Source: Escallonia rubra
Lineage: Eukaryota; Streptophyta; Magnoliopsida; Escalloniales; Escalloniaceae
Direction of reading: 5' to 3'
Length of the DNA stretch: 64,000 nucleotides
NCBI GenBank assembly: GCA_033065855.1
Contig: JAVXUO010003225.1
Coordinates: 310,001 to 374,000 of the forward strand
Within the stretch, counting starts at the first letter, position 1. The number at the start of each line of letters is the position of its first letter. The notes under the pieces were generated by a model. The model had not been told where the DNA came from and ran no database searches. It saw only the letters and a list, made by a program, of their open reading frames with translations. The translations under genes were made by a program, and so were the position numbers. Of this stretch, positions 1 to 64,000 are shown piece after piece.

Positions 1-1320
1 TCTACCTAGCACATTGCCTATGCACCCTCCCAACATAGCACTCGCAAGCTCGTCAAGCCTCGCGCCCATGCGCTCTTCAAGCACAGCGCCCGGGCGCTCG
101 ACTGCAATGCCCGTGCATGCCGTAAGCCACCCGTGAAGATTTGAAGATCTAGGCGTACGTTTTTGCTCAATTTTGGTGGATATCACCCTTTTATATATTT
201 AAGTTTTCCTGTAAAATTTGAAGTCATTCCGAATTGTATTTATCTAAAAGAGGGCACTATGACTCCTCGCATATAGGAACGTCTATTAATGTCACTTAAG
301 ATTTTTCTCTTAGTAATACTATATAGGAGGTCATGTAGCCTTACGCCAGACACCCATACCCGAGAGTCCATTGGTTTGTTTTAGCTTGCCTGCTAAATTG
401 CACATTGTGGCTGCAAACAAAGCCTTTAGTAAGTTGTAATGATGCTATTAAAGTTATGAGAATATTTGGGACCATTTTGCCCTTGTGTTGAATTTTACTC
501 CTTGTGCACTGTTTTATGCAATGTTGATGCATTGTTTGCTATAAACTGTTGGAATTGGTTGGCAGACTCTTCTTGCAAGCGGCAAGTCGAGTGCCACACA
601 CGATTTTCTTTGTGCCATCAAGGGCAACCGTGTGTCACGGGGGCACGTGACGAGGAGACGACGCTTGGGCGCGGTGACTAGTATTGCGGAGTCGGGCGTT
701 CTGCCGATGGCATGTGACGCATACACGACACTCGGGCGCGACGACTGGTATCGCGGAGTCGGGCGTCATGCCAGATTGAGATACCAACGGTCCAAATGTG
801 AGCAGCCGGATCAAGGCAGCCAAATCTGATTGCCAAATGGGGGCGGGTAGTCAGAGGGGGCAGCCATATTGGGATAACAGATGTCAAAATTTGCATAGTC
901 AGGATGATATAACAACATAGTTAATGAGACAAATCAATCTCCAGTTTATAACTTTATTTCACACATATTTTTTGTACCTTATTTGTCACTAAACCAGTGT
1001 TGATGCGAAGTACTAAAAACTGTTTAGTAGATTTAGCAACTCCTAAGAAAAAAAATTCTTATGTACCAAAAAAAAACACCTTAATTATTATTCTAGGAAA
1101 TTTCTATAGTGACATAAACCCACTCCCCCTCTTACGGGGGTGACTTTAGACCTTTAGCGCCATGTACTCGGCATAAGTACTAGGTTCGGGAAAATAATAC
1201 TGCCCAATTTTTACATATATTTACAGAATTTAATAAATCATAATGCCAATTGGTACTGGAATATTATTGTGTGGATATTCACATCCATGAAACTTTCCTT
1301 ATACAGAGATGATAAATTAC
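1..1320. other. Upstream intergenic DNA, repeat-like, no gene seen
   Basis: No reading frame here resembles a protein family. The first 130 bases and bases 600-860 are GC-rich, unlike the AT-rich flanks, and hold a short tandem duplication (separate entry). The texture suggests transposon-derived DNA, but no LTR, terminal inverted repeat or domain could be recognised. Confidence 0.4.
644..775. repeat. Two-copy tandem repeat, period about 67 bp
   Basis: The segment from 644 (cacgtgacga...) to about 705 is repeated from 711 (catgtgacgc...) to about 772. Both copies share the blocks gggcgcg, gactggtat/gactagtat, gcggagtcgggcgt and an end in tgcc, with scattered substitutions. The short open frames across it are a by-product of GC-rich repeat sequence. 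Confidence 0.6.
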
Positions 1321-1328
1321 TATATAAA
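1321..1328 (+). promoter_or_regulatory. Possible TATA box for the proximal-most upstream TPS first exon
   Basis: TATATAAA lies about 100 bases upstream of the first leader-exon copy that ends at the donor at 1482/1483. Spacing fits a plant core promoter if transcription starts near 1350-1360. This is positional inference; no transcript start was observed. Confidence 0.35.
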
Positions 1329-1359
1329 TCTGTACTATTACTTGTACAGCCAAAAACCC

Positions 1360-1482
1360 TAGAATTGTATGGCTTGGCGGTGTAAACCGACGATTAAAAC
1401 CCTAAGTTCATCTGAATTCGGCGCTCATGATCGAGCTTGCGCACGGAAAGACTGAGAACTTTTTGTTGATTGAAGCACAGAG
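1360..1482 (+). other. Predicted noncoding first exon A of the TPS gene, with a short upstream ORF
   Basis: The sequence gaagcacagag is followed by a donor GT at 1483 (gttagt), and an acceptor tgtgcag ends at 2232, leaving an 82-base leader before the TPS start codon. Class II TPS genes commonly carry a leader intron. An ATG at 1427 opens a small frame reading MIELAHGKTENFLLIEAQR. After splicing to 2233 the AG|A codon is followed at once by TAG, so this upstream ORF closes exactly across the junction. The 5' exon end is not visible in the sequence. Confidence 0.45.
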
Positions 1483-2232
1483 GTTAGTCTCAAACTTTGA
1501 TTTCTTACTCTGTTTTGTCTCCCTGCTAATTGAAACTGTGTTAAATTAAGGATTTTTCTCTAATGGGCTGTTGTTCTTTTAGTATTTTATGATCTGGGTA
1601 TAACTTGGATCAGTTTTTATTTATTTATTATGTTTTGTCTGCCTGCTATATAAAAAGTGTCAAATTAGGCTTTTTCTGTCATGGGTTGTTGTGTTCTCAA
1701 TTGTTTGTGATCTGTGCGTTGTTTGAATCAGTTGTTAAACAGTTGTGTTTGTCTTTGACTGATGTTACGTTTTTAAGATCTTTTCCCCGGTAAATTAATT
1801 TCTCTGTCTAATTTGGGTTTTTAGTTCGCTGATTGTTGATATGAAACGAGTTTTATATATGGTTCTTTAGGGATTAGGATTGCTTGTAGAGAAAATTTTG
1901 TTTGGTTGTATCAAATAGCAGTACAAACCCTATATTCATCACAATTTGACACGTGGGATTTGAGCTTCGACGAAGACTGAGAATGTTTGTTGATTGAAGG
2001 TCAAGGTTAGTCTTGGACCGTAATTTCTTTTATTAGTTTTTTGTTCCTCAATTAGGGATTTCCAGTTATGGATTGTTGTTTCCCTAGTTATTATTGATCT
2101 GGATCATTTTGGTTCAGTCGTTTCTGGAGTTGATTATATGATCCTTCACTCTCGTACGGTTCTTCCATCTGCATCCATGACAAGTTTTTAGTTATTTGGT
2201 TCTTCATTGAATGTGTTGCAACTTTTGTGCAG
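1483..2232 (+). repeat. Leader intron of the TPS gene built from repeated ~120-bp units
   Basis: Three similar segments (about 1490-1612, 1613-1732 and 2008-2115) share in order a tgttttgtctcc/gcctgct-like block, aaattaggnttttc, atgggntgttgtt, a tgatctg block and a final tggatcag/gaatcag/ggttcag. The third follows duplicate exon B, so the ancestral exon-plus-intron start was duplicated along with an internal intron unit. T-rich tracts and gatctg motifs are typical of plant leader introns, some of which raise expression; that role is not shown here. Confidence 0.5.
1921..2005 (+). other. Duplicate first exon B of the TPS gene (alternative leader), with G-box
   Basis: This segment resembles exon A: both carry aaaccctA, a ttcatc block, gactgagaa, ttgttgattgaag and then a donor aggttagtct (GT at 2006 here, 1483 in exon A). 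The copies are about 523 bases apart. CACGTG (G-box) is at 1950-1955. An ATG at 1983 gives only a four-codon upstream ORF (MFVD, stop), unlike the 19-residue one in exon A. It could be a true alternative first exon or a passive duplicate inside the leader intron. Confidence 0.4.
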
Positions 2233-2314
2233 ATAGTCCGAGTTTAGCCATTAGGGGTGGCGTGGAGTTCTTGAAAGAGACTTTTGGAGAAAAATAGGAT
2301 AAACTGAAGCAAAG

Positions 2315-5300
2315 ATGATCTCAAGATCGTATACCAATCTTTTAGAATTGGCATCTGGGAATTTCCCGGTAATGGGTCGGGAGCGAGAAAGGAGGCGGCT
2401 TCCGAGGGTAATGACAGTCCCAGGAAGTATTTCTGAGTTTGACGATGACCAGGCTTATAGTGTTTCATCTGATAACCCTTCTTCACTTGCTTCAGATAGA
2501 ATGATCATTGTGGCAAATCAGTTACCCTTAAAAGCAAAGCGAAGACCAGATAATAAAGGATGGACCTTCAGTTGGGATGAGGACTCATTGCTTTTGCGAG
2601 TTAAGGATGGTTTCCCCGAAGACATGGAAGTGCTGTTTGTTGGGTCTCTGAGTGTCGATGTCGATCCCATTGAACAGGATGATGTCGCCCAGCTTTTGTT
2701 GGACAGATATAAATGTGTACCTACGTTCCTTCCACCTAATCTCTTGGAAAAATTCTATGATGGCTTCTGCAAGAAGCAGCTATGGCCACTTTTTCACTAT
2801 ATGCTGCCATATTCTGTTGATCATGGTGGGCGATTTGATCGCTCGATGTGGGAAGCATATGTGACGGTCAATAAGTTGTTTTCCCAGAAAGTGATTGAGG
2901 TGCTGAATCCGGATGATGATTTTGTCTGGATTCATGACTATCACTTGATGGTGTTGCCCACCTTCTTGAGAAGGCGCTTCATCCGTTTGAGGATGGGGTT
3001 TTTCCTTCACAGCCCTTTCCCATCTTCTGAGATTTACAGGTCACTTCCTGTTCGAGAGGAAATCCTCAGGGCTCTGCTTAATTCTGACCTTATTGGTTTC
3101 CACACTTTTGATTATGCTCGACATTTCCTTTCTTGTTGCAGTCGAATGTTAGGTTTGGAATATCAGTCTAAGAGGGGTTATATAGGGTTGGACTATTTTG
3201 GGAGGACTATTGGCATAAAGATCATGCCCGTTGGGATTCACTTGGGCCATATTGAGTCAGTGATGAAACTTGCAGATAAGGAGTTGAAGGTTGACGAGCT
3301 GAAGAAACAATTTGAAGGGAAAACTGTGTTGCTTGGAGTTGATGACATGGATGTTTTTAAAGGTATCAACTTGAAACTTTTAGCAATGGAGCATATGCTC
3401 AAGGTGCACCCAATGTGGCAAGGAAAGGCTGTGCTGATCCAGATTGCAAATCCTGCAAGAGGAAAAGGGATAGATCTGGAGGAGATACAGGCTGAAATAC
3501 AGGAAAGCTGTCGTAGAATTAATGAGAATTTCGGGAAGCCTGGGTATGAACCGATAGTTTTTATTGACAGGCCTTTGTCAGTTAGTGAAAGGATGGCCTA
3601 TTATAGCATTGCGGAGTGTGTCGTTGTCACACCGGTCAGGGATGGGATGAACCTGACTCCATATGAATATGTTGCTTGCAGACAGGGAATACCTGGTGCG
3701 GAAACAGATTCAAATCCAAGTGGGCCCAAGAAGAGCATGATAATTGTATCCGAATTTATTGGGTGTTCGCCTTCCTTGACTGGGGCAATACGTGTCAACC
3801 CGTGGAATGTTGAAGCAACTGCAGAGTCAATGAATGAGGCTATGTCAATGTCTGATTCAGATCAACAATTGCGACATGAGAAACATTACCGCTATGTTAG
3901 CACCCATGATGTCGCTTACTGGTCGCGGAGCTTCTTACAAGATATGGAGAGGACCTGTGCGGACCATTTCAGGAAACGATCTTGGGGAATTGGTTTGGGC
4001 TTCGGTTTCAGGGTTGTGGCACTAGATCCTAATTTTAGAAAGCTCTCAATAGATGATATTGTGTCAGCTTACATTAGGGCAAAGAGTAGGGCCATACTGT
4101 TGGACTACGATGGGACTATGATGCCTCAAAACAACATTATCAAGACACCAGATTCAGATGTTATTGCAATTTTAAACAGACTTTGTGGGGATAAAAAGAA
4201 CAGGGTCTTCATTGTCAGCGGAAGAGGGAGGAATAGCTTAAGCAAGTGGTTTTCTCCTTGCAGGAACCTTGGAATTGCAGCAGAACACGGCTACTTCTTC
4301 AGGTGTGTTTTTGTCATTCTATCTCCGCTAGAGTTGCAAATTTTATCAACTTGTTTATTTTACAAACATGCAAAAATGTTTTACTTGCTATGCATCGGGA
4401 CATTACTAACATCTAACATTATTTGGTGAAATAATGTTTTGAGTGTGTTGGCTAAGTAGCAATATCGATGATGGGATAATAAGCGCGGGCAGCTTTGGAG
4501 GAACCCTCAATGTAGTGGAGCTTGAGTTCTGCCATAGAACATTTTTAACTTTTTAAGTTTCCTTATCATCTGCTCTTTGAGACTAGGAGTACATCTTATG
4601 TAGATTTGCATTCTCCTGCTGAAATGTGGATTGGTCTTCTAATAAACTGGTTCTTTAGTTAAAAGAGACGGGCTTCTGGGTTTGAGGATAAATAGTGAAC
4701 ACGGGCCTAAGAGAAGATCAAATCAGGGCTGTCTTTAAACCTGGTAGTCAGATCCCACAAAAATTAATGAAGATGCTTGGTCATCGTCTTCAGTTGCTAG
4801 AGTTGCTTTCAGTGAAATCTAGGGTTGGAAAAGAGAATGATGTGGTTATTGGTGAGGGCGGGATATTCCAGTGACAAGTTTATAGGAGCAAAGACCAGTC
4901 GACCGTACAGCTTGAGATGGGGGTTCAAGCGCAACTCTGATGGTTATGGTAGGATGCCAAGGCTACCGATTACAGAGTCGAAGGTCTAAGGTGGTGATCT
5001 AGAGTGGTCCATCTGAATTGTTTCCATGGGGAAGAGAAATGATGGGAGTGATGGGACTGTAGAGTGGGGAAAGCACAGAAACGTAATATTATGTTCATGA
5101 TTGTCAGGAAAAAAAGAAAAAAAAATAGTACAGTGTATCAAGAAAGAAATGCCCAAATGTCTTTCGTACTGATTGATATGGAACCAGAGTGCGTTCTAAT
5201 TGAGAATGGGGGAATAGAAGCTTGTCTGTGGCACATAAGAAAGAAGTGTCGATAAAGAAAGAGTTGTTTCACGCTTGCAGGATCCACAATGCAAAGGCCA

Positions 5301-6946
5301 TAAGAACAAAGCTTCACTTGATAATACTTTAACTCGATTTGATTTGTGGGGATTGCGGCAATATGAATAGGAAAAGTGAAAGTTGGCAAAACACTGTCAT
5401 TATAAGTAAAAATCCCAAACTGCTAATTACGTTAAATTCCCAATACCTGTAGCGTCTACTCCAATTCCTCTAGGCCTCTGTACCTCATAACCATCATAAT
5501 CTTTTAAAAGTGTAATGAGATCACAAGGACTTCTTTTTCAGATACTTATCTTGATTTGCCACATGTAGGGGTGTATAAATTGCACATGTTGCTTCGATTG
5601 TTTTGCATATGGGTACTATCCTACCTGCAAGCACTGTAGTAGGAAATAAGCTTCAGTGCTGCTGGTGTATTATCTGCTATCGCAGGTTTAATTGCCCGGA
5701 AAATTGTCATTTCGAACCTGAGCTCTATTTTCTTGAAGAGCAGCTAACACCTACATGCTCCGCTTGTTTGATATGGGTGTTGCCTAAAGGTCCATTTGCC
5801 TAGTTGTTGCTTCAGTTACCTTAATTATCTAACAATGTCATTTTATTTACTCTCAGGTCGTCACAAGATGAAGAATGGGAAATCTGCGGTCAGAGTTCTG
5901 ATTTTGGATGGATGCAAATGACTAAGCCTGTGATGAATCTATATACTGAGGCGACGGATGGTTCTTCCATCGAACTTAAGGAAAGTGCATTAGTCTGGCA
6001 ATACCGGGATGCAGACCAAGGCTTTGGTTCTGCTCAGGCCAAGGAGTTGTTAGATCATCTGGAGAGTGTTTTAGCAAATGAGCCTGTTGCTGTCAAGAGT
6101 GGTCAGTTCATTGTGGAAGTCAAGCCGCAGGCATGTTATTTCATATCTGTTTTACAAACTCTAATGTTGTATTACACTTTGCTGTTTATGGTCATGCTAT
6201 CATTCTGGACATAATGAGTGTAATGCAGTTGCTTGGCTTGATTTCACTGAAGGTAATATATTTCAATATTGTCCCTCATCAATTTGAAAGGATAGGTTAG
6301 CATTATTTTTTTCTGTGGGCATCTTCTGTTTATAAATTTTCTTGAATTCCAGAGTATTCATTGGTCGTTGCTGTTTCTTTAATGTCCAAAATTATTAAGG
6401 TTACTTTCAGAATCTTAGTTTAATTGCTATTCCTAACTGTTTTGCAAAGTTTATATATGCAGATTTTAGATTCTTCACTCCTATACTTGTTTGCCTATAA
6501 TTTCGTTGTTTGCTCTGCTTTGGCTTAGTGACCTTGCTGGCACAAGTTGCTTTTTCTTTATGGACCTTACCACTACTTGGTTTTTCGTTCAACTAACTGT
6601 ATTGAAAATAGATTTGAAATGTTTTTCTGCTTGTGTGTTTCAGGGTGTCAGTAAAGGCCTAGTTGCAGAAAAAATCTTCACGTCAATGGCTGGGAGTGGG
6701 AATCAGGCTGACTTCGTGCTTTGTATCGGTGATGACAGATCTGATGAGGACATGTTTGAGATCATTGGGAAAGCAGTTTCAAAAAATATCCTTTCTGCCA
6801 ACACTGCAGTGTTTGCCTGTACAGTTGGACAAAAGCCGAGTAAAGCGAAATATTATCTGGATGACACAGCGGAAGTGATGACAATGCTTGAATCTTTGGC
6901 TGAAGCTACTGATTCTCCAGCCTCCTCTGATGATGAAACTGATTAG
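2315..6946 (+). CDS. TPS7: Class II trehalose-phosphate synthase/phosphatase-like protein, TPS7 type
   Basis: Three exons: 2315-4302, 5857-6130 and 6644-6946, giving 854 residues, close to the roughly 850 usual for plant class II TPS. The N-terminus MISRSYTNLLELASGNFP and the run RVMTVPGSISEFDDDQAYSVSSDNPSS are the TPS7 signature. Residues about 65-545 form the GT20 synthase-like domain (WIHDYHLMVLP, GFFLHSPFPSSE, RDGMNLTPYEY). Residues about 590-825 form a HAD phosphatase-like domain with motif I LDYDGT, motif II IVSGRGR and motif III CIGDDRSDEDMF. Class II plant TPS proteins are thought to act mainly in sugar and trehalose-6-phosphate signalling, not bulk trehalose synthesis; activity cannot be judged here. 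Intron 1 (4303-5856) is GT-AG and splits an Arg codon; intron 2 (6131-6643) has a GC donor. The tail is Ser/Asp/Glu-rich. The 82-base leader exon has no upstream ATG. Reading through intron 1 would give a truncated 704-residue product, so that is not the annotated protein. Confidence 0.95.
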
Positions 6947-7864
6947 CTACCCTTGAAATCTTCGTCAGGTTTTATGTTTTATTAGATTAGGAGCTTAGGT
7001 TTAAGTCGACGTAGTCTTGGTTTTTATCTCTATTCTATAGTATTTTTGCTGTATAACACAGTTCCTGACGAGGACAGAAGCGAGTATTTTGTCACATTTC
7101 TGTTCAAGAAAATTAGAAGAGAGAGTGCCTTGATATGATGGAAGTGGAGGCTTGTATGTGTAGAAGTCATACTTATTGGTTAGATAGGTTTGAACTCAAA
7201 TGGAGAAGTCAAACCTGAAGCTGGATGTTCACTGTCTTGAATGTAGCCAAATTTGGAAGCAGGTCATATGTGCGTCCTTGGAGAAGAAGAGTAACCTTAA
7301 GAAGACATTGTCCCAACCTGCAGCAAACAAGTAAGTAAAAGATATCCATGTGATGGATCCATGGTGTCATTTGATGTGTACAGGCCAGATGAAATTGGTG
7401 GCTAATAGCTGGTATGGCCCTGCTCATTTTTGTTTGTCCTTGCAAAAATAATGTCCATATCATTGTCTTTAACCTCGTCTTCTGTCTTTTTTTCGATTAA
7501 ATTCATTGTTTGATCTGTAAACGTAGAATCTGTAATTATTCGCAATGAATCTCAAGTAGTACTGCCCTTTTTTCTGAATAAAAACCTGTGGATACTCTTG
7601 CTGATTGTGACGACCTCTTAAAACGACCTGTACATTTGACAAGCCATTATCTAGTAGGCATGATTTACAATGAATGATGAAAGGTACGCGAGTAGCTGAC
7701 TTCTCCGACTTCAAACTTTTTCTCTGAGCACAACTACACCAGCTAATGACATTGCCAACTTCACACGGCGCCCTCCATGGCAACTAGCCGCCATCTCCGA
7801 CGCCCCCTACCGACATCTTTGAACTGAGTGAAGACGAAGCTGAAGGAGATCTACTCCAATGACA
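6947..7864. other. TPS 3' untranslated region and short intergenic stretch
   Basis: After the TAG of the TPS gene the sequence is T-rich and AT-rich as expected of a plant 3' UTR for about 200 bases. Short open frames on the minus strand (7209-7783) resemble no family. Nothing else is recognised up to the Helitron at 7865. Confidence 0.5.
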
Positions 7865-8134
7865 TCTATACTATATATATTTGGATTTGGTTGGCTTTTT
7901 CTATTCCTTCTAAATTTTAAATCCTATTTTCTTGAATTCTTACAATTTTAAAATAGAGTTTAATAGGTAATAAATTTTGATCGGTTACAAAATAACTTCT
8001 AACTCCATGAACTCTAATTATCTAGTCCCATGACCTCCATTCTTCTATTTTTATAATTAATTAATACAATTTCCGAGCATAGTATGATATTTTAACTAAC
8101 ACCCTTCCTGTGCATAGTACGGGATTTTAGCTAG
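7865..8134 (+). mobile_element. Short non-autonomous Helitron (about 270 bp)
   Basis: The element starts TCTATACTATATATAT, a typical plant Helitron 5' end, directly after an A at 7864. It ends with a hairpin (cctgtgcatagtacggg) then attttag and CTAG at 8131-8134, followed by a T. This matches the Helitron rules: 5' TC, 3' hairpin, CTRR, insertion between A and T, no target duplication. A second, more mutated hairpin-plus-CTAA end lies just inside at about 8072-8099. No helicase gene is present, so it depended on another element. Confidence 0.75.
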
Positions 8135-8249
8135 TTCTAAGAAACACAAGAACGGCCACCAGGAATCACAGCAGGATGAAGCAACAGTTAGACTTCAGAA
8201 ACTTGATAACCCTCAAATCCCTTATGGAACACCATCCAATACAACCCCC

Positions 8250-9290
8250 ATGATCAATACCAAGACAAAATCCCACAGAGAAGCAATGTCTTCTTTCTCA
8301 AATACCTCAACAATATCATTCGATCCCAGAGTAATAGATCTAACTTCTGAAGACGAAAGCGAAGAAGAAGAACTCATGGACGAAGACGAAATTGCTAATC
8401 CAAACATTCCTAACATCAACCTTTCACATAGTTTGATCAAGAGAATTAGGAAACCTTGGAGAAATAGTCTCATAATTAAACTATTGGGGAAATCTATTGG
8501 ATTCAGGGCTCTTACTAGACGTCTCAAGAACTTATGGAGCCTCCAAGGAGACTTTGAAATGATTGATCTCACTGAAGATTACCACTGTCACAAATGGAGG
8601 CCCTTGGATCATTCTGAACGACTATTGGACAGTGCGCAAATGGGAATCAAACTTGAAGCCGTCGGAAGCCACATAAATCAAAACGGCACTATGGTTGAGA
8701 TTCCCTGAATTACCGATGGAGTACTATGAGGAAAAAGCTCTGTTCCGCATAAGGGAACAAATTGGGAAGCCATTGAAGATTGATATAAATACAGCGACAT
8801 CGACGAGGGGAAAATACACTCGGATTTGTGTTGAAATCGATCTCGCTAAACCTCTAATTCCCGCATTTACGTTAAGAAAAAGAAAGTAAAGAATTGAGTA
8901 TGAATATATTAATAATCTGTGCTTTGTTTTTGGCAGGATTGGACACCGGAAAGATTGATATTGAGAAAAATCGGGCGTAAAATCAAATTCCAGTTCACTA
9001 GAGAAGACGACAGAGGGAACCTACAACGGTCATCAAACCAACGGTCAGAAGGTACAAATGTCAGAAAAGTCAAAATGTTCAATAAACTTGGGACATAATT
9101 CTTTGAATGAAGAAGGTTATGATTTGTGGATGATTGCAAAAAGGAAGGGTAGAAAAATTTTAGCCTTTAAGGCCCAAGGAAATAGCAGCCCAACAAACAT
9201 ATTTAGTCATTTGATGGACGAGACCATTGAAGCATACCGTCTCAAGAGAAAAGAGAGAAAGGAAACTCCAAAATCCAAGGACTGAAAACA
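8250..9290 (+). pseudogene. LINE ORF1 remnant (DUF4283-type nucleic-acid-binding protein)
   Basis: Frame pieces at 8250-8708, 8695-8889 and 9058-9285 make up the remnant. The first has an acidic N-terminus, then the DUF4283 hallmark KPWRNSLIIKLLGKSIGFRA and LKNLWSLQGDFEMIDL. The second, in another frame, holds LPMEYYEEKAL, IGKPLKIDINTAT, RGKYTRICVEIDLAKPLIP, which is the conserved end of this domain. Part of the middle of the domain is missing between the two, as well as a frame change. In intact elements this protein binds the element RNA. Confidence 0.75.
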
Positions 9291-9980
9291 AAGTGAAAAT
9301 GCTAGGGCCCAGCCAATTGGGATAGGTAGAAGCCTTGAGCTGAAAGAGCAGTGTACACCAATATCTTAAGATCTAAGTGCATCCATTCATGAGCAGGAGT
9401 CCCCCAGACCTTAGCTGAAAGACCCATAAACGAGAAATTTTGGTCCAACAATCTTTGAACGGAAGAGATGGACATTGAAGATAATCTGACGGTGGAAAAG
9501 AGTGTTGACGGGGAAACCCTATCTGAGGGCCAATACAAGAAGGATAAATACCCTAGAGGTAAAAAAGCTACCATAAGCCATCAACCAGTGCCTACCACAC
9601 CCTTAACGACGGGCGACAGTGCAACCACCACACCATTATCAAACCAACCCACCCTGATCCATACTTTCCACCTATACCTAACAATCATATCTGGCAAGAA
9701 AACCCCCTGAACCCCCTATGAATAGAAACTTGGCCGACTAAAATGCACAACCTACTCAAGTCAACAATATGCCAATTGATCAATGTCATGACGAGGAGCA
9801 TTCAGAAGTTCAACATCTTATGGTCGAACGAGGAGGTAAGAATGAAGATACAAACAATAGAGACAATGGAAGAAGAACCGATACTTAACAGAGTGACCTA
9901 GCACTCGTAAGAAGCCAGGTACAAGAGGAAACTCGGCTAAAGGATGTTTTACAGTTACCTGACGGTATCTCTTATCTGAT

Positions 9981-12900
9981 TTGGACTTATATTGGGTTAT
10001 GGATTTTTTTATATGGAATTTTGATGGGGCTTGGAATAAGATATTCCTTAATGAGTTTAGGGAAATTGTGAGGAAATTTCATCCAAATATGATTGTTATT
10101 CTTGAGCCCATTGTTCAATACTCTAAAATGGGAAACTTCTTTCACGAACTAAGCTACAATACTTCTTGTATTGTCAACCCTAAAGGGAGATCTGGGGGGT
10201 TGTGGATGTTCTGGGATTCCACTCAAATTAATGTTAATATCCTTGAGGCCAACAATCAGGTTATCCATGCCAATATAGCCAAACGCGATTTTGTTGATTG
10301 GATGTTATCCGCAGTCTATGCAAGCCCCAACCCGAGGAAAAGAGAAGAATTATGGCAGAACTTAAGTAACTTTGCAAATACTAAGACTAGACCTTGGCTG
10401 GTAGGAGGGGATTTTACTGACATTGCTAATATTTCGGGGAGAAGAGGATGTGGGGAAGAAGGAGAGACTGCAGAAATAGGAAATTTAGAAACAATATTGA
10501 TAGCTGTAGTTTGATGGATCTTGGATGTACTGGACCGAAGTTGACATGGACCGACATGAGAGAAGGGTGGGCCAACATTCAAAAAAGATTAGATAGATGC
10601 CTGGAAAATCCTTCATGGACAGGAATCGTGAAGCTCAGGTATGTAATCTCCTTCGTACCACTTCTGATCATTGTCCTATGCTTGTGAACTGTATAGGAAC
10701 ATACTTTCCTTCGAACTCTTTAAACATACCTTTTCGTTTGGAAGCTGCTTGGATGTTGCATGATAAATTTATTGACATTGTTAATAATTCTTGGAACCAA
10801 AACAATGAAAATATTATTACCATTACGGAAGAATTTAAACTTCAGGCCATTAACTAGAATAAAGAGGTTTTTGAAAATATTCATAGAAATAAAAGATTTT
10901 TACTTGCTAGATTAAAAGGAGTACAATGTGTTTTTGGCTGAGCATTGGTCTCATGACCTCCAACTTCTTGAGAAAGAGCTTAGAAAAGAGTATATTAATA
11001 ATTTGGATTAAGATGAAATGCTTTGGTTTCAGAATTCTAGAATTTAACCGGCATTGTCAGGGGGATAAAAATACTATATACTTTCATATATCCACCATCA
11101 GCCGTAAGTAGAAAAATAAAATAAATGCCATCCTTTTTTAGTAAGGCATGTGGTTAACTAATCCCTGGAAACCACATTAACAACCACTTCAAGAAGTTTT
11201 TTCTGCCGATAATGATAAAGTGGTTGCCTTCCACTTTAGAAATAACTACCCTAAACTTGATGGAGAAGAAGCCATACAACTTGATAGACCTTTAAGTGAT
11301 GTTGAAATTAAAGAAGCCTTCATTAACATCAAAGCCCTTAAGGCCCCTGGACCCGATGTGAATGTCATGTTTTATCATAGGTATTGGAATGTACTGGGTA
11401 AGAGTTGTTGTGATTTTATCAAAATGTGTTACATAACTAGTTGTATGCCACATGAAAACAACAAGGCTTTGGTTACTCTAATTCCTAAATTTGAAATTCC
11501 CCAAAGAATAAATGAGTTTAGACCCATTAGTTTACTCAATGTGACCTATAAAGCTCTTTCTAAAGTCCTTGTTGCTAGATTAAGGCCTTTTCTGAAGAAA
11601 CTCATTAGTCCTGCTCAAAGTAGCTTTATTCCTGGGAGAACTACCACTAATAATGCCATTATTACTCAGGAGATCATCCATACTCTCAAAAACATGAAAG
11701 GAAAAAAAGGAGGTCTCATTTTAAAAATTGATTTAGAGAAGGCTTATGATAGATTAAATTGGAATTTCATTCAACACACTTTGGTGGATCTTAATTTCCC
11801 CACTGCCTAGGTCAAAATTATCATGAGCTGTACAACTAGTAGCTTTATGGATATTTTGTGGAATGGTTCCCCCCGGAAACCATAAAACCTGGTAGGGGAA
11901 TAGGCAGGGGGATACTTTATCTCCCTACATTTTTGTTCTATGCATGGAGAAATTATCTAACCTTATATCTGATTGCAATAAGGATACTAATCTAATTGGT
12001 TTTAAAGCCTCTAAGAGGGGATCCTTTTTATCCCATATGTTCTATGTTGGTGAACTTGATTATATTCAGTAAAGAAGGGATAAGGAATGCAACAAGATTA
12101 TGGAAGTGCTAAATAATTTTTTTGTAATTTCTGGTCAAAAAGTCAATCTCTAAAAATCTAACTTGTTTGTTTCTCCTAATGTGCCTTTGATGAGAGCCAA
12201 AAGATTGAGTTATAATCGTGGCATTCCCTAGACTAATAACCTTGGTATATGTCTCAGTATCCCTTTAGTCCATAAAAGATTGTACCAGAATCTTATGATC
12301 ACATTTTACAAAAAATTTAGAGAAGACTTGTTGGGTGGAAAACCAAGCTTCTCTCACTTGCAGGTAAAGCCACTCTAATACAGTCTGTGGGAAAAGAGAA
12401 AGTTACACCTGGTGAGTTGGGGTACTGTGTGTAGGCTCAAAAAGCAAGGTGGGCTTGGGATCAGGAAGGCCAAACATAACAATCTTGCCTGCTTGACCAA
12501 ATTAGGATGAAAGGTTGTGACTAATGAAGATATCCTATGGGCCAAAGTCTTAAAAAATAAATATGCTAAAGTCTTAAAAAATAATTATGCTAAGAGTGAG
12601 AATCCTAGGGATTAATACACAAACAATAGAAAATCCCATGTCTGGAGAAGCATACAAAAAAAGCCTGCATATCCTTAAAAGCTTTAGTGAAAAATTAACA
12701 AAGGCAATAAAGTGACTTTTTGGTATGATTGGCGGTGTGGAGAGGGACCTTTAGCTCAAGAAAGTTAGATGGTCAATGATTTGATTAAAGTTGAGAACAT
12801 AATATCTAATGGTGGTTGGGACAACAATAAGATTACTAGCTTGGTTAATGATGAGATTCATGACCAAATTCTTAGAATTTATCTCCCTAAGGAAGAAATA

Positions 12901-13991
12901 ACTAAAGACACCTGTTGTTGGGAAGGTAATTATAGTGGAAAATTCTCCATTTCTAGTGCTTATAATTGAATCCTGGAAATGAAACAGTTCAATGGAGATA
13001 ATATTAAACGAAATTGGATTTGGAAAATTAAAACGCCCAAAAAAATTATTTCGTTTCTTTGGTTGCGTTTACAAGATACGCTATGTTCCAATAACCTGAG
13101 CGCTTCTAGACACATAATTACTGATCCTAAGTGTGTTAGATGTGGGCATTTCAATGAGACCTTTGAGCATATCATCAGAAAATACCCTAAAGCTAAGGAG
13201 ATACAAGGAAAGTTATTCTCTAGATAGCAAATTTTGGAAGATGATGACATGACTACTGAGGATTGGCTCTACAAAAATATAAAGGCCAAAGGAAACCAAT
13301 CTTTTGCCAATCTGCAGCGGAAGCATGTCTTTATATTCATCCTTTAGCATATCTGGAAAACAAGAAACATGGAGAGTAATGAAGGCATTATTGTCCCTGT
13401 GGAAGTGACATGGAGATTGTGCATCAATTTTGCTGAGGAACTTGAAAATGCGTTTGGAAAAGGAGCAGAGGATCCAAATCAAAATATTCAAATAAGAACT
13501 TGGAACTTTCCTATTGCAGGTACTCTCAAGATGAATACAAATGGGAGTGCTAAGGAGAACATGAATGGATGATTTGGCGGCCTACTCAGAAACTGTCAAT
13601 GAAAATGGATAGAAGGACTTTATGGTTACCTGCATATTCCAATCCTTTGGAAGCTAAGCTCCATGGAAATTTCAAGGGATTACTACTCATCAAGAACAAG
13701 GGTAAGAACATCCTGTTATAAATTGACTCGTAGACATCCATGAATCTAATCAACAAAGATGACAATACACTTCACAATTTGAGTAATCTTATCAAGGATG
13801 CCAAATTCCTATTATCAGCTACCAGGTCCACACTTATGCACATATGTAGGGAGAGAAACCAATGTGCACATTGTCTAGAAAAATGTGGAGAGCAACAAAG
13901 AGAGTCTTTTGTGTACCTCATGCAACCACCTAATATGGTTATCCCTTTGTTAGCTAATGATGTAGCATGTGTTGCCCATATTAGGGCTTGA
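9981..13991 (+). pseudogene. LINE ORF2 remnant: endonuclease, reverse transcriptase, zf-RVT, RNase H
   Basis: Endonuclease pieces (9981-10857) begin WNFDGAWN and include KGRSGGLWMFWDS, SAVYASPNPRKREELW and WLVGGDFTDIANISGRRG. The reverse transcriptase core (11220-11810) has LKAPGPDVNVMFYHRYW, EFRPISLLNVTYKALSKVLVARL, SSFIPGRTTTNNAI and LKIDLEKAYDRLNW. The catalytic FADD-like motif near 12041-12060 has decayed to a YVGEL reading. The zf-RVT part (12979-13227) has KKIISFLWL, CVRCGHFNETFEHII. An RNase H tail (about 13490-13990) keeps GTLKMNTNGSAK and HICRERNQCAH. At least six stops or shifts interrupt it, and the active site is gone. Confidence 0.8.
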
Positions 13992-14050
13992 ACTTAATGT
14001 ATTTTGAATTTTAACTTTCTGATGTACCCAAATATATATATATATTTTTA

Positions 14051-16079
14051 CAACGATGGAATTTTGCTAGAGATTCATGAATAAACTGTGTCCCCTCGAT
14101 TGTTACCAGTTGATCGTTACAACCATTTCTTGCCACTAACACGCTGACAAAAGCAACATTTTGTTGTCTAAAGAGCACATTTCTCTCAAGTGGAGGGAGG
14201 TTTAGAGCTTGATTATTCAAGTGGAGGGAGTAAAATATTTACATGAGGTAAAGTACATTTAGCCCTACAATCTTCTTTTGGTAAAGAAGAAGACTTCTCG
14301 GCAAACATAGTACCCCTCCAATTGTTTGCCCTTGACCTAAACATCTTGGAATCCCAGCAAGTATTCTGTCATATGGGGATAGCTCGCTTGGCCTCAAATA
14401 TAATATACGGTTGGTCATGGACAGTGTATGCAACCTGATAAAGTTTATACAGTTAAAAACCATGGATGATAATAGTGGTTGCATGCAATGCACCCACTTG
14501 CAACTATGGGAAAGTTCATAACATTGCATTTTGCCGAGCAAGAGAAGATTTCAGGAAGATGCAGAGTTTTTCTTGTCTGGGTTTTTAATGCGAGATATAT
14601 AATTACTAAAAAAGGTTTACATGACCATCTCGGCTTCGTGTTGTTTGCATCTTACACACGTATCATTGCAAGCTCTATTTGCTATTGTGGTGCTTGGAAC
14701 CATTCATAGAGACATTCGTCCTTGCAACACTTTGTCAAACATTTTATTTCTAATAACTCATCTCCTGATACTAACTTGATGCAACACTTAGTGGACATAT
14801 TATTCATATAACATAAGTCATAAAAAGATGCTGCCATTTTCTTGCTCAGTTTTTCATTGTATGTTATCTGCTTCATTGCAAGTGTTGAATTTATGCAAAT
14901 CATAATTTGGAGTAGGCCATAAATATGGGACCATATGCATGGTTGTAGGAGGGATTTTATCGTTGCCATGAAAGGATCCAACATCAAACATGAATATGCT
15001 TTAGATCGAATTCTTTTCTACCTGCTGAAGGTTGCAGTGATTCCCATAGTTATCGATAACCTACTGGTACCGGCCATAGTGGCCAGTACATACCACTTGG
15101 ACCTTCTACCTGTACGGTATCCTTTACACTTCGATTAGTCAAAATCCCGTATTGTACCTATTGTACTGTCCGGTACAGGTGATACCGACTGAGAACTAAG
15201 TATCGACTGAGATATTGTGTTTTGTACCAGAACCTTAAAAAAGATAAAATGTACAAATTTTGTTGAGAAACGTAGTAAATTGACCATATAAAGACTAAAT
15301 AAAAAATATATTAGGTTCTATTATATCGATGAAAACCTCTGTAACTTCTTTCTCACAATATTCATTAGGATTTACAGAATCTTAACCGATAAGTTTTCAA
15401 TCTTTACCGTGATTTTTAGTTTGGTTTTTACTTTCCCTTATAGCTTTGATTTACCTCATAGCTGGAAGTTTTCATCAAATTCTTTCATGTGATGTACTGC
15501 TTTGATTTATACAAACTTATCTTGAACCCAAAGATGTTATTCGTGAACAAACAATTTATTTTTCTATAAGAATTCGCTAACGAGGTAGTTGAAAAAGGGG
15601 GTAATTCATTAGGAGAATTTCAATTGAATAAGCGCGCTATTTGTTTATAATGCCACTATATAGAACAAATAGCTTATTCAAGAACAAACAAATTAGTTGA
15701 AAAATGAGGTAATTCAAATTGTATAAGAACAATTTTTCTTTTTGATTCTAGAAGAGCTTTGAGGAAGGAAATGTATGTACATTTTTTTTTTTAATTCGCT
15801 AATGCATGAGTATCATATATTATATATAAGTGATGGAAATTTTGAGATGGTCCCGAGACAGCATCAGTATGTACCTTTTTTATAGAGCGAAGTGGTTCGT
15901 ACTCCGGTATGGTATCTATAACTATGGAGATTTCTTTGCCTGCTCTTTTTCTAAGTGTATTGAAATTATAGTGCATATAGATGAAGACATAACTGCTGGT
16001 TCGGGGTGCACCTGAACCAGCTATAGGTGCCCGACAGCGTCTCGAGGGCATCCGAGTTTAAATAAAGAATGAATTTTTC
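14051..16079. other. Intergenic, no gene seen
   Basis: AT-rich DNA with no protein family visible. Around 15060-15210 there is a patch rich in ggtac, tacc and ccggta words (self-complementary, repeat-like) but no defined element boundaries. A run of T at 15782-15793 and a taTATATAag tract near 15820 are low complexity. Confidence 0.4.
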
Positions 16080-18080
16080 TTTTTTGGATTATTGGGAGTA
16101 TCAATGTTTCGGTTTTCTGAAAATGCGGTCTTAGTATTTGGTATGGAGATAGGGTTAAATTTTGGATTTTATGGGAGGCCATAGCAAAGGAGACTAGAGA
16201 CTTTGTTTTTTGTGACCACTGTTACTGGTTCAAAAACAGCATTCCTGAAAATTATTGTGTTTCTCTGTAGGCAAATACACCTAATAATAACAAAAAACAT
16301 TCACTTTCCCTCATATCTGGGATAAGTGTTTGGATTTTTTTATCAAGGATCCAGGCGATCAACCATTTCGTGAATGGTGTTGTATCATGAGTGCTATGTA
16401 GATTCAAAATCTATTCTAAACCAAATTGTGTAGACCGTAGGGCATAAAGAGAATAAATGGTTAATTGTGTCATCATTACTACTACAGAATATGTATTCCT
16501 TTTCATTGGATGAGATAATTTTGCTAGCTTTGGTTTCTGTTACTACTTAAATCTTGATCGGGACCACGGCTAGGAAATGAATCTACAAAACAAAGCACAG
16601 AGTGACGACCGGGGATGTTCCGGTGGAGGCGGCTTTGATGCTAAAGTCAGAATCTTTCTATAAGGATAGAGTTCTGAATAGCTGAAATGCACTGGGCGTG
16701 CGTGTGTGTGAACTTGTCTGTGTACCTGAGGATTTTCCCATTATATAGGCCATTTCCAGACTCCTCTCTTCTTTAGGACTCTTTTCTGACTGATCCTTAA
16801 CGTATTAGAGCCATGTTAGGACTCTCCTTTTAGCAATTGAGTCCTAAACGGCTTCTATCACCTCTATTAGAATCTGTCCCGATACAGATTCCTTAGTCCA
16901 CTCAAAGTCAACCATGCCACGTGTCATCAGTTGGTTGGGTGGATATATTTAGCTATATCAGTTTCAAAGGAAGTTGGTTCAACTGTAATTTCCAAAGAAA
17001 CGTTTGGACTTTAAGGGAAAGATTGAGGTTTTAGAGGGATTTCCATATTCGACTTAGGAATTTTGTTGGTTCCAGTACTGCTGCCTGTTCCAATTTTTTC
17101 AAGATTATGTGATGGTAAGTTGAAGATACATAAATTTTACTTGAAAGATTGTGTTCCCATATAAGCTTGTTCAAGTAGCTTGCTTTAGAGAAAGCCATTC
17201 CTCTAATGAGATCGCCGATGTTATCACAAGACAATTGGGAGATCATACTGCCATTCAATTTCCCATCTTTATGTATGTCCGCGACAGTGAGCTGTAGTTG
17301 AAATTGTTGGGTTATGTATTTTATGATCCCATAGTACATGCGGAGGTGTGTCCAAGATCCAGTAGTCATACCGTATTGAAATGCTATTTCCACTACTCGC
17401 CTGTCATCTCAGTCCTCCTTTTATAACTTCTTGTCCTTGGATAATCCCCCTCCACCTCATGAAAATTAATTCCTTTGCTGGTGATTGTAAAAAATTCCAT
17501 TTTTGCAATATTTTGTAAGGAAATTTTTTTGCGGTAAGGCTTTCGGGGTCTCTTGTAGTATCTGCAAACCGGTCTTTCCAATGATATTTTGTTAAAAAAT
17601 GCTTGTGCCACGAAATCCCATTCATCCCCATTCATTTGGCGTGCATATTGCTTGCAAGTTTACTCAGTGGATTCCTTTTACTTCATCATTTCCTGATCAC
17701 CAAAATCTTCATAAGATCGAAGCTGCCCTTTCCAACCCGAGCACCTATTCTCAATTTTTCTTTGTTTGTGATGATGGCCAGTTTTCTTGTCATTATATTG
17801 TAATATTCATTCTAAATAGAGTAAATGATGGCACTTGGGGTAAAGCTCACATTACTAAATTACATCATCAAATCAAGTGTATCCTAGTAAAAAGCAATAT
17901 TAAGGTCACCTTTCTTTTCGTTCCTTGTCAGCTTGCATCTTCCTTTCTGATACTTAATTGTCAGAAGGTAGCATCTTGTGTAACCTCTTAGGACTAAGAA
18001 GAGGTAGCCCCACAACAAGAACAAAAAAGCATCTTTTGACATGCCAATAGTTAGGCTAGAAAGCATTCATGCAGATAAGG
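16080..18080 (-). mobile_element. Decayed LINE fragment, minus strand, interrupted by a solo LTR
   Basis: Read on the minus strand, 17635-17031 contains the stretch before the LINE zinc finger: IWEHNLSSKIYVSSTYHHIILK, then SRIWKSL followed by NLSLKVQTFLWKLQLNQLP (the usual P-K-V-x-x-F-x-W block). Beyond the solo LTR the frame resumes with ISSNEKEYIFC, NDTINHLFSLCPTVYTIW, which is the zf-RVT finger C...C...H...C. Traces of the following region extend to about 16080. The upstream part (17640-18080) is too decayed to assign to a domain. Stops are frequent. Confidence 0.7.
16538..16960 (-). mobile_element. Solo LTR (423 bp) with perfect 5-bp target duplication gtttc
   Basis: The segment starts tgttacta and ends gctatatca, so it is TG...CA bounded. 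The five bases before (16533-16537) and after (16961-16965) are both gtttc. Orientation is inferred as minus: on that strand a TATA-like cctatataatgg is followed by a long R-U5-like part. Motif order (tgtt start, cgggaccg/cgggacca, cggtggaggcgg, gatgctaaagtcag) matches the LTR of the element at 33853-40487, suggesting a related family. A solo LTR is what remains after recombination between the two LTRs of one element. Confidence 0.8.
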
Positions 18081-18212
18081 AACTAATGGAAAGTCAATTG
18101 AAATTTACCATGCAGTTTTTTTCTAACAACCTCATGAGTAAGTCTCCGCCGATCTAGTTGAAGATCAGGAGCACCAGGACAAGGAATGTGGAGCCCTAGA
18201 ATCCAAACGGTT

Positions 18213-18385
18213 TGTTAAGATTATTTGTAAGATTGTATATAGTTAAGGGGTTATATTGTTATTTCCCTTAATCTAGAATATTCTTTAGGGTTTCCTAGTC
18301 CTTGTAGGATACTACATCCATGCCTATATAAAGGCTCTTTGTACATATTATGTGATACACAAGAAATATATCTTCTCTTCTAACA
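18213..18385 (+). repeat. 5' LTR of the Copia element
   Basis: Starts tgttaagatt, ends tctaaca. It contains a TATA-like cctatataaagg near 18323-18334 that probably drives element transcription. Confidence 0.95.
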
Positions 18386-18401
18386 TGGTACCAGAGCTGT
18401 G
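18386..18401 (+). other. Copia primer binding site (initiator tRNA-Met type)
   Basis: TGGTACCAGAGCTGTG lies immediately after the 5' LTR. Plant Copia elements typically have TGGTATCAGAGC here, complementary to the 3' region of initiator tRNA-Met; this copy has one difference in that stretch. Confidence 0.85.
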
Positions 18402-18990
18402 ACGATCCGACCAGCTATTTGCCGCCCAAGCCCCGCCCACGGTTACTGTTCATCAACCTCTTCCATAATTTTTTTTCCTCCCCTTCTTGTTACCTCTATC
18501 GAATTCCTTTAGCCCAAACCCTACTCCAACACCACCATAAGACTCATTTTTCTTCACCGATCAAAACGACGCCAACCATGCCACCAGATTCGTCTCCACG
18601 CGCCTCCACGCGCCACCCAAAGTTCTGAGTCAGGTCCACGCGCCACCAGTATTCTCCACGCGCCCCACGCGTCCACGCTTCTCACGCGCCCGCGCTCCCT
18701 ACTCTCCAGAACCTATTGGGTTGACCCACGACGCCCGCCTGACCCATATCCGAACAGCAGCCCGACCCTGCTTTCTACCCGGTTTACTATTTTCGATTCA
18801 TTTAGACCGGTTTATTTTATTTTAACCGGTTCGCTTGCTTTTGACGTTTTTTCAGGTCTCAGACCGGTTCCCACCTTTTTTATCATTCTGAACTCATGCC
18901 CACCATCCGTTTGCTCAAAATCTATTCATATCTTTTATTTTTTGAGCCTCTCATTCGGTTCCTTTATTATCTCTTACTCATCTCTTTTGC

Positions 18991-21900
18991 TTGGTGACTT
19001 CAATGGATCCTGCTCAGCCTATTTCTATCATCCTTGATGGTTCTAATTATATTTTGTGGGCCCAAGCTATGCGTAGCTTCATCAAAGGTAAGAAATTGTG
19101 GCGCTACCTTACTGGCGATATTACTATACCCGTCAAAACTGCAGATGAACCTCAACTAAAGTTCGATGAAAGACTTGACGATTGGGTTAGCAAAAATCAT
19201 CAGATAATCACCAGGTTCCGTAATGCCTCTATTCCGTCTATCTATCAACAGTTTGGCCGCTATAATACTGCCAAAGAAATTTGGGATCTTTTGGCTCAGC
19301 GATACACTACAACAGATCTTGCTCATCAGTATCAGCTTCATGATTCCCTTCACCGGATGAAACAAGAACCTGGTCAGTCTATCAATAGCTTCCTTTCTTA
19401 GATGCAAGGGATTTGGGATCAATTGGAACTTTCAGAACCATCATGGACTTGTTCGGAGGATTCAACTCATTTTATTGTTTACCGTGACCACTTTCACCTT
19501 ATCCATTTTCTTATATCTCTTACTGATGCTTATGAATCTGTCTGAAGCTCCCTTCTGCATCGGAGTCCATTACCTACCCTAGATAATGCCGTTGCTGAAC
19601 TTCTTTCTGAAGAAACTCGTCGAGGCCTTCTGCAGACCCGTCGTTCTGATACTGTTCTTGCTGCTCCTTCCCGACCTTCACACATCTCTTCACCCTCATC
19701 AGCTTCAAGACGTTCGTCATCTTCTTCCTTTCAACATGAATGTCGGTACTGCCATGAGTTCGGTCATAAGACTCTTGATTGTCATGTACGCCCTTGCAGA
19801 CTATGTCGTAAGATTGGTGCTGGTCACTTTCCACAAGACTGTCCTCGTAACCCTGAAAAATGGTCCAAGAATCCCAGCTCAACTAGTGCTCCATCAAAAC
19901 CAGGGATTCAGTCTAGGTTCAAGCCTCCTTCCCACTCTGTTGTTGCTGCTGATGATGTACTGAACGATTCCTCGTCTTCCGCTCTCTCGGTTAATGATGT
20001 TGCTGAAATAGTAAAGCAAATCATGTCTAACTCTGGTACTCCATCTTCCTCTGCTCTTTCAGTTACTTCAGGTAACTCCTCTTGGTATTTTGATTCTGGG
20101 TGCTGCAATCATATGACATCTGATCCTTTTTCCTTTGTCTCCAAACAACATTTGTCCCATTATCCACTCATTCATACTGCCGATGGTTCTCCTATGCCTG
20201 TTAATCATGTTGGTCATGTCTCTACATCTACCTTGTCTCTTCCTGATACTTACTTTATCCCTTCCTTCAGTTAAACCTTATATCTGTTGGTCAACTTTGT
20301 GATCTTGGTTTTGACTTACACTTTTCTCGTACTAGTTGTCGTGTGCAGGATCCAGAGACGGGACAAACTATTGGGATCGGCCGTAAAGTTGGACGATTAT
20401 TTGAGCTCATTAATTTATCCATCCCTCATCGTCCTACCATTCCGCCTCAGTCTGCTGCCTCTGTTACTTCACAAAATTCTCTTGAGTTGTGGCACTCTCG
20501 TTTAGGTCATGTTTCATTCTCTAGGCTACATCCTCTAGTATCTAGTGGTTTGTTAGGTGTCGTCAGCTCTAAAAATTTTGATTGCTTACCATGTCAGCTT
20601 GCTAAACAAACTGTACTTCCATTTCATTTAAGTACTTTAGTTTCTTCTGCTCCATTTGATCTCGTTCACTCTGATATTTGGGGGCCTTCTCCAAACACTA
20701 CTATGGGAGGATCCATATATTTTGTTATTTTTATTGATGATTATTCTCGTTTTACATGGTTATATTTGATGCGAAATCGATCTGAATTATCTCAAATATA
20801 TCATACTTTTGTTACCATGGTCAAAACTCAATTTTCTCACAATATTAAGCTTTTTCGTACTGATAATACCATGGAATACAAATCAGAAGAGTTTTTCCAG
20901 CTTCTTAAAAAAGATGGAACCATTACTCATAGATCGTGTCCCAGCACTTCTCAACAAAATGGGCGTGCTGAACGCAAACATCGACATATTCTAGACACTC
21001 TTCGTGCTTTGCTTATTTCTGCCTCGTGTCCTGAATTTTTTTGGGGGGAAGCTGCTCTTACGGCTGTCTATACCATTAATTATGTTCCATCTCCCACAAT
21101 TGGTAATCAGACTCCCTATGATCGTCTACATGGGTACTCTCTCGACTATAGTATGCTTAAAGTCTTTGGTTGTGCTTGTTTCGTTCTTCTCCAGCCCCAT
21201 GAGCGTACAAACTTAGAACCTCGTGCACGTCTTTGCTGTTTCATAGGGTATGATATTGAACATATATAAGGGGTATCGGTGTTGGGATCCCATCTCTAAT
21301 CGTTTACGTATTTCTCGCCATGTTGTTTTCTAACATAAGATGTTTTCCTCTATCTCTTCTTTTCATTTACCTCCTTCATCTAGCGTTCTATTTTTTACCA
21401 ATTCATCTCTTCTGCTATTTTATGATTCTGATGAAACCCACATACCACCGTTTGATGACTTTACGGCCCCTCCTGAGACGTCTGCCCGCCCTGCTGATCC
21501 TGTTACACCTGATCACGGTCCACCATCTGTCTCTGAGGTTACTGAATCTACACATTCCCTTCATGATCGTCCACAGCGGGCACGAAAACCTTCAGCATAT
21601 CTTCAGGACTTTCATTGTTTTTCTGCTATTATTTCTTTACACGAGCCTCAATCTTATCGCGAGGCTAGTTCTGATCCTGCTTGGCAGCAAGCGATGCACG
21701 ATGAATTACAGGCACTGGCTAAAACCCATACTTGGGATCTAGTTGATCTTCCTCCTGGAAAAACGGCCATTGGATGCAAATGGGTCTATAAAATTCAAAC
21801 TCGCTCTGATGGTTCCATTGAGCGTCATAAGGCCCGTTTGGTAGCAAAGGGTTTCACACAAGAATATGGTATTGAATACGAAGAAACATTTGCTCATGTA

Positions 21901-23172
21901 GCTCGCCTTACCTCTGTTCGTATTTTACTTGCAGTTGCTTCTGTTCGCAAGTGGCCTTTATTTCAGATGGATGTCAAGAATGCATTTCTTCATGGTGATC
22001 TCATCAAGGAAGTCTATATGCAGCCTCCTCCAGGATACTCTCATCCTCCGAACAAAGTTTGTCGGCTTCGTCGTGCAATATATGGTCTCAAACAAGCTCC
22101 TCATGCTTGGTTTTCCAAGTTTAGTTCCACTCTGCATCAATTTGGTTTTGCATCAAGTGCATATGATTCTGCACTCTTTATTCGGAAATCTACCCAGGGT
22201 ATCATACTTGTGCTTCTCTATGTGGATGATATGATTATCACAAGAAGTGATCTTGATGGCATTTATATTCTCAAGCAAGATCTTAATCACCACTTTGAGA
22301 TGAAAGATCTTGGTACACTCAGTTACTTGCTTGGACTTGAAGTTTCCACTACCTCTGACGGATACTATCTTTCTCAAGCCAAATATGCTTCTGATCTCAT
22401 TTCTCGTGTTGGTTTAACTGATAGCAAAACTGCCTCTACTCTTCTTGAGCCTAATGTGAGGTTTACTCCTCTTGATGGTACACATCTTCGTGATCTTACT
22501 TTGTATCCTACATTGGTTGGCAGTCTTGTGTATTTGACCGTCACTCGCCCTGATATTGCATATGTTGTGCACTTGGTTAGCCAATTTCTCTCTGTTCCAC
22601 GTACGACTCATTTTGCCGCAGTCCTTCATATTCTTCGATACATCAAGGGTACCTTATTTCATGGCTTACATTTTTCATCTCATTCCTCTCTTGAGCTACA
22701 TGCATATTCTGATGCTGATTGGGCTGGGGATCCTACCGATCGACGCTTTACTACTGGTTTTTGCTTCTCTCTTGGTACCTCTCTTATTTCTTGGAGAAGT
22801 AAGAGACATACCCTCATAGCACGTTCTAGTACGGAAGCTGAATACCGAGCACTGGCTGATACAACCCAAGAGCTTTTATGGTTGCGTTGGTTACTTGAGG
22901 ACATGGGAGTTACACATTTTGCTGCTACAACTTTATATTGTGATAATCGAAGCGCCATTAAGATTGTTCACAATGATGTGTTTCATAAGCGCACTAAACA
23001 CATTGAGATTGATTGTCATTTTGTGCGTCAGCATGTTGTTCGTGGCACTGTTTGCTTACATTCAATCACTTCGCACAATCAAACGGCATATATTTTTACC
23101 AAATCACATCCTCCAGGGCGACTTCAAGAGTTAGTTTCCAAACTCCAGTTGGTTTGTTCTCTCCCACCTTGA
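18991..23172 (+). pseudogene. Copia Gag-Pol remnant
   Basis: Gag runs from about 18991 (likely ATG at 19003), with a UBN2-type capsid region and a zinc knuckle near 19735-19860. The protease signature WYFDSGCCNHMTS is at about 20083. A pre-integrase ELWHSRLGH motif and the integrase core (HSDIWGPSP, DDYSRFTW, then a conserved Glu in QQNGRAERKH) lie in 20343-21269. Reverse transcriptase (WVYKIQTRSDG, QMDVKNAFLHGDL, LLYVDDMII) and RNase H (YSDADWAGDP, SSTEAEYRALA) lie in 21340-23172. Breaks: stops at about 19400 (TAG), 19543 (TGA) and 20272 (TAA), a frame change between 20274 and 20343, a stop near 21267 and a second frame change before 21340. The RT-RNase H part remains open for about 610 codons. 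Confidence 0.9.
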
Positions 23173-23185
23173 GTTTGAGGGGGGG
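23170..23185 (+). other. Copia polypurine tract
   Basis: The purine run tgagtttgaggggggg sits directly before the 3' LTR, as expected for the plus-strand primer. Confidence 0.85.
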
Positions 23186-23358
23186 TGTTAAGATTATTTG
23201 TAAGATTGTATATAGTTAAGGGGTTATATTGTAATTTTCCCTAATCTAAAATATTCTTTAGGGTTTCCTAGTCCTTGTAGGATACTAGATACATGCCTAT
23301 ATAAAGGCTCTTTGTACATATTATGTGATACACAAGAAATATGTCTTCTCTTCGAACA
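23186..23358 (+). repeat. 3' LTR of the Copia element
   Basis: Same length and ends (tgttaagatt...cgaaca) as the 5' LTR, with about 8 mismatches. Confidence 0.95.
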
Positions 23359-23363
23359 CGGTT

Positions 23364-24440
23364 GGACATGACTGCCTTAGGAGTGGTCCTCTGGGCAGCC
23401 CAAACGGCTAGAGTTTTCTTCACATCGAAGACTTTCAAGTTCACCCTTCTTAAGTTGCAACTTAGGGTGCCAAGTTCTGCCACAAGAAGGTGAACACCGT
23501 TGAGAGGCTTGTTTGGCGCGCAAAATAAAAGATCCGATAGCTGGTGGGTGGGGATAGAGGGGAGAAGATGGAACAGGTCTATGCTACAGTGAAGGGACAC
23601 GAGAGAGATAAGTAAGAGATAATTGAGGAAGGTGGCATGAAGTTGTTATAAATGTATTTTTGGACAGTAAATACGTTCATAAAACAATTTATTTTCTATG
23701 GCGAAAATCCAATGAAATTGAAGAAGAAAACAAAATTAGATTTAATAAATATATATCACAAGGCTGCTGAAAAAAAAATCCAATGAAACAATGGATAACT
23801 AATATGTTTGTTGTTCAAAGCTTTTTCGCCTTTATTTGCATTTTCAGATTTAGTCCAAACCATACCATTAATTACCGAACTCTCATGCAAAATCTAATAC
23901 AAGAAGTTTTTATTTGCGACTTTTATACTTTCACAATTTTTTGTTGTTGTTTCATCTTTGGACTTTACCTAGAAAGCTTTGTGCTAATCCTGTAGACACA
24001 AAAAAGTAGCTATTGGTTTGCATGGATTCAAGGTGTCCTCTCATTTATGTAATAGTTAATTTTTTTCCTTTAATCTTTTAACATCTTGGTTATATTTCTA
24101 AGGGACAGTCATGTTCTATTTTGTACTAATTTACTTTTCAAGAACGTCTATTTAGACATTCTTTACTTTGGTCATGTAAAATTGTTGAAATGTTTCACTA
24201 ACTATACACTGTTTTTGGAATCACGGAATTAATGGAACTTCATTTTAAACACTCAAAATTTGTTGTTTGGAACATTAAAAGAGGAATTGGAATCTGATTT
24301 CATGGGATTTGACTGGATGTATTTCTACACTGTGAAATCCGATGAAAAATGGTCAAATTTCATGGGATTTAGATTTACTTCAATTAATTTCTTATCCCAT
24401 CTTATCCTTTCATGAATCTCTACAACCAATGAACCACAAG
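23364..24440. other. Copia insertion flank and intergenic DNA
   Basis: Bases 23364-23640 read open on the minus strand as a stretch of about 110 residues (LLPSIPTHQLSDLLFC, LAVWAAQRTTPKAV). The frame would run on through the empty site of the Copia element, but I recognise no family and give no function. The rest, to 24440, is AT-rich with nothing recognisable. Confidence 0.3.
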
Positions 24441-24477
24441 CATCGTCTTTATTGCTGATGTTTCCATACTACCTTTA

Positions 24478-25310
24478 CAGCCGCCGCCGCCATCATCACC
24501 ACTACCACCATTACGTTACCGTCACTACCACCACCCATGGACCGCTATACCCAAGACCACTGGATAGTCACACCCACCACAACCATCCCACTATTGTCAT
24601 CGCCCCACGACACAGCACCACCACCACAGTCACCAGTGATGTCAAGTGTGTTACATCACCACCACAATCACCATGTCGCCATCATCGTTGCCGCGCCCCA
24701 CCACTACTACCACCATCACCACCTCCATCATCAATGCTGCCACCACTGTCATTGTCAATTACCATTACCACTGGTGCCACTATATCATCTCTGTTGTGAT
24801 CAACATGGCTTTGATCGGCACCACCAACAGTAGTGCCACCACCACTCTCTCTATTGCCACCACTATGACTACAATCGCCAACATGCCATTAGCGACACCT
24901 GCACACCGCCACTGCTACCACCACTACCATGGCTACAATTACTAGATCGCCCCATTACCATCGCTATTGATGCCACACCACCACCACCACGGCTGATGTC
25001 AGAACACCACCATCATCTCTGCTACTGTCACCATAACTACTGTCACCAACATTACCATTAGGGACGCCTTGATACCACTAGCACCACTGTTGATGCCATA
25101 GGACAACACCATCGTAGGCGCCATATCACTAACACCAACGTCATTACTGTCACTATCCCTACCACTAGTTACACCTCAATAGCACAGTCACCAGCCCTTC
25201 CATTGTTACCATCACTTGACCACCCTACTACTATTCCAACGTCAATGCCGCTACCCTGCTACTTGTATCGAGGCTGTTTGCACATTAAGACTACCATGTG
25301 GTGCCACCAA
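24478..25310. repeat. Degenerate CAC/CAT triplet-rich block
   Basis: About 830 bases on this strand are dominated by cac, cat, acc and act words (caccaccacc, ccaccactacc) with irregular interruptions. Open frames across it encode only His, Thr and Pro low-complexity runs and change frame freely, so they are not genes. The flanks on both sides carry ggaattgg and tttgtttggaac words in opposite orientation (24262-24300; reverse complement at about 25428-25480), which hints that the block is the core of a non-autonomous DNA transposon. Confidence 0.6.
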
Positions 25311-25820
25311 CAGATCTAAAAACACCTACCGTAGTTTATTTTATATTGTAAGCCATGGAATAAAAGCTTATTACCTTTTTGTTTTCCAAACATGACATAT
25401 GAATTCTATTGTTTGAATTTCCTTTTGTTCCAAACAAAAAGAAGTGAACTGATTTCCAAATCCAATTTCCAATTCAAGATTCAAATCCAGAAAAAATGAT
25501 TCCAAAGATAGTAAGAATTGGTTCCAAAGATAGTGTTACATGCTCATACTTTCTAGGTCCTGACAACAAAGTTTACTACTTCCTCCCCCAAGTTTGTCTT
25601 TGGTCTATTGTACAACGACACTTTGGTATACGGACAGAGTAATAATTTTTTTAAAAAAATTTGTAACTATTATAAATCGAGTTCAATTGTTGCTTTGTTA
25701 CTGAAAAGATTTTGTTATTGTACAATAAAAAAATGTATTTTTGACTTATTTTTACAACTATTTCGTCTTTTTAATAACATAGCATGGTTTTCTTAAATTT
25801 ATCATTCATATATAGAATGT

Positions 25821-25856
25821 AGGGCTCGCATGCGCAACACACGGGATGAAAACTAA
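25821..25856 (+). mobile_element. Possible Helitron 3' end
   Basis: An imperfect hairpin (ggctcgcatgcgcaacacacggg) is followed by atgaaaa and CTAA at 25853-25856, then T. The layout matches a mutated plant Helitron terminus. No matching 5' end was found. Confidence 0.35.
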
Positions 25857-26400
25857 TTCCCTAAACAAAAAGGCAATCAAGCACTGCCTAAATCCTTTTG
25901 TCCAATTTCAGTCCTTTGTCAAATTTTCGAAAATTATATGTCTCATGAATTCGTTAACCACAGAACTTTTGGAAAGTCCTTGTGTATAGGAAATGGAATT
26001 CGGATGGACTTGGCGACTAAAAGTTCTTTTACCATATGAGCCATATATCGTGAGGCAGAGAGATTACTCCCTCTAATTCGCTAGAACTGGATTTGCTAAT
26101 ACAAAGATAATCAAAGGGTACGTACAGTGATTAGAACAAACTAAAGACTGTATGTAGCAGAGATATTCTCCTACTTGTAGATCTATATTGTTCCAATACA
26201 TATATACTTGCAAGATACGATTGACTCTCTCTTTTGGAGATACAATTGCATGATCATCAGTAGAACCTTATCTCCCTTCTCACCATGTGCTGCTCTCAAG
26301 CTCCCTAGTTTATTCAATGTAGAGATACAATTGCATACACATGTCTCATACTCGCTACGTGCATTGCTCTCAAAGTGTTTGGACCTCTCTAACTCTTGCA

Positions 26401-26408
26401 TATATATG

Positions 26409-26441
<33 letters not shown>

Positions 26442-26455
26442 GTATATATATATTT
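26401..26455. repeat. TA-type microsatellite
   Basis: About 55 bases of alternating TA with a few tatg interruptions. Confidence 0.9.
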
Positions 26456-27691
26456 CAGATCTGACTAAAAAGGGCATTTAGACCCCATACATAGACTTGG
26501 GAGATGGTACTCCCCTATCCATAAGGATTCTCTATTCCTGACTGATTATGAGAGAGTTACACTCCAATCCAACTAAACCTAACTGGATTACCAAATCCTG
26601 AAATCCTGGTTATTAATGTGAGAAACAAAGTTTTACTCAAAAACCAACTACAAATGTTAGTGGAAAGGTTAGTCTGTAGTCGTAGTTAGTTTCAGAAAGG
26701 AGTTAAAATTGTGTCTAATTGCCATCAATGGATATAAGTGCTCTTGGAGCAAAGCTCACGTTGTTTAGAGGAGTTAGCTCATGCATGCTCAAAGTCGAAA
26801 CTGCACGAAAGAGAAGATCATGCCCCGGTGCTCCTTGCTTAAAAGGTTACAAAAGTTTGATTATACTTGAAAGTGGAAGACAATAATAGATCTGTTGTCC
26901 GTCGTCATGTTGTGCTTCTCTGAGATCTTTCCTCTACCAGTAATAATTCTTCAAAATTTGGCGTCAACTTAATTAGGCGCTACTACTGTTACTCGATTAC
27001 ACCGATTATCTGTCTCATATTCGAGCTTCTCGAGTCTAAAACGAGACATAGCACAAATTAAGCCCTTGCACTAAAAATTAGGCTCTGCTAATATTTGATC
27101 CGCAAACAGAGTAAGAGATATTGCTCCCTGCAATTCAGTTGAATCGGACATGCGGTGTATACTTGTGATCAAAAACTTCAAACAATTAAATCATTCTAAA
27201 TGGTGTATAGCGTGGAGAAATTAACTACATATCTCAGTGGACAAGGATATATTTTGCAATCCTATTTAGTCCTGGAAAATAGGTTGCGACCTTCTCTAGT
27301 TATAGCCATCTACAGTCGTAGATCCTCGTGGATCAGCATACAAGTTGTGTGCATGTCCACTGAAAGTTGCTTTTGAGTTATGATGCTTTTACAGCCATCT
27401 TATACAAATTTGAAATTCCCTCGAATTGGTTCCACTTGGTAAAAATTGTCCTGCATTACACAATAGCATGTGGTTGAAACTTCCATTGAAGTCCACCACA
27501 TTTATCTTACAAGAATTGCGGCTTGTGCCCAACTCATGCCCAGCTTTATAGGATAAGTTTGACTGCCGAGTACAACTCACCTTCACCCTAGGTGTACCCG
27601 TGACCAAAACTATATATGCTACTTCAGGATAAATGGAGAATTAGTCAAAGTATGAATGGCTCTTTTCATTGAAGTTAAATCATGCAATAAC
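26456..27691. other. Intergenic, nothing recognised
   Basis: No coding frame, repeat pair or element end could be supported in this stretch upstream of the MITE and peroxidase gene. Confidence 0.4.
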
Positions 27692-27694
27692 TAA

Positions 27695-28118
27695 GGTTCT
27701 GTTTGAAATCGTTTATTTTTCCAGTTTTGTAAACTGGAGAAAATAAACGCATTTGACACACAATTTTCGTTTTTTTTCCTTCAGTTTTGAAAACCAATTT
27801 TTAAAACATGACTGTTTTTGAAAACTCTCATTTGAAGTTTTGGGTTTTCAATTTTGCTTTTTATTTTGAGACCATCACCACCTCCCACCGCCACCGGCCG
27901 GCTGGCAGCCATCGCCGGCGACCACAGCTGGCAACGGCCGGCCGGTAGCCACCACCGGCCACTGCCACGCCCTACCATCGCCACAGCAAACCACCACCAA
28001 ACTACCAAAGAAAAAACTCAAAATAAAAATTGGGTAATCAAACACCCATTTGTTTTTGTAAAAAAAAAAAAAACTAAACAGGTTTTTGCTAAAACTGGAA
28101 GTATTTTCAAACGCTACC
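27695..28118. mobile_element. MITE with TAA target duplication, in the peroxidase promoter
   Basis: Imperfect terminal inverted repeats: GGTTCTGTTTGAAATCG at the left and, on the other strand, GGTAGCGTTTGAAAATAC at the right; each then has a CCAGTTTT block. TAA flanks both ends (27692-27694 and 28119-28121), as in PIF/Harbinger (Tourist-like) insertions. The 424-bp core has a CAC and CCGG-rich middle (27870-27990) unlike its AT-rich ends. No transposase. It ends about 70 bases upstream of the peroxidase TATA box. Confidence 0.65.
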
Positions 28119-28185
28119 TAACTTTGGCTCTAAGACTCCCCTCCACCCCGGGCCAACCCAACCCCTTCTGAGTGGCCCTACTTTC

Positions 28186-28193
28186 TATAAATA
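28186..28193 (+). promoter_or_regulatory. TATA box of the peroxidase gene
   Basis: TATAAATA lies 64 bases upstream of the predicted start codon at 28257, leaving room for a short leader. Position and consensus fit a plant core promoter. Confidence 0.7.
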
Positions 28194-28256
28194 GATTATC
28201 CGAAGTAATAGAAATTCACCAACTTTTTTCCTGTTAAGCTGAGACAACATTTGTAA

Positions 28257-29922
<1,666 letters not shown>

Positions 29923-30355
29923 TTTCTCGTGACAGGTTTTCATGAAACTGGTGACTTGAACGTCAAAATTAAATCCAACTGCTGCAGAAGAACCGTTTCC
30001 ATCATAAAGGGTTTCATCATCAAGTGTCAACTATGAATTTGCTTACGTTTTTTTTTCCTTTTCTTTTAACCCTTTCTTAACTGGAACTATGTTACCAATT
30101 AAAGTGATAATTCTCCTGATTATGGTCTTTTGTACGTGAAATACATAATTATAATAAGCTGAATAACTCTTCTGACTGTTTTCTTATCTTGCCAGTGAAA
30201 GAATATAGTGAATCACTATGCATGCGAACTTTCTTTACCCGATGCAATCCTTTTCTAAAAGTCAAACTATCATTTCTGAACCCAAAAATGATCTATTTTA
30301 CCGGCACTAACCGGAGAATGTCACAAGAATATTGATGATTATCGAGTAATTAATA
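29923..30355. other. Peroxidase 3' untranslated and intergenic DNA
   Basis: T-rich and AT-rich sequence following the TAA stop of the peroxidase. No other gene or element is visible before the Stowaway MITE. Confidence 0.5.
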
Positions 30356-30665
30356 CTCCCCATCTGCTCCTTTTTATTTGATCGTGTTTGATTTGCACGC
30401 TTATTTATAATAAAAGTTATATTTTATGAGTTCCCCATTCTACCTCGAGAGAAAAAGAGAGAGGAAGAGAAGAAAGTGCGCCAGGAGAGAGAAAAACGGG
30501 TTGTTATTGGATTAAATGTGAAGAGATAAGTATAATAAAAAAAAGTATAAGAAGAGTAAACATGCAAAATCATTCATAAAATCTTGCTTACTTTAAAAAA
30601 TGATCAACTTTTAGAGAAAGCCCAAAAAAAAAAAGGACATGATCAAATATTAGGGATGGAGGGAG
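30356..30665. mobile_element. Stowaway-type MITE (Tc1/mariner), 310 bp
   Basis: Left end CTCCCCATCTGCTCCTTTTT and right end, on the other strand, CTCCCTCCATCCCTAATATT, both followed by a TTTGATC block. TA duplications flank it (30354-30355 and 30666-30667). The CTCCCTCC start with a TA target is the Stowaway signature. It has no coding capacity. Confidence 0.85.
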
Positions 30666-30720
30666 TAGCAGCTAACAAGAGAGAAAGCTGCCATCAAATA
30701 ATGGAACTTGTAATGTAAGG

Positions 30721-31553
30721 CGAGCAGTACACTCCAGTGCTCGTCCGCTACATAGTGTAGCGGACTAAGAGGCCTTTTGAGATTGATTAAAAAAAACAGA
30801 TTCAGCTTAAATCTTAATCAGTTTTTAAAATCTGATTTAATCAGAATCAGTTTGCCGTTTGGCAAAAATAATTATAAACTAGATTAAATCTATAAAAAAT
30901 GTTTGGATAAAAAGTATTTAAACCAGTTTTACTATGACAAATGACCATATAGGACACTCAATAAACATTTTCTAATATCCAAGCAACGTTAACATAACTT
31001 TTATTCGTAAATAACTATAATGCCTAAATAAATTATTAAAATAATTATTTTCACGCACCTACAGAAGTTGTTACTTTTTATTTTAAATTAAAAACACATA
31101 GAATCTCATGTTATTGCTTATAGTACGATAATATCTCCAAATTACAAATAAAGTTTATCTTAAGCAAAAAAAAGATTATCTAAGTGTAGGAGAAGAGTTT
31201 AGCAATAGGAGAAGAGATAAACTCCAGAAACTATCTAAGATAATTAATTAAGGGGTATGAGAGGTCTTTTTGTGAAAAATATGGGGATATAATGGTAAAT
31301 TAGAAGGTCAAACCTGATTATGGAATAAATCAGTTTTTAACTTCGAGAGATGGATTAAATCTCTTAATCTCTTTTGCCAAACATCCACATACCTGATTTT
31401 ATCTAGATTAAATCAGGTTTGACCATCCCATAATCAATCCCAAACATGCTCTAATAAGGCACTAGTCTTCTCTTTCTCTCTCCTTTCTCTCATAATGTTC
31501 TGACTTTCTCTCTCTCTCTCTCTTCTCTCGTCACTTTTTGTTTTCTCTCTCAT

Positions 31554-31588
<35 letters not shown>

Positions 31589-32119
31589 CAGATTGCTCTT
31601 CACTCTCTTGATTTACCAGTAAGCAGGTTTGACAAAGGGGTTTTTAATTAAGTTTTGTTGTCTTTTACTCCACTCTCTTTTACCCCTTTCTTTATGCCAT
31701 CAATAAGAGGAGAAAATAGATGTTGTAGCTTCAGAGATAAGGGACACTTCTAGTCCTACCACTCTCTCTCACCACCGCTCCAGTCTCTGCGCCAAATTTC
31801 CAAGGAGATTTCCTTCGGAACCCCTAAAATTCTGCCTGAAATTGTCTTGGATCCATCAAAGTTTTGTCTACTGTACATGTTCTTGTGTGACAGAATGGAA
31901 GCAGCCCAGAAAGCAAAGCTGATAAATCAAGAGAGTGAAGAGCAATCTGCGAGAGAGAGAGAGAGAGAGGATGAGAGAGAAAACAAAAAGTGGTGAGAGA
32001 AAAGATAAAGAGAAAAAGTCAGAACATTAATGAGAGAAAGGAGAGAAGAGAAAGAGAAAACTAGTGCCTTATTAATCCGCTACACTATGTAGCGGACGAG
32101 CACTGGAGTATACTGCTCG
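30721..32119. mobile_element. Foldback-type element with long inverted arms, carrying a nested MITE
   Basis: The left arm (30721-30768 plus 31455-31620) and the right arm (31918-32119) are inverted copies of about 200 bp. Both outer ends read, from outside in, CGAGCAGTA(C/T)ACTCCAGTG. An agg at 30718-30720 and at 32120-32122 may be a 3-bp target duplication. The left arm is interrupted by a second element (30769-31451). The loop is about 297 bases without coding sense. The inner arms are rich in CT/GA dinucleotides. Transcripts would fold into a long hairpin. Confidence 0.75.
30769..31451. mobile_element. Nested Tourist-like MITE (683 bp)
   Basis: Ends are GAGGCCTTTTGAGATTGATTA and, on the other strand, GAGCATGTTTGGGATTGATTA. 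TAA flanks it at 30766-30768 and 31452-31454. Removing it together with one TAA restores the arm sequence gcggactaataaggcac, which pairs with the intact right arm (gcggattaataaggcac on the other strand), so the insertion border is confirmed by an internal control. TAA target and TIR type fit PIF/Harbinger. Confidence 0.85.
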
Positions 32120-32178
32120 AGGGTATTTTTGTCAAAAAATCATCCGCTATATTATGTGGCGGACGGACTTAAAAAAAA

Positions 32179-32249
32179 CTATACACACACACACGCACGC
32201 ACGTACGCGCGCGCAATACATACATACATGTGTGTGTGTGTGTGTGTGA
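32179..32249. repeat. Compound AC/GT microsatellite
   Basis: An (AC) run, then cgcacg and cgcgcg words, tacatacatac, then a (GT) run, so that its two halves are roughly inverted copies. Confidence 0.9.
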
Positions 32250-32347
32250 AGGATAACATGATGTCACTAATTACTATACTTGTACCCGTTAACGAATATA
32301 ACAAAGAACTTACGAGTTCGCAACGGATGTTGGTTAGCAGAATTTTT

Positions 32348-32480
32348 TAGATAAACTGCCAAAGGGTTTTATTTTGAGTATAAATTTGTCAGAACTCGCC
32401 TTTTGAACAGAAAACCCACCACTCATTTAAAATCCTTGAGTAGAGTTACATGATTAGCTCATCGTTAACTGCTCTTCGAA
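32348..32480. repeat. Dispersed repeat copy 1
   Basis: About 130 bases starting tagataaactgcc match 33667-33790 (tagataaattgcc...) in direct orientation with roughly 80-85 percent identity by eye. Both run through gagtataaatttgtca, catttaaaatcc, and acgattag/atgattag. The copies are 1.3 kb apart. Confidence 0.65.
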
Positions 32481-33600
32481 CTTTCTTAAACCATCGTTAA
32501 CTGATCTTCGAACTTTTTAACATGTACGTATACTTCTTGATTCTTTCACCAACATTAGTTGTCTTTCATTTAACATGTTTTGATTATTCACATTAGCAAA
32601 ACTTGTTTAGGTGTATATCACGTGTCTCTAAAAATGCCGGTCATAAAGCATTCACACCTAGAAAGCATGCCACGTTCACACCTTCATAAATCATACATGT
32701 TTTTGTCAATCGACTTTTCCAAGTATTCCTCTAATACTATGTGTGTTCTTTCATTGCCTTTTATTTGACAAAAATGAAGCTATATTAATGTGAAGTACTA
32801 TTATAAGCCTGGTTCTAGGGGTATGAAATATATATCGTCATTATTGCTAAGCTAGGACCTCTTGATGAAGTACGCTAATATCACCTAAATCTTACACTTA
32901 GAAAGAATGAAATACAAAATTAAAAAATGCTAGACTCATCATGTTAACACGAAGTCTTATGATGTCAAAACTAATACGGGAATATATATTCTTGGCATCA
33001 TATAGCTTGGAATCAATTTGTAACCAAAAGGAAAAGGGAAAAGGGAAAAGGGAAAAGGAAAAAGGAAAAAAAAATGAGCAACCTCAGCATTATTTTAAGT
33101 GAAAATGAGTTGTTGCCTTTATCTAATTATTTATATTTATGTTTGAAACCTATCCTTTATTTAGAGCAATGGAGATAGAGGTGGCATAATAGACTAAGGT
33201 CATTTCAGCACTATCAAACCCAGATTTCTAGTTTCTTTTTATCCATTCTCGGATGTGATTTATATTTTCATTGATGATCTTTTTCTTTTTTTTTTCTTCA
33301 TGATTTCATTAAGTGCTAATAAGTAATGGTGTGATTTATAAGTTTTACATCAGGAAACATCCTATTTTGTAACATGTTGTTTAATTGAGAAAAAAATTTC
33401 TTTGATGTTTATATTTTTTGCTCATCTTCCTATAAAAAATGATTTTGTTTCCTTCCAAATTCCAACTAAAATACAGTAATAATTATCAACAAAACGACTA
33501 CAAAAAGAGCCTTAGTCAATGTATCTGTAGATGATGGAGAACTGCTGAAAGTTGAGATGACCCATTGACTTTCCTTTATAAATCTTTAGGGTTTTAAACA
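32481..33600. other. Intergenic, AT-rich, with a GGGAAAA microsatellite
   Basis: No gene seen. At about 33025-33070 there are four or five tandem ggaaaag/gggaaaa heptamers followed by A-rich sequence. The remainder is AT-rich with no supported feature. Confidence 0.45.
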
Positions 33601-33635
33601 AAATAGAAGATTGTTGTCGCATAAAAATCATTGAA

Positions 33636-33666
33636 TCAACGTGCAATGCACGTGCATTGCTGCTAG
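33636..33666 (+). mobile_element. Helitron 3' terminus (5' end not found)
   Basis: A perfect 18-base palindrome, gcaatgcacgtgcattgc (33643-33660), is followed two bases later by CTAG at 33663-33666 and then T. Hairpin plus CTRR plus T is the Helitron 3' signature, although the usual spacer is longer. The element should extend upstream, but no TC-type 5' end could be identified. Confidence 0.5.
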
Positions 33667-33790
33667 TTTAGATAAATTGCCGAAAAAGTTTTATTCTTTG
33701 AGTATAAATTTGTCACGACTCACCTTTTGAAAAAGAACCCATCATTCATTTAAAATCCTCAAGTGGAGTAACACGATTAGATCAATCGTT
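33667..33790. repeat. Dispersed repeat copy 2
   Basis: Direct copy of 32348-32480. It begins exactly at the CTAG-T border of the Helitron terminus just upstream, and its downstream end runs towards the LTR element at 33853. Confidence 0.6.
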
Positions 33791-33852
33791 GACAAAACTT
33801 GTTGCGATACTCTCTAACCATCAATATAAATATAATAAATATATATATAGAT

Positions 33853-34288
33853 TGTTGTGGCCAAAAATTGACCGGGACCGAAAGAGCACGCGAGCAGACC
33901 TGCAAAGCACAACACGAGCAAACGGTGACGCGCCGGGACCCCGGAGGGGGCTCCGGCGGAGAGTCTCCGATGCTTAAGTCAGTAAGCATTTTTGAGAGAG
34001 TATCTGAAAATATTATAAAGTGTCAGAACTTACCATTTTCCTCCCCTTCACTTCCATTTTATAGGAATGTATTAAAGAGTCTGTTACTTGACATAATGGG
34101 TAGTTATCCTAATTAGTGGGAGGTTACCAGGATTTAAAGGGCAGTTATTGCTCATAATGAAATAGTGGGATAGTGGAAAGGTGGGCAAGTGCCACTCCCA
34201 CATCTCTAAGAATCAAGGAGCAGTTTTGGTGCCGTCTGATGGTGACAAGTGTCACCTTCCCGTTGGTGGGTATTTTTTACCCATATCA
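33853..34288 (-). repeat. Left LTR (3' LTR on the minus strand)
   Basis: Starts tgttgtggcc and ends cccatatca on the + strand, so TG...CA bounded. Near its end are the inverted repeats gtgacaagtgtcac and tgggtattttttaccca. Confidence 0.9.
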
Positions 34289-34303
34289 TTTGCCCCCCAT
34301 TCC
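34289..34303 (-). other. Polypurine tract of the LARD element
   Basis: On the minus strand GGAATGGGGGGCAAA directly precedes the 3' LTR. Confidence 0.8.
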
Positions 34304-34410
34304 GTATTCTTTTGGGAGTAAGAATGCGGAATTACGACGATTGTCGTAGCATCGAATTTTGGGCCCTTGTTTAAGAGTCCTCCGCGTTTGGAAGTTTTAC
34401 CAAAAGTAAA

Positions 34411-36190
34411 GGTCTCGTCTACTCAATTAGTTGAGTAGAGGCTTTAAAAGTGCTCGTCTACTCGGCTAGCCGAGTAGAGAACATGGATGTAGTCGTCTTG
34501 CTCGGCTGGTTGAGCAAAGTCTTAAAGGAGCTCGTCTGCTGCGCTGCGCGAGCAGAGAAACAGACTAATGTGCTCGTCGCCTTGTCCTAGCGAGCAGAGG
34601 TTTTAGAGGCTCTAAATGTGTTCATCTGTTCGGCTTGGCGAGCAGAGAAACTGACTCTAATGTGCTCATTTGCTCGGCCTAGCAAGCAGAGGCTTAGAGT
34701 CTCTAAAGGCACTCGTCCACTCGGCTTAACGAGCAGAGAGACCAGCTCTAATGTGCTTGTCTGCTTGGCTTGGTGAGCAGGGAGATTGAGAGGCTCTAAT
34801 GTGTTTGTCTGCTTGGCTTGGTGAGCAGAGACTGAGACCTCGGAGGCAGCTTGTATATTCGGCCGGGTAAGTAGAGGCAGAGGGGTCTAATGTGCTTGTC
34901 TGCTCGGCTTTGCGAGCAGAGGCTTAGACCTCGAGAGCTCTTCTACCCGGCTGGGCGAGTAGCGGCATATGGGTCCAATGTGCTCGTCTGCTCGGTTTTG
35001 CAAGCAGAGGCTTAGATCTTGAATGAAGCTCGTCTACTCGGCTAGAGCAGAGGCATGGTTCTAGTGCGCTCGTCTGCTTTGCAGAGGCTAAGACCAAAGG
35101 CGCTCGTCTACTTGGTTAGAGCAGAGTGGAGACGTGCCAAGGAGGTCGTCTACTCGGCTTGGCCGAGTAGAGACGTATTTATCTGTTCGTCTACTCGGCG
35201 TGGCCGAATGGAGGCGTGTTATGGTGCTCGTCTACTCGGTCTTGCCGAGTGGAGGCGTATCCATCTGCTCGTCTACTCGGCGTGGCCGAATGGAGGCGTG
35301 TTATGGTGCTCGTCTACTCGGTCTTGCCGAGTAGAGGCGTGTTATGGTGCTCGTCTACTCGGTCTTGCCGAGTAGAGGCGTATCCATATGCTCGTCTACT
35401 CGGCGTGGCCGAATAGAGGCGTGTTATGGTGCTCGTCTACTCGGTCTTGCCGAGTAGAGGCGTATCCATCTGCTCGTCTACTCGGCGTGGCCGAATAGAG
35501 GCGTGTTATGGTGCTCGTCTACTCGGTCTTGCCGAGTAGAGGCGTATCCATCTGCTCGTCTACTCGGCGTGGCCGAATAGAGGCGTGTTATGGTGCTCGT
35601 CTACTCGGTCTTGCCGAGTAGAGGCGTATCCATCTGCTCGTCTACTCGGCGTGGCCGAATAGAGGCGTGTTATGGTGCTCGTCTACTCGGTCTTACCGAG
35701 TGGAGGCGTATCCATCTGCTCGTCTACTCGGCGTGGCCGAATAGAGGCGTGTTATGGTGCTCGTCTACTCGGTCTTACCGAGTGGAGGCGTATCCATCTG
35801 CTCGTCTACTCGGCGTGGCCGAATAGAGGCGTGTTATGGTGCTCGTCTACTCGGTCTTGCCGAGTAGAGGCGTGTTATGGTGCTCGTCTACTCGGTCTTG
35901 CCGAGTAGAGGCGTATTATGGTGCTCGTCTACTCGGTCTTGCCGAGTAGAGGCGTATCCATCTGCTCGTCTACTCGGCGTGGCCGAATAGAGGCGTGTTA
36001 TGGTGCTCGTCTACTCGGTCTTGCCGAGTAGAGGCGTATTATGGTGCTCGTCTACTCGGTCTTGCCGAGTAGAGGCGTGGGTCTGTGCGCTCGTCTGCTC
36101 GGCAGAGGCTAAGATCAAAGGTGCTCGTCTACTCGGTTAGAGCAGAGGCCTTCATGGCTTCTTTACTCAACTTGGTCGAGTAAAGAGCTA
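34411..36190. repeat. Hairpin repeat array inside the LARD element
   Basis: About 1.8 kb of units, each of which is ctcgtct plus an inverted repeat. The homogenised core (35140-36080) has roughly 23 units of 41 bp, many in an 82-bp two-unit period. One type has CTACTCGGtcttgCCGAGTAG followed by aggcgtatccatctg; the other has tactcggcgtggccgaata followed by gaggcgtgttatggtg. Outside the core the units are diverged but most still fold: CTACTCAATTAGTTGAGTAG (34419-34438), CTACTCGGCTAGCCGAGTAG (34458-34477), TTGCTC/GAGCAA (34498-34517), CTTTACTC/GAGTAAAG (36161-36185). The open frames across the core arise because 82 bp times three is in frame; they are not genes. Confidence 0.85.
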
Positions 36191-38339
36191 GGAATCCGAA
36201 GGATCTCTATTCGGTTTAACGAGCAGAGAGGTAGGAGTCCATTAGAGTACCTGTTACTCCAACGAGTGAGAGCTAGGAATCAAAAAGAGCATGTTTGCTC
36301 TACGAGGCTTACATGACTCCTTAAGAAAGGAGTATGAGTGCTTAGTTGGACCAATGTTTAAGCGACCCTATATTGAGATGAGGCCGGATGCCCGGCTAAA
36401 CCAACGCATATGTCCTTACTGAAGGTGCGCCAAATGATTAATGGCACTGTGATGATGAGCTTCTCAAATAATTGATCATGAGCGGCTAAAGTACAGTTAA
36501 GGTACTAATGAGTGAGCCTTGTAATATCTCTTTTTTAGGCTATTTTTATTTCTGGAATGACGACGTTCCTCGTCATTTAGAAAAGGCGTGTGGTCATTAT
36601 AACGGTTTTGGTTATTCTCGTGATGCACAAGGCAAGATTAAATTTTTTTTTTTAATTCACCGCTCGGGTGACCTTGGACGTTGGTTGCAAAAGCTCTCAG
36701 CGTAATGATGATGAGGTTAGGTGAGGCATCAATGCATAGGTTGTCGTTGACAAGTGATGGTTTATAGTGCTCGGTAAATTCGAGAGGGACGATTGACCAA
36801 GGCTTGAAACTACTTGATAGATTCTTACATGGCATGAGTGGTGATGAGCTGGTCATGCTGCTCAGCCATCGTATGAGGGGGAGTGGAGGTTTCGTGCGAG
36901 AGTGGTCATAGTCTCATATACATATGGAACCCCCCTGACTAAGAAGGCATAGATGCAATTATGGCGTCTTAGTCATTGTGTAGGGCATGCTTTACAAAAC
37001 ATACATAGTCTGTCAGCTTAAGAGGACACACATGGAAAAGCTAGAGGATCATAGCTTGTTCGCATGTCCGAACGAGAAGATAAAGCTATGGGACCATGAT
37101 CTGTTGAAACAATGTCTGCTCAAAACGTCACCGGATGAGTAATAAAGATAGTGTCAATATACTGTTCGGGTATGTGCAACAATCTCTGGCAACTCTGGCA
37201 AGTAAGGCCATTGATTTGCTGGTTGCACAAGCACGAGCTATCTGTGAACCAAGAAGACATCCAAGAGTTTGTGTGTGGTCCTCTTGTACAAACCTTCTTG
37301 TATAGTGAAAATCCTCTTTGGTCCAAGCGTGCCTATTGTGTATGTGTGTGTGAGTCATGGAGACTAAGGGAACTCCACACCAAAAAAGGAGGCAATGAGT
37401 GTTGGTGAGGTACTTGCCAACGGGACCGACAAGTTTTGGGGCAAAGGGCTGACTTAGACGACCATCGGGTTGGCTTGTCTAGGTGCCGCACGACTCTCGG
37501 GCGTGAGTGCGAGTCCCGGGCCCACGACTCTCTCGGGGCGTGACAATGGTATTAGCTACCAAATGTACTGGCGATGTTTTTAGCATAGGCATGCAATGCT
37601 CTCAGAGCTACCAGATTGCTAGTAGCGTGCGCCTCTCTGCTACTCAAGTCAGCTTGTTACGTCAAACCAACATGATGATACAGCTCAAGCTTTATGCGTA
37701 ACTAAAGCCATAAAGGGTTGTGAACTTGTTTTTCACTTATGAAATGGTTTGCATGCCACTGATGGAAGTCTAGGGATGCAGTATAAACCTTTGTAATAGA
37801 AAAAACATCACGGAAAAATATAGCAAGGGAGCATATGAGCTGATTAAGGTACCTATATTTTAACACTGAGATATGAACAATAATCATGCTATGTGACACT
37901 ATTACTACCTTGTCCGTTTAGACAGTTGGGTTGTGTCGTATTGCGTGACGCAAGTGAAGCATAATAGTAAATTATAAGCACTCAGATGGCCTGAAGGCGC
38001 TTCGCCAATTGAAGCAATTGGGCGACGCTAGACCAAGAAATAAATAGGTCTAGGTTAAAGTATTTATGTAATATGCAGGCATATGTTAAGCGCGTCGACA
38101 CTTAAAATTATAGCCGTTGCGTATTACGTCGTGTAGAAAGAAACATGTGTATACAGTTTTTAGCGATGGATATGACTATTCATGCATACATTTTAAAGAA
38201 GCAAATATGCATAAATACATCGCCAAATAAGATTTAAATAAATCTTGATTGTGGGCTTTAATCATAAAGATGCATAATTATGCGATAAATGCATAAATTA
38301 GGATTTTATAATTTAAAGGAACAACATCACCTGGCTTCA
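36191..38339. other. LARD interior, no coding sense
   Basis: No retrotransposon domain on either strand. Bases 36240-36520 are weakly related to the array flank. A short GC-rich block at 37410-37560 (cgggaccgac, gcacgactctcgggcg, gagtcccgggcccacgactctc) contains repeated cgactctc words. Confidence 0.5.
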
Positions 38340-40030
38340 GTTACTTTTTCACGAATAGTGGTAGCTCTAGCGTTGCCATAGTGCCGCCGTGAAGGGAACC
38401 TCCATCTTTGACGATTGGGTTCCGGCCAGCAACTGATCTGTCAGATCTGGTCACGTCCTCTCCATGGACGCCGAAGGTCGCGCCTCTGGTGGCTGTGACG
38501 GTGGAGTCTGTCGCTAGTGGGAGCTCTAGCGTTGCCATAGTGCCGCCGTGAAGGGAACGGCGAGCGTCGCGGCCGGCGGAGGCGTGAGGGTCAGATTAGC
38601 GTGGACCCTTCGCCGGCGTTGTGTAAGTCCACGTCGATTGAATTTGGAAGGTCACCGAAGGGGCAGCCGTACTATGGTGTGGCCGTGGCGCCGATCTGTT
38701 GCCTCGGCGGTGGCGCTGATGCTGGCACGATTGTGATAGGCCGATGAAAGAGTCATCGCTGTGGTGCCTAGCTCTGTGTTGCTTGTCATTACGGTGGAGA
38801 GGATCTGGCGGATCTGGCGAGCGACGGTGAGATGGCAACGTGACGGCGTTGTCGCGGTGGTGGTGTCTCGACGGCGCGGGTTTTCTGGTGGCGCTGCTGT
38901 GGCATCCTCCTCTTCTCTTTCTTTTCATTTTTTCTGAATGTTGCCTTCGCTGTTCCAGCGGCCTCACGGCGGTGGTCGGCCGCGACTGTTATGGCGATTG
39001 GGCACGAGTGAGGTGGCGATGGTAGATCAGGCAGCCCCTACTGGTGGCGACATCGGGGCTTGGCCGAAAATAGAGCGCGATGTCAGGGAGCTGTGGTGAA
39101 GCGGCGCCGTCGCCGTTAGCTTGTGGTGACCGGCACGACATCGTTGATGGTTGCGGGTTTCGACCCTTGATGTGACAGTGATGTGGCGGTTGCCTGGCGG
39201 TGTTGGTGAAACCACTAGAGGACGGTGCCGTGGTTAATGATTTAGGGGTTTAGACGACTCGTTGAAGTTGGTCGTGGTTGCAGAGACGATGGCCCTTTTG
39301 GCTGAGGCCGTGGTGCCGTGGAGTTGGCCGGAGTGGTGCAACGGCGGATCTGGCATCCCTTGGTCGCGAGGCTGAGACGGCAATGGTGCTGCCAGTATCA
39401 TTGGAGTCGACTGGACGGATGGGTGGCCGCTGCAATAATGGGCCGAACCTGGCGGCGATGCCTCAGAAAATTGCTGCATCGTGTATCTCGACGGCTTGGT
39501 GGTTGCGCCGATAAGCCTCGGCACTGCTTCTTCCTATTCTGAATTATTATTATTTTTTATTGCGATGGTGCGCCATCGTAAAAGGCCGCAGTTGTGCAAT
39601 TGGTTGATACTCCGGTTGCGACGCTTCTTTTGGCAGCGTCGCTGGCACGATGTCGCAGATTATGACGGTGAGACATCGGGGGTTTGAACGATGATTGGGC
39701 GATGCGATTGTTAGGGTGCGACGCTACTGGTCGCAAAAGCAGTGGGTTGGTGGCCGAAGAAGAAGGCACCTTGTGGATTTTTTCGGCACTGCTGATGTTG
39801 TTGCCGGTGGATGATCGTGCACATGCATTAATGATGGCAGTGGAGGCTGCTTCCAGGCGGCGGTCGTGGCTTCATAGGAACATCATTGGGTTTTGATGCC
39901 GTTAATGACCACTGGTGGTATGCTGACCGCCGCGATTGCCGCCCGGTGCTGCGGACGATATTTCAGCTGGCGTTCTGTACTCCTTTGCGTTTCGTCGTTG
40001 ACATGTTTGCTAGGTCTGTTTGGCTAGTCG
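38340..40030. other. GC-rich, GTGG-triplet-rich LARD segment with a 43-bp direct repeat
   Basis: The sequence is rich in ggcg, gtggcg and tggtg words, strongly unlike the AT-rich surroundings. A block gctctagcgttgccatagtgccgccgtgaagggaac occurs at about 38363-38399 and again at about 38524-38558. Open frames on both strands are low-complexity Arg/His/Pro readings. No Gag domain was recognised even though this is the Gag position for a minus-strand element. Confidence 0.5.
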
Positions 40031-40048
40031 GTCCCACGGATGGCGCCA
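40031..40048 (-). other. Primer binding site of the LARD element
   Basis: On the minus strand TGGCGCCATCCGTGGGAC lies three bases inside the LTR at 40052. TGGCGCC followed by a TGTGG-like stretch is common in plant gypsy elements. Confidence 0.75.
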
Positions 40049-40051
40049 AAA

Positions 40052-40487
40052 TGTTGTGGCCAAAAATTGACCGGGACCGAATGAGCACACGAGCAAACCT
40101 GCAAAGCACAACACGAGCAAACGGTGACGCGCCGGGACCCCGGAGGGGGCTCCGGCGGAGAGTCTCCGATGCTTAAGTCAGTAAGCATTTTTGAGAGAGT
40201 ATCTGAAAATATTATAAAGTGTCAGAACTTACCATTTTCCTCCCCTTCACTTCCATTTTATAGGAATGTATTAAAGAGTCTGTTACTTGACATAATGGGT
40301 AGTTATCCTAATTAGTGGGAGGTTACCAGGATTTAAAGGGCAGTTATTGCTCATAATGAAATAGTGGGATAGTGGAAAGGTGGGCAAGTGCCACTCCCAC
40401 ATCTCTAAGAATCAAGGAGCAGTTTTGGTGCCGTCTGATGGTGACAAGTGTCACCTTCCCGTTGGTGGGTATTTTTTACCCATATCA
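40052..40487 (-). repeat. Right LTR (5' LTR on the minus strand)
   Basis: Same ends and length as 33853-34288. The three differences lie within the first 60 bases (a/t, g/a and g/a between the copies); the remaining sequence looks identical. Confidence 0.9.
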
Positions 40488-42127
40488 ATAATATAAAAGC
40501 CGAGTTCTTCACTGGAATTCTCTTCTCTGGTTAACTCTGAGGTTACATTGAATCTGAACTTCTACTTCACTTATTAATGTTCCGAGAGGTTACCTTAAAT
40601 CTGGACTTCTACTTCACTTATTATTGTTACAATTATGACTTTTAATGCGTTCTCATCATTGCTATTGCAATTAAGAAGCGGAAAACAAAGGGACAATAAT
40701 TAGTGCATTATTATTGTTACAATTAATCTAAATTTCTAATCTACTACATTTTGACTTCTAATATCGTTTTATTATTACTATTCAAATTAAGAAGCCAAAA
40801 ACTGCCTAATCTGCTTCCTTATCAACTGTTTTCCTCTTTAAAGTAGATGGTTAGACTTCTACTACTCTAATACTCTTCCCAAAGAGCCAATATGTCACTC
40901 TTTTGGAACCCAAAAGGAAGAGCTTCTTCAATCTAAAGCAGATGGTTAGACTTCTACTCAGCAAAGAAATTAAAACTTCTTCACTCAATCTCCCTTTCCT
41001 CCACCGCACACATAGTCTTTGTGCTCCACATTTAGATAAGTGATTTCTTAATACTATGTCTTATTATAGACAAGTTTTCTTTTTTCTTTTATTATAGTTC
41101 TCTAGAGTAGGGTGATGTTCCTAAGATTGTTCAAATTAGATGGTGATAGTGTCATATGTTAGGGGAGTATTTATAGTTTTGAACATAAGTAGCGGCGGTT
41201 TTCTTTTTCTAGCCTAGGGTTGTTTTCAACTTTTTATAATACTTTCAAAATTAGTATCACACTAAAAAGAGATCTTTAAATTGTAAATTTTTGCACATTG
41301 TATATATGTGCCCTACTTTTCAACTAAACCATTGCACTTTTACCGCTAGCAAGCTGTGTGTTGAAGTACAAAATTAAAACACATCTTTAGCCACGGTGTA
41401 TATAAATGGGCTTGGTATTAACAAAAAAGTGTCTAATGGGATTGTGCTAACAAAGTACATTCTTCTTATGGCTAATGGATTATGCTGACTTTTTAGCTAA
41501 TACTTTCTCTTATAGGCAAACAAATATAATTTTCTAAATCCTTAGTTGACAAGATAAAAGAATGAAAAGGAAGTATTAGGCAACTTATAAGAATCTATTC
41601 TAGAGATCAGACTACTCAAAGGATATTGTTTATGCCATGCATTTGGTTCCGGTTTAAATCACCATATGTCAGGCATTACGTTGTTGATTCCGTTAATTAA
41701 TTGAAATATATTTGAGTAACCATTTATACTTTTCTCGAAAGCTGAGAAACGCCCCCATTTGCCTCTCACATAGCACAAGGTAAGTTTTTAAGGAATCTTA
41801 TCTTCCAACCTTTATCGTGAGTTTACAAGTTTTATGCATCAATCTTCTAAGGTTAACATGTTATACTCAATTTGGACCAAATCTTTCTAAATTGAACTTT
41901 AAAATGGTTTTGAGAATGTTTAGTAGATAAATTCTAAAAAGCTGAGAGTGGTCAATAAAAGAAATAAAAAGGTAAATGAGTTTTAAGATGAGTCTTAACC
42001 TTCATTGGATGATTCAAACACTGATAGTTGTTCTGATGTGGTTTTTGCAACGTAGGGGGTCGATGGTAATAGACTAACAGTTAAGTAATGGTAGTTTCAA
42101 CAGGAACGGTGGCGACGTAAAAGGTGT
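40488..42127. other. Intergenic, AT-rich, with small local duplications
   Basis: At 40540-40640 a block gaggttac...acttctacttcacttatta is repeated about 58 bases later, and a tattgttacaatta...aattaagaagc block is repeated at 40620-40795. No gene was recognised. Confidence 0.45.
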
Positions 42128-42135
42128 GGTACATG

Positions 42136-43394
42136 CAGAGGCGGAGGCAGCAGGTAGCACAGGGGGGCACGTGCCCACCTACTGCCACCGGAATCCTCGA
42201 TAGTCCATATACAGATTCCCACTACTTCAGTAATGGTGCCCCTTTTCCTGTACAGCCACCAGCATACAGTCGAAGACCAAGGCAGGTGGACTTTCCACCT
42301 CCACCGCTCAATACATCACCGGCCTCTGGCAAACGCAATTCGAAGTGGAAGAGATGGCCTTCATTGAATATAATCATAGAGATGATGTTCATAGCGTACA
42401 CGTAGTTTTGTACCCAAAGTAAACTTGTCGTCTCATACTCAGATGCGGGATTACCAATGTCGCAATTGGAATTAGGAACGGAAATGGCATTATCATTACT
42501 GTTGCTAAAGCCAGGAGTCCACCTGAGAAGGCAAGTTTACTGCTGCTAAAGCCAGAAGTAAGTTGAACGTACATGCCAACATTTCAGATCCCTCTTCTTC
42601 CATGTCTCTCTTCCGGTCATCTCATCCTATCATGTTATCTCTTCTCTCTCTACCTCAGTTTTGGTTTCCTTCGCCTTCCTTTAGTTTTTCCATCCTTTCT
42701 TTTTCCTCGTCGTATCTAGCGAAACCCCCAAAATAGAATTCTTACTTCGATCCTCAAGACATGATCTAAAATGGTAAGTGTTAGTTTTCGCTCGTTTTAC
42801 TAATGGCCAAGAAGGTGGTATGCTTTGGTGATGGTTAGTGGGTCTATTGGGGATTTTAGTGAAGTACTGCTTTCTAGGCTAGCAATCTGTACTTCCACAC
42901 TGTAGAATCTGATGAAGAAGTGGAGTAATGGCCGCAGCTCACTCAACCCATTTTCCCTTCATTGGAATAGTTTGAGCCTTGAGTGTTCCTTCAATTTTTG
43001 ACTTCTTAGTAGTTTTGGCAAATACAAATTAGTCCATTGTACCAGGAAAGAGAAATTAAAAAAAGGCATATGCAGATGAATAACATTAAAGTGTCCCCCG
43101 CATTAATAGTTGTTTTCTTTTGTCCGGTTCAACCGATTTGTTGGAAAGCTTTACATAAAGTAAGAAAGCCCGGAGAATAAACTACACAAAATTGGTAGGT
43201 TGCGTGCAAATTAATTTGCAGGCTGAGACATGATATATAAAATGGCAGAGTTATTTCGCCATTGCTGATTTGACGCATGCCCACATGGTGGATCTAAGAA
43301 GCAATTACATATTGATTATAGTTTAGCTTTTGCAATTTTAATTTTTTGATCTACTGGGTGTCCACTTCGTATAAGGTTTCTGGCTCTGCCACTG
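42136..43394. mobile_element. Non-autonomous hAT element (1.26 kb)
   Basis: Left end CAGAGGCGGAGGCAG and right end, on the other strand, CAGTGGCAGAGCCAG are variants of the common plant hAT terminus CAGTGGCGGAGCCAG. The 8-base flanks are ggtacatg (42128-42135) and ggtacata (43395-43402), matching at 7 of 8, as expected for an 8-bp hAT target duplication. No transposase is recognisable inside; the reading frame at 42124-42405 is Pro-rich and not supported as a gene. Confidence 0.75.
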
Positions 43395-43735
43395 GGTACA
43401 TACAATAGTGTCGGCGGGGGTGGTGGTGGTGATGTTAAAGGTGGCAAGGATGCTTCACACGTGATAGTGGTAATTATAGTAGTGGTTGGGGTGACAAGTG
43501 GTAGTGAGACAGTAACGGTGGTGGTCGTCATGATAACAATAACCTGGTGGTAGTGGCAGTAATTGCAATGATGGTCGAAGGTTATGGTGACAATAATGGT
43601 GCTTGTGCTAGGTACAGTAGTGGTGGCAATTGGGTCATGATAACAGTAACCTGATGGTAGTAGCGGTAACTGCAGTGATGATCGATGGTTGTGGTGACAA
43701 TAATGATGCTTTTAGTGGTTTCATTTGGTGATGCT
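43395..43735. repeat. GTG/GGT triplet-rich block
   Basis: About 340 bases rich in ggtggtggt, gtggtag, gatggt, the strand complement of the CAC block at 24478-25310. It contains an internal duplication in which tgataacaataacctggtggtag...gtgacaataatg recurs about 120 bases later (43529 and 43636). The hAT element was inserted at its left edge. Confidence 0.6.
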
Positions 43736-43882
43736 TTTACTTCCTAATTAACAATGTTCTTTGTTTTTAAATAACTAATTCTGATTTTAATGTCTTTGGA
43801 TTTCACAATATTATTATTAATTTTTTATTCAAAACGTAATCAACTATGATAAAATATATAATCAACGAGAATCAAGTTACAA

Positions 43883-43906
43883 TTAGACCCGTGTATTTGC
43901 ACGGAC
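43883..43906 (-). mobile_element. Possible Helitron 3' terminus, minus strand
   Basis: On the minus strand a hairpin CCGTGCAAATACACGG is followed by GT, CTAA (43886-43883) and T. The element body would extend to the right, towards the F-box promoter. No 5' end was found. Confidence 0.4.
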
Positions 43907-43980
43907 TCATTAGCCAGTAGCGCGTGCGGTGATACTTTTGTGAAAATAACACCACCAGTTTCATTAAAATCCCTGCTCCT

Positions 43981-44017
43981 AATGTGTGGAAAAGTAAAGG
44001 ATACTTTTCCACACATT
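43981..44017. repeat. Perfect 16-bp inverted repeat upstream of the F-box gene
   Basis: AATGTGTGGAAAAGTA (43981-43996), loop aagga, then TACTTTTCCACACATT (44002-44017). Both arms match perfectly. It lies about 380 bases before the F-box start codon and could be a cruciform-forming site or the tip of a lost element. Confidence 0.85.
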
Positions 44018-44392
44018 ATCATGGATTACCGTACGGCAGGAGACACTTTTGTTTTAAATGTTTTAGTGTCAAAAAGTGCAACACGCCAAATTCTCTTCTG
44101 GGAAGCATGGGCTACATAGTACAGACTACACAAAAGCATCAAACTCAGCGTAATTCCTCTCTGAAACAGCCACCCTCTTCCTCACACAAATCCACTGCAC
44201 GTCTGCACTCACTCATTCTGATTCCCACCTTTTCTGTGTATTCATGGCATCAGCGGCCTGAGAGTGGTATAAGATAAAATGGGCAGCAGTTACTTGTCAG
44301 ATTTTTCTCTACTGATCACATTGTAAGTCGCTCTTTCCCTCACAACCTTGAAAAAGAATTCATCTTTTCTTGCAACTCTTTCATCTGGAAAA

Positions 44393-45682
44393 ATGTCAGA
44401 CTACATACCCCAAGAGCTGATTCTCCAAATCCTCACAAGATTGCCCCCAAAATCTCTCCTTAGGTTCAGGTGCGTCTCAAAATCATGGTGCTCTCTCATT
44501 TCAAGCCCCAATTTTATAGCCATGCACACCCGCCAGCTGACCCTTTCCAATCACTTTACCAACAACACTCGCACACTTATTAGACGCTACAATTTAACCC
44601 AAAGAAAAGAACTCTATTCTGTCCATTTCGACACTGACCAATCATTCAACATTGACCATGATGCACAAATTGAGTTCCCATTTAGTGGCTTTGTCCGCTC
44701 GTACTTTCGAATTGTGGGTTCTTGTAATGGCTTGCTTTGCATCTCAGACGATTTGTTTGGTAACAAGGACACTATAATCCTGTGGAACCCCACCATTAAG
44801 CGCAAACTGAACCTTCCCATCCCGCGTGCTACATTAGAATCTAGTGAAGAAAATGTGGGTGTTCTTGGATTTGGATTTGATTGTAACGCCAATGATTACA
44901 AGGTGGTGAGGCTCGCTTATGTGCAAAGGGGTGATTGGTACAAAGTGCCCCCGCTTGTTGAGCTGTACACGGTTAAAGAGGGGGAATGGAGGGGAGTTAG
45001 TGCTCCTGCTCCTCGGTATTGCATTGCCGAGCATTTTTGGTCACAGGCTTTTGTTAGTGGGAAGGTGCATTGGATTGCGTTTCAGCGGAGTGGGGGGCGT
45101 GGTAGTATGGTTAGCTGTTTGGTTTTGTGGTTCGATTTGGGTGATGAGGTGTTTGGCGAGATGATGTTGCCGGAAAGTTTAGTCCGCGAATCCCCTATGA
45201 ACATGGCGTTAGGGGTAGTGGGGGAGTCATTGGCAGTTTTCCAAAGCAATAGATGTATGTCGGGTAGGTGTTGTTCCATATGGATGGTGAGAGAGTATGG
45301 TGCGGTGGAATCTTGGAGTAGATTGTTCAATACTGACCTTGACGGGCATTTGGGGATTCCGCTAGGCGTTAGGAAGAACGGCGAAGTACTAATGGCAGCA
45401 AGAAGTGGAGAATTGATATCTCATAAAACCAGGACGGAGGGAAGTAGGAATCTTGGAATTTTCGGAACGAAAAGCTCATTCTACGTGGACAGCTATTGTG
45501 AGAGTCTTGTTTTACTTCTGGAAGGAAAGGAGGTCAAGGGAACGGAAGCGAGTGACAGTGAAAGCGATTCATCTGAGGAGTATGAAGAAGAAGAGGAGGA
45601 GGAGGATGAAGTACAGAGCAGGGAGCATTTTGTTGAGTTAGCTATGATTCAGTTCCTTACTGCGTTGCTCAGTGAATTTTGA
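44393..45682 (+). CDS. F-box protein with F-box-associated (FBA/CPR30-like) domain
   Basis: A single exon of 429 residues. The first ATG in frame is at 44393; upstream codons are open but lack ATG. Residues about 3-45 are the F-box (YIPQELILQILTRLPPKSLLRFRCVSKSWCSLISSPNF), which binds SKP1 in SCF ubiquitin ligases. Next come the usual F-box-associated marks: VGSCNGLLCIS near residue 105, ILWNPTIKRKLNLPIP, GFGFDCNANDYKVVRLAY, LVELYTVKEGEWR, and later VSGKVHWIAFQRSGG and LVLWFDLGDEVFGEM. This domain selects the substrate, which is unknown. The C-terminus has a very acidic Ser/Glu/Asp run (about residues 385-415) that is unusual for the family. The gene is intronless, as is common for this class, and no flanking duplicate is present in the window. 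Confidence 0.92.
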   Translation: MSDYIPQELILQILTRLPPKSLLRFRCVSKSWCSLISSPNFIAMHTRQLTLSNHFTNNTRTLIRRYNLTQRKELYSVHFDTDQSFNIDHDAQIEFPFSGFVRSYFRIVGSCNGLLCISDDLFGNKDTIILWNPTIKRKLNLPIPRATLESSEENVGVLGFGFDCNANDYKVVRLAYVQRGDWYKVPPLVELYTVKEGEWRGVSAPAPRYCIAEHFWSQAFVSGKVHWIAFQRSGGRGSMVSCLVLWFDLGDEVFGEMMLPESLVRESPMNMALGVVGESLAVFQSNRCMSGRCCSIWMVREYGAVESWSRLFNTDLDGHLGIPLGVRKNGEVLMAARSGELISHKTRTEGSRNLGIFGTKSSFYVDSYCESLVLLLEGKEVKGTEASDSESDSSEEYEEEEEEEDEVQSREHFVELAMIQFLTALLSEF

Positions 45683-46540
45683 TGTATGTACTTGTTATCC
45701 AAGTGGTACCAACTCAATCTTATGCCTACCTTCAAGTAGCTTATGTGCTTCCATTACTGGGTGTGGGTTCCTGTAATTCCTGTTCCCTTGTTCTATGAAC
45801 TATATTTAAGCAGTAATTTTCTGCTCATTGTTGTTTCTGTTGTTAGTATTCATTCTATTGCCACTGTGATGTTTTCAGTTGGTTTCCAACTCAGAACTTC
45901 TTTGTTTTGTGCCTAGGATGTAATTCCTCTAAAACTTGGAAGATAAGAAAATCAGTAGCAGTTGCAAAAATGGTTATTTACCCCACGCAATTGTTTGTTC
46001 TTTTCATGTAAAGCTGATCAGTTTATTGCTAAATCAGTTTTTGCATTGCAGTCTAAAACCTCAGGGCCTCAGCCAAGTTGGGATGGGGATAATCATTGCT
46101 TTTGATGTATTAAATTTGCCCAATTGGTGTCAAGTTGTTACAACATTGCGTTTTCAAATTGAGCGTACAATCTGAAGGTTGCCTCGCTCCAGTGATAGTT
46201 GAACTGCTTCTTCCTTCTTTCTACTTCAAAAGACTTGGATCTTTATTCTTGCAATATCTTTTTCCTCTTATCTTAAACTGTATGGTTGGTGTACAAAATA
46301 TTCCTCTTCTTTTAATCTTTATCCTTGAAGCCTTCATCTTGCAGATTGAAAATACCTTTTTTGGGTTCTTAGGAAGGATGTTCTCACTCTCTTTACATGT
46401 CTATCTGCTCAGAGGAACAAGCTTTCTCTGTTTCAGGAGAAAATTTTGGTCTCCAGTAAACTGGAATTTGTGAATGGAGGAATATTTTCCAACATACTTA
46501 TGGGAACTTGCACTTTTCCCTTGTATTACATCTCTGAGAA
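45683..46540. other. F-box 3' untranslated region and intergenic DNA
   Basis: T-rich sequence follows the TGA. Near 46055-46085 the phrase cctcagccaagttgggatggg resembles a short dispersed plant repeat. Overlapping open frames to 46631 resemble no family. Confidence 0.45.
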
Positions 46541-46759
46541 TTTTGGCTGCAACCCTTGTTGTAGGAAGAGCCTACAAACCTTCCCTTGTAGTAATAAAAG
46601 TCGCCAAATATGTTTAGTGGCTTTTAATTAGTTGCACTAAAAAAGCGCCGCTTAGAATTGTCACTAAAGATGTATAAAGTGTCACTAGCAATATTTAGTG
46701 ATCATTAATGGTCACTGTGGGAATTGTAGGCTATTGCTAATACCGAGTTGCAGCCAAAA
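46541..46759. mobile_element. Small MITE-like element with 13-bp terminal inverted repeats
   Basis: TTTTGGCTGCAAC (46541-46553) and GTTGCAGCCAAAA (46747-46759) are exact inverted copies bounding about 219 bp. The core is made of gtcgccaaatatgtttagtggc, gtcactaaagatg and tcactagcaatatttagtg words, typical of small plant DNA transposons. No target duplication was clear, so the true ends may lie slightly outside. Confidence 0.55.
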
Positions 46760-48370
46760 GCTTTCCTTACAACAATGGTGCGAGTGGCCCTTCACTAAGC
46801 CTCCTCCCAGTTTTGGTTATTGAGCACATGCAACAAGTCTATTACAGGGTCGACAGTGGGTTTGTCACAGTGTGTGCAATTCTGAATTGGCCAACAGTGG
46901 TGGTGGTTTGCAGAAGCAACAGTGGCTGGATCCATGGCCATGCCTGGTGGTGGATCTTAAGGTCATGTTTTCAAGTTAAAACATGGCACATAACCACCAT
47001 GGCCAACCCAAAGCATGGAAGATGCAGCAGAAAGGGCAGACTGGCATGGCTGTCTGTCGTTCAAGTTTCTCTCTCTGTCTGTCACTTTGTCGTAATCAAT
47101 TTTTTATGTCGATTGCGAAGATTGAATTTCAGGAGGCAGTGGTGTTGGTTTAGCTAATTGAATTTGTTTATGGCAATAACTCGTGGGTTGAAAAAAGGAA
47201 GAAAGGCAAATGTCATGGTTGGTGATTGTAGTTTTCTGATCAACTATTGCAGTGGTGGCAACGATGTCATGGTTGGTAATAACTGACGGGCAGAAAAGAG
47301 GAACGGAAAACTGGCATGGTTTCCTGATTGACTATTGCTGTGGTTGCAACGACGCAGATCGTAGTGGTGGGCCTAGAATTGGTATATAGTATGTTTCTGG
47401 CACTGGAGTCATGGTTACCTTTTGCCAGGGTCGTGACATTTTTGCCACTGTTGTTTCAGATTTCTGGTACAGGTAAATTCAAGGGAAACCATTATGTGAT
47501 CTGGAGGCTGGGTAAAGGTGGATAGGTGTTTGAGCTATGTCCAGTGGTGGGAGTAAGTGGCGGCAAGTTGATTTGATAGAAGTGGCTGCTACTTGGCAGC
47601 GTTGGTAAGATAGTGTTGCAGGATTAATGGCGGTGGTTGGAACAAAAATATAGAAGAATTAATGGAAACAGAAAAGGATAGGGTCGGGACAAAAAGGCAG
47701 TCTCATTAGGAAGTTAATTTGTGATTGCAACATGTTAAAATGGATTGATACCATTCAATATGCACTATGGACAATATTAGTAGGTTTTGTGTCCCCGCTG
47801 AAGGCATAGAAAGCACACGAGGTATAGTACACAGGCCAAACTATACTTTGTTCTTTACTTAAAACTTTTAGCTAGACTACTTACTCTTCTATTTGTGTTT
47901 GTTTTTCAACCTCGTAAGCACGTATGATCTGTAGGGATGGTCCTCAAGTATTGTGCTCTCTCTGGTGCATATGGATGTCAAAGGAGCGGACTCTTTTCGT
48001 AATTGGTATTATTGTCCATGAGTTTCCTGATTTAGCAATTAAGTTGACGTGATTTCATCTAGTAATTAATTCCTTTAGATTTGAGCTACTGTGTAGATTG
48101 ACAATGTAACTGCTCAAATTTTCACTGTTGGTACTTCCTGGATTCTGTTTTCCGCAATGCAGTTTCCTCAATGGAGGTTCTACTAATGGTACTTGTTATT
48201 CCCATTACATCACATGAATTTTTTTTTCTGCATACACGGTTGCGCACTTGCCCGTCTTAACACTCTGCATGCAATAACGATCTTTTGGAGTATGGCAATC
48301 ACTTTGAATCTTTTGTATTAGTAGCTTTGCAGTCTCTGTTTCAGTTGTTTAAAGATCTCTACTTGATATT
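46760..48370. other. Intergenic, nothing recognised
   Basis: Scattered gtggtgg and tggtt words at 46840-47650 give a weak triplet bias, without clear units or element ends. No coding frame could be supported. Confidence 0.4.
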
Positions 48371-48373
48371 CGT

Positions 48374-48375
<2 letters not shown>

Positions 48376-48411
<36 letters not shown>
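48376..48411. repeat. CT microsatellite
   Basis: About 18 uninterrupted CT units. Confidence 0.95.
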
Positions 48412-48412
<1 letters not shown>

Positions 48413-49135
48413 AATTGATCTTAATCTCTCAAACTTGTTTGACCTGCTTCTGCACTGTTCGTATTTATAGACGTTGATTGATATTCTGAGCTGTGATAGG
48501 CAGCAATTCTTTAATCTAGCTGAGATGCTGTAGCTTCTACCAGCTTAACTCTAAGGTGTTTAGAATTGTCACGTGCCATAAAAATTCATTCCATATTAAC
48601 CTCACGGTCTCCCTCTGGTCACTAGAATTTGTCTAGATGAGCTGCGGTCAGAACTGCTCTGGCTCTTGCTCCCACTTCGCAAATTTGAATATAACTGAAG
48701 TTCAAAAAGGTTGCACATAAATCAATCAACTTGACATTCATATCACAGTGGTATATGCTAGTCTAATATTTATATTTGAAGATTTATAGCTCAGAACATA
48801 AATATTCTCAGTTCAATGCCATTTGAGAATTATATCAACAGGTAACGAATTGGGTGAAACTATCAGCGGTTTATCATTCCTACCCTCTTGACCATGAGGC
48901 AAAAGACATGCAATTCAGTATCATGCATGGTTCTTTTATTCATCCGGAAGATACCTGCCATTTGCACAAATTTTGCATTACGCAAGCCAAAACTGCAGGA
49001 TCTTCATGTACTGTAACATACACATGCAAGAACGTCATGATCTAAGTTGTAAGAGGAGAAGCAGATACATCTCTTTTCGTCTACATGAAAAACGGATGAC
49101 TTCTCACTAACCACAGCACCAAAGCTCTTGGAAGT

Positions 49136-50290
49136 TTACTCAGTCCCGTCTTTTTTAGTAGAATTTTCCATCTCTTGTTGAGTGAAACCCCAAAGCATGA
49201 CCAAACATAATCCTACCTCCATCTCAGTTCTTTCTGCCGCGACCATTCCATTGTTTCTGGATATTTTTTGACTGGCTGGTTTTTGTGATGCCTCCCTCTC
49301 AGTACGAAACATTATCATTGAGGTTTTTGAGGGTTTCACCTCATCAGTTTTCATTCCGGTAACCACTCTGTGAGTTTGAACTTTGTACTATTTCCTTTCT
49401 CATGAATCCCGACCATAATACAATCAGTTTTTTCGGGCCAAGTATTTCTGCAATCATACATTTGGTAATAGCAGGATTTGTTGGTGACATCTTCTCTACA
49501 GGTCTTCTCGGTTCGCCTCCATATGCCGGTAAGATCTGCTCTCTTGGCTCAGTCAGGTATGCTTCTGCTGCCTTCAAGTAGGAAACAAACGGGAATGGTT
49601 TGTACTAGGTTTTTCATTCTCTTGAATGTTTGACTTGGCAGTTTGTTTAAAACTTTGGCCAAGTGCTTGTGCAGAAATCACTGCAGGTCTTTCAGATTCA
49701 CCTTCAACTATTGTAAAACTCTGCTCATGCTTAGCCAAGTATGCTGCTTCTGCTTTCAACTCTGAAACAGAATATGAAGGCTCCACATTTCTGACATAAA
49801 CGTTATCAACTTATCATCCAATTGTCTACCGAAGTTAAGGTTTGGAATTCAATTTGGTTATGCATCAGCAAATATGTTCTTTGTTAAACATTGTAAAGTG
49901 GGAGTTCATGTGGGAATATTAAAAATTCCCAAATTATGGATTCAAAGATCATATGGGAATCATAATGCCTCTTTTATATCATTTTAAGGAATCCACAAGG
50001 TTATTACCAAAAAAAAAAAAGGAATCCACAAGGGAGCTCACGCTTAGTCTGGGAAATACGGGAGGACCGTAATCCCAAGCAAGCCAACCTTACCTTATGA
50101 AAATAGTTCTTGTCAGTATTCCAAGCATGATGGTCTAATTTGACAGAGGAAAAGTGTGGGGCGATAAAACTTGCAAGAACCTCGTATTTCAGTGATGCTC
50201 CATCCTTGGAAGTTGCACATGCTCCCGTTCGCACCCTCAAACCTTCTATACTTGCCTTGAAACCTAGATGTTAGAAAGATATCGTAATGC
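49136..50290 (-). pseudogene. Possible degraded or intron-split gene, minus strand, unidentified
   Basis: Four coding-like pieces lie in order on the minus strand: 50270-50100 (reads VRTGACATSKDGASLKYEV and ends at a good donor, cataag|gtaagg), 49786-49574 (SVSELKAEAAYLAKHEQSF), 49577-49344 (LKAAEAYLTEPREQILPAYG) and 49366-49136. The middle two begin with related DNA (agttgaaagcagaagcagcatactt and acttgaaggcagcagaagcatacct), so a repeated module is likely. Frames do not join without shifts or introns. I do not recognise the family. Alternatives are exons of an unrecognised gene or decayed repeat sequence. Confidence 0.3.
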
Positions 50291-52924
50291 CTGAGTCGAA
50301 TGTTATACACTCTTGACAGTATTCGTTATTTATATTTTAACGGAGTACTGTAATGCCTGAGTCGAATGTTAAATCTGCCTCTCAACATAAAACAGACGAC
50401 CATTGGATACTACTTGCAAGATAGTAACTAAACAGAAATTATCTTATGAGAGAGAATATATAAAATTCTCATAATCAATTAAAGGAAGCTTGAAGCTTAT
50501 ATTTGATGTCTTTAAAGAGGATTAATACCTTATAACTATTATTAACCAAAAGTACCATTAAAGGTTGCAACTTTCTACTAAAAGAGTGAACAGTCGCATC
50601 TTTTAAAATTGGATCCCAAGTGCCAATTATTGAAAATTTCTACCAATTTTTCCAATTTTCTAAAATTGGAATTTCTCATTTCTTAAATTTGAAAAATAAA
50701 TCTTTCACCGTCCTTTGATAGGTTCTACTAAGCTAAGATGTGTCTATACTTGAGCATTTACCATATAGTAATAAAGTTAACCAGAATTCAAAGTAGCCTT
50801 AACCTTGAAACTAGGAAGTTTGAAGATTTCAGTCGTTGCTCTCAAGTGAGTGGATTGGTGACAGACGTGCATGTGTGTGAGACATATAAATAAAAGCAAA
50901 AATACCACAGTTATATCACTTTGTACAGGTTATACAACACAAAGAAAATACAAAAAAGGCCAAAAAAAAGCAACGGAAACTTTTTTAAGTCTAGTCTCCT
51001 TAGTTTAGTTCCCAACGGAGTTGCCACTATAATGAATTGCCTTTGGAAAAAATCCACCAGAAAGGGGGGAATCTTAAGGAATCTATTTTATTTCAATAAA
51101 AATAAGAAAAACTTAAAAATGACTCTAAAGTACCCCATAGACAACTAATCTATTGAAAATAAAGAAGTGGGTTCGGGGATTAAGTTATAAGACATGAAGG
51201 TGTTAGGCACCTACCATACACTTTCGGTCTCTACTTCATTTTTTATTATTTATTGATTTTTGGCCCTTTTAACACATAACACATGAATATGCATAAAACA
51301 AATTCTAAGGTTATTTATAAATTATCAGTTTGAATTCTGCAACAGAGGTCAAATGGCCTACATATCCGGTAGGACAAACTAGAATCAAAAGTATCGTAGT
51401 TCGATTGGACATTATGGGAGGCAACCTATACTTCGGTTTTAGACTCGAAATAGAAAATCTTTTTTATATATAATTTTTGGAAATGAACATGTGGTCTCGG
51501 GGAGGGAAAATACTCTAAACTATTACAATTTAAACTAGTCTAGAAAGAACTGGGGAGAAAAAGCTTTGCTGAAAATGCAACCTCAAGACAGTATCTATAG
51601 AGGTCGGGGTGCCAGAAATGATAATAATGACTATCTAGTATGTGATAGAGAAGAATATTTGATGAAATTGTGAACTTGAAAAAAAAAAATCAACGAACCA
51701 GCCAGTTTTTGATAAATCGGCCAGTTCATCTTTTAAATTTTTTCTAAATTTTGAGACATTATCTGTCCCTAAATTGACAATTATATCTAATGTAATCAGA
51801 TGAGATCAACCAGATTCGGCAATTATCTCCGTATCTTATATAAGTCAAGGATTAAGCACATGTATCAAAGATAAATCACAAAGTATCTCCAAGTAAATCT
51901 ATTAAGTCACAATCTCTTGACCTTAACATATATTAAACTTAAATAAATTGGACTGATTTAACCAACTAGATCGGACTCTACATGGATCGCACTCTAACTA
52001 GATTGGACTGGACTACCTATTAGACTTAATTAAATAAATTAGACTCATTATATTATTATGCCCAAAGTCCATAATAAGCTTAATCATTAGTAAAGCCCAA
52101 TAAAATAACAAAGAAAGATAAAATAAAATTAGAAAAATGGGGTGTGTACAACCAAATTTGCCCAAGAACCGTGAAAATAAGTTCAAAATGGCCGATTTAT
52201 TATAAAAATCGTAACTGGTCTGTATTTATAGAACCATAATGATTTTATAAAATTAAACTAAAAGGCTTATTTAACCAATAAAATAAGCTACATTTTTTTG
52301 TTTGTTATTAAACATTAGTCATTTATGTCTTCTAGCTCTACAAAAAGTATGACTCATTCGGGTTTTTTCAAATTACAAAATAAGAGAATTAGATACTCTG
52401 CCACACAGTCGCAGTCTCAGACACTATCCCACTCTCACCTTAGTTTCATATTTTCTAACAGATTGAGTAGCTGCAAATTACAAGATCTTACATAAACTCT
52501 TTCGCTTATTTAAGGAGTCAGTGATGGGTTCGTAATTCTTCAGTAGGTAAGCCCATTTCTTCACCTTTTCTATTTTTTATTTTACCTTTAATTTCTCATA
52601 TCTTCTTTTCTTGCTAAAAATTATGTTTTTCTTTTCTTATCCCTGAGGTCTTCACTTCTTGTTTATTTGTTCATCATTTTCAATATTATTTCCAGTTTTC
52701 TTATTCTTCTTCAATTCACAAAAAATTGCTCTCACGTGTTTTATGCTTTTAATTATTTATGCTAATGCGTTATATTTTTAAGATAATTTGAATTAGAAAA
52801 CCCGTTAAACCACCGAATTTGGTGAGGCAGTCATTCGGCCGGTTCGATGCCCGGTTCGCTTCCGACTCTGCTGAAAGATTTTTCTTAACTCTCTCTCTCA
52901 CTCTCTCTGCCAATTTGTTGTGAC
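50291..52924. other. Intergenic, AT-rich, with a possible LTR-element fragment
   Basis: Bases about 51008-51240 include cccaacggagttgccacta and gggttcggggattaagttataagacatgaaggtgttaggcacct. Similar phrases (cggagtcgccac, aaggtgttaggcacc) recur in the leader region of some plant Ty3/gypsy elements, so this may be an old fragment; no LTRs were found. At 50281-50310 and 50349-50372 tgtaatgcctgagtcgaatgtta is duplicated. A CT-rich tract at 52888-52910 is probably part of the next gene's leader. Confidence 0.35.
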
Positions 52925-55900
52925 ATGGGCGCACTGGGAGGGTGTGGCAATGGCGGGATATGGGGGTTGCCGCCATTCCATTCTCCGCAAGGAAGCAGTG
53001 GCAAAAGTAGAAGAAGAAGACCATCATCCCGAGATTCGAGTTCGTCGGATTCGGTGGAGGTAACCGAAGGAGCCGGTTACCGGTTCCCAATCAAGCAAGC
53101 TGCGACCGCCAGCTGCCTAGCCCTCACCGGTGACACCATAGCCCAGCTTCGAGATCGGTGGGTCAAGCACAAAGCTGCCCTGAAACAGCAAGCTCCTGAT
53201 TTTCAGGATTCCTTCACTGTTAGTAACTGTTCATTTTACGTGTCTATATAGTGCAACTGTGTGTGTGTGTGGATATTGATAATGATGTTAGCCGTTGTTG
53301 GGATCTTCTCCGCTGCTAGCTGTCTTTCGTGGCCAAATCAAGGATTTGGGGCTTCTTGCTACGCTTTATATAAATCAGTAGTTTTCTAAATAATGAGGAG
53401 CCAACCACGGGTTTATCTTTTATTGAGTGCTGAGAACCATGTTACTATTTGAGTTGCAGTTTTAGATAAAAAAAAATGACCAACTTAATAAGTTGTTATA
53501 GTAAGACTTAAGCAAATGGGATTTCGATGGTGAAAAGCAGAGCCATTGCGCCTTTTCGATGTGGTAAACTTGGCAATAGTTTTGGCTTCGGGAAGGGACC
53601 TTATATGTGGCAAAGCCACATTATTTGAAAGTTTGTGATGTTGGTTTAAAATGTAGCACCAATACTGTGGTGTGTCTCATCTCTGTTGCGGGTAATAAGT
53701 TTTTTAGACGAGAATCGTTAGTTTAGAACAGTATTTAGGGTTCGATGTGCCTAAAGTACAAATCACTGAAAGAGCAGAAACCTAACTTAGCTGAGGGGTG
53801 GGGGTAGATGTAGGGGAGCAGTCACTCTCAATCGAAGATAAACATCCTCCACTGGAACAGAATGGCTCTCGACATGGCGGTGAGGGGATCGGGAGATGGA
53901 GAGATGGAGTGAGGCAGAACTAAGAACGAGGGAGTGGCATGTAAGAGAGATGTATAACCACTTTCACAATAATAGCTTGAGTTGCTGAGAGGTGGGAACT
54001 GTAAAATAGAATAGGCACTTCATCTTTGGTGCAAATATGTTGACCTCTTAAATTTTGAGATAAAATGCGCGTAGACTATAGGCACTGCCAGTACGTAGCT
54101 TTAGATGTCTTACCTAAAGGCGGACAAAGGTAAAAGTTTTGCTTCAACATGAAACACAATATCAAGTGTCAACTATATTGCCACAATGCGTTGAAGAAGG
54201 GATAGATTGAAGAAGATGTTGCACATGCTATTGGAACAAGATAGATAAAATTTAGTGCATCAGCATAGGAGATTAATCATGCAATGCCCAAGCGATGTGC
54301 CAGTGGTGAGCCTTCATAAGAGACAATTGCTAGAGTAAAGAATGGTGTAGATTGAACCCTATCAAGTCTGATGAGTCCATATTTTTACATCTAGCCAAAG
54401 AATAAAACTATGTGCAGGTACTGCTTTGGGGAAGCGCACCAATTTATGCCACATGACAGTGTCTCTCTAACGTCGAAGAATTTCTTGAGTACGAGGTGGC
54501 AGTGAATTTGCCCATCGAGACCAGCAGCCCAGAAGCACCTCTCCGTGATTTCAGAGACAGGAGGAGGGGCATGTCTCTGTTTATTTCCAGAAGTTCCATG
54601 TCCATGTGTCTTTATAATGTATTTTACTGAACGCAGTTGTTAAAAAATTGAGTGAAAGCTATCTAGAGCCTTCAAGAGCACCCTTATTAACTCAACACTC
54701 AATTTATAGTCTTCGTGTAGACTTTACTTCTAAAGAATGGCAATGAGAAATTTCCTGTCAGCATGATCACATGGGTAGATTAGGTCCACTTTGAGGGCAC
54801 ATTTTGGTTAGAACTCATATATGTGTTACTTAATAACGGGTTCTTGGGTCAAAAGAATGTTATCGCTTCATCCCTTAGTAAAGGAATTTTGGGGCTTAGA
54901 ACTTAGGGAAGAGTAAACAACTTTTGATCAATTAGCCGTGATCGCTGAGATGAATTGACAAATGGTGGACGGGAAGTTATTGATCTGAAGTCATTCAAAG
55001 TTGTTGGCTATGGAACTTTTGGGGACAAAAGTATTTGATGCTGTATTTATTTCATTCACAAGGTCATTATGCTTGAGAAATATATTGACAAATGGTGGAC
55101 GACAAGCTATTGATCTGAAGTCATTCAAAGTTTGGCTATGAAACTTTTGGGGACATAATTATTTGATGTTGTATTTATTTCATTCAGAAGATCGTTATGC
55201 TTACGAAATGATATGGTTGCTTTTGTGATCTTATACCTAGTTAATGGCCCCACATTTTAGAACAAAATTGAAAGTGAAACCATCTTGCACATCGGCTTTG
55301 TCATCTGAAGGGATTTTCTCTTCCGCTTGAATTAACCAAACTTGGTTGGCTATGCCATGCATATGGTATTAGTGAACGACCAAGGTGGCATTTGAAGTCC
55401 AATTCTCACTTACAAGTTATCCATGTATTTCCTGACAATTTTTTCATCATCAAACCTCTTCTTTGCCCTTGCACAGAGTACACCTTCAATCCTGAGGCCA
55501 TCCTAAATGCATTAAGCTCCCTCTTGACTATCAAAGATCAATCTTATGCTTGTTTGGCCTGTAGTAGGTATCTGCCTCACTACTTTAGGTATCAGCACTA
55601 TGATAGAGTAAGCGGCCGACCATTAGTTCAGGAATCTTCCTTTCCTTCCATGCCGAGCCCCTATCCTTGATGAGCTTCTACCTTACAAGAAATCTTCAAA
55701 ATGCATAAAGTACCCATGTCAGAGACTCGATATTTGGACAATGGTATGGACATGCATCCAACACTTCTCTTCGGATTTGCCAAGAAGAACACTGTCTTAT
55801 ATTTGTCTTCCTAAAGTTGTTGCTTCAAGATGAAATCAGTTTCATTCAAACCATGTATGCAAGATAGGTAAAAATGAAAAATAACAACAGACGTGTCCCC

Positions 55901-58427
55901 GTCTATTAGGTTTTGGAAATTAGACAAGCCACACCCTGAGATGCATCCGACCCCGAGACTCGTACAGAGTCCATGTAACATAGCTTCTCAGTGAATTATT
56001 TGAACAGTTACAATAATGCTATTAAACACACAAATAGCCGGGTCCCTTGTAAGCCATATGCTGCTTTCCCTTGGTGAGCAGAGTGATTATCAATGAAGTG
56101 CCAGTAGCTCAAAATAGCTCCCCTATCTTTAGATGTTCATTTACAGCCCTCAACCTTATCTCGCAGCTGATTATTTCATTCGCCAGCAAGGTCAACTCTT
56201 GCCCACATTGACCAATTATTGTTTGGGAAATGCAAATTTCACCTTCTTATATGCTTGTCCACTCCCTTTATTGTCGCTAAAAATTTGCTTTAGTGACAAG
56301 CATCAACCTTTTAGAGACAAACAAGGGGGTGGATAAGCATATTAGGGGGTGGAAATAGCCTCTACCTTATTGTTCATATACCTATTCTGTTTAAAAATAT
56401 GTTTAGATGTTCTTTTTATTGTGTCGCCAATTATCTACTGTGTGAATGACCTGATTGATGGGTTTTTTCTACTTCCCCTTTTCTACTAGTTATCCAGATG
56501 CATTGTGTGTTAGCAATACCGTAATCAATATCGTGCTTCAATATGTCAATTTGTATTTGGTCTGTTAAGCAATGTTGGATCCATTATTCATTCATAGAAA
56601 CTGTTGTTGGATATTCTGTGGTGATGCTGTGTGCTCCTGCTACTTGATTAATTTCTAGCATGCATATCCAAAATTGCGCGTTCAGCACTAATAAAATGGG
56701 TTATGGCTGGGACCAAATCCATCCTTATTGCGACCTTTTGCATGTACTTGCCATCCCCTACGATTCGTCATTCCTGCAGTGTGTTTATGTGCTGATTGTG
56801 CTCTTATCTTGTGGGGTTATCTTGAGTTGATCATCGACTTAAATGCTTCCTTAGGATGTCATGCCAACACTTGTTGCGGACCATAATTGGCTTCGAGCTC
56901 TTCGAATGGCTTCATATGGGTTTCTTTTGTATGGCCCTGGTTCTTATGCATGGTACCAGTATCTTGATCACTGCATGCCAAAGCAAACAGTAGGGAACAT
57001 TTTAATGAAGGTATAATTGTTCTCTGCATATCCTTCTTAACGATTTTTTCAAAACAAAGGATCTGGAGAAATAGATCAACACACTCTCTTTTAACATCAC
57101 TTCCTTGCAGGTTATATTGAACCAAATTGTGCTGGGTCCTTCTGTAATTGCTGTTGTTTTCGCATGGAATAACTTATGGCAAGGGAAGCTGTCAGAGCTT
57201 CCGAGCAAGTATCAGAATGATGCACTCCCCACACTACTTCTTGGTTAGGAATTGTTTATAGCAATTTTGTGCTGCGCTACTTTTTAAATGCAACGTAAGT
57301 CCAATTTTTCTCTGTTTTGTATGCAGGATTTAGGTTCTGGATCCCTGTTAGCGTACTGAATTTTTGGTAACTCTCTCTCTCTCTCAACATTATTCAGTTA
57401 TTCATTCCTTTTGATGTAATCTTATGCAAAGATACTATGGGATAAGCAATTGCCCAATAGAAGATTTCTTGTTTTTCAATACGTTGTGTTAATAGCCAAA
57501 AGTTATGTTGCAACTCTAGTTTTACTAATTTTGCTTAAAGATGTCGACTGCTGCCGTGGTATCCAAGTTAGTTACCAACTCTATTGTATGTGCTACACTT
57601 CATTAGTGTATAGGTGCAATCCTTGGGCTTTTGCTCTAATTTGCCCTTCTACTGAAACCTTACTTCCACCAACTGAAGCCTAGTGGCATTCCCCTGAACT
57701 GCCCCCCACCTCCTTGCTCTTTAAATGTTTCTCTTGCTTGTGATTAATCCCAGAACTTACGATTATAGGTACAGTAGTATTAATTCGTAACAATAATTAG
57801 CTGCTTAAGCTGATAGCAATTAAGGTTCTTTTTTATCACAAGTAAGTTCAGTACATTTGGCAACTACTATGATCTTTTCAATGGAATTCCTATTTATTTT
57901 TGTTTGATAGTTTTCCTTCCAAAGTGAAGTCATGAGATACATAGGAATAAAGATCAGAGTTGGATATGTTTGCTAGTGTAATTCTTACAATATAATTGCA
58001 GAACGAGGCCTTTGTCATTATTATTCTTATGCATAGGTGTGAGATCTTCTTCAATTGGAACCTGAATTAAATATGAGGATATCTTACCACTAAAATCTGG
58101 ATGGAATATTACTCCACCAAACTGCTTAAGAGCATACTAACAAAAGCTTTTTCATGTAGTATATGCAAACTGTTTGAAATTTTGAGATGTAAGGAGGCGA
58201 AGATCGTATAATCATGATGAATTTCTTGTTCTACAACTTTTCACGTGTTCGTCAATTGTTCTCTTATTACACTTGTACTACAGGTGAATCTTTAGCCCCT
58301 AGATAATGATTTTCTACTTCTCATATGGCATGCTCATAGGGCGGTTCCTCTTCAATCTCGTGTTGCTTTCATGTCGATGGGCTCTATATTCTGGAACTTC
58401 TGCTTGTCTTCAACCATGAGCAAGTAA
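52925..58427 (+). CDS. Mpv17/PMP22 family membrane protein
   Basis: Five exons: 52925-53218, 56855-57010, 57111-57243, 57327-57366 and 58340-58427, giving 236 residues; all junctions are GT-AG and phases agree. From residue 52 it reads YRFPIKQAATASCLALTGDTIAQL, the start of the family fold, then DVMPTLVADHNWLRALRMASYGFLLYGPGSYAWYQYLD, LNQIVLGPSVIAVVFAWNNLW, and the hallmark end GFRFWIPVSVLNFWAVPLQSRVAF with MSMGSIFWNFCLSSTMSK. Family members are four-helix inner membrane proteins of mitochondria, peroxisomes or plastids, some acting as small channels; the role of this subgroup is not well known. It resembles Arabidopsis AT2G42770 from memory. The first 50 residues are Gly, Ser and Arg-rich and could be a targeting sequence. 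The 40-base exon 4 is very short. Intron 1 is 3.6 kb. Confidence 0.93.
53219..56854 (+). other. Long first intron of the Mpv17/PMP22 gene
   Basis: A 3,636-base GT-AG intron (acceptor ccttag). It holds a tandem duplication (separate entry) and short open frames such as 55392-55670 that resemble no family. No complete transposon could be outlined, though the length implies insertion of repeats. Confidence 0.7.
54955..55214. repeat. Two-copy tandem repeat in the Mpv17 intron, period 130 bp
   Basis: The block starting ttgacaaatggtggacg at 54955 recurs at 55085. Both copies continue through ttgatctgaagtcattcaaag, acttttggggaca and tgtatttatttcattca to gttatgctt, with a few substitutions. Confidence 0.9.
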
Positions 58428-60071
58428 CTTTCTGTGCTGCAAAAGTTCTATGTAAGGTAGTAACCATGTGAAAGTCTTTCACCCAAGGTACCCTGTGCCG
58501 TTTAAGCTTATTTTCAAGGTGTCCATATATATCCTCATCCTTTACTAACAAACCCATACTCCTGTTCAACGACGTGATTGTCAAGACAAAGCATGGGCCT
58601 AGAAGCAAGACCGGAAGTCTCTTTTGAAGCTGCATTCAACTCTGAACTTGAAAATCATTGTTGTATTCGCACCTGCAATTTAAAGAGCCTGCCTTTTGGG
58701 AGCAAATTGATGTGATTTGGCTTTTCCTTTTGTCACCATAAGCCTAGGTTTCAACTGTCTATTTACATTCATGAAATGGTTCTCCTTTTCCGTAGGAACA
58801 AAGTGTTAGATTTTACTGTTCCTACTTGATTTGTTGCAATAGACAGAATCAGATGATGTTGACGCCTTATACCTCGTCACACCTTCAGTATAGCGTGCAG
58901 TTTTTTTTTCATGTCAACCTTAGAAATGAAGAAGATGAAATGAAACATGAGCACAGATTTCATCCAATCGATTATTAACATAATCCACACGGCAAAAGCC
59001 GAACTGAGGTAACGGTCACACATTGGGTGTTCTGTGATGAATTTGAAAAGTTAGGAACAGCAGTTTTTTAGTAGAGAAGTTGGCATGCCTGCATTTCTTT
59101 GGGAGATGGCCATGAAGTGGTCTGGACTTTGTTTTGCCGGAGGTATTTTTCCTAGAAGTTCGTCTGAAGATTAACTGTGCTGAAGCTATGTGGTTTGAAG
59201 GGCTGGGAAGTGTTGGGATTTTGCTCAGATTACTGACTTCGTGGCAACATTTGCCGTCAAGTCAAACTGGTCTAGAATAAAGTGGATATCCATACCGGAA
59301 ATTGGTCCATCTGATGGTTAGAGATCCATCTGTATCCTTCACCATGAGGGTTTTCTACTTTTTCCCTCGTAGACAAGCTGAATGAGTTATAGAAGCAAGG
59401 CTATTTCATATCCTGGATCTCTTTGTACCAAGTAGTTTCACCGAAGGAGGAGAATTAAGTAGACGTTACGGGTGAAATTTGGGTGCTGCTCCGTAACCAA
59501 ACGCAACCTGCAATCAAAACCAGGTGTTGGACAGGCCCCAAGTGCTTCTCTGTAAATAACGTTGGCACGACAAGAATTGGCTGCAGCTTGGATTATCTGC
59601 AGAAAGCGGCCTGCAAAATGTCGCTGAAGCTAGCCCTAGCGTCGGACTTATGGGTGACAAATTTTAATGCTGAATTAGCCGACGAGAAACAGTTGAAAAT
59701 TTGTCTTTTATGCAGGAATATTTATCTGTATGTTGCTGATTTGTGAACAGTGAAGGTATGAATTGATTAAGATCAGTAACTTTATACCAAAAGAATCAAG
59801 TTCCCGGTCTTTCACACCGGTTACATGTTCATATTCCAAGTTGCTCAACAAAAGCATAAGAAACAAATTCATATTGTGCGAAGAATTGGATCCCTTCTTT
59901 AACTCTAATGAAGTCATTCCCTCTGAAAGTCACCCACCATAAACAGAATCTTTCAATTGGGACAAGAACTGCACTTCACCACAGCATACAGAAAATGAAG
60001 AGACAAAGCAAAAGCAGGAAACAGAAACTTTCGCCTAGTGGATGTCGCCTTCGCAAAGAAAGGAATAAAAC
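58428..60071. other. 3' untranslated and intergenic DNA, nothing recognised
   Basis: No open frame here matches a family, including the 87-codon frame at 59483. No element ends were found. Confidence 0.45.
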
Positions 60072-60078
60072 TATAAAA
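60072..60078 (+). promoter_or_regulatory. Possible TATA box of the RING-H2 gene
   Basis: TATAAAA lies 92 to 98 bases upstream of the start codon at 60170. Confidence 0.4.
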
Positions 60079-60169
60079 CCTAAATGCCCGAAGGCAAAAC
60101 GTCTTTCTACCTATAGATATTCCTACCTCAAGATCAACTTCTACTATTCAACACGCACACACATACACC

Positions 60170-62166
60170 ATGAGTGGCAGCACCAACAATTTCACGCCAC
60201 CGCCAAGGTATTGGCGGTCTCAACAGGTCTATGGTGACTACGCACCCGGTGACGATGATTGGAACCATATGCACCCCATGAATCCTCGCCCGCTTCCTCT
60301 TTTGGCTCCTCCGGTTAGTATCGTCCTGCTTGCATGCCCACACGAAAAAAGAACAGAAACTTTCTACCAACATATATCATCCTGCAACTTCGTCGTTGGA
60401 TGGGAATAACATTAACTTAAGCTGAACAAGGCTATAAATTTGCAACTGGGTTTCTATTTTTGATGCTGTGTCTTGGTTCCTTTCCAGAATCTGAGACATG
60501 CACAGGACCAATGGTGGTCATTTCAGGACAGACTGGTAAGAGGATCACCAGGCATAACCAGGTAAGCACAATTGGTGCAAAGCCGGTATTCAGAGTTTCT
60601 TCTGCTTACTGAATTTGCAGATAAAATTTCAACTTACTTCAATGGTCTTCCTTGTAGTTGATAGATTGTCTCTACTGGTGAGGCCATAGCTCCTTTCCTT
60701 TGGCGTCTTTTAAACCTTTAATTAGACTACTGCAAGCCAGCAATGTAGTATTTGTGAGGTTCATGAGCTACTGATGAAGCTCTAAGAGTTCTTAAGAACT
60801 TAGATAACACTATTCAAACTAATCATTCTTAAGGTTTGGCAGTTATATCCTCAATCCTTGTTATATGTAAAACCTTCTAAAAGCTTAGAAATATATCTAA
60901 TGCTATCTGCCAGTTCATATAATGGAGTTCCTGCAACTATGAAGACCCTTGACAGTGTAAGACTCTACATGTGGAAGTGATCCCTATTTCACTTACGCGA
61001 AAGAGTATAGCTTAGTCATTGTTCAAGGACAACGTTATCCTTCATGTCTGACCCATATCTGAGCAATATTTTGGTACATCGGATGTGGATTAAGATGTTT
61101 GTTCTTCGTAATTATTCTTTTTCTTAAAGATATCCCCAAGTCAAAGAGCCCAAACTGAATTGCTGTCTGCGGAGGAATTTTGCCTATTCTTTTTCTCATG
61201 CTTCGGCGATATATGTAGAGGAAAATTTCTTGCTGGCTTTCATATGTATTTCTTCATCGTTATATACTAAGGTTTTTACAGAATCTGATGAGGAAACAGA
61301 ATACAAGGAAACATAGAGTTAACAAGAGAGAAATGAAGTCAATCAGCATAATTAGGATCTTTCTTGCATCCCAATCAAAAGCAATTTTAGGTGAACATAG
61401 ATATGCTCTTGCTTCCAAAAGCGCTACAATATGTTGATATGACGCACAGATTTCTTTTCATTCTCAATATTTTGGTCTCGTGTCTCCCAAGTCCCAAAAA
61501 CCAAATGCAAATACATGATTGTCAATCTTATGATAAAGACTACTAAAATTCCGAGATATTTGCAGATATCCAGCACCACCACGTCCTCTGCAACTTCTAA
61601 TCCTCAACAACACTATGACAAGAGACGTGAACCCAAGGCCAAGACAATTAACCCATGGATCCCATCCTCGGGTTATCAGTCAGCGGAATATGGCAGTCCA
61701 TACGCAGCAGGATTCTGAATTGACCCCAGATGAGCAGCAGAAGGCTCTGGAGAAGCTGACAAAAGAAATCTACAATCCCACACCAAAGAGGATAGTACAA
61801 AGGCTGAGCATGAACAGAAGAGATAATAAGTCCAGCAAGAGTTTCAATGAGAAGGGGAAAGAGATAGATGAAGATGATAAGAGGTGTGCCATTTGCTTAG
61901 ATGACTTTGAGCCCAGGCAGCTGGTCGTGCTCACTCCCTGCAGACATATGTTTCATGAGGATTGCATTGTGCCATGGGTGAAGAGCAACGGCAAGTGTCC
62001 GGTCTGTCGTTCTGCAATATACGAGCGAATCAAGGAGAGTGCAGTAGAGACAGACAACGGCACCTCAAACGTGATCGTGAGTGAACCATTTGCAGGCGAT
62101 CTCATCTCCATTCTAAGAGCCATGGATGAAGATTTTGAATGGGGCAATGTCAGAATGATGCATTGA
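60170..62166 (+). CDS. RING-H2 zinc finger protein, probable E3 ubiquitin ligase
   Basis: Three exons: 60170-60313, 60488-60561 and 61566-62166, giving 272 residues. Exon 2 has two possible donors (after 60535 and after 60561); only the second keeps the frame into exon 3, joining an Arg codon. Residues about 170-210 form the RING-H2: CAICLDDFEPRQLVVL, TPCRHMFHEDC, then W and CPVC, spacing C-x2-C...C-x-H-x2-H-x2-C...C-x2-C. Such fingers bind E2 enzymes to pass ubiquitin to targets. The N-terminal half is Pro, Asn and Gln-rich (TPPPRYW, DDDWNHMHPMNPRPLPLL) and is probably disordered; no membrane segment is seen. Around residue 110 there is an acidic/Gln stretch (SELTPDEQQKALEKLTKEIYNP). The short tail ends WGNVRMMH. 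Substrate and subfamily are unknown. Skipping or mis-splicing exon 2 would break the frame. Confidence 0.88.
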
Positions 62167-64000
62167 CCTGCCATACAGCGAAAACAGAGATCCCCTTCTA
62201 CTTCTAGCATATGTGCTATTACCAAGTTCAATTCCACAAGCAACTACTAGCGTTCAGTACTTTATAGTAGTGAACTCATCTCATAAACCTATTGCAAGTC
62301 TAAGGAAGAGATTAAGGAATTCTGAATAAAGGGAAAAAAAATCGAAGTGCTGTCCCAGAGACTTTAACCAGTGAAAAGTAGAGGCCATCTGTTGCGACTA
62401 ATTCCGGTATATGGCTTTGCAAGACAGGGAGGAAAGTGCATCTAAGCAAATTTAACTAATGTTCCTGAGAACCCACAATCTGTGCAGTGACTCATCTGGG
62501 CATAAAGCTTTGCAAGAAGAGGAAGAGACGACGAGAGAAAGCGACTATATGAACAACTTGATTCAAGAAGGGATTTCTGCATAAGCATAAGCTCTTAGAA
62601 AATGGGACAAACATTGTAGTCTAATGTTTTGACACGGAAATTCCTTATAGCGCGCGCAGCCTCATAACACAAAACCAATGGGAAACTTTCAACTCAAGAT
62701 CACCAAACAAAGGAACACTAGCAGTGCATAGAACGTAGCATAATTAGATGGCTCTATTCCAGAGAAGTCCGTCTGGATATTCCATGAAACAGTTTTAGAT
62801 CTTCTACTTCTCTTCCTAAGCAGCTTGGCATTGTATGAAACACTTCTAAGCAGTTGTCTTTAAAGGTTACGCCTGGCTAGTGAGAAGATGTTGCAAGTGC
62901 TTTGGGCGAATTGAAGAGAGCGAGAAGGGTGGAAATGTTCACCGAAGAAAAGGAAATGAAAGTAAAATCGATCCAAACAAAACAACTTTCTGGATTTATA
63001 CAGACAAAGCAAAGCAAATCAAAAGTTGATCCTAAAAGAGATTACTAGCAAATTATGCAAGCAGTCTTAAGGAAAGGGAAGGAGGGAGACCATTAGAAAG
63101 CAAGCTTATGGGATCCCTCCAAAACACAGACTGTTGTACATGACCTTTCTTTGCTTGTTGCAAATGACAAGATAGTAAGACGGAAAAGAAATGAACATTT
63201 TTAACAAAAGAAATGGACATTTTTAACATGTTATTACGAGAATTAAGTTGATCGAGTCGATTTCATGATTAAGACAAGCCATGCATCACATCCCTCTTGC
63301 TAAGTCCTAGCAGGATATCACTGACGAGCAAGATAAATTGCCGGTTGTGCCAGACCCACTGCATGAGTTACTTGGTTGTCATTTTTTCTTCTTCTCTTTG
63401 GTTACGTAGGAGTAAAATCAACCGAATGGATGAAACTCTCCCAGATGACTGTACAAAGTGCAGAGATATAGAGGCACACAGATACACTCACTAAAACATA
63501 CACCAGAGAGTCTCCATTACCAGACTTTCCCAAGGCAACAAGAGGCAGGAGAGACTCTCGACAGTTCTAGCAACTCATGGGGTACAACAGTCCAGGAAAC
63601 TCTTCAACCAAAATAAAGAAGACTATCAGCAAACTGCGACAGCACCGTCAAAAGGCAGCACGGCAGCTACGAAAACCAAGCATTCACATGGCTGAAAGTT
63701 GAGGCGGACACAAGCCAGCATAAAGCATCTCCATTGATATACCAGCAGTCATCACTTGCGTTGCATATTTTCAAGCTAACTCAGAAATACGCAGTCTATG
63801 CATGTGGCCACTGTGACGAACAGAGTCTCCCAAGCAGATAAGGCTTCACACCTAATCAAACCTGGTCCTTCACTAATCAAATTAACTCTATCTATATCCA
63901 ATTGGAAGTAAACACGTGATCTAGTACCTCAGTCATGGATTGTTTCTCTCCTACTAGGAGGCATGGCCACAATTCTTTGCACAGCTTCATACGAAAAAAT
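62167..64000. other. RING-H2 3' flank, nothing recognised
   Basis: Purine-rich tracts and AT-rich DNA with no supported gene or element on either strand to the window end. Confidence 0.45.

Follow-up and report, generated by a model that had tools for sequence, protein, structure and literature searches.

A tandem array of hairpin-forming units near the 3′ end of an LTR retrotransposon of Escallonia rubra without recognisable genes

Near the 3′ end of an LTR retrotransposon of Escallonia rubra, an asterid of the order Escalloniales, about 45 copies of a short hairpin-forming sequence stand in tandem. The locus raises the question whether the fold of these hairpins has been preserved by selection. 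The window analysed here is a stretch of 64,000 nucleotides from contig JAVXUO010003225.1 (assembly GCA_033065855.1, positions 310,001 to 374,000 of the forward strand), and all coordinates count from its first letter. An initial annotation of the window had pointed to paired differences between the stems and suggested that these units have retained their fold rather than their letters.

The element and its array

The element occupies 33853–40487 (6635 bp). Its two LTRs, 33853–34288 and 40052–40487, are 436 bp long each, are identical at 433 of 436 positions (99.3%, three differences) and enclose an interior of 5763 bp. They start with TG and finish with CA, which is so in both readings, and therefore the LTR ends alone leave the strand ambiguous. 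The element is assigned to the minus strand because a primer-binding-like site and a polypurine-tract-like sequence are both in place there; a plus-strand reading was rejected, as neither is in place on the plus strand. It follows that the array lies at the 3′ end, last before the polypurine tract and the 3′ LTR. In the order of the minus strand, the features are:

40052–40487, minus strand: 5′ LTR, TGATATGG...CCACAACA on that strand, a 436-bp direct repeat
40032–40048, minus strand: primer-binding-like site TGGCGCCATCCGTGGGA, separated by 3 bases from the 5′ LTR, read from the sequence
36311–40051, minus strand: interior with no recognised protein domain in Pfam scans of 33 of 60 stop-to-stop open reading frames (ORFs)
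36089–36310, unstranded: four diverged units at the 5′ edge of the array (36089, 36123, 36158 and 36200, by unit delimitation), and remnants found by reading
35144–36088, unstranded: homogenised block of 23 units of 41 bp (the last of 43), with an 82-bp higher-order pattern and register shifts
34411–35143, unstranded: 17 diverged hairpin units of 34–48 bp next to the 3′ LTR, by unit delimitation
34289–34303, minus strand: polypurine-tract-like GGAATGGGGGGCAAA, abutting the 3′ LTR, read from the sequence
33853–34288, minus strand: 3′ LTR, a 436-bp direct repeat

The primer site starts with TGGCGCC, presumably not the Met type. A target-site duplication of LTR retrotransposons usually measures 5 bp; no exact one was found here, the 5-bp flanks being TAGAT and ATAAT, and recombination or decay is a possible cause of its absence.

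Stop-to-stop ORFs of at least 50 amino acids that overlap the element number 60. No gag-pol domain was detected, since none of the 33 ORFs scanned reached the curated cut-off of Pfam, and the antisense TRP28 ORF (PF04195) had no match among the 15 plus-strand ORFs scanned. Matches below the cut-off to HIRAN (E 0.18), EGF_laminin (E 0.003) and DUF1563 (E 0.097) are short and unrelated, and they were dismissed as chance. The same applies to mir-2766, the sole match in an Rfam scan of 33000–41000 (E 0.67, 21 bits vs. a cut-off of 60). As a protein probe, a 130-amino-acid frame of the interior gave 13 candidates, none with an E-value of 1 or better, and the open frame of the array gave 383, none with an E-value of 10 or better. 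The element can therefore be called an LTR retrotransposon, as the initial annotation had it, by its two near-identical TG...CA LTRs, primer-like site and polypurine-like tract, and it is gene-less as far as scanned.

Several features lie in or around the element. The part of the interior at 38300–40000 is G+C-rich (52–60% in 400-bp steps vs. a window mean of 40%), and the ORFs scanned gave no Pfam match there. A 47-bp tandem duplication (40539–40628, 1.9 copies) sits just outside the 5′ LTR, and the second copy of a direct repeat (32346–32469 and 33667–33793, 83% identical) sits just outside the 3′ LTR. An inverted repeat at 31452–32074, with arms of about 170 bp that are 83% identical, is foldback- or MITE-like. 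Farther off, a separate copia-like element (18213–23362) has flanking direct repeats of 177 bp that are 94.9% identical and Ty1/copia-type ORFs with gag_pre-integrs, rve and RVT_2 at 20343–23172. An ORF at 11220–11810 matches RVT_1 reverse transcriptase and is possibly a LINE remnant. The F-box protein encoded at 44348–45682 shares 96% identity, across 97% of its length, with a protein of Escallonia herrerae; the next match listed, from Lonicera, reaches 56%.

The array runs from 34411 to about 36245, and its edge lies at least 108 bp 5′ of the polypurine tract. It was divided into 44 units (the first at 34413), each derived from a short inverted repeat; the repeated sequence is a palindrome of about 22 bp within a monomer of 34–48 bp. 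The initial annotation was right about the tandem palindromes. The array zone may reach further: a degenerate unit lies at 36249 and a short inverted repeat near 36290, with possible remnants to about 36310. A hairpin pattern allowing up to 3 mismatches was matched 33 times over both strands of the window, every time in the array, with 0.00 matches expected from 100 shuffles.

Homogenisation of the centre to 41/82-bp units, over about 0.95 kb, was confirmed by Tandem Repeats Finder, which reported periods of 41 bp (23.3 copies) and 82 bp (11.6 copies, 92% matches) at 35146–36102, as well as diverged dimers of 88–91 bp within 34549–35078. Most of the 23 central units are nearly identical, and diverged units stand at both edges; the unit pairs 35068/35102 and 36089/36123, which flank the central block, resemble one another. 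The loops CGTGG and TCTTG alternate in the 82-bp pattern, and this alternation is broken by runs of two or three TCTTG-type units from 35308, 35841 and 36005, breaks that are read as 41-bp register shifts.

The stems are of two kinds, CTGCTC/GAGCAG and CTACTC/GAGTAG, and mixed stems, whose pair 4 has A on the left and C on the right, occur at 34711, 35028, 35102, 36123 and 36200. The other paired stem differences quoted in the initial annotation are all present: CAA/TTG at 34413, CGG/CCG at 34452, TTGCTC/GAGCAA at 34491 and CTTTACTC/GAGTAAAG at 36158.

Stability of the hairpins and covariation of the stems

Compared with dinucleotide shuffles, the folding energy of 27 units has a mean z of −1.8 on the plus strand and −2.3 on the minus strand. 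On average, the hairpins are thus more stable than the shuffles. That nearly every unit is an inverted repeat goes slightly too far, since 8 of the 27 have a z above −0.3 on the plus strand, and units 34572 and 34849 have only 5 and 4 Watson–Crick pairs of 9. The shortened units 35068 and 36089 retain perfect 5-bp stems. The 27-base core has a mean identity of 0.69 among the 17 diverged units on the left, vs. 0.48 for the spacers (0.47 and 0.41 when shuffled), where the core window overlaps the spacer in three shortened units. Something favours the core, be it constraint or exchange that starts and stops in the spacers.

The threshold used for maize miRNA-like regions (PMC10760457), 110-nt windows below −40 kcal/mol, was applied to both strands. 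The transcript (minus) strand has 40 such windows of 180 in the array, 1 of 364 elsewhere in the interior and 2 of 33 in the LTR, and the plus strand has 117, 62 and 1, respectively. The account of maize Ty3 elements in the same source gives no obvious peak of these structures. Absolute fold energy was rejected as a sign of selection, since the plus strand is the more stable one in the array and the remaining interior alike. The interior at 36311–40051 is in itself far more stably folded on the plus strand (62 vs. 1 of 364 windows), and the gap between the strands is probably due to strand base composition.

For the covariation analysis, arms were placed by hand and checked against the window in 27 of the 44 units, giving 22 distinct arm pairs with 9 stem positions. 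The other 17, all of them central, have arm pairs that these 27 already represent; neither the degenerate unit at 36249 nor the inverted repeat near 36290 enters the pair statistics. Arm shuffles and the location of the signal were based on the 22 distinct arm pairs, and the tree test on all 27 units.

Watson–Crick pairing is found in 143 of 190 cells, a fraction of 0.753 vs. 0.697 with the right arms redealt (p 0.005) and 0.695 with redealing within columns (p 0.002). The excess persists with G.T counted as paired (0.842 vs. 0.814, p 0.016), with A.C counted (0.821 vs. 0.792, p 0.010) and in the 19 diverged arm pairs alone (0.736 vs. 0.686, p 0.006). Covariation counting in the 27 units covered 8 of the 9 stem pairs, with the two shortest units (35068 and 36089) misaligned. 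Standard pairs amount to 88.1% vs. 85.8% in shuffles (reached by 8 of 500), the covariation score is 0.204 vs. 0.167 (4 of 500), and 12 cells are changed on both sides vs. 6.8 (5 of 500). When the arms are slid by 1 to 3 columns, 37–50% of the positions are paired. The base pairs changed on both sides, 3 vs. 2.4 (212 of 500), and the further pair types, 9 vs. 9.5 (422 of 500), do not stand out from the shuffles.

These shuffle controls take no account of the relatedness of the units. In the tree test, the parsimony numbers of changes were placed randomly on the branches of the 27-unit tree. On this tree, which is long-branched, has no support values and was built partly from the tested columns, the pairing of 0.786 in the 27 units gives p 0.07, the cells with an alternative Watson–Crick pair number 15 vs. 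5.7 (p 0.018), and the columns with more than one Watson–Crick type number 4 vs. 3.0 (p 0.35).

The signal can be located. Pair 4 alone (A-T vs. G-C) gives p 0.002, the remaining eight pairs p 0.09, pair 2 alone p 0.015, and pairs 8 and 9 p 0.07. Once units 34413 and 36158 are also removed, pairing in the eight pairs other than pair 4 is 0.730 vs. 0.736 expected (p 0.73). Outside pair 4, the commonest pair occupies 121 cells, 42 cells are changed without compensation and 5 are compensated. The pairing excess thus comes from one base pair, which carries a two-subfamily split, together with two units close to the array ends; the split at pair 4 may be a single old event. The stems quoted in the initial annotation are nearly all of the covariation evidence and not a sample of it.

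The mismatches bear on the same question. The transcript corresponds to the minus strand, so selection on the transcript would tolerate A.C on the plus strand, which is G.U in RNA, and purge G.T. In the 22 arm pairs, the pairs broken on one side are 17 G.T and 13 A.C on the plus strand, showing no sign of an RNA-strand preference nor a clear sign of the opposite.

It is true, then, that some units differ by paired changes, in the form of five compensated cells outside pair 4 and the split at pair 4 itself. With regard to covariation beyond a shuffled model, the slight excess of pairing (p 0.005) stands; against a background that allows for relatedness, the three measures are mixed (p 0.07, 0.018 and 0.35), and the excess is confined to pair 4 and two units. 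That the fold and not the letters has been kept is not demonstrated, in view of p 0.73 without pair 4 and the two units, and of 42 uncompensated vs. 5 compensated cells.

Known arrays and the origin of this one

According to PMC11963269, tandem arrays between pol and the 3′ LTR occur in about half of the recently active Retand elements and are family-specific. Hypervariable tandem repeats of the 3′ untranslated region are described as common in the Tat lineage (PMC7004042), where their origin is put down, as a hypothesis, to illegitimate recombination or to abnormal strand transfer from one co-packaged copy to another. The arrays of Ogre/Retand (Tat) elements and the one studied here share short, family-specific monomers in tandem immediately before the 3′ LTR. 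The Tat lineage has known non-autonomous members, and homogenised arrays of this kind are able to seed satellite DNA. The present case differs from them in its palindromic monomer and in an element in which neither recognisable genes nor the TRP28 antisense gene was found. In the published Retand set, LTRs measure 315–1,194 bp and interiors 7,380–12,869 bp (PMC11963269); the LTR of 436 bp fits, whereas the interior of 5763 bp is below the range. Non-chromoviruses are characterised by a primer tRNA other than Met (PMC6317226). Tat elements are recognised by a reverse transcriptase that falls in their clade and by an additional RNase H domain, neither of which the scanned ORFs of this copy showed.

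The terms "hairpin" and "secondary structure" are absent from the main text of both PMC7004042 and PMC11963269, and no tandem hairpin array in a Ty3 3′ untranslated region appears in the titles and abstract openings of the matches listed for plant LTR elements, a set with few subscription journals. A Coffea repeat published in 2022 (cited in PMC11963269) is, by its title, alike in its 82-bp period and its position, and the equal period may be due to chance. In contig collections that are silent on plants, the hairpin and LTR/primer-site patterns had no match among viruses, nor did the hairpin pattern among prokaryotes. The array is likely an ordinary 3′ untranslated array of a probably Tat-like non-autonomous element, whose twist is the palindromic monomer; the latter may help the array to multiply.

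In full, the explanation that we favour, and hold to be reasonably probable, is that the array is the 3′ untranslated tandem repeat of a non-autonomous, probably Ty3/gypsy Tat-type element, a copy with no recognised reverse transcriptase, in which a palindromic monomer was copied via strand transfer or unequal exchange and the stems are paired by descent. Unit copies would be made and homogenised when reverse transcription switches strands between co-packaged RNAs, through unequal exchange in the chromosome, or in both ways. The hairpins may aid multiplication by causing reverse transcriptase to pause at the stems; hairpins are reported to favour pausing and strand transfer in HIV-1 (PMC1274309). 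That the stems still pair would mainly reflect descent of the units from one palindrome rather than change-by-change compensation, and the covariation observed is slight and limited to one base pair and two units. This explanation is favoured by the position of the array, which is the site of Retand arrays between pol and the 3′ LTR, by the near-identical middle, the diverged edges and the 41-bp register shifts in the 82-bp pattern, and by the preponderance of uncompensated over compensated cells outside pair 4 together with strand-neutral mismatches. Against this explanation speak the lack of a recognised reverse transcriptase, the short interior, the lack of TRP28 among the scanned ORFs and the lack of an exact target-site duplication, and the better conservation of the core than of the spacers, with some covariation measures above the shuffles, leaves room for constraint.

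Such constraint would be expected if the hairpins were under selection as RNA structures of the transcript, acting in packaging, dimerisation, reverse transcription or a 3′-end function. Pairing above the arm shuffles, the covariation score, the number of alternative Watson–Crick cells on the tree, the conserved core, the perfect stems of the shortened units and the 40 stable transcript-strand windows in the array vs. 1 elsewhere in the interior all agree with this proposal. We nevertheless regard it as quite unlikely, since the signal stems from one base pair and two units, uncompensated changes outnumber compensated ones, mismatches giving G.U in the transcript are not in surplus, pairs changed on both sides hardly exceed the shuffles, and pairing on the tree reaches only p 0.07. 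Paired changes could also arise with no selection on the fold if template switching copied one arm from the other, a mechanism reported to yield stems and multi-base compensatory changes (PMC8794818). The two adjacent paired changes between unit 34413 and its neighbour 34452 fit one such event. The compensated changes are few, however, with five cells outside pair 4, so that upkeep of this sort, if any, is rare; moreover, inspection by eye shows no loop among the 27 that is the reverse complement of a different one (self-complementary ones aside), and hence there is no trace of whole-hairpin inversion. As a general account of the stems, template switching seems unlikely.

The units might instead be protein-bound DNA dyads forming a cis-regulatory field, as in the palindromic repeated motifs of Sireviruses. 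According to PMC2829016, those motifs mostly have a CGG-CCG core, occur in 8–32 copies per element, are linked to CpG islands and lie in the LTRs, with some in the linker that joins pol to the 3′ LTR. They resemble the array in being many short dyads in a CpG-rich setting, with CGG-CCG in its central units, and they differ in that they belong to Ty1/copia elements and lie in the LTR and before ENV, whereas the units here are in strict tandem outside the LTR. The 1.9-kb array has 24 matches to CGG-N(3-6)-CCG, nearly all of them in the homogenised block, vs. 11 in the other 62 kb, where a Sirevirus repeated motif has at least 8 dyad copies; the observed/expected ratio of CpG is 1.34 in the central block vs. 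0.62 for the window, and strand-neutral mismatches would suit a DNA site. However, among the diverged units only 34452 has the full CGG-CCG core, which is otherwise limited to the central block, and the count is inflated because the block is homogenised. CpG richness is not special to the array, for the ratio falls to 0.75 in its diverged left part and stands at 1.01 in the remaining interior. Nor is the unit recognisably derived from the LTR: in six alignments, their similarity is within the shuffled range, the fraction of shuffles that match the score ranging from 5% to 100% (lowest p 0.05). The DNA-dyad proposal thus appears improbable. As the primer site is presumably not of the Met type, the element probably does not belong to the Sirevirus superfamily. 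A Ty3-type element may have evolved, on its own, a field of about 45 Sirevirus-like dyads in strict tandem by its 3′ LTR, with the palindrome driving expansion by stalling reverse transcriptase and the field acting on expression or silencing; we consider this rather unlikely.

Implications for tandem arrays in plant retrotransposons

The results on this array call for caution, since paired stem changes among the units of a tandem palindrome are not in themselves evidence of a selected RNA fold. Satellite DNA is known to arise from tandem arrays that precede the 3′ LTR. With its palindromic monomer, diverged edges and freshly homogenised middle, the array of Escallonia rubra is a good case for asking whether hairpin-induced strand transfer builds such arrays.
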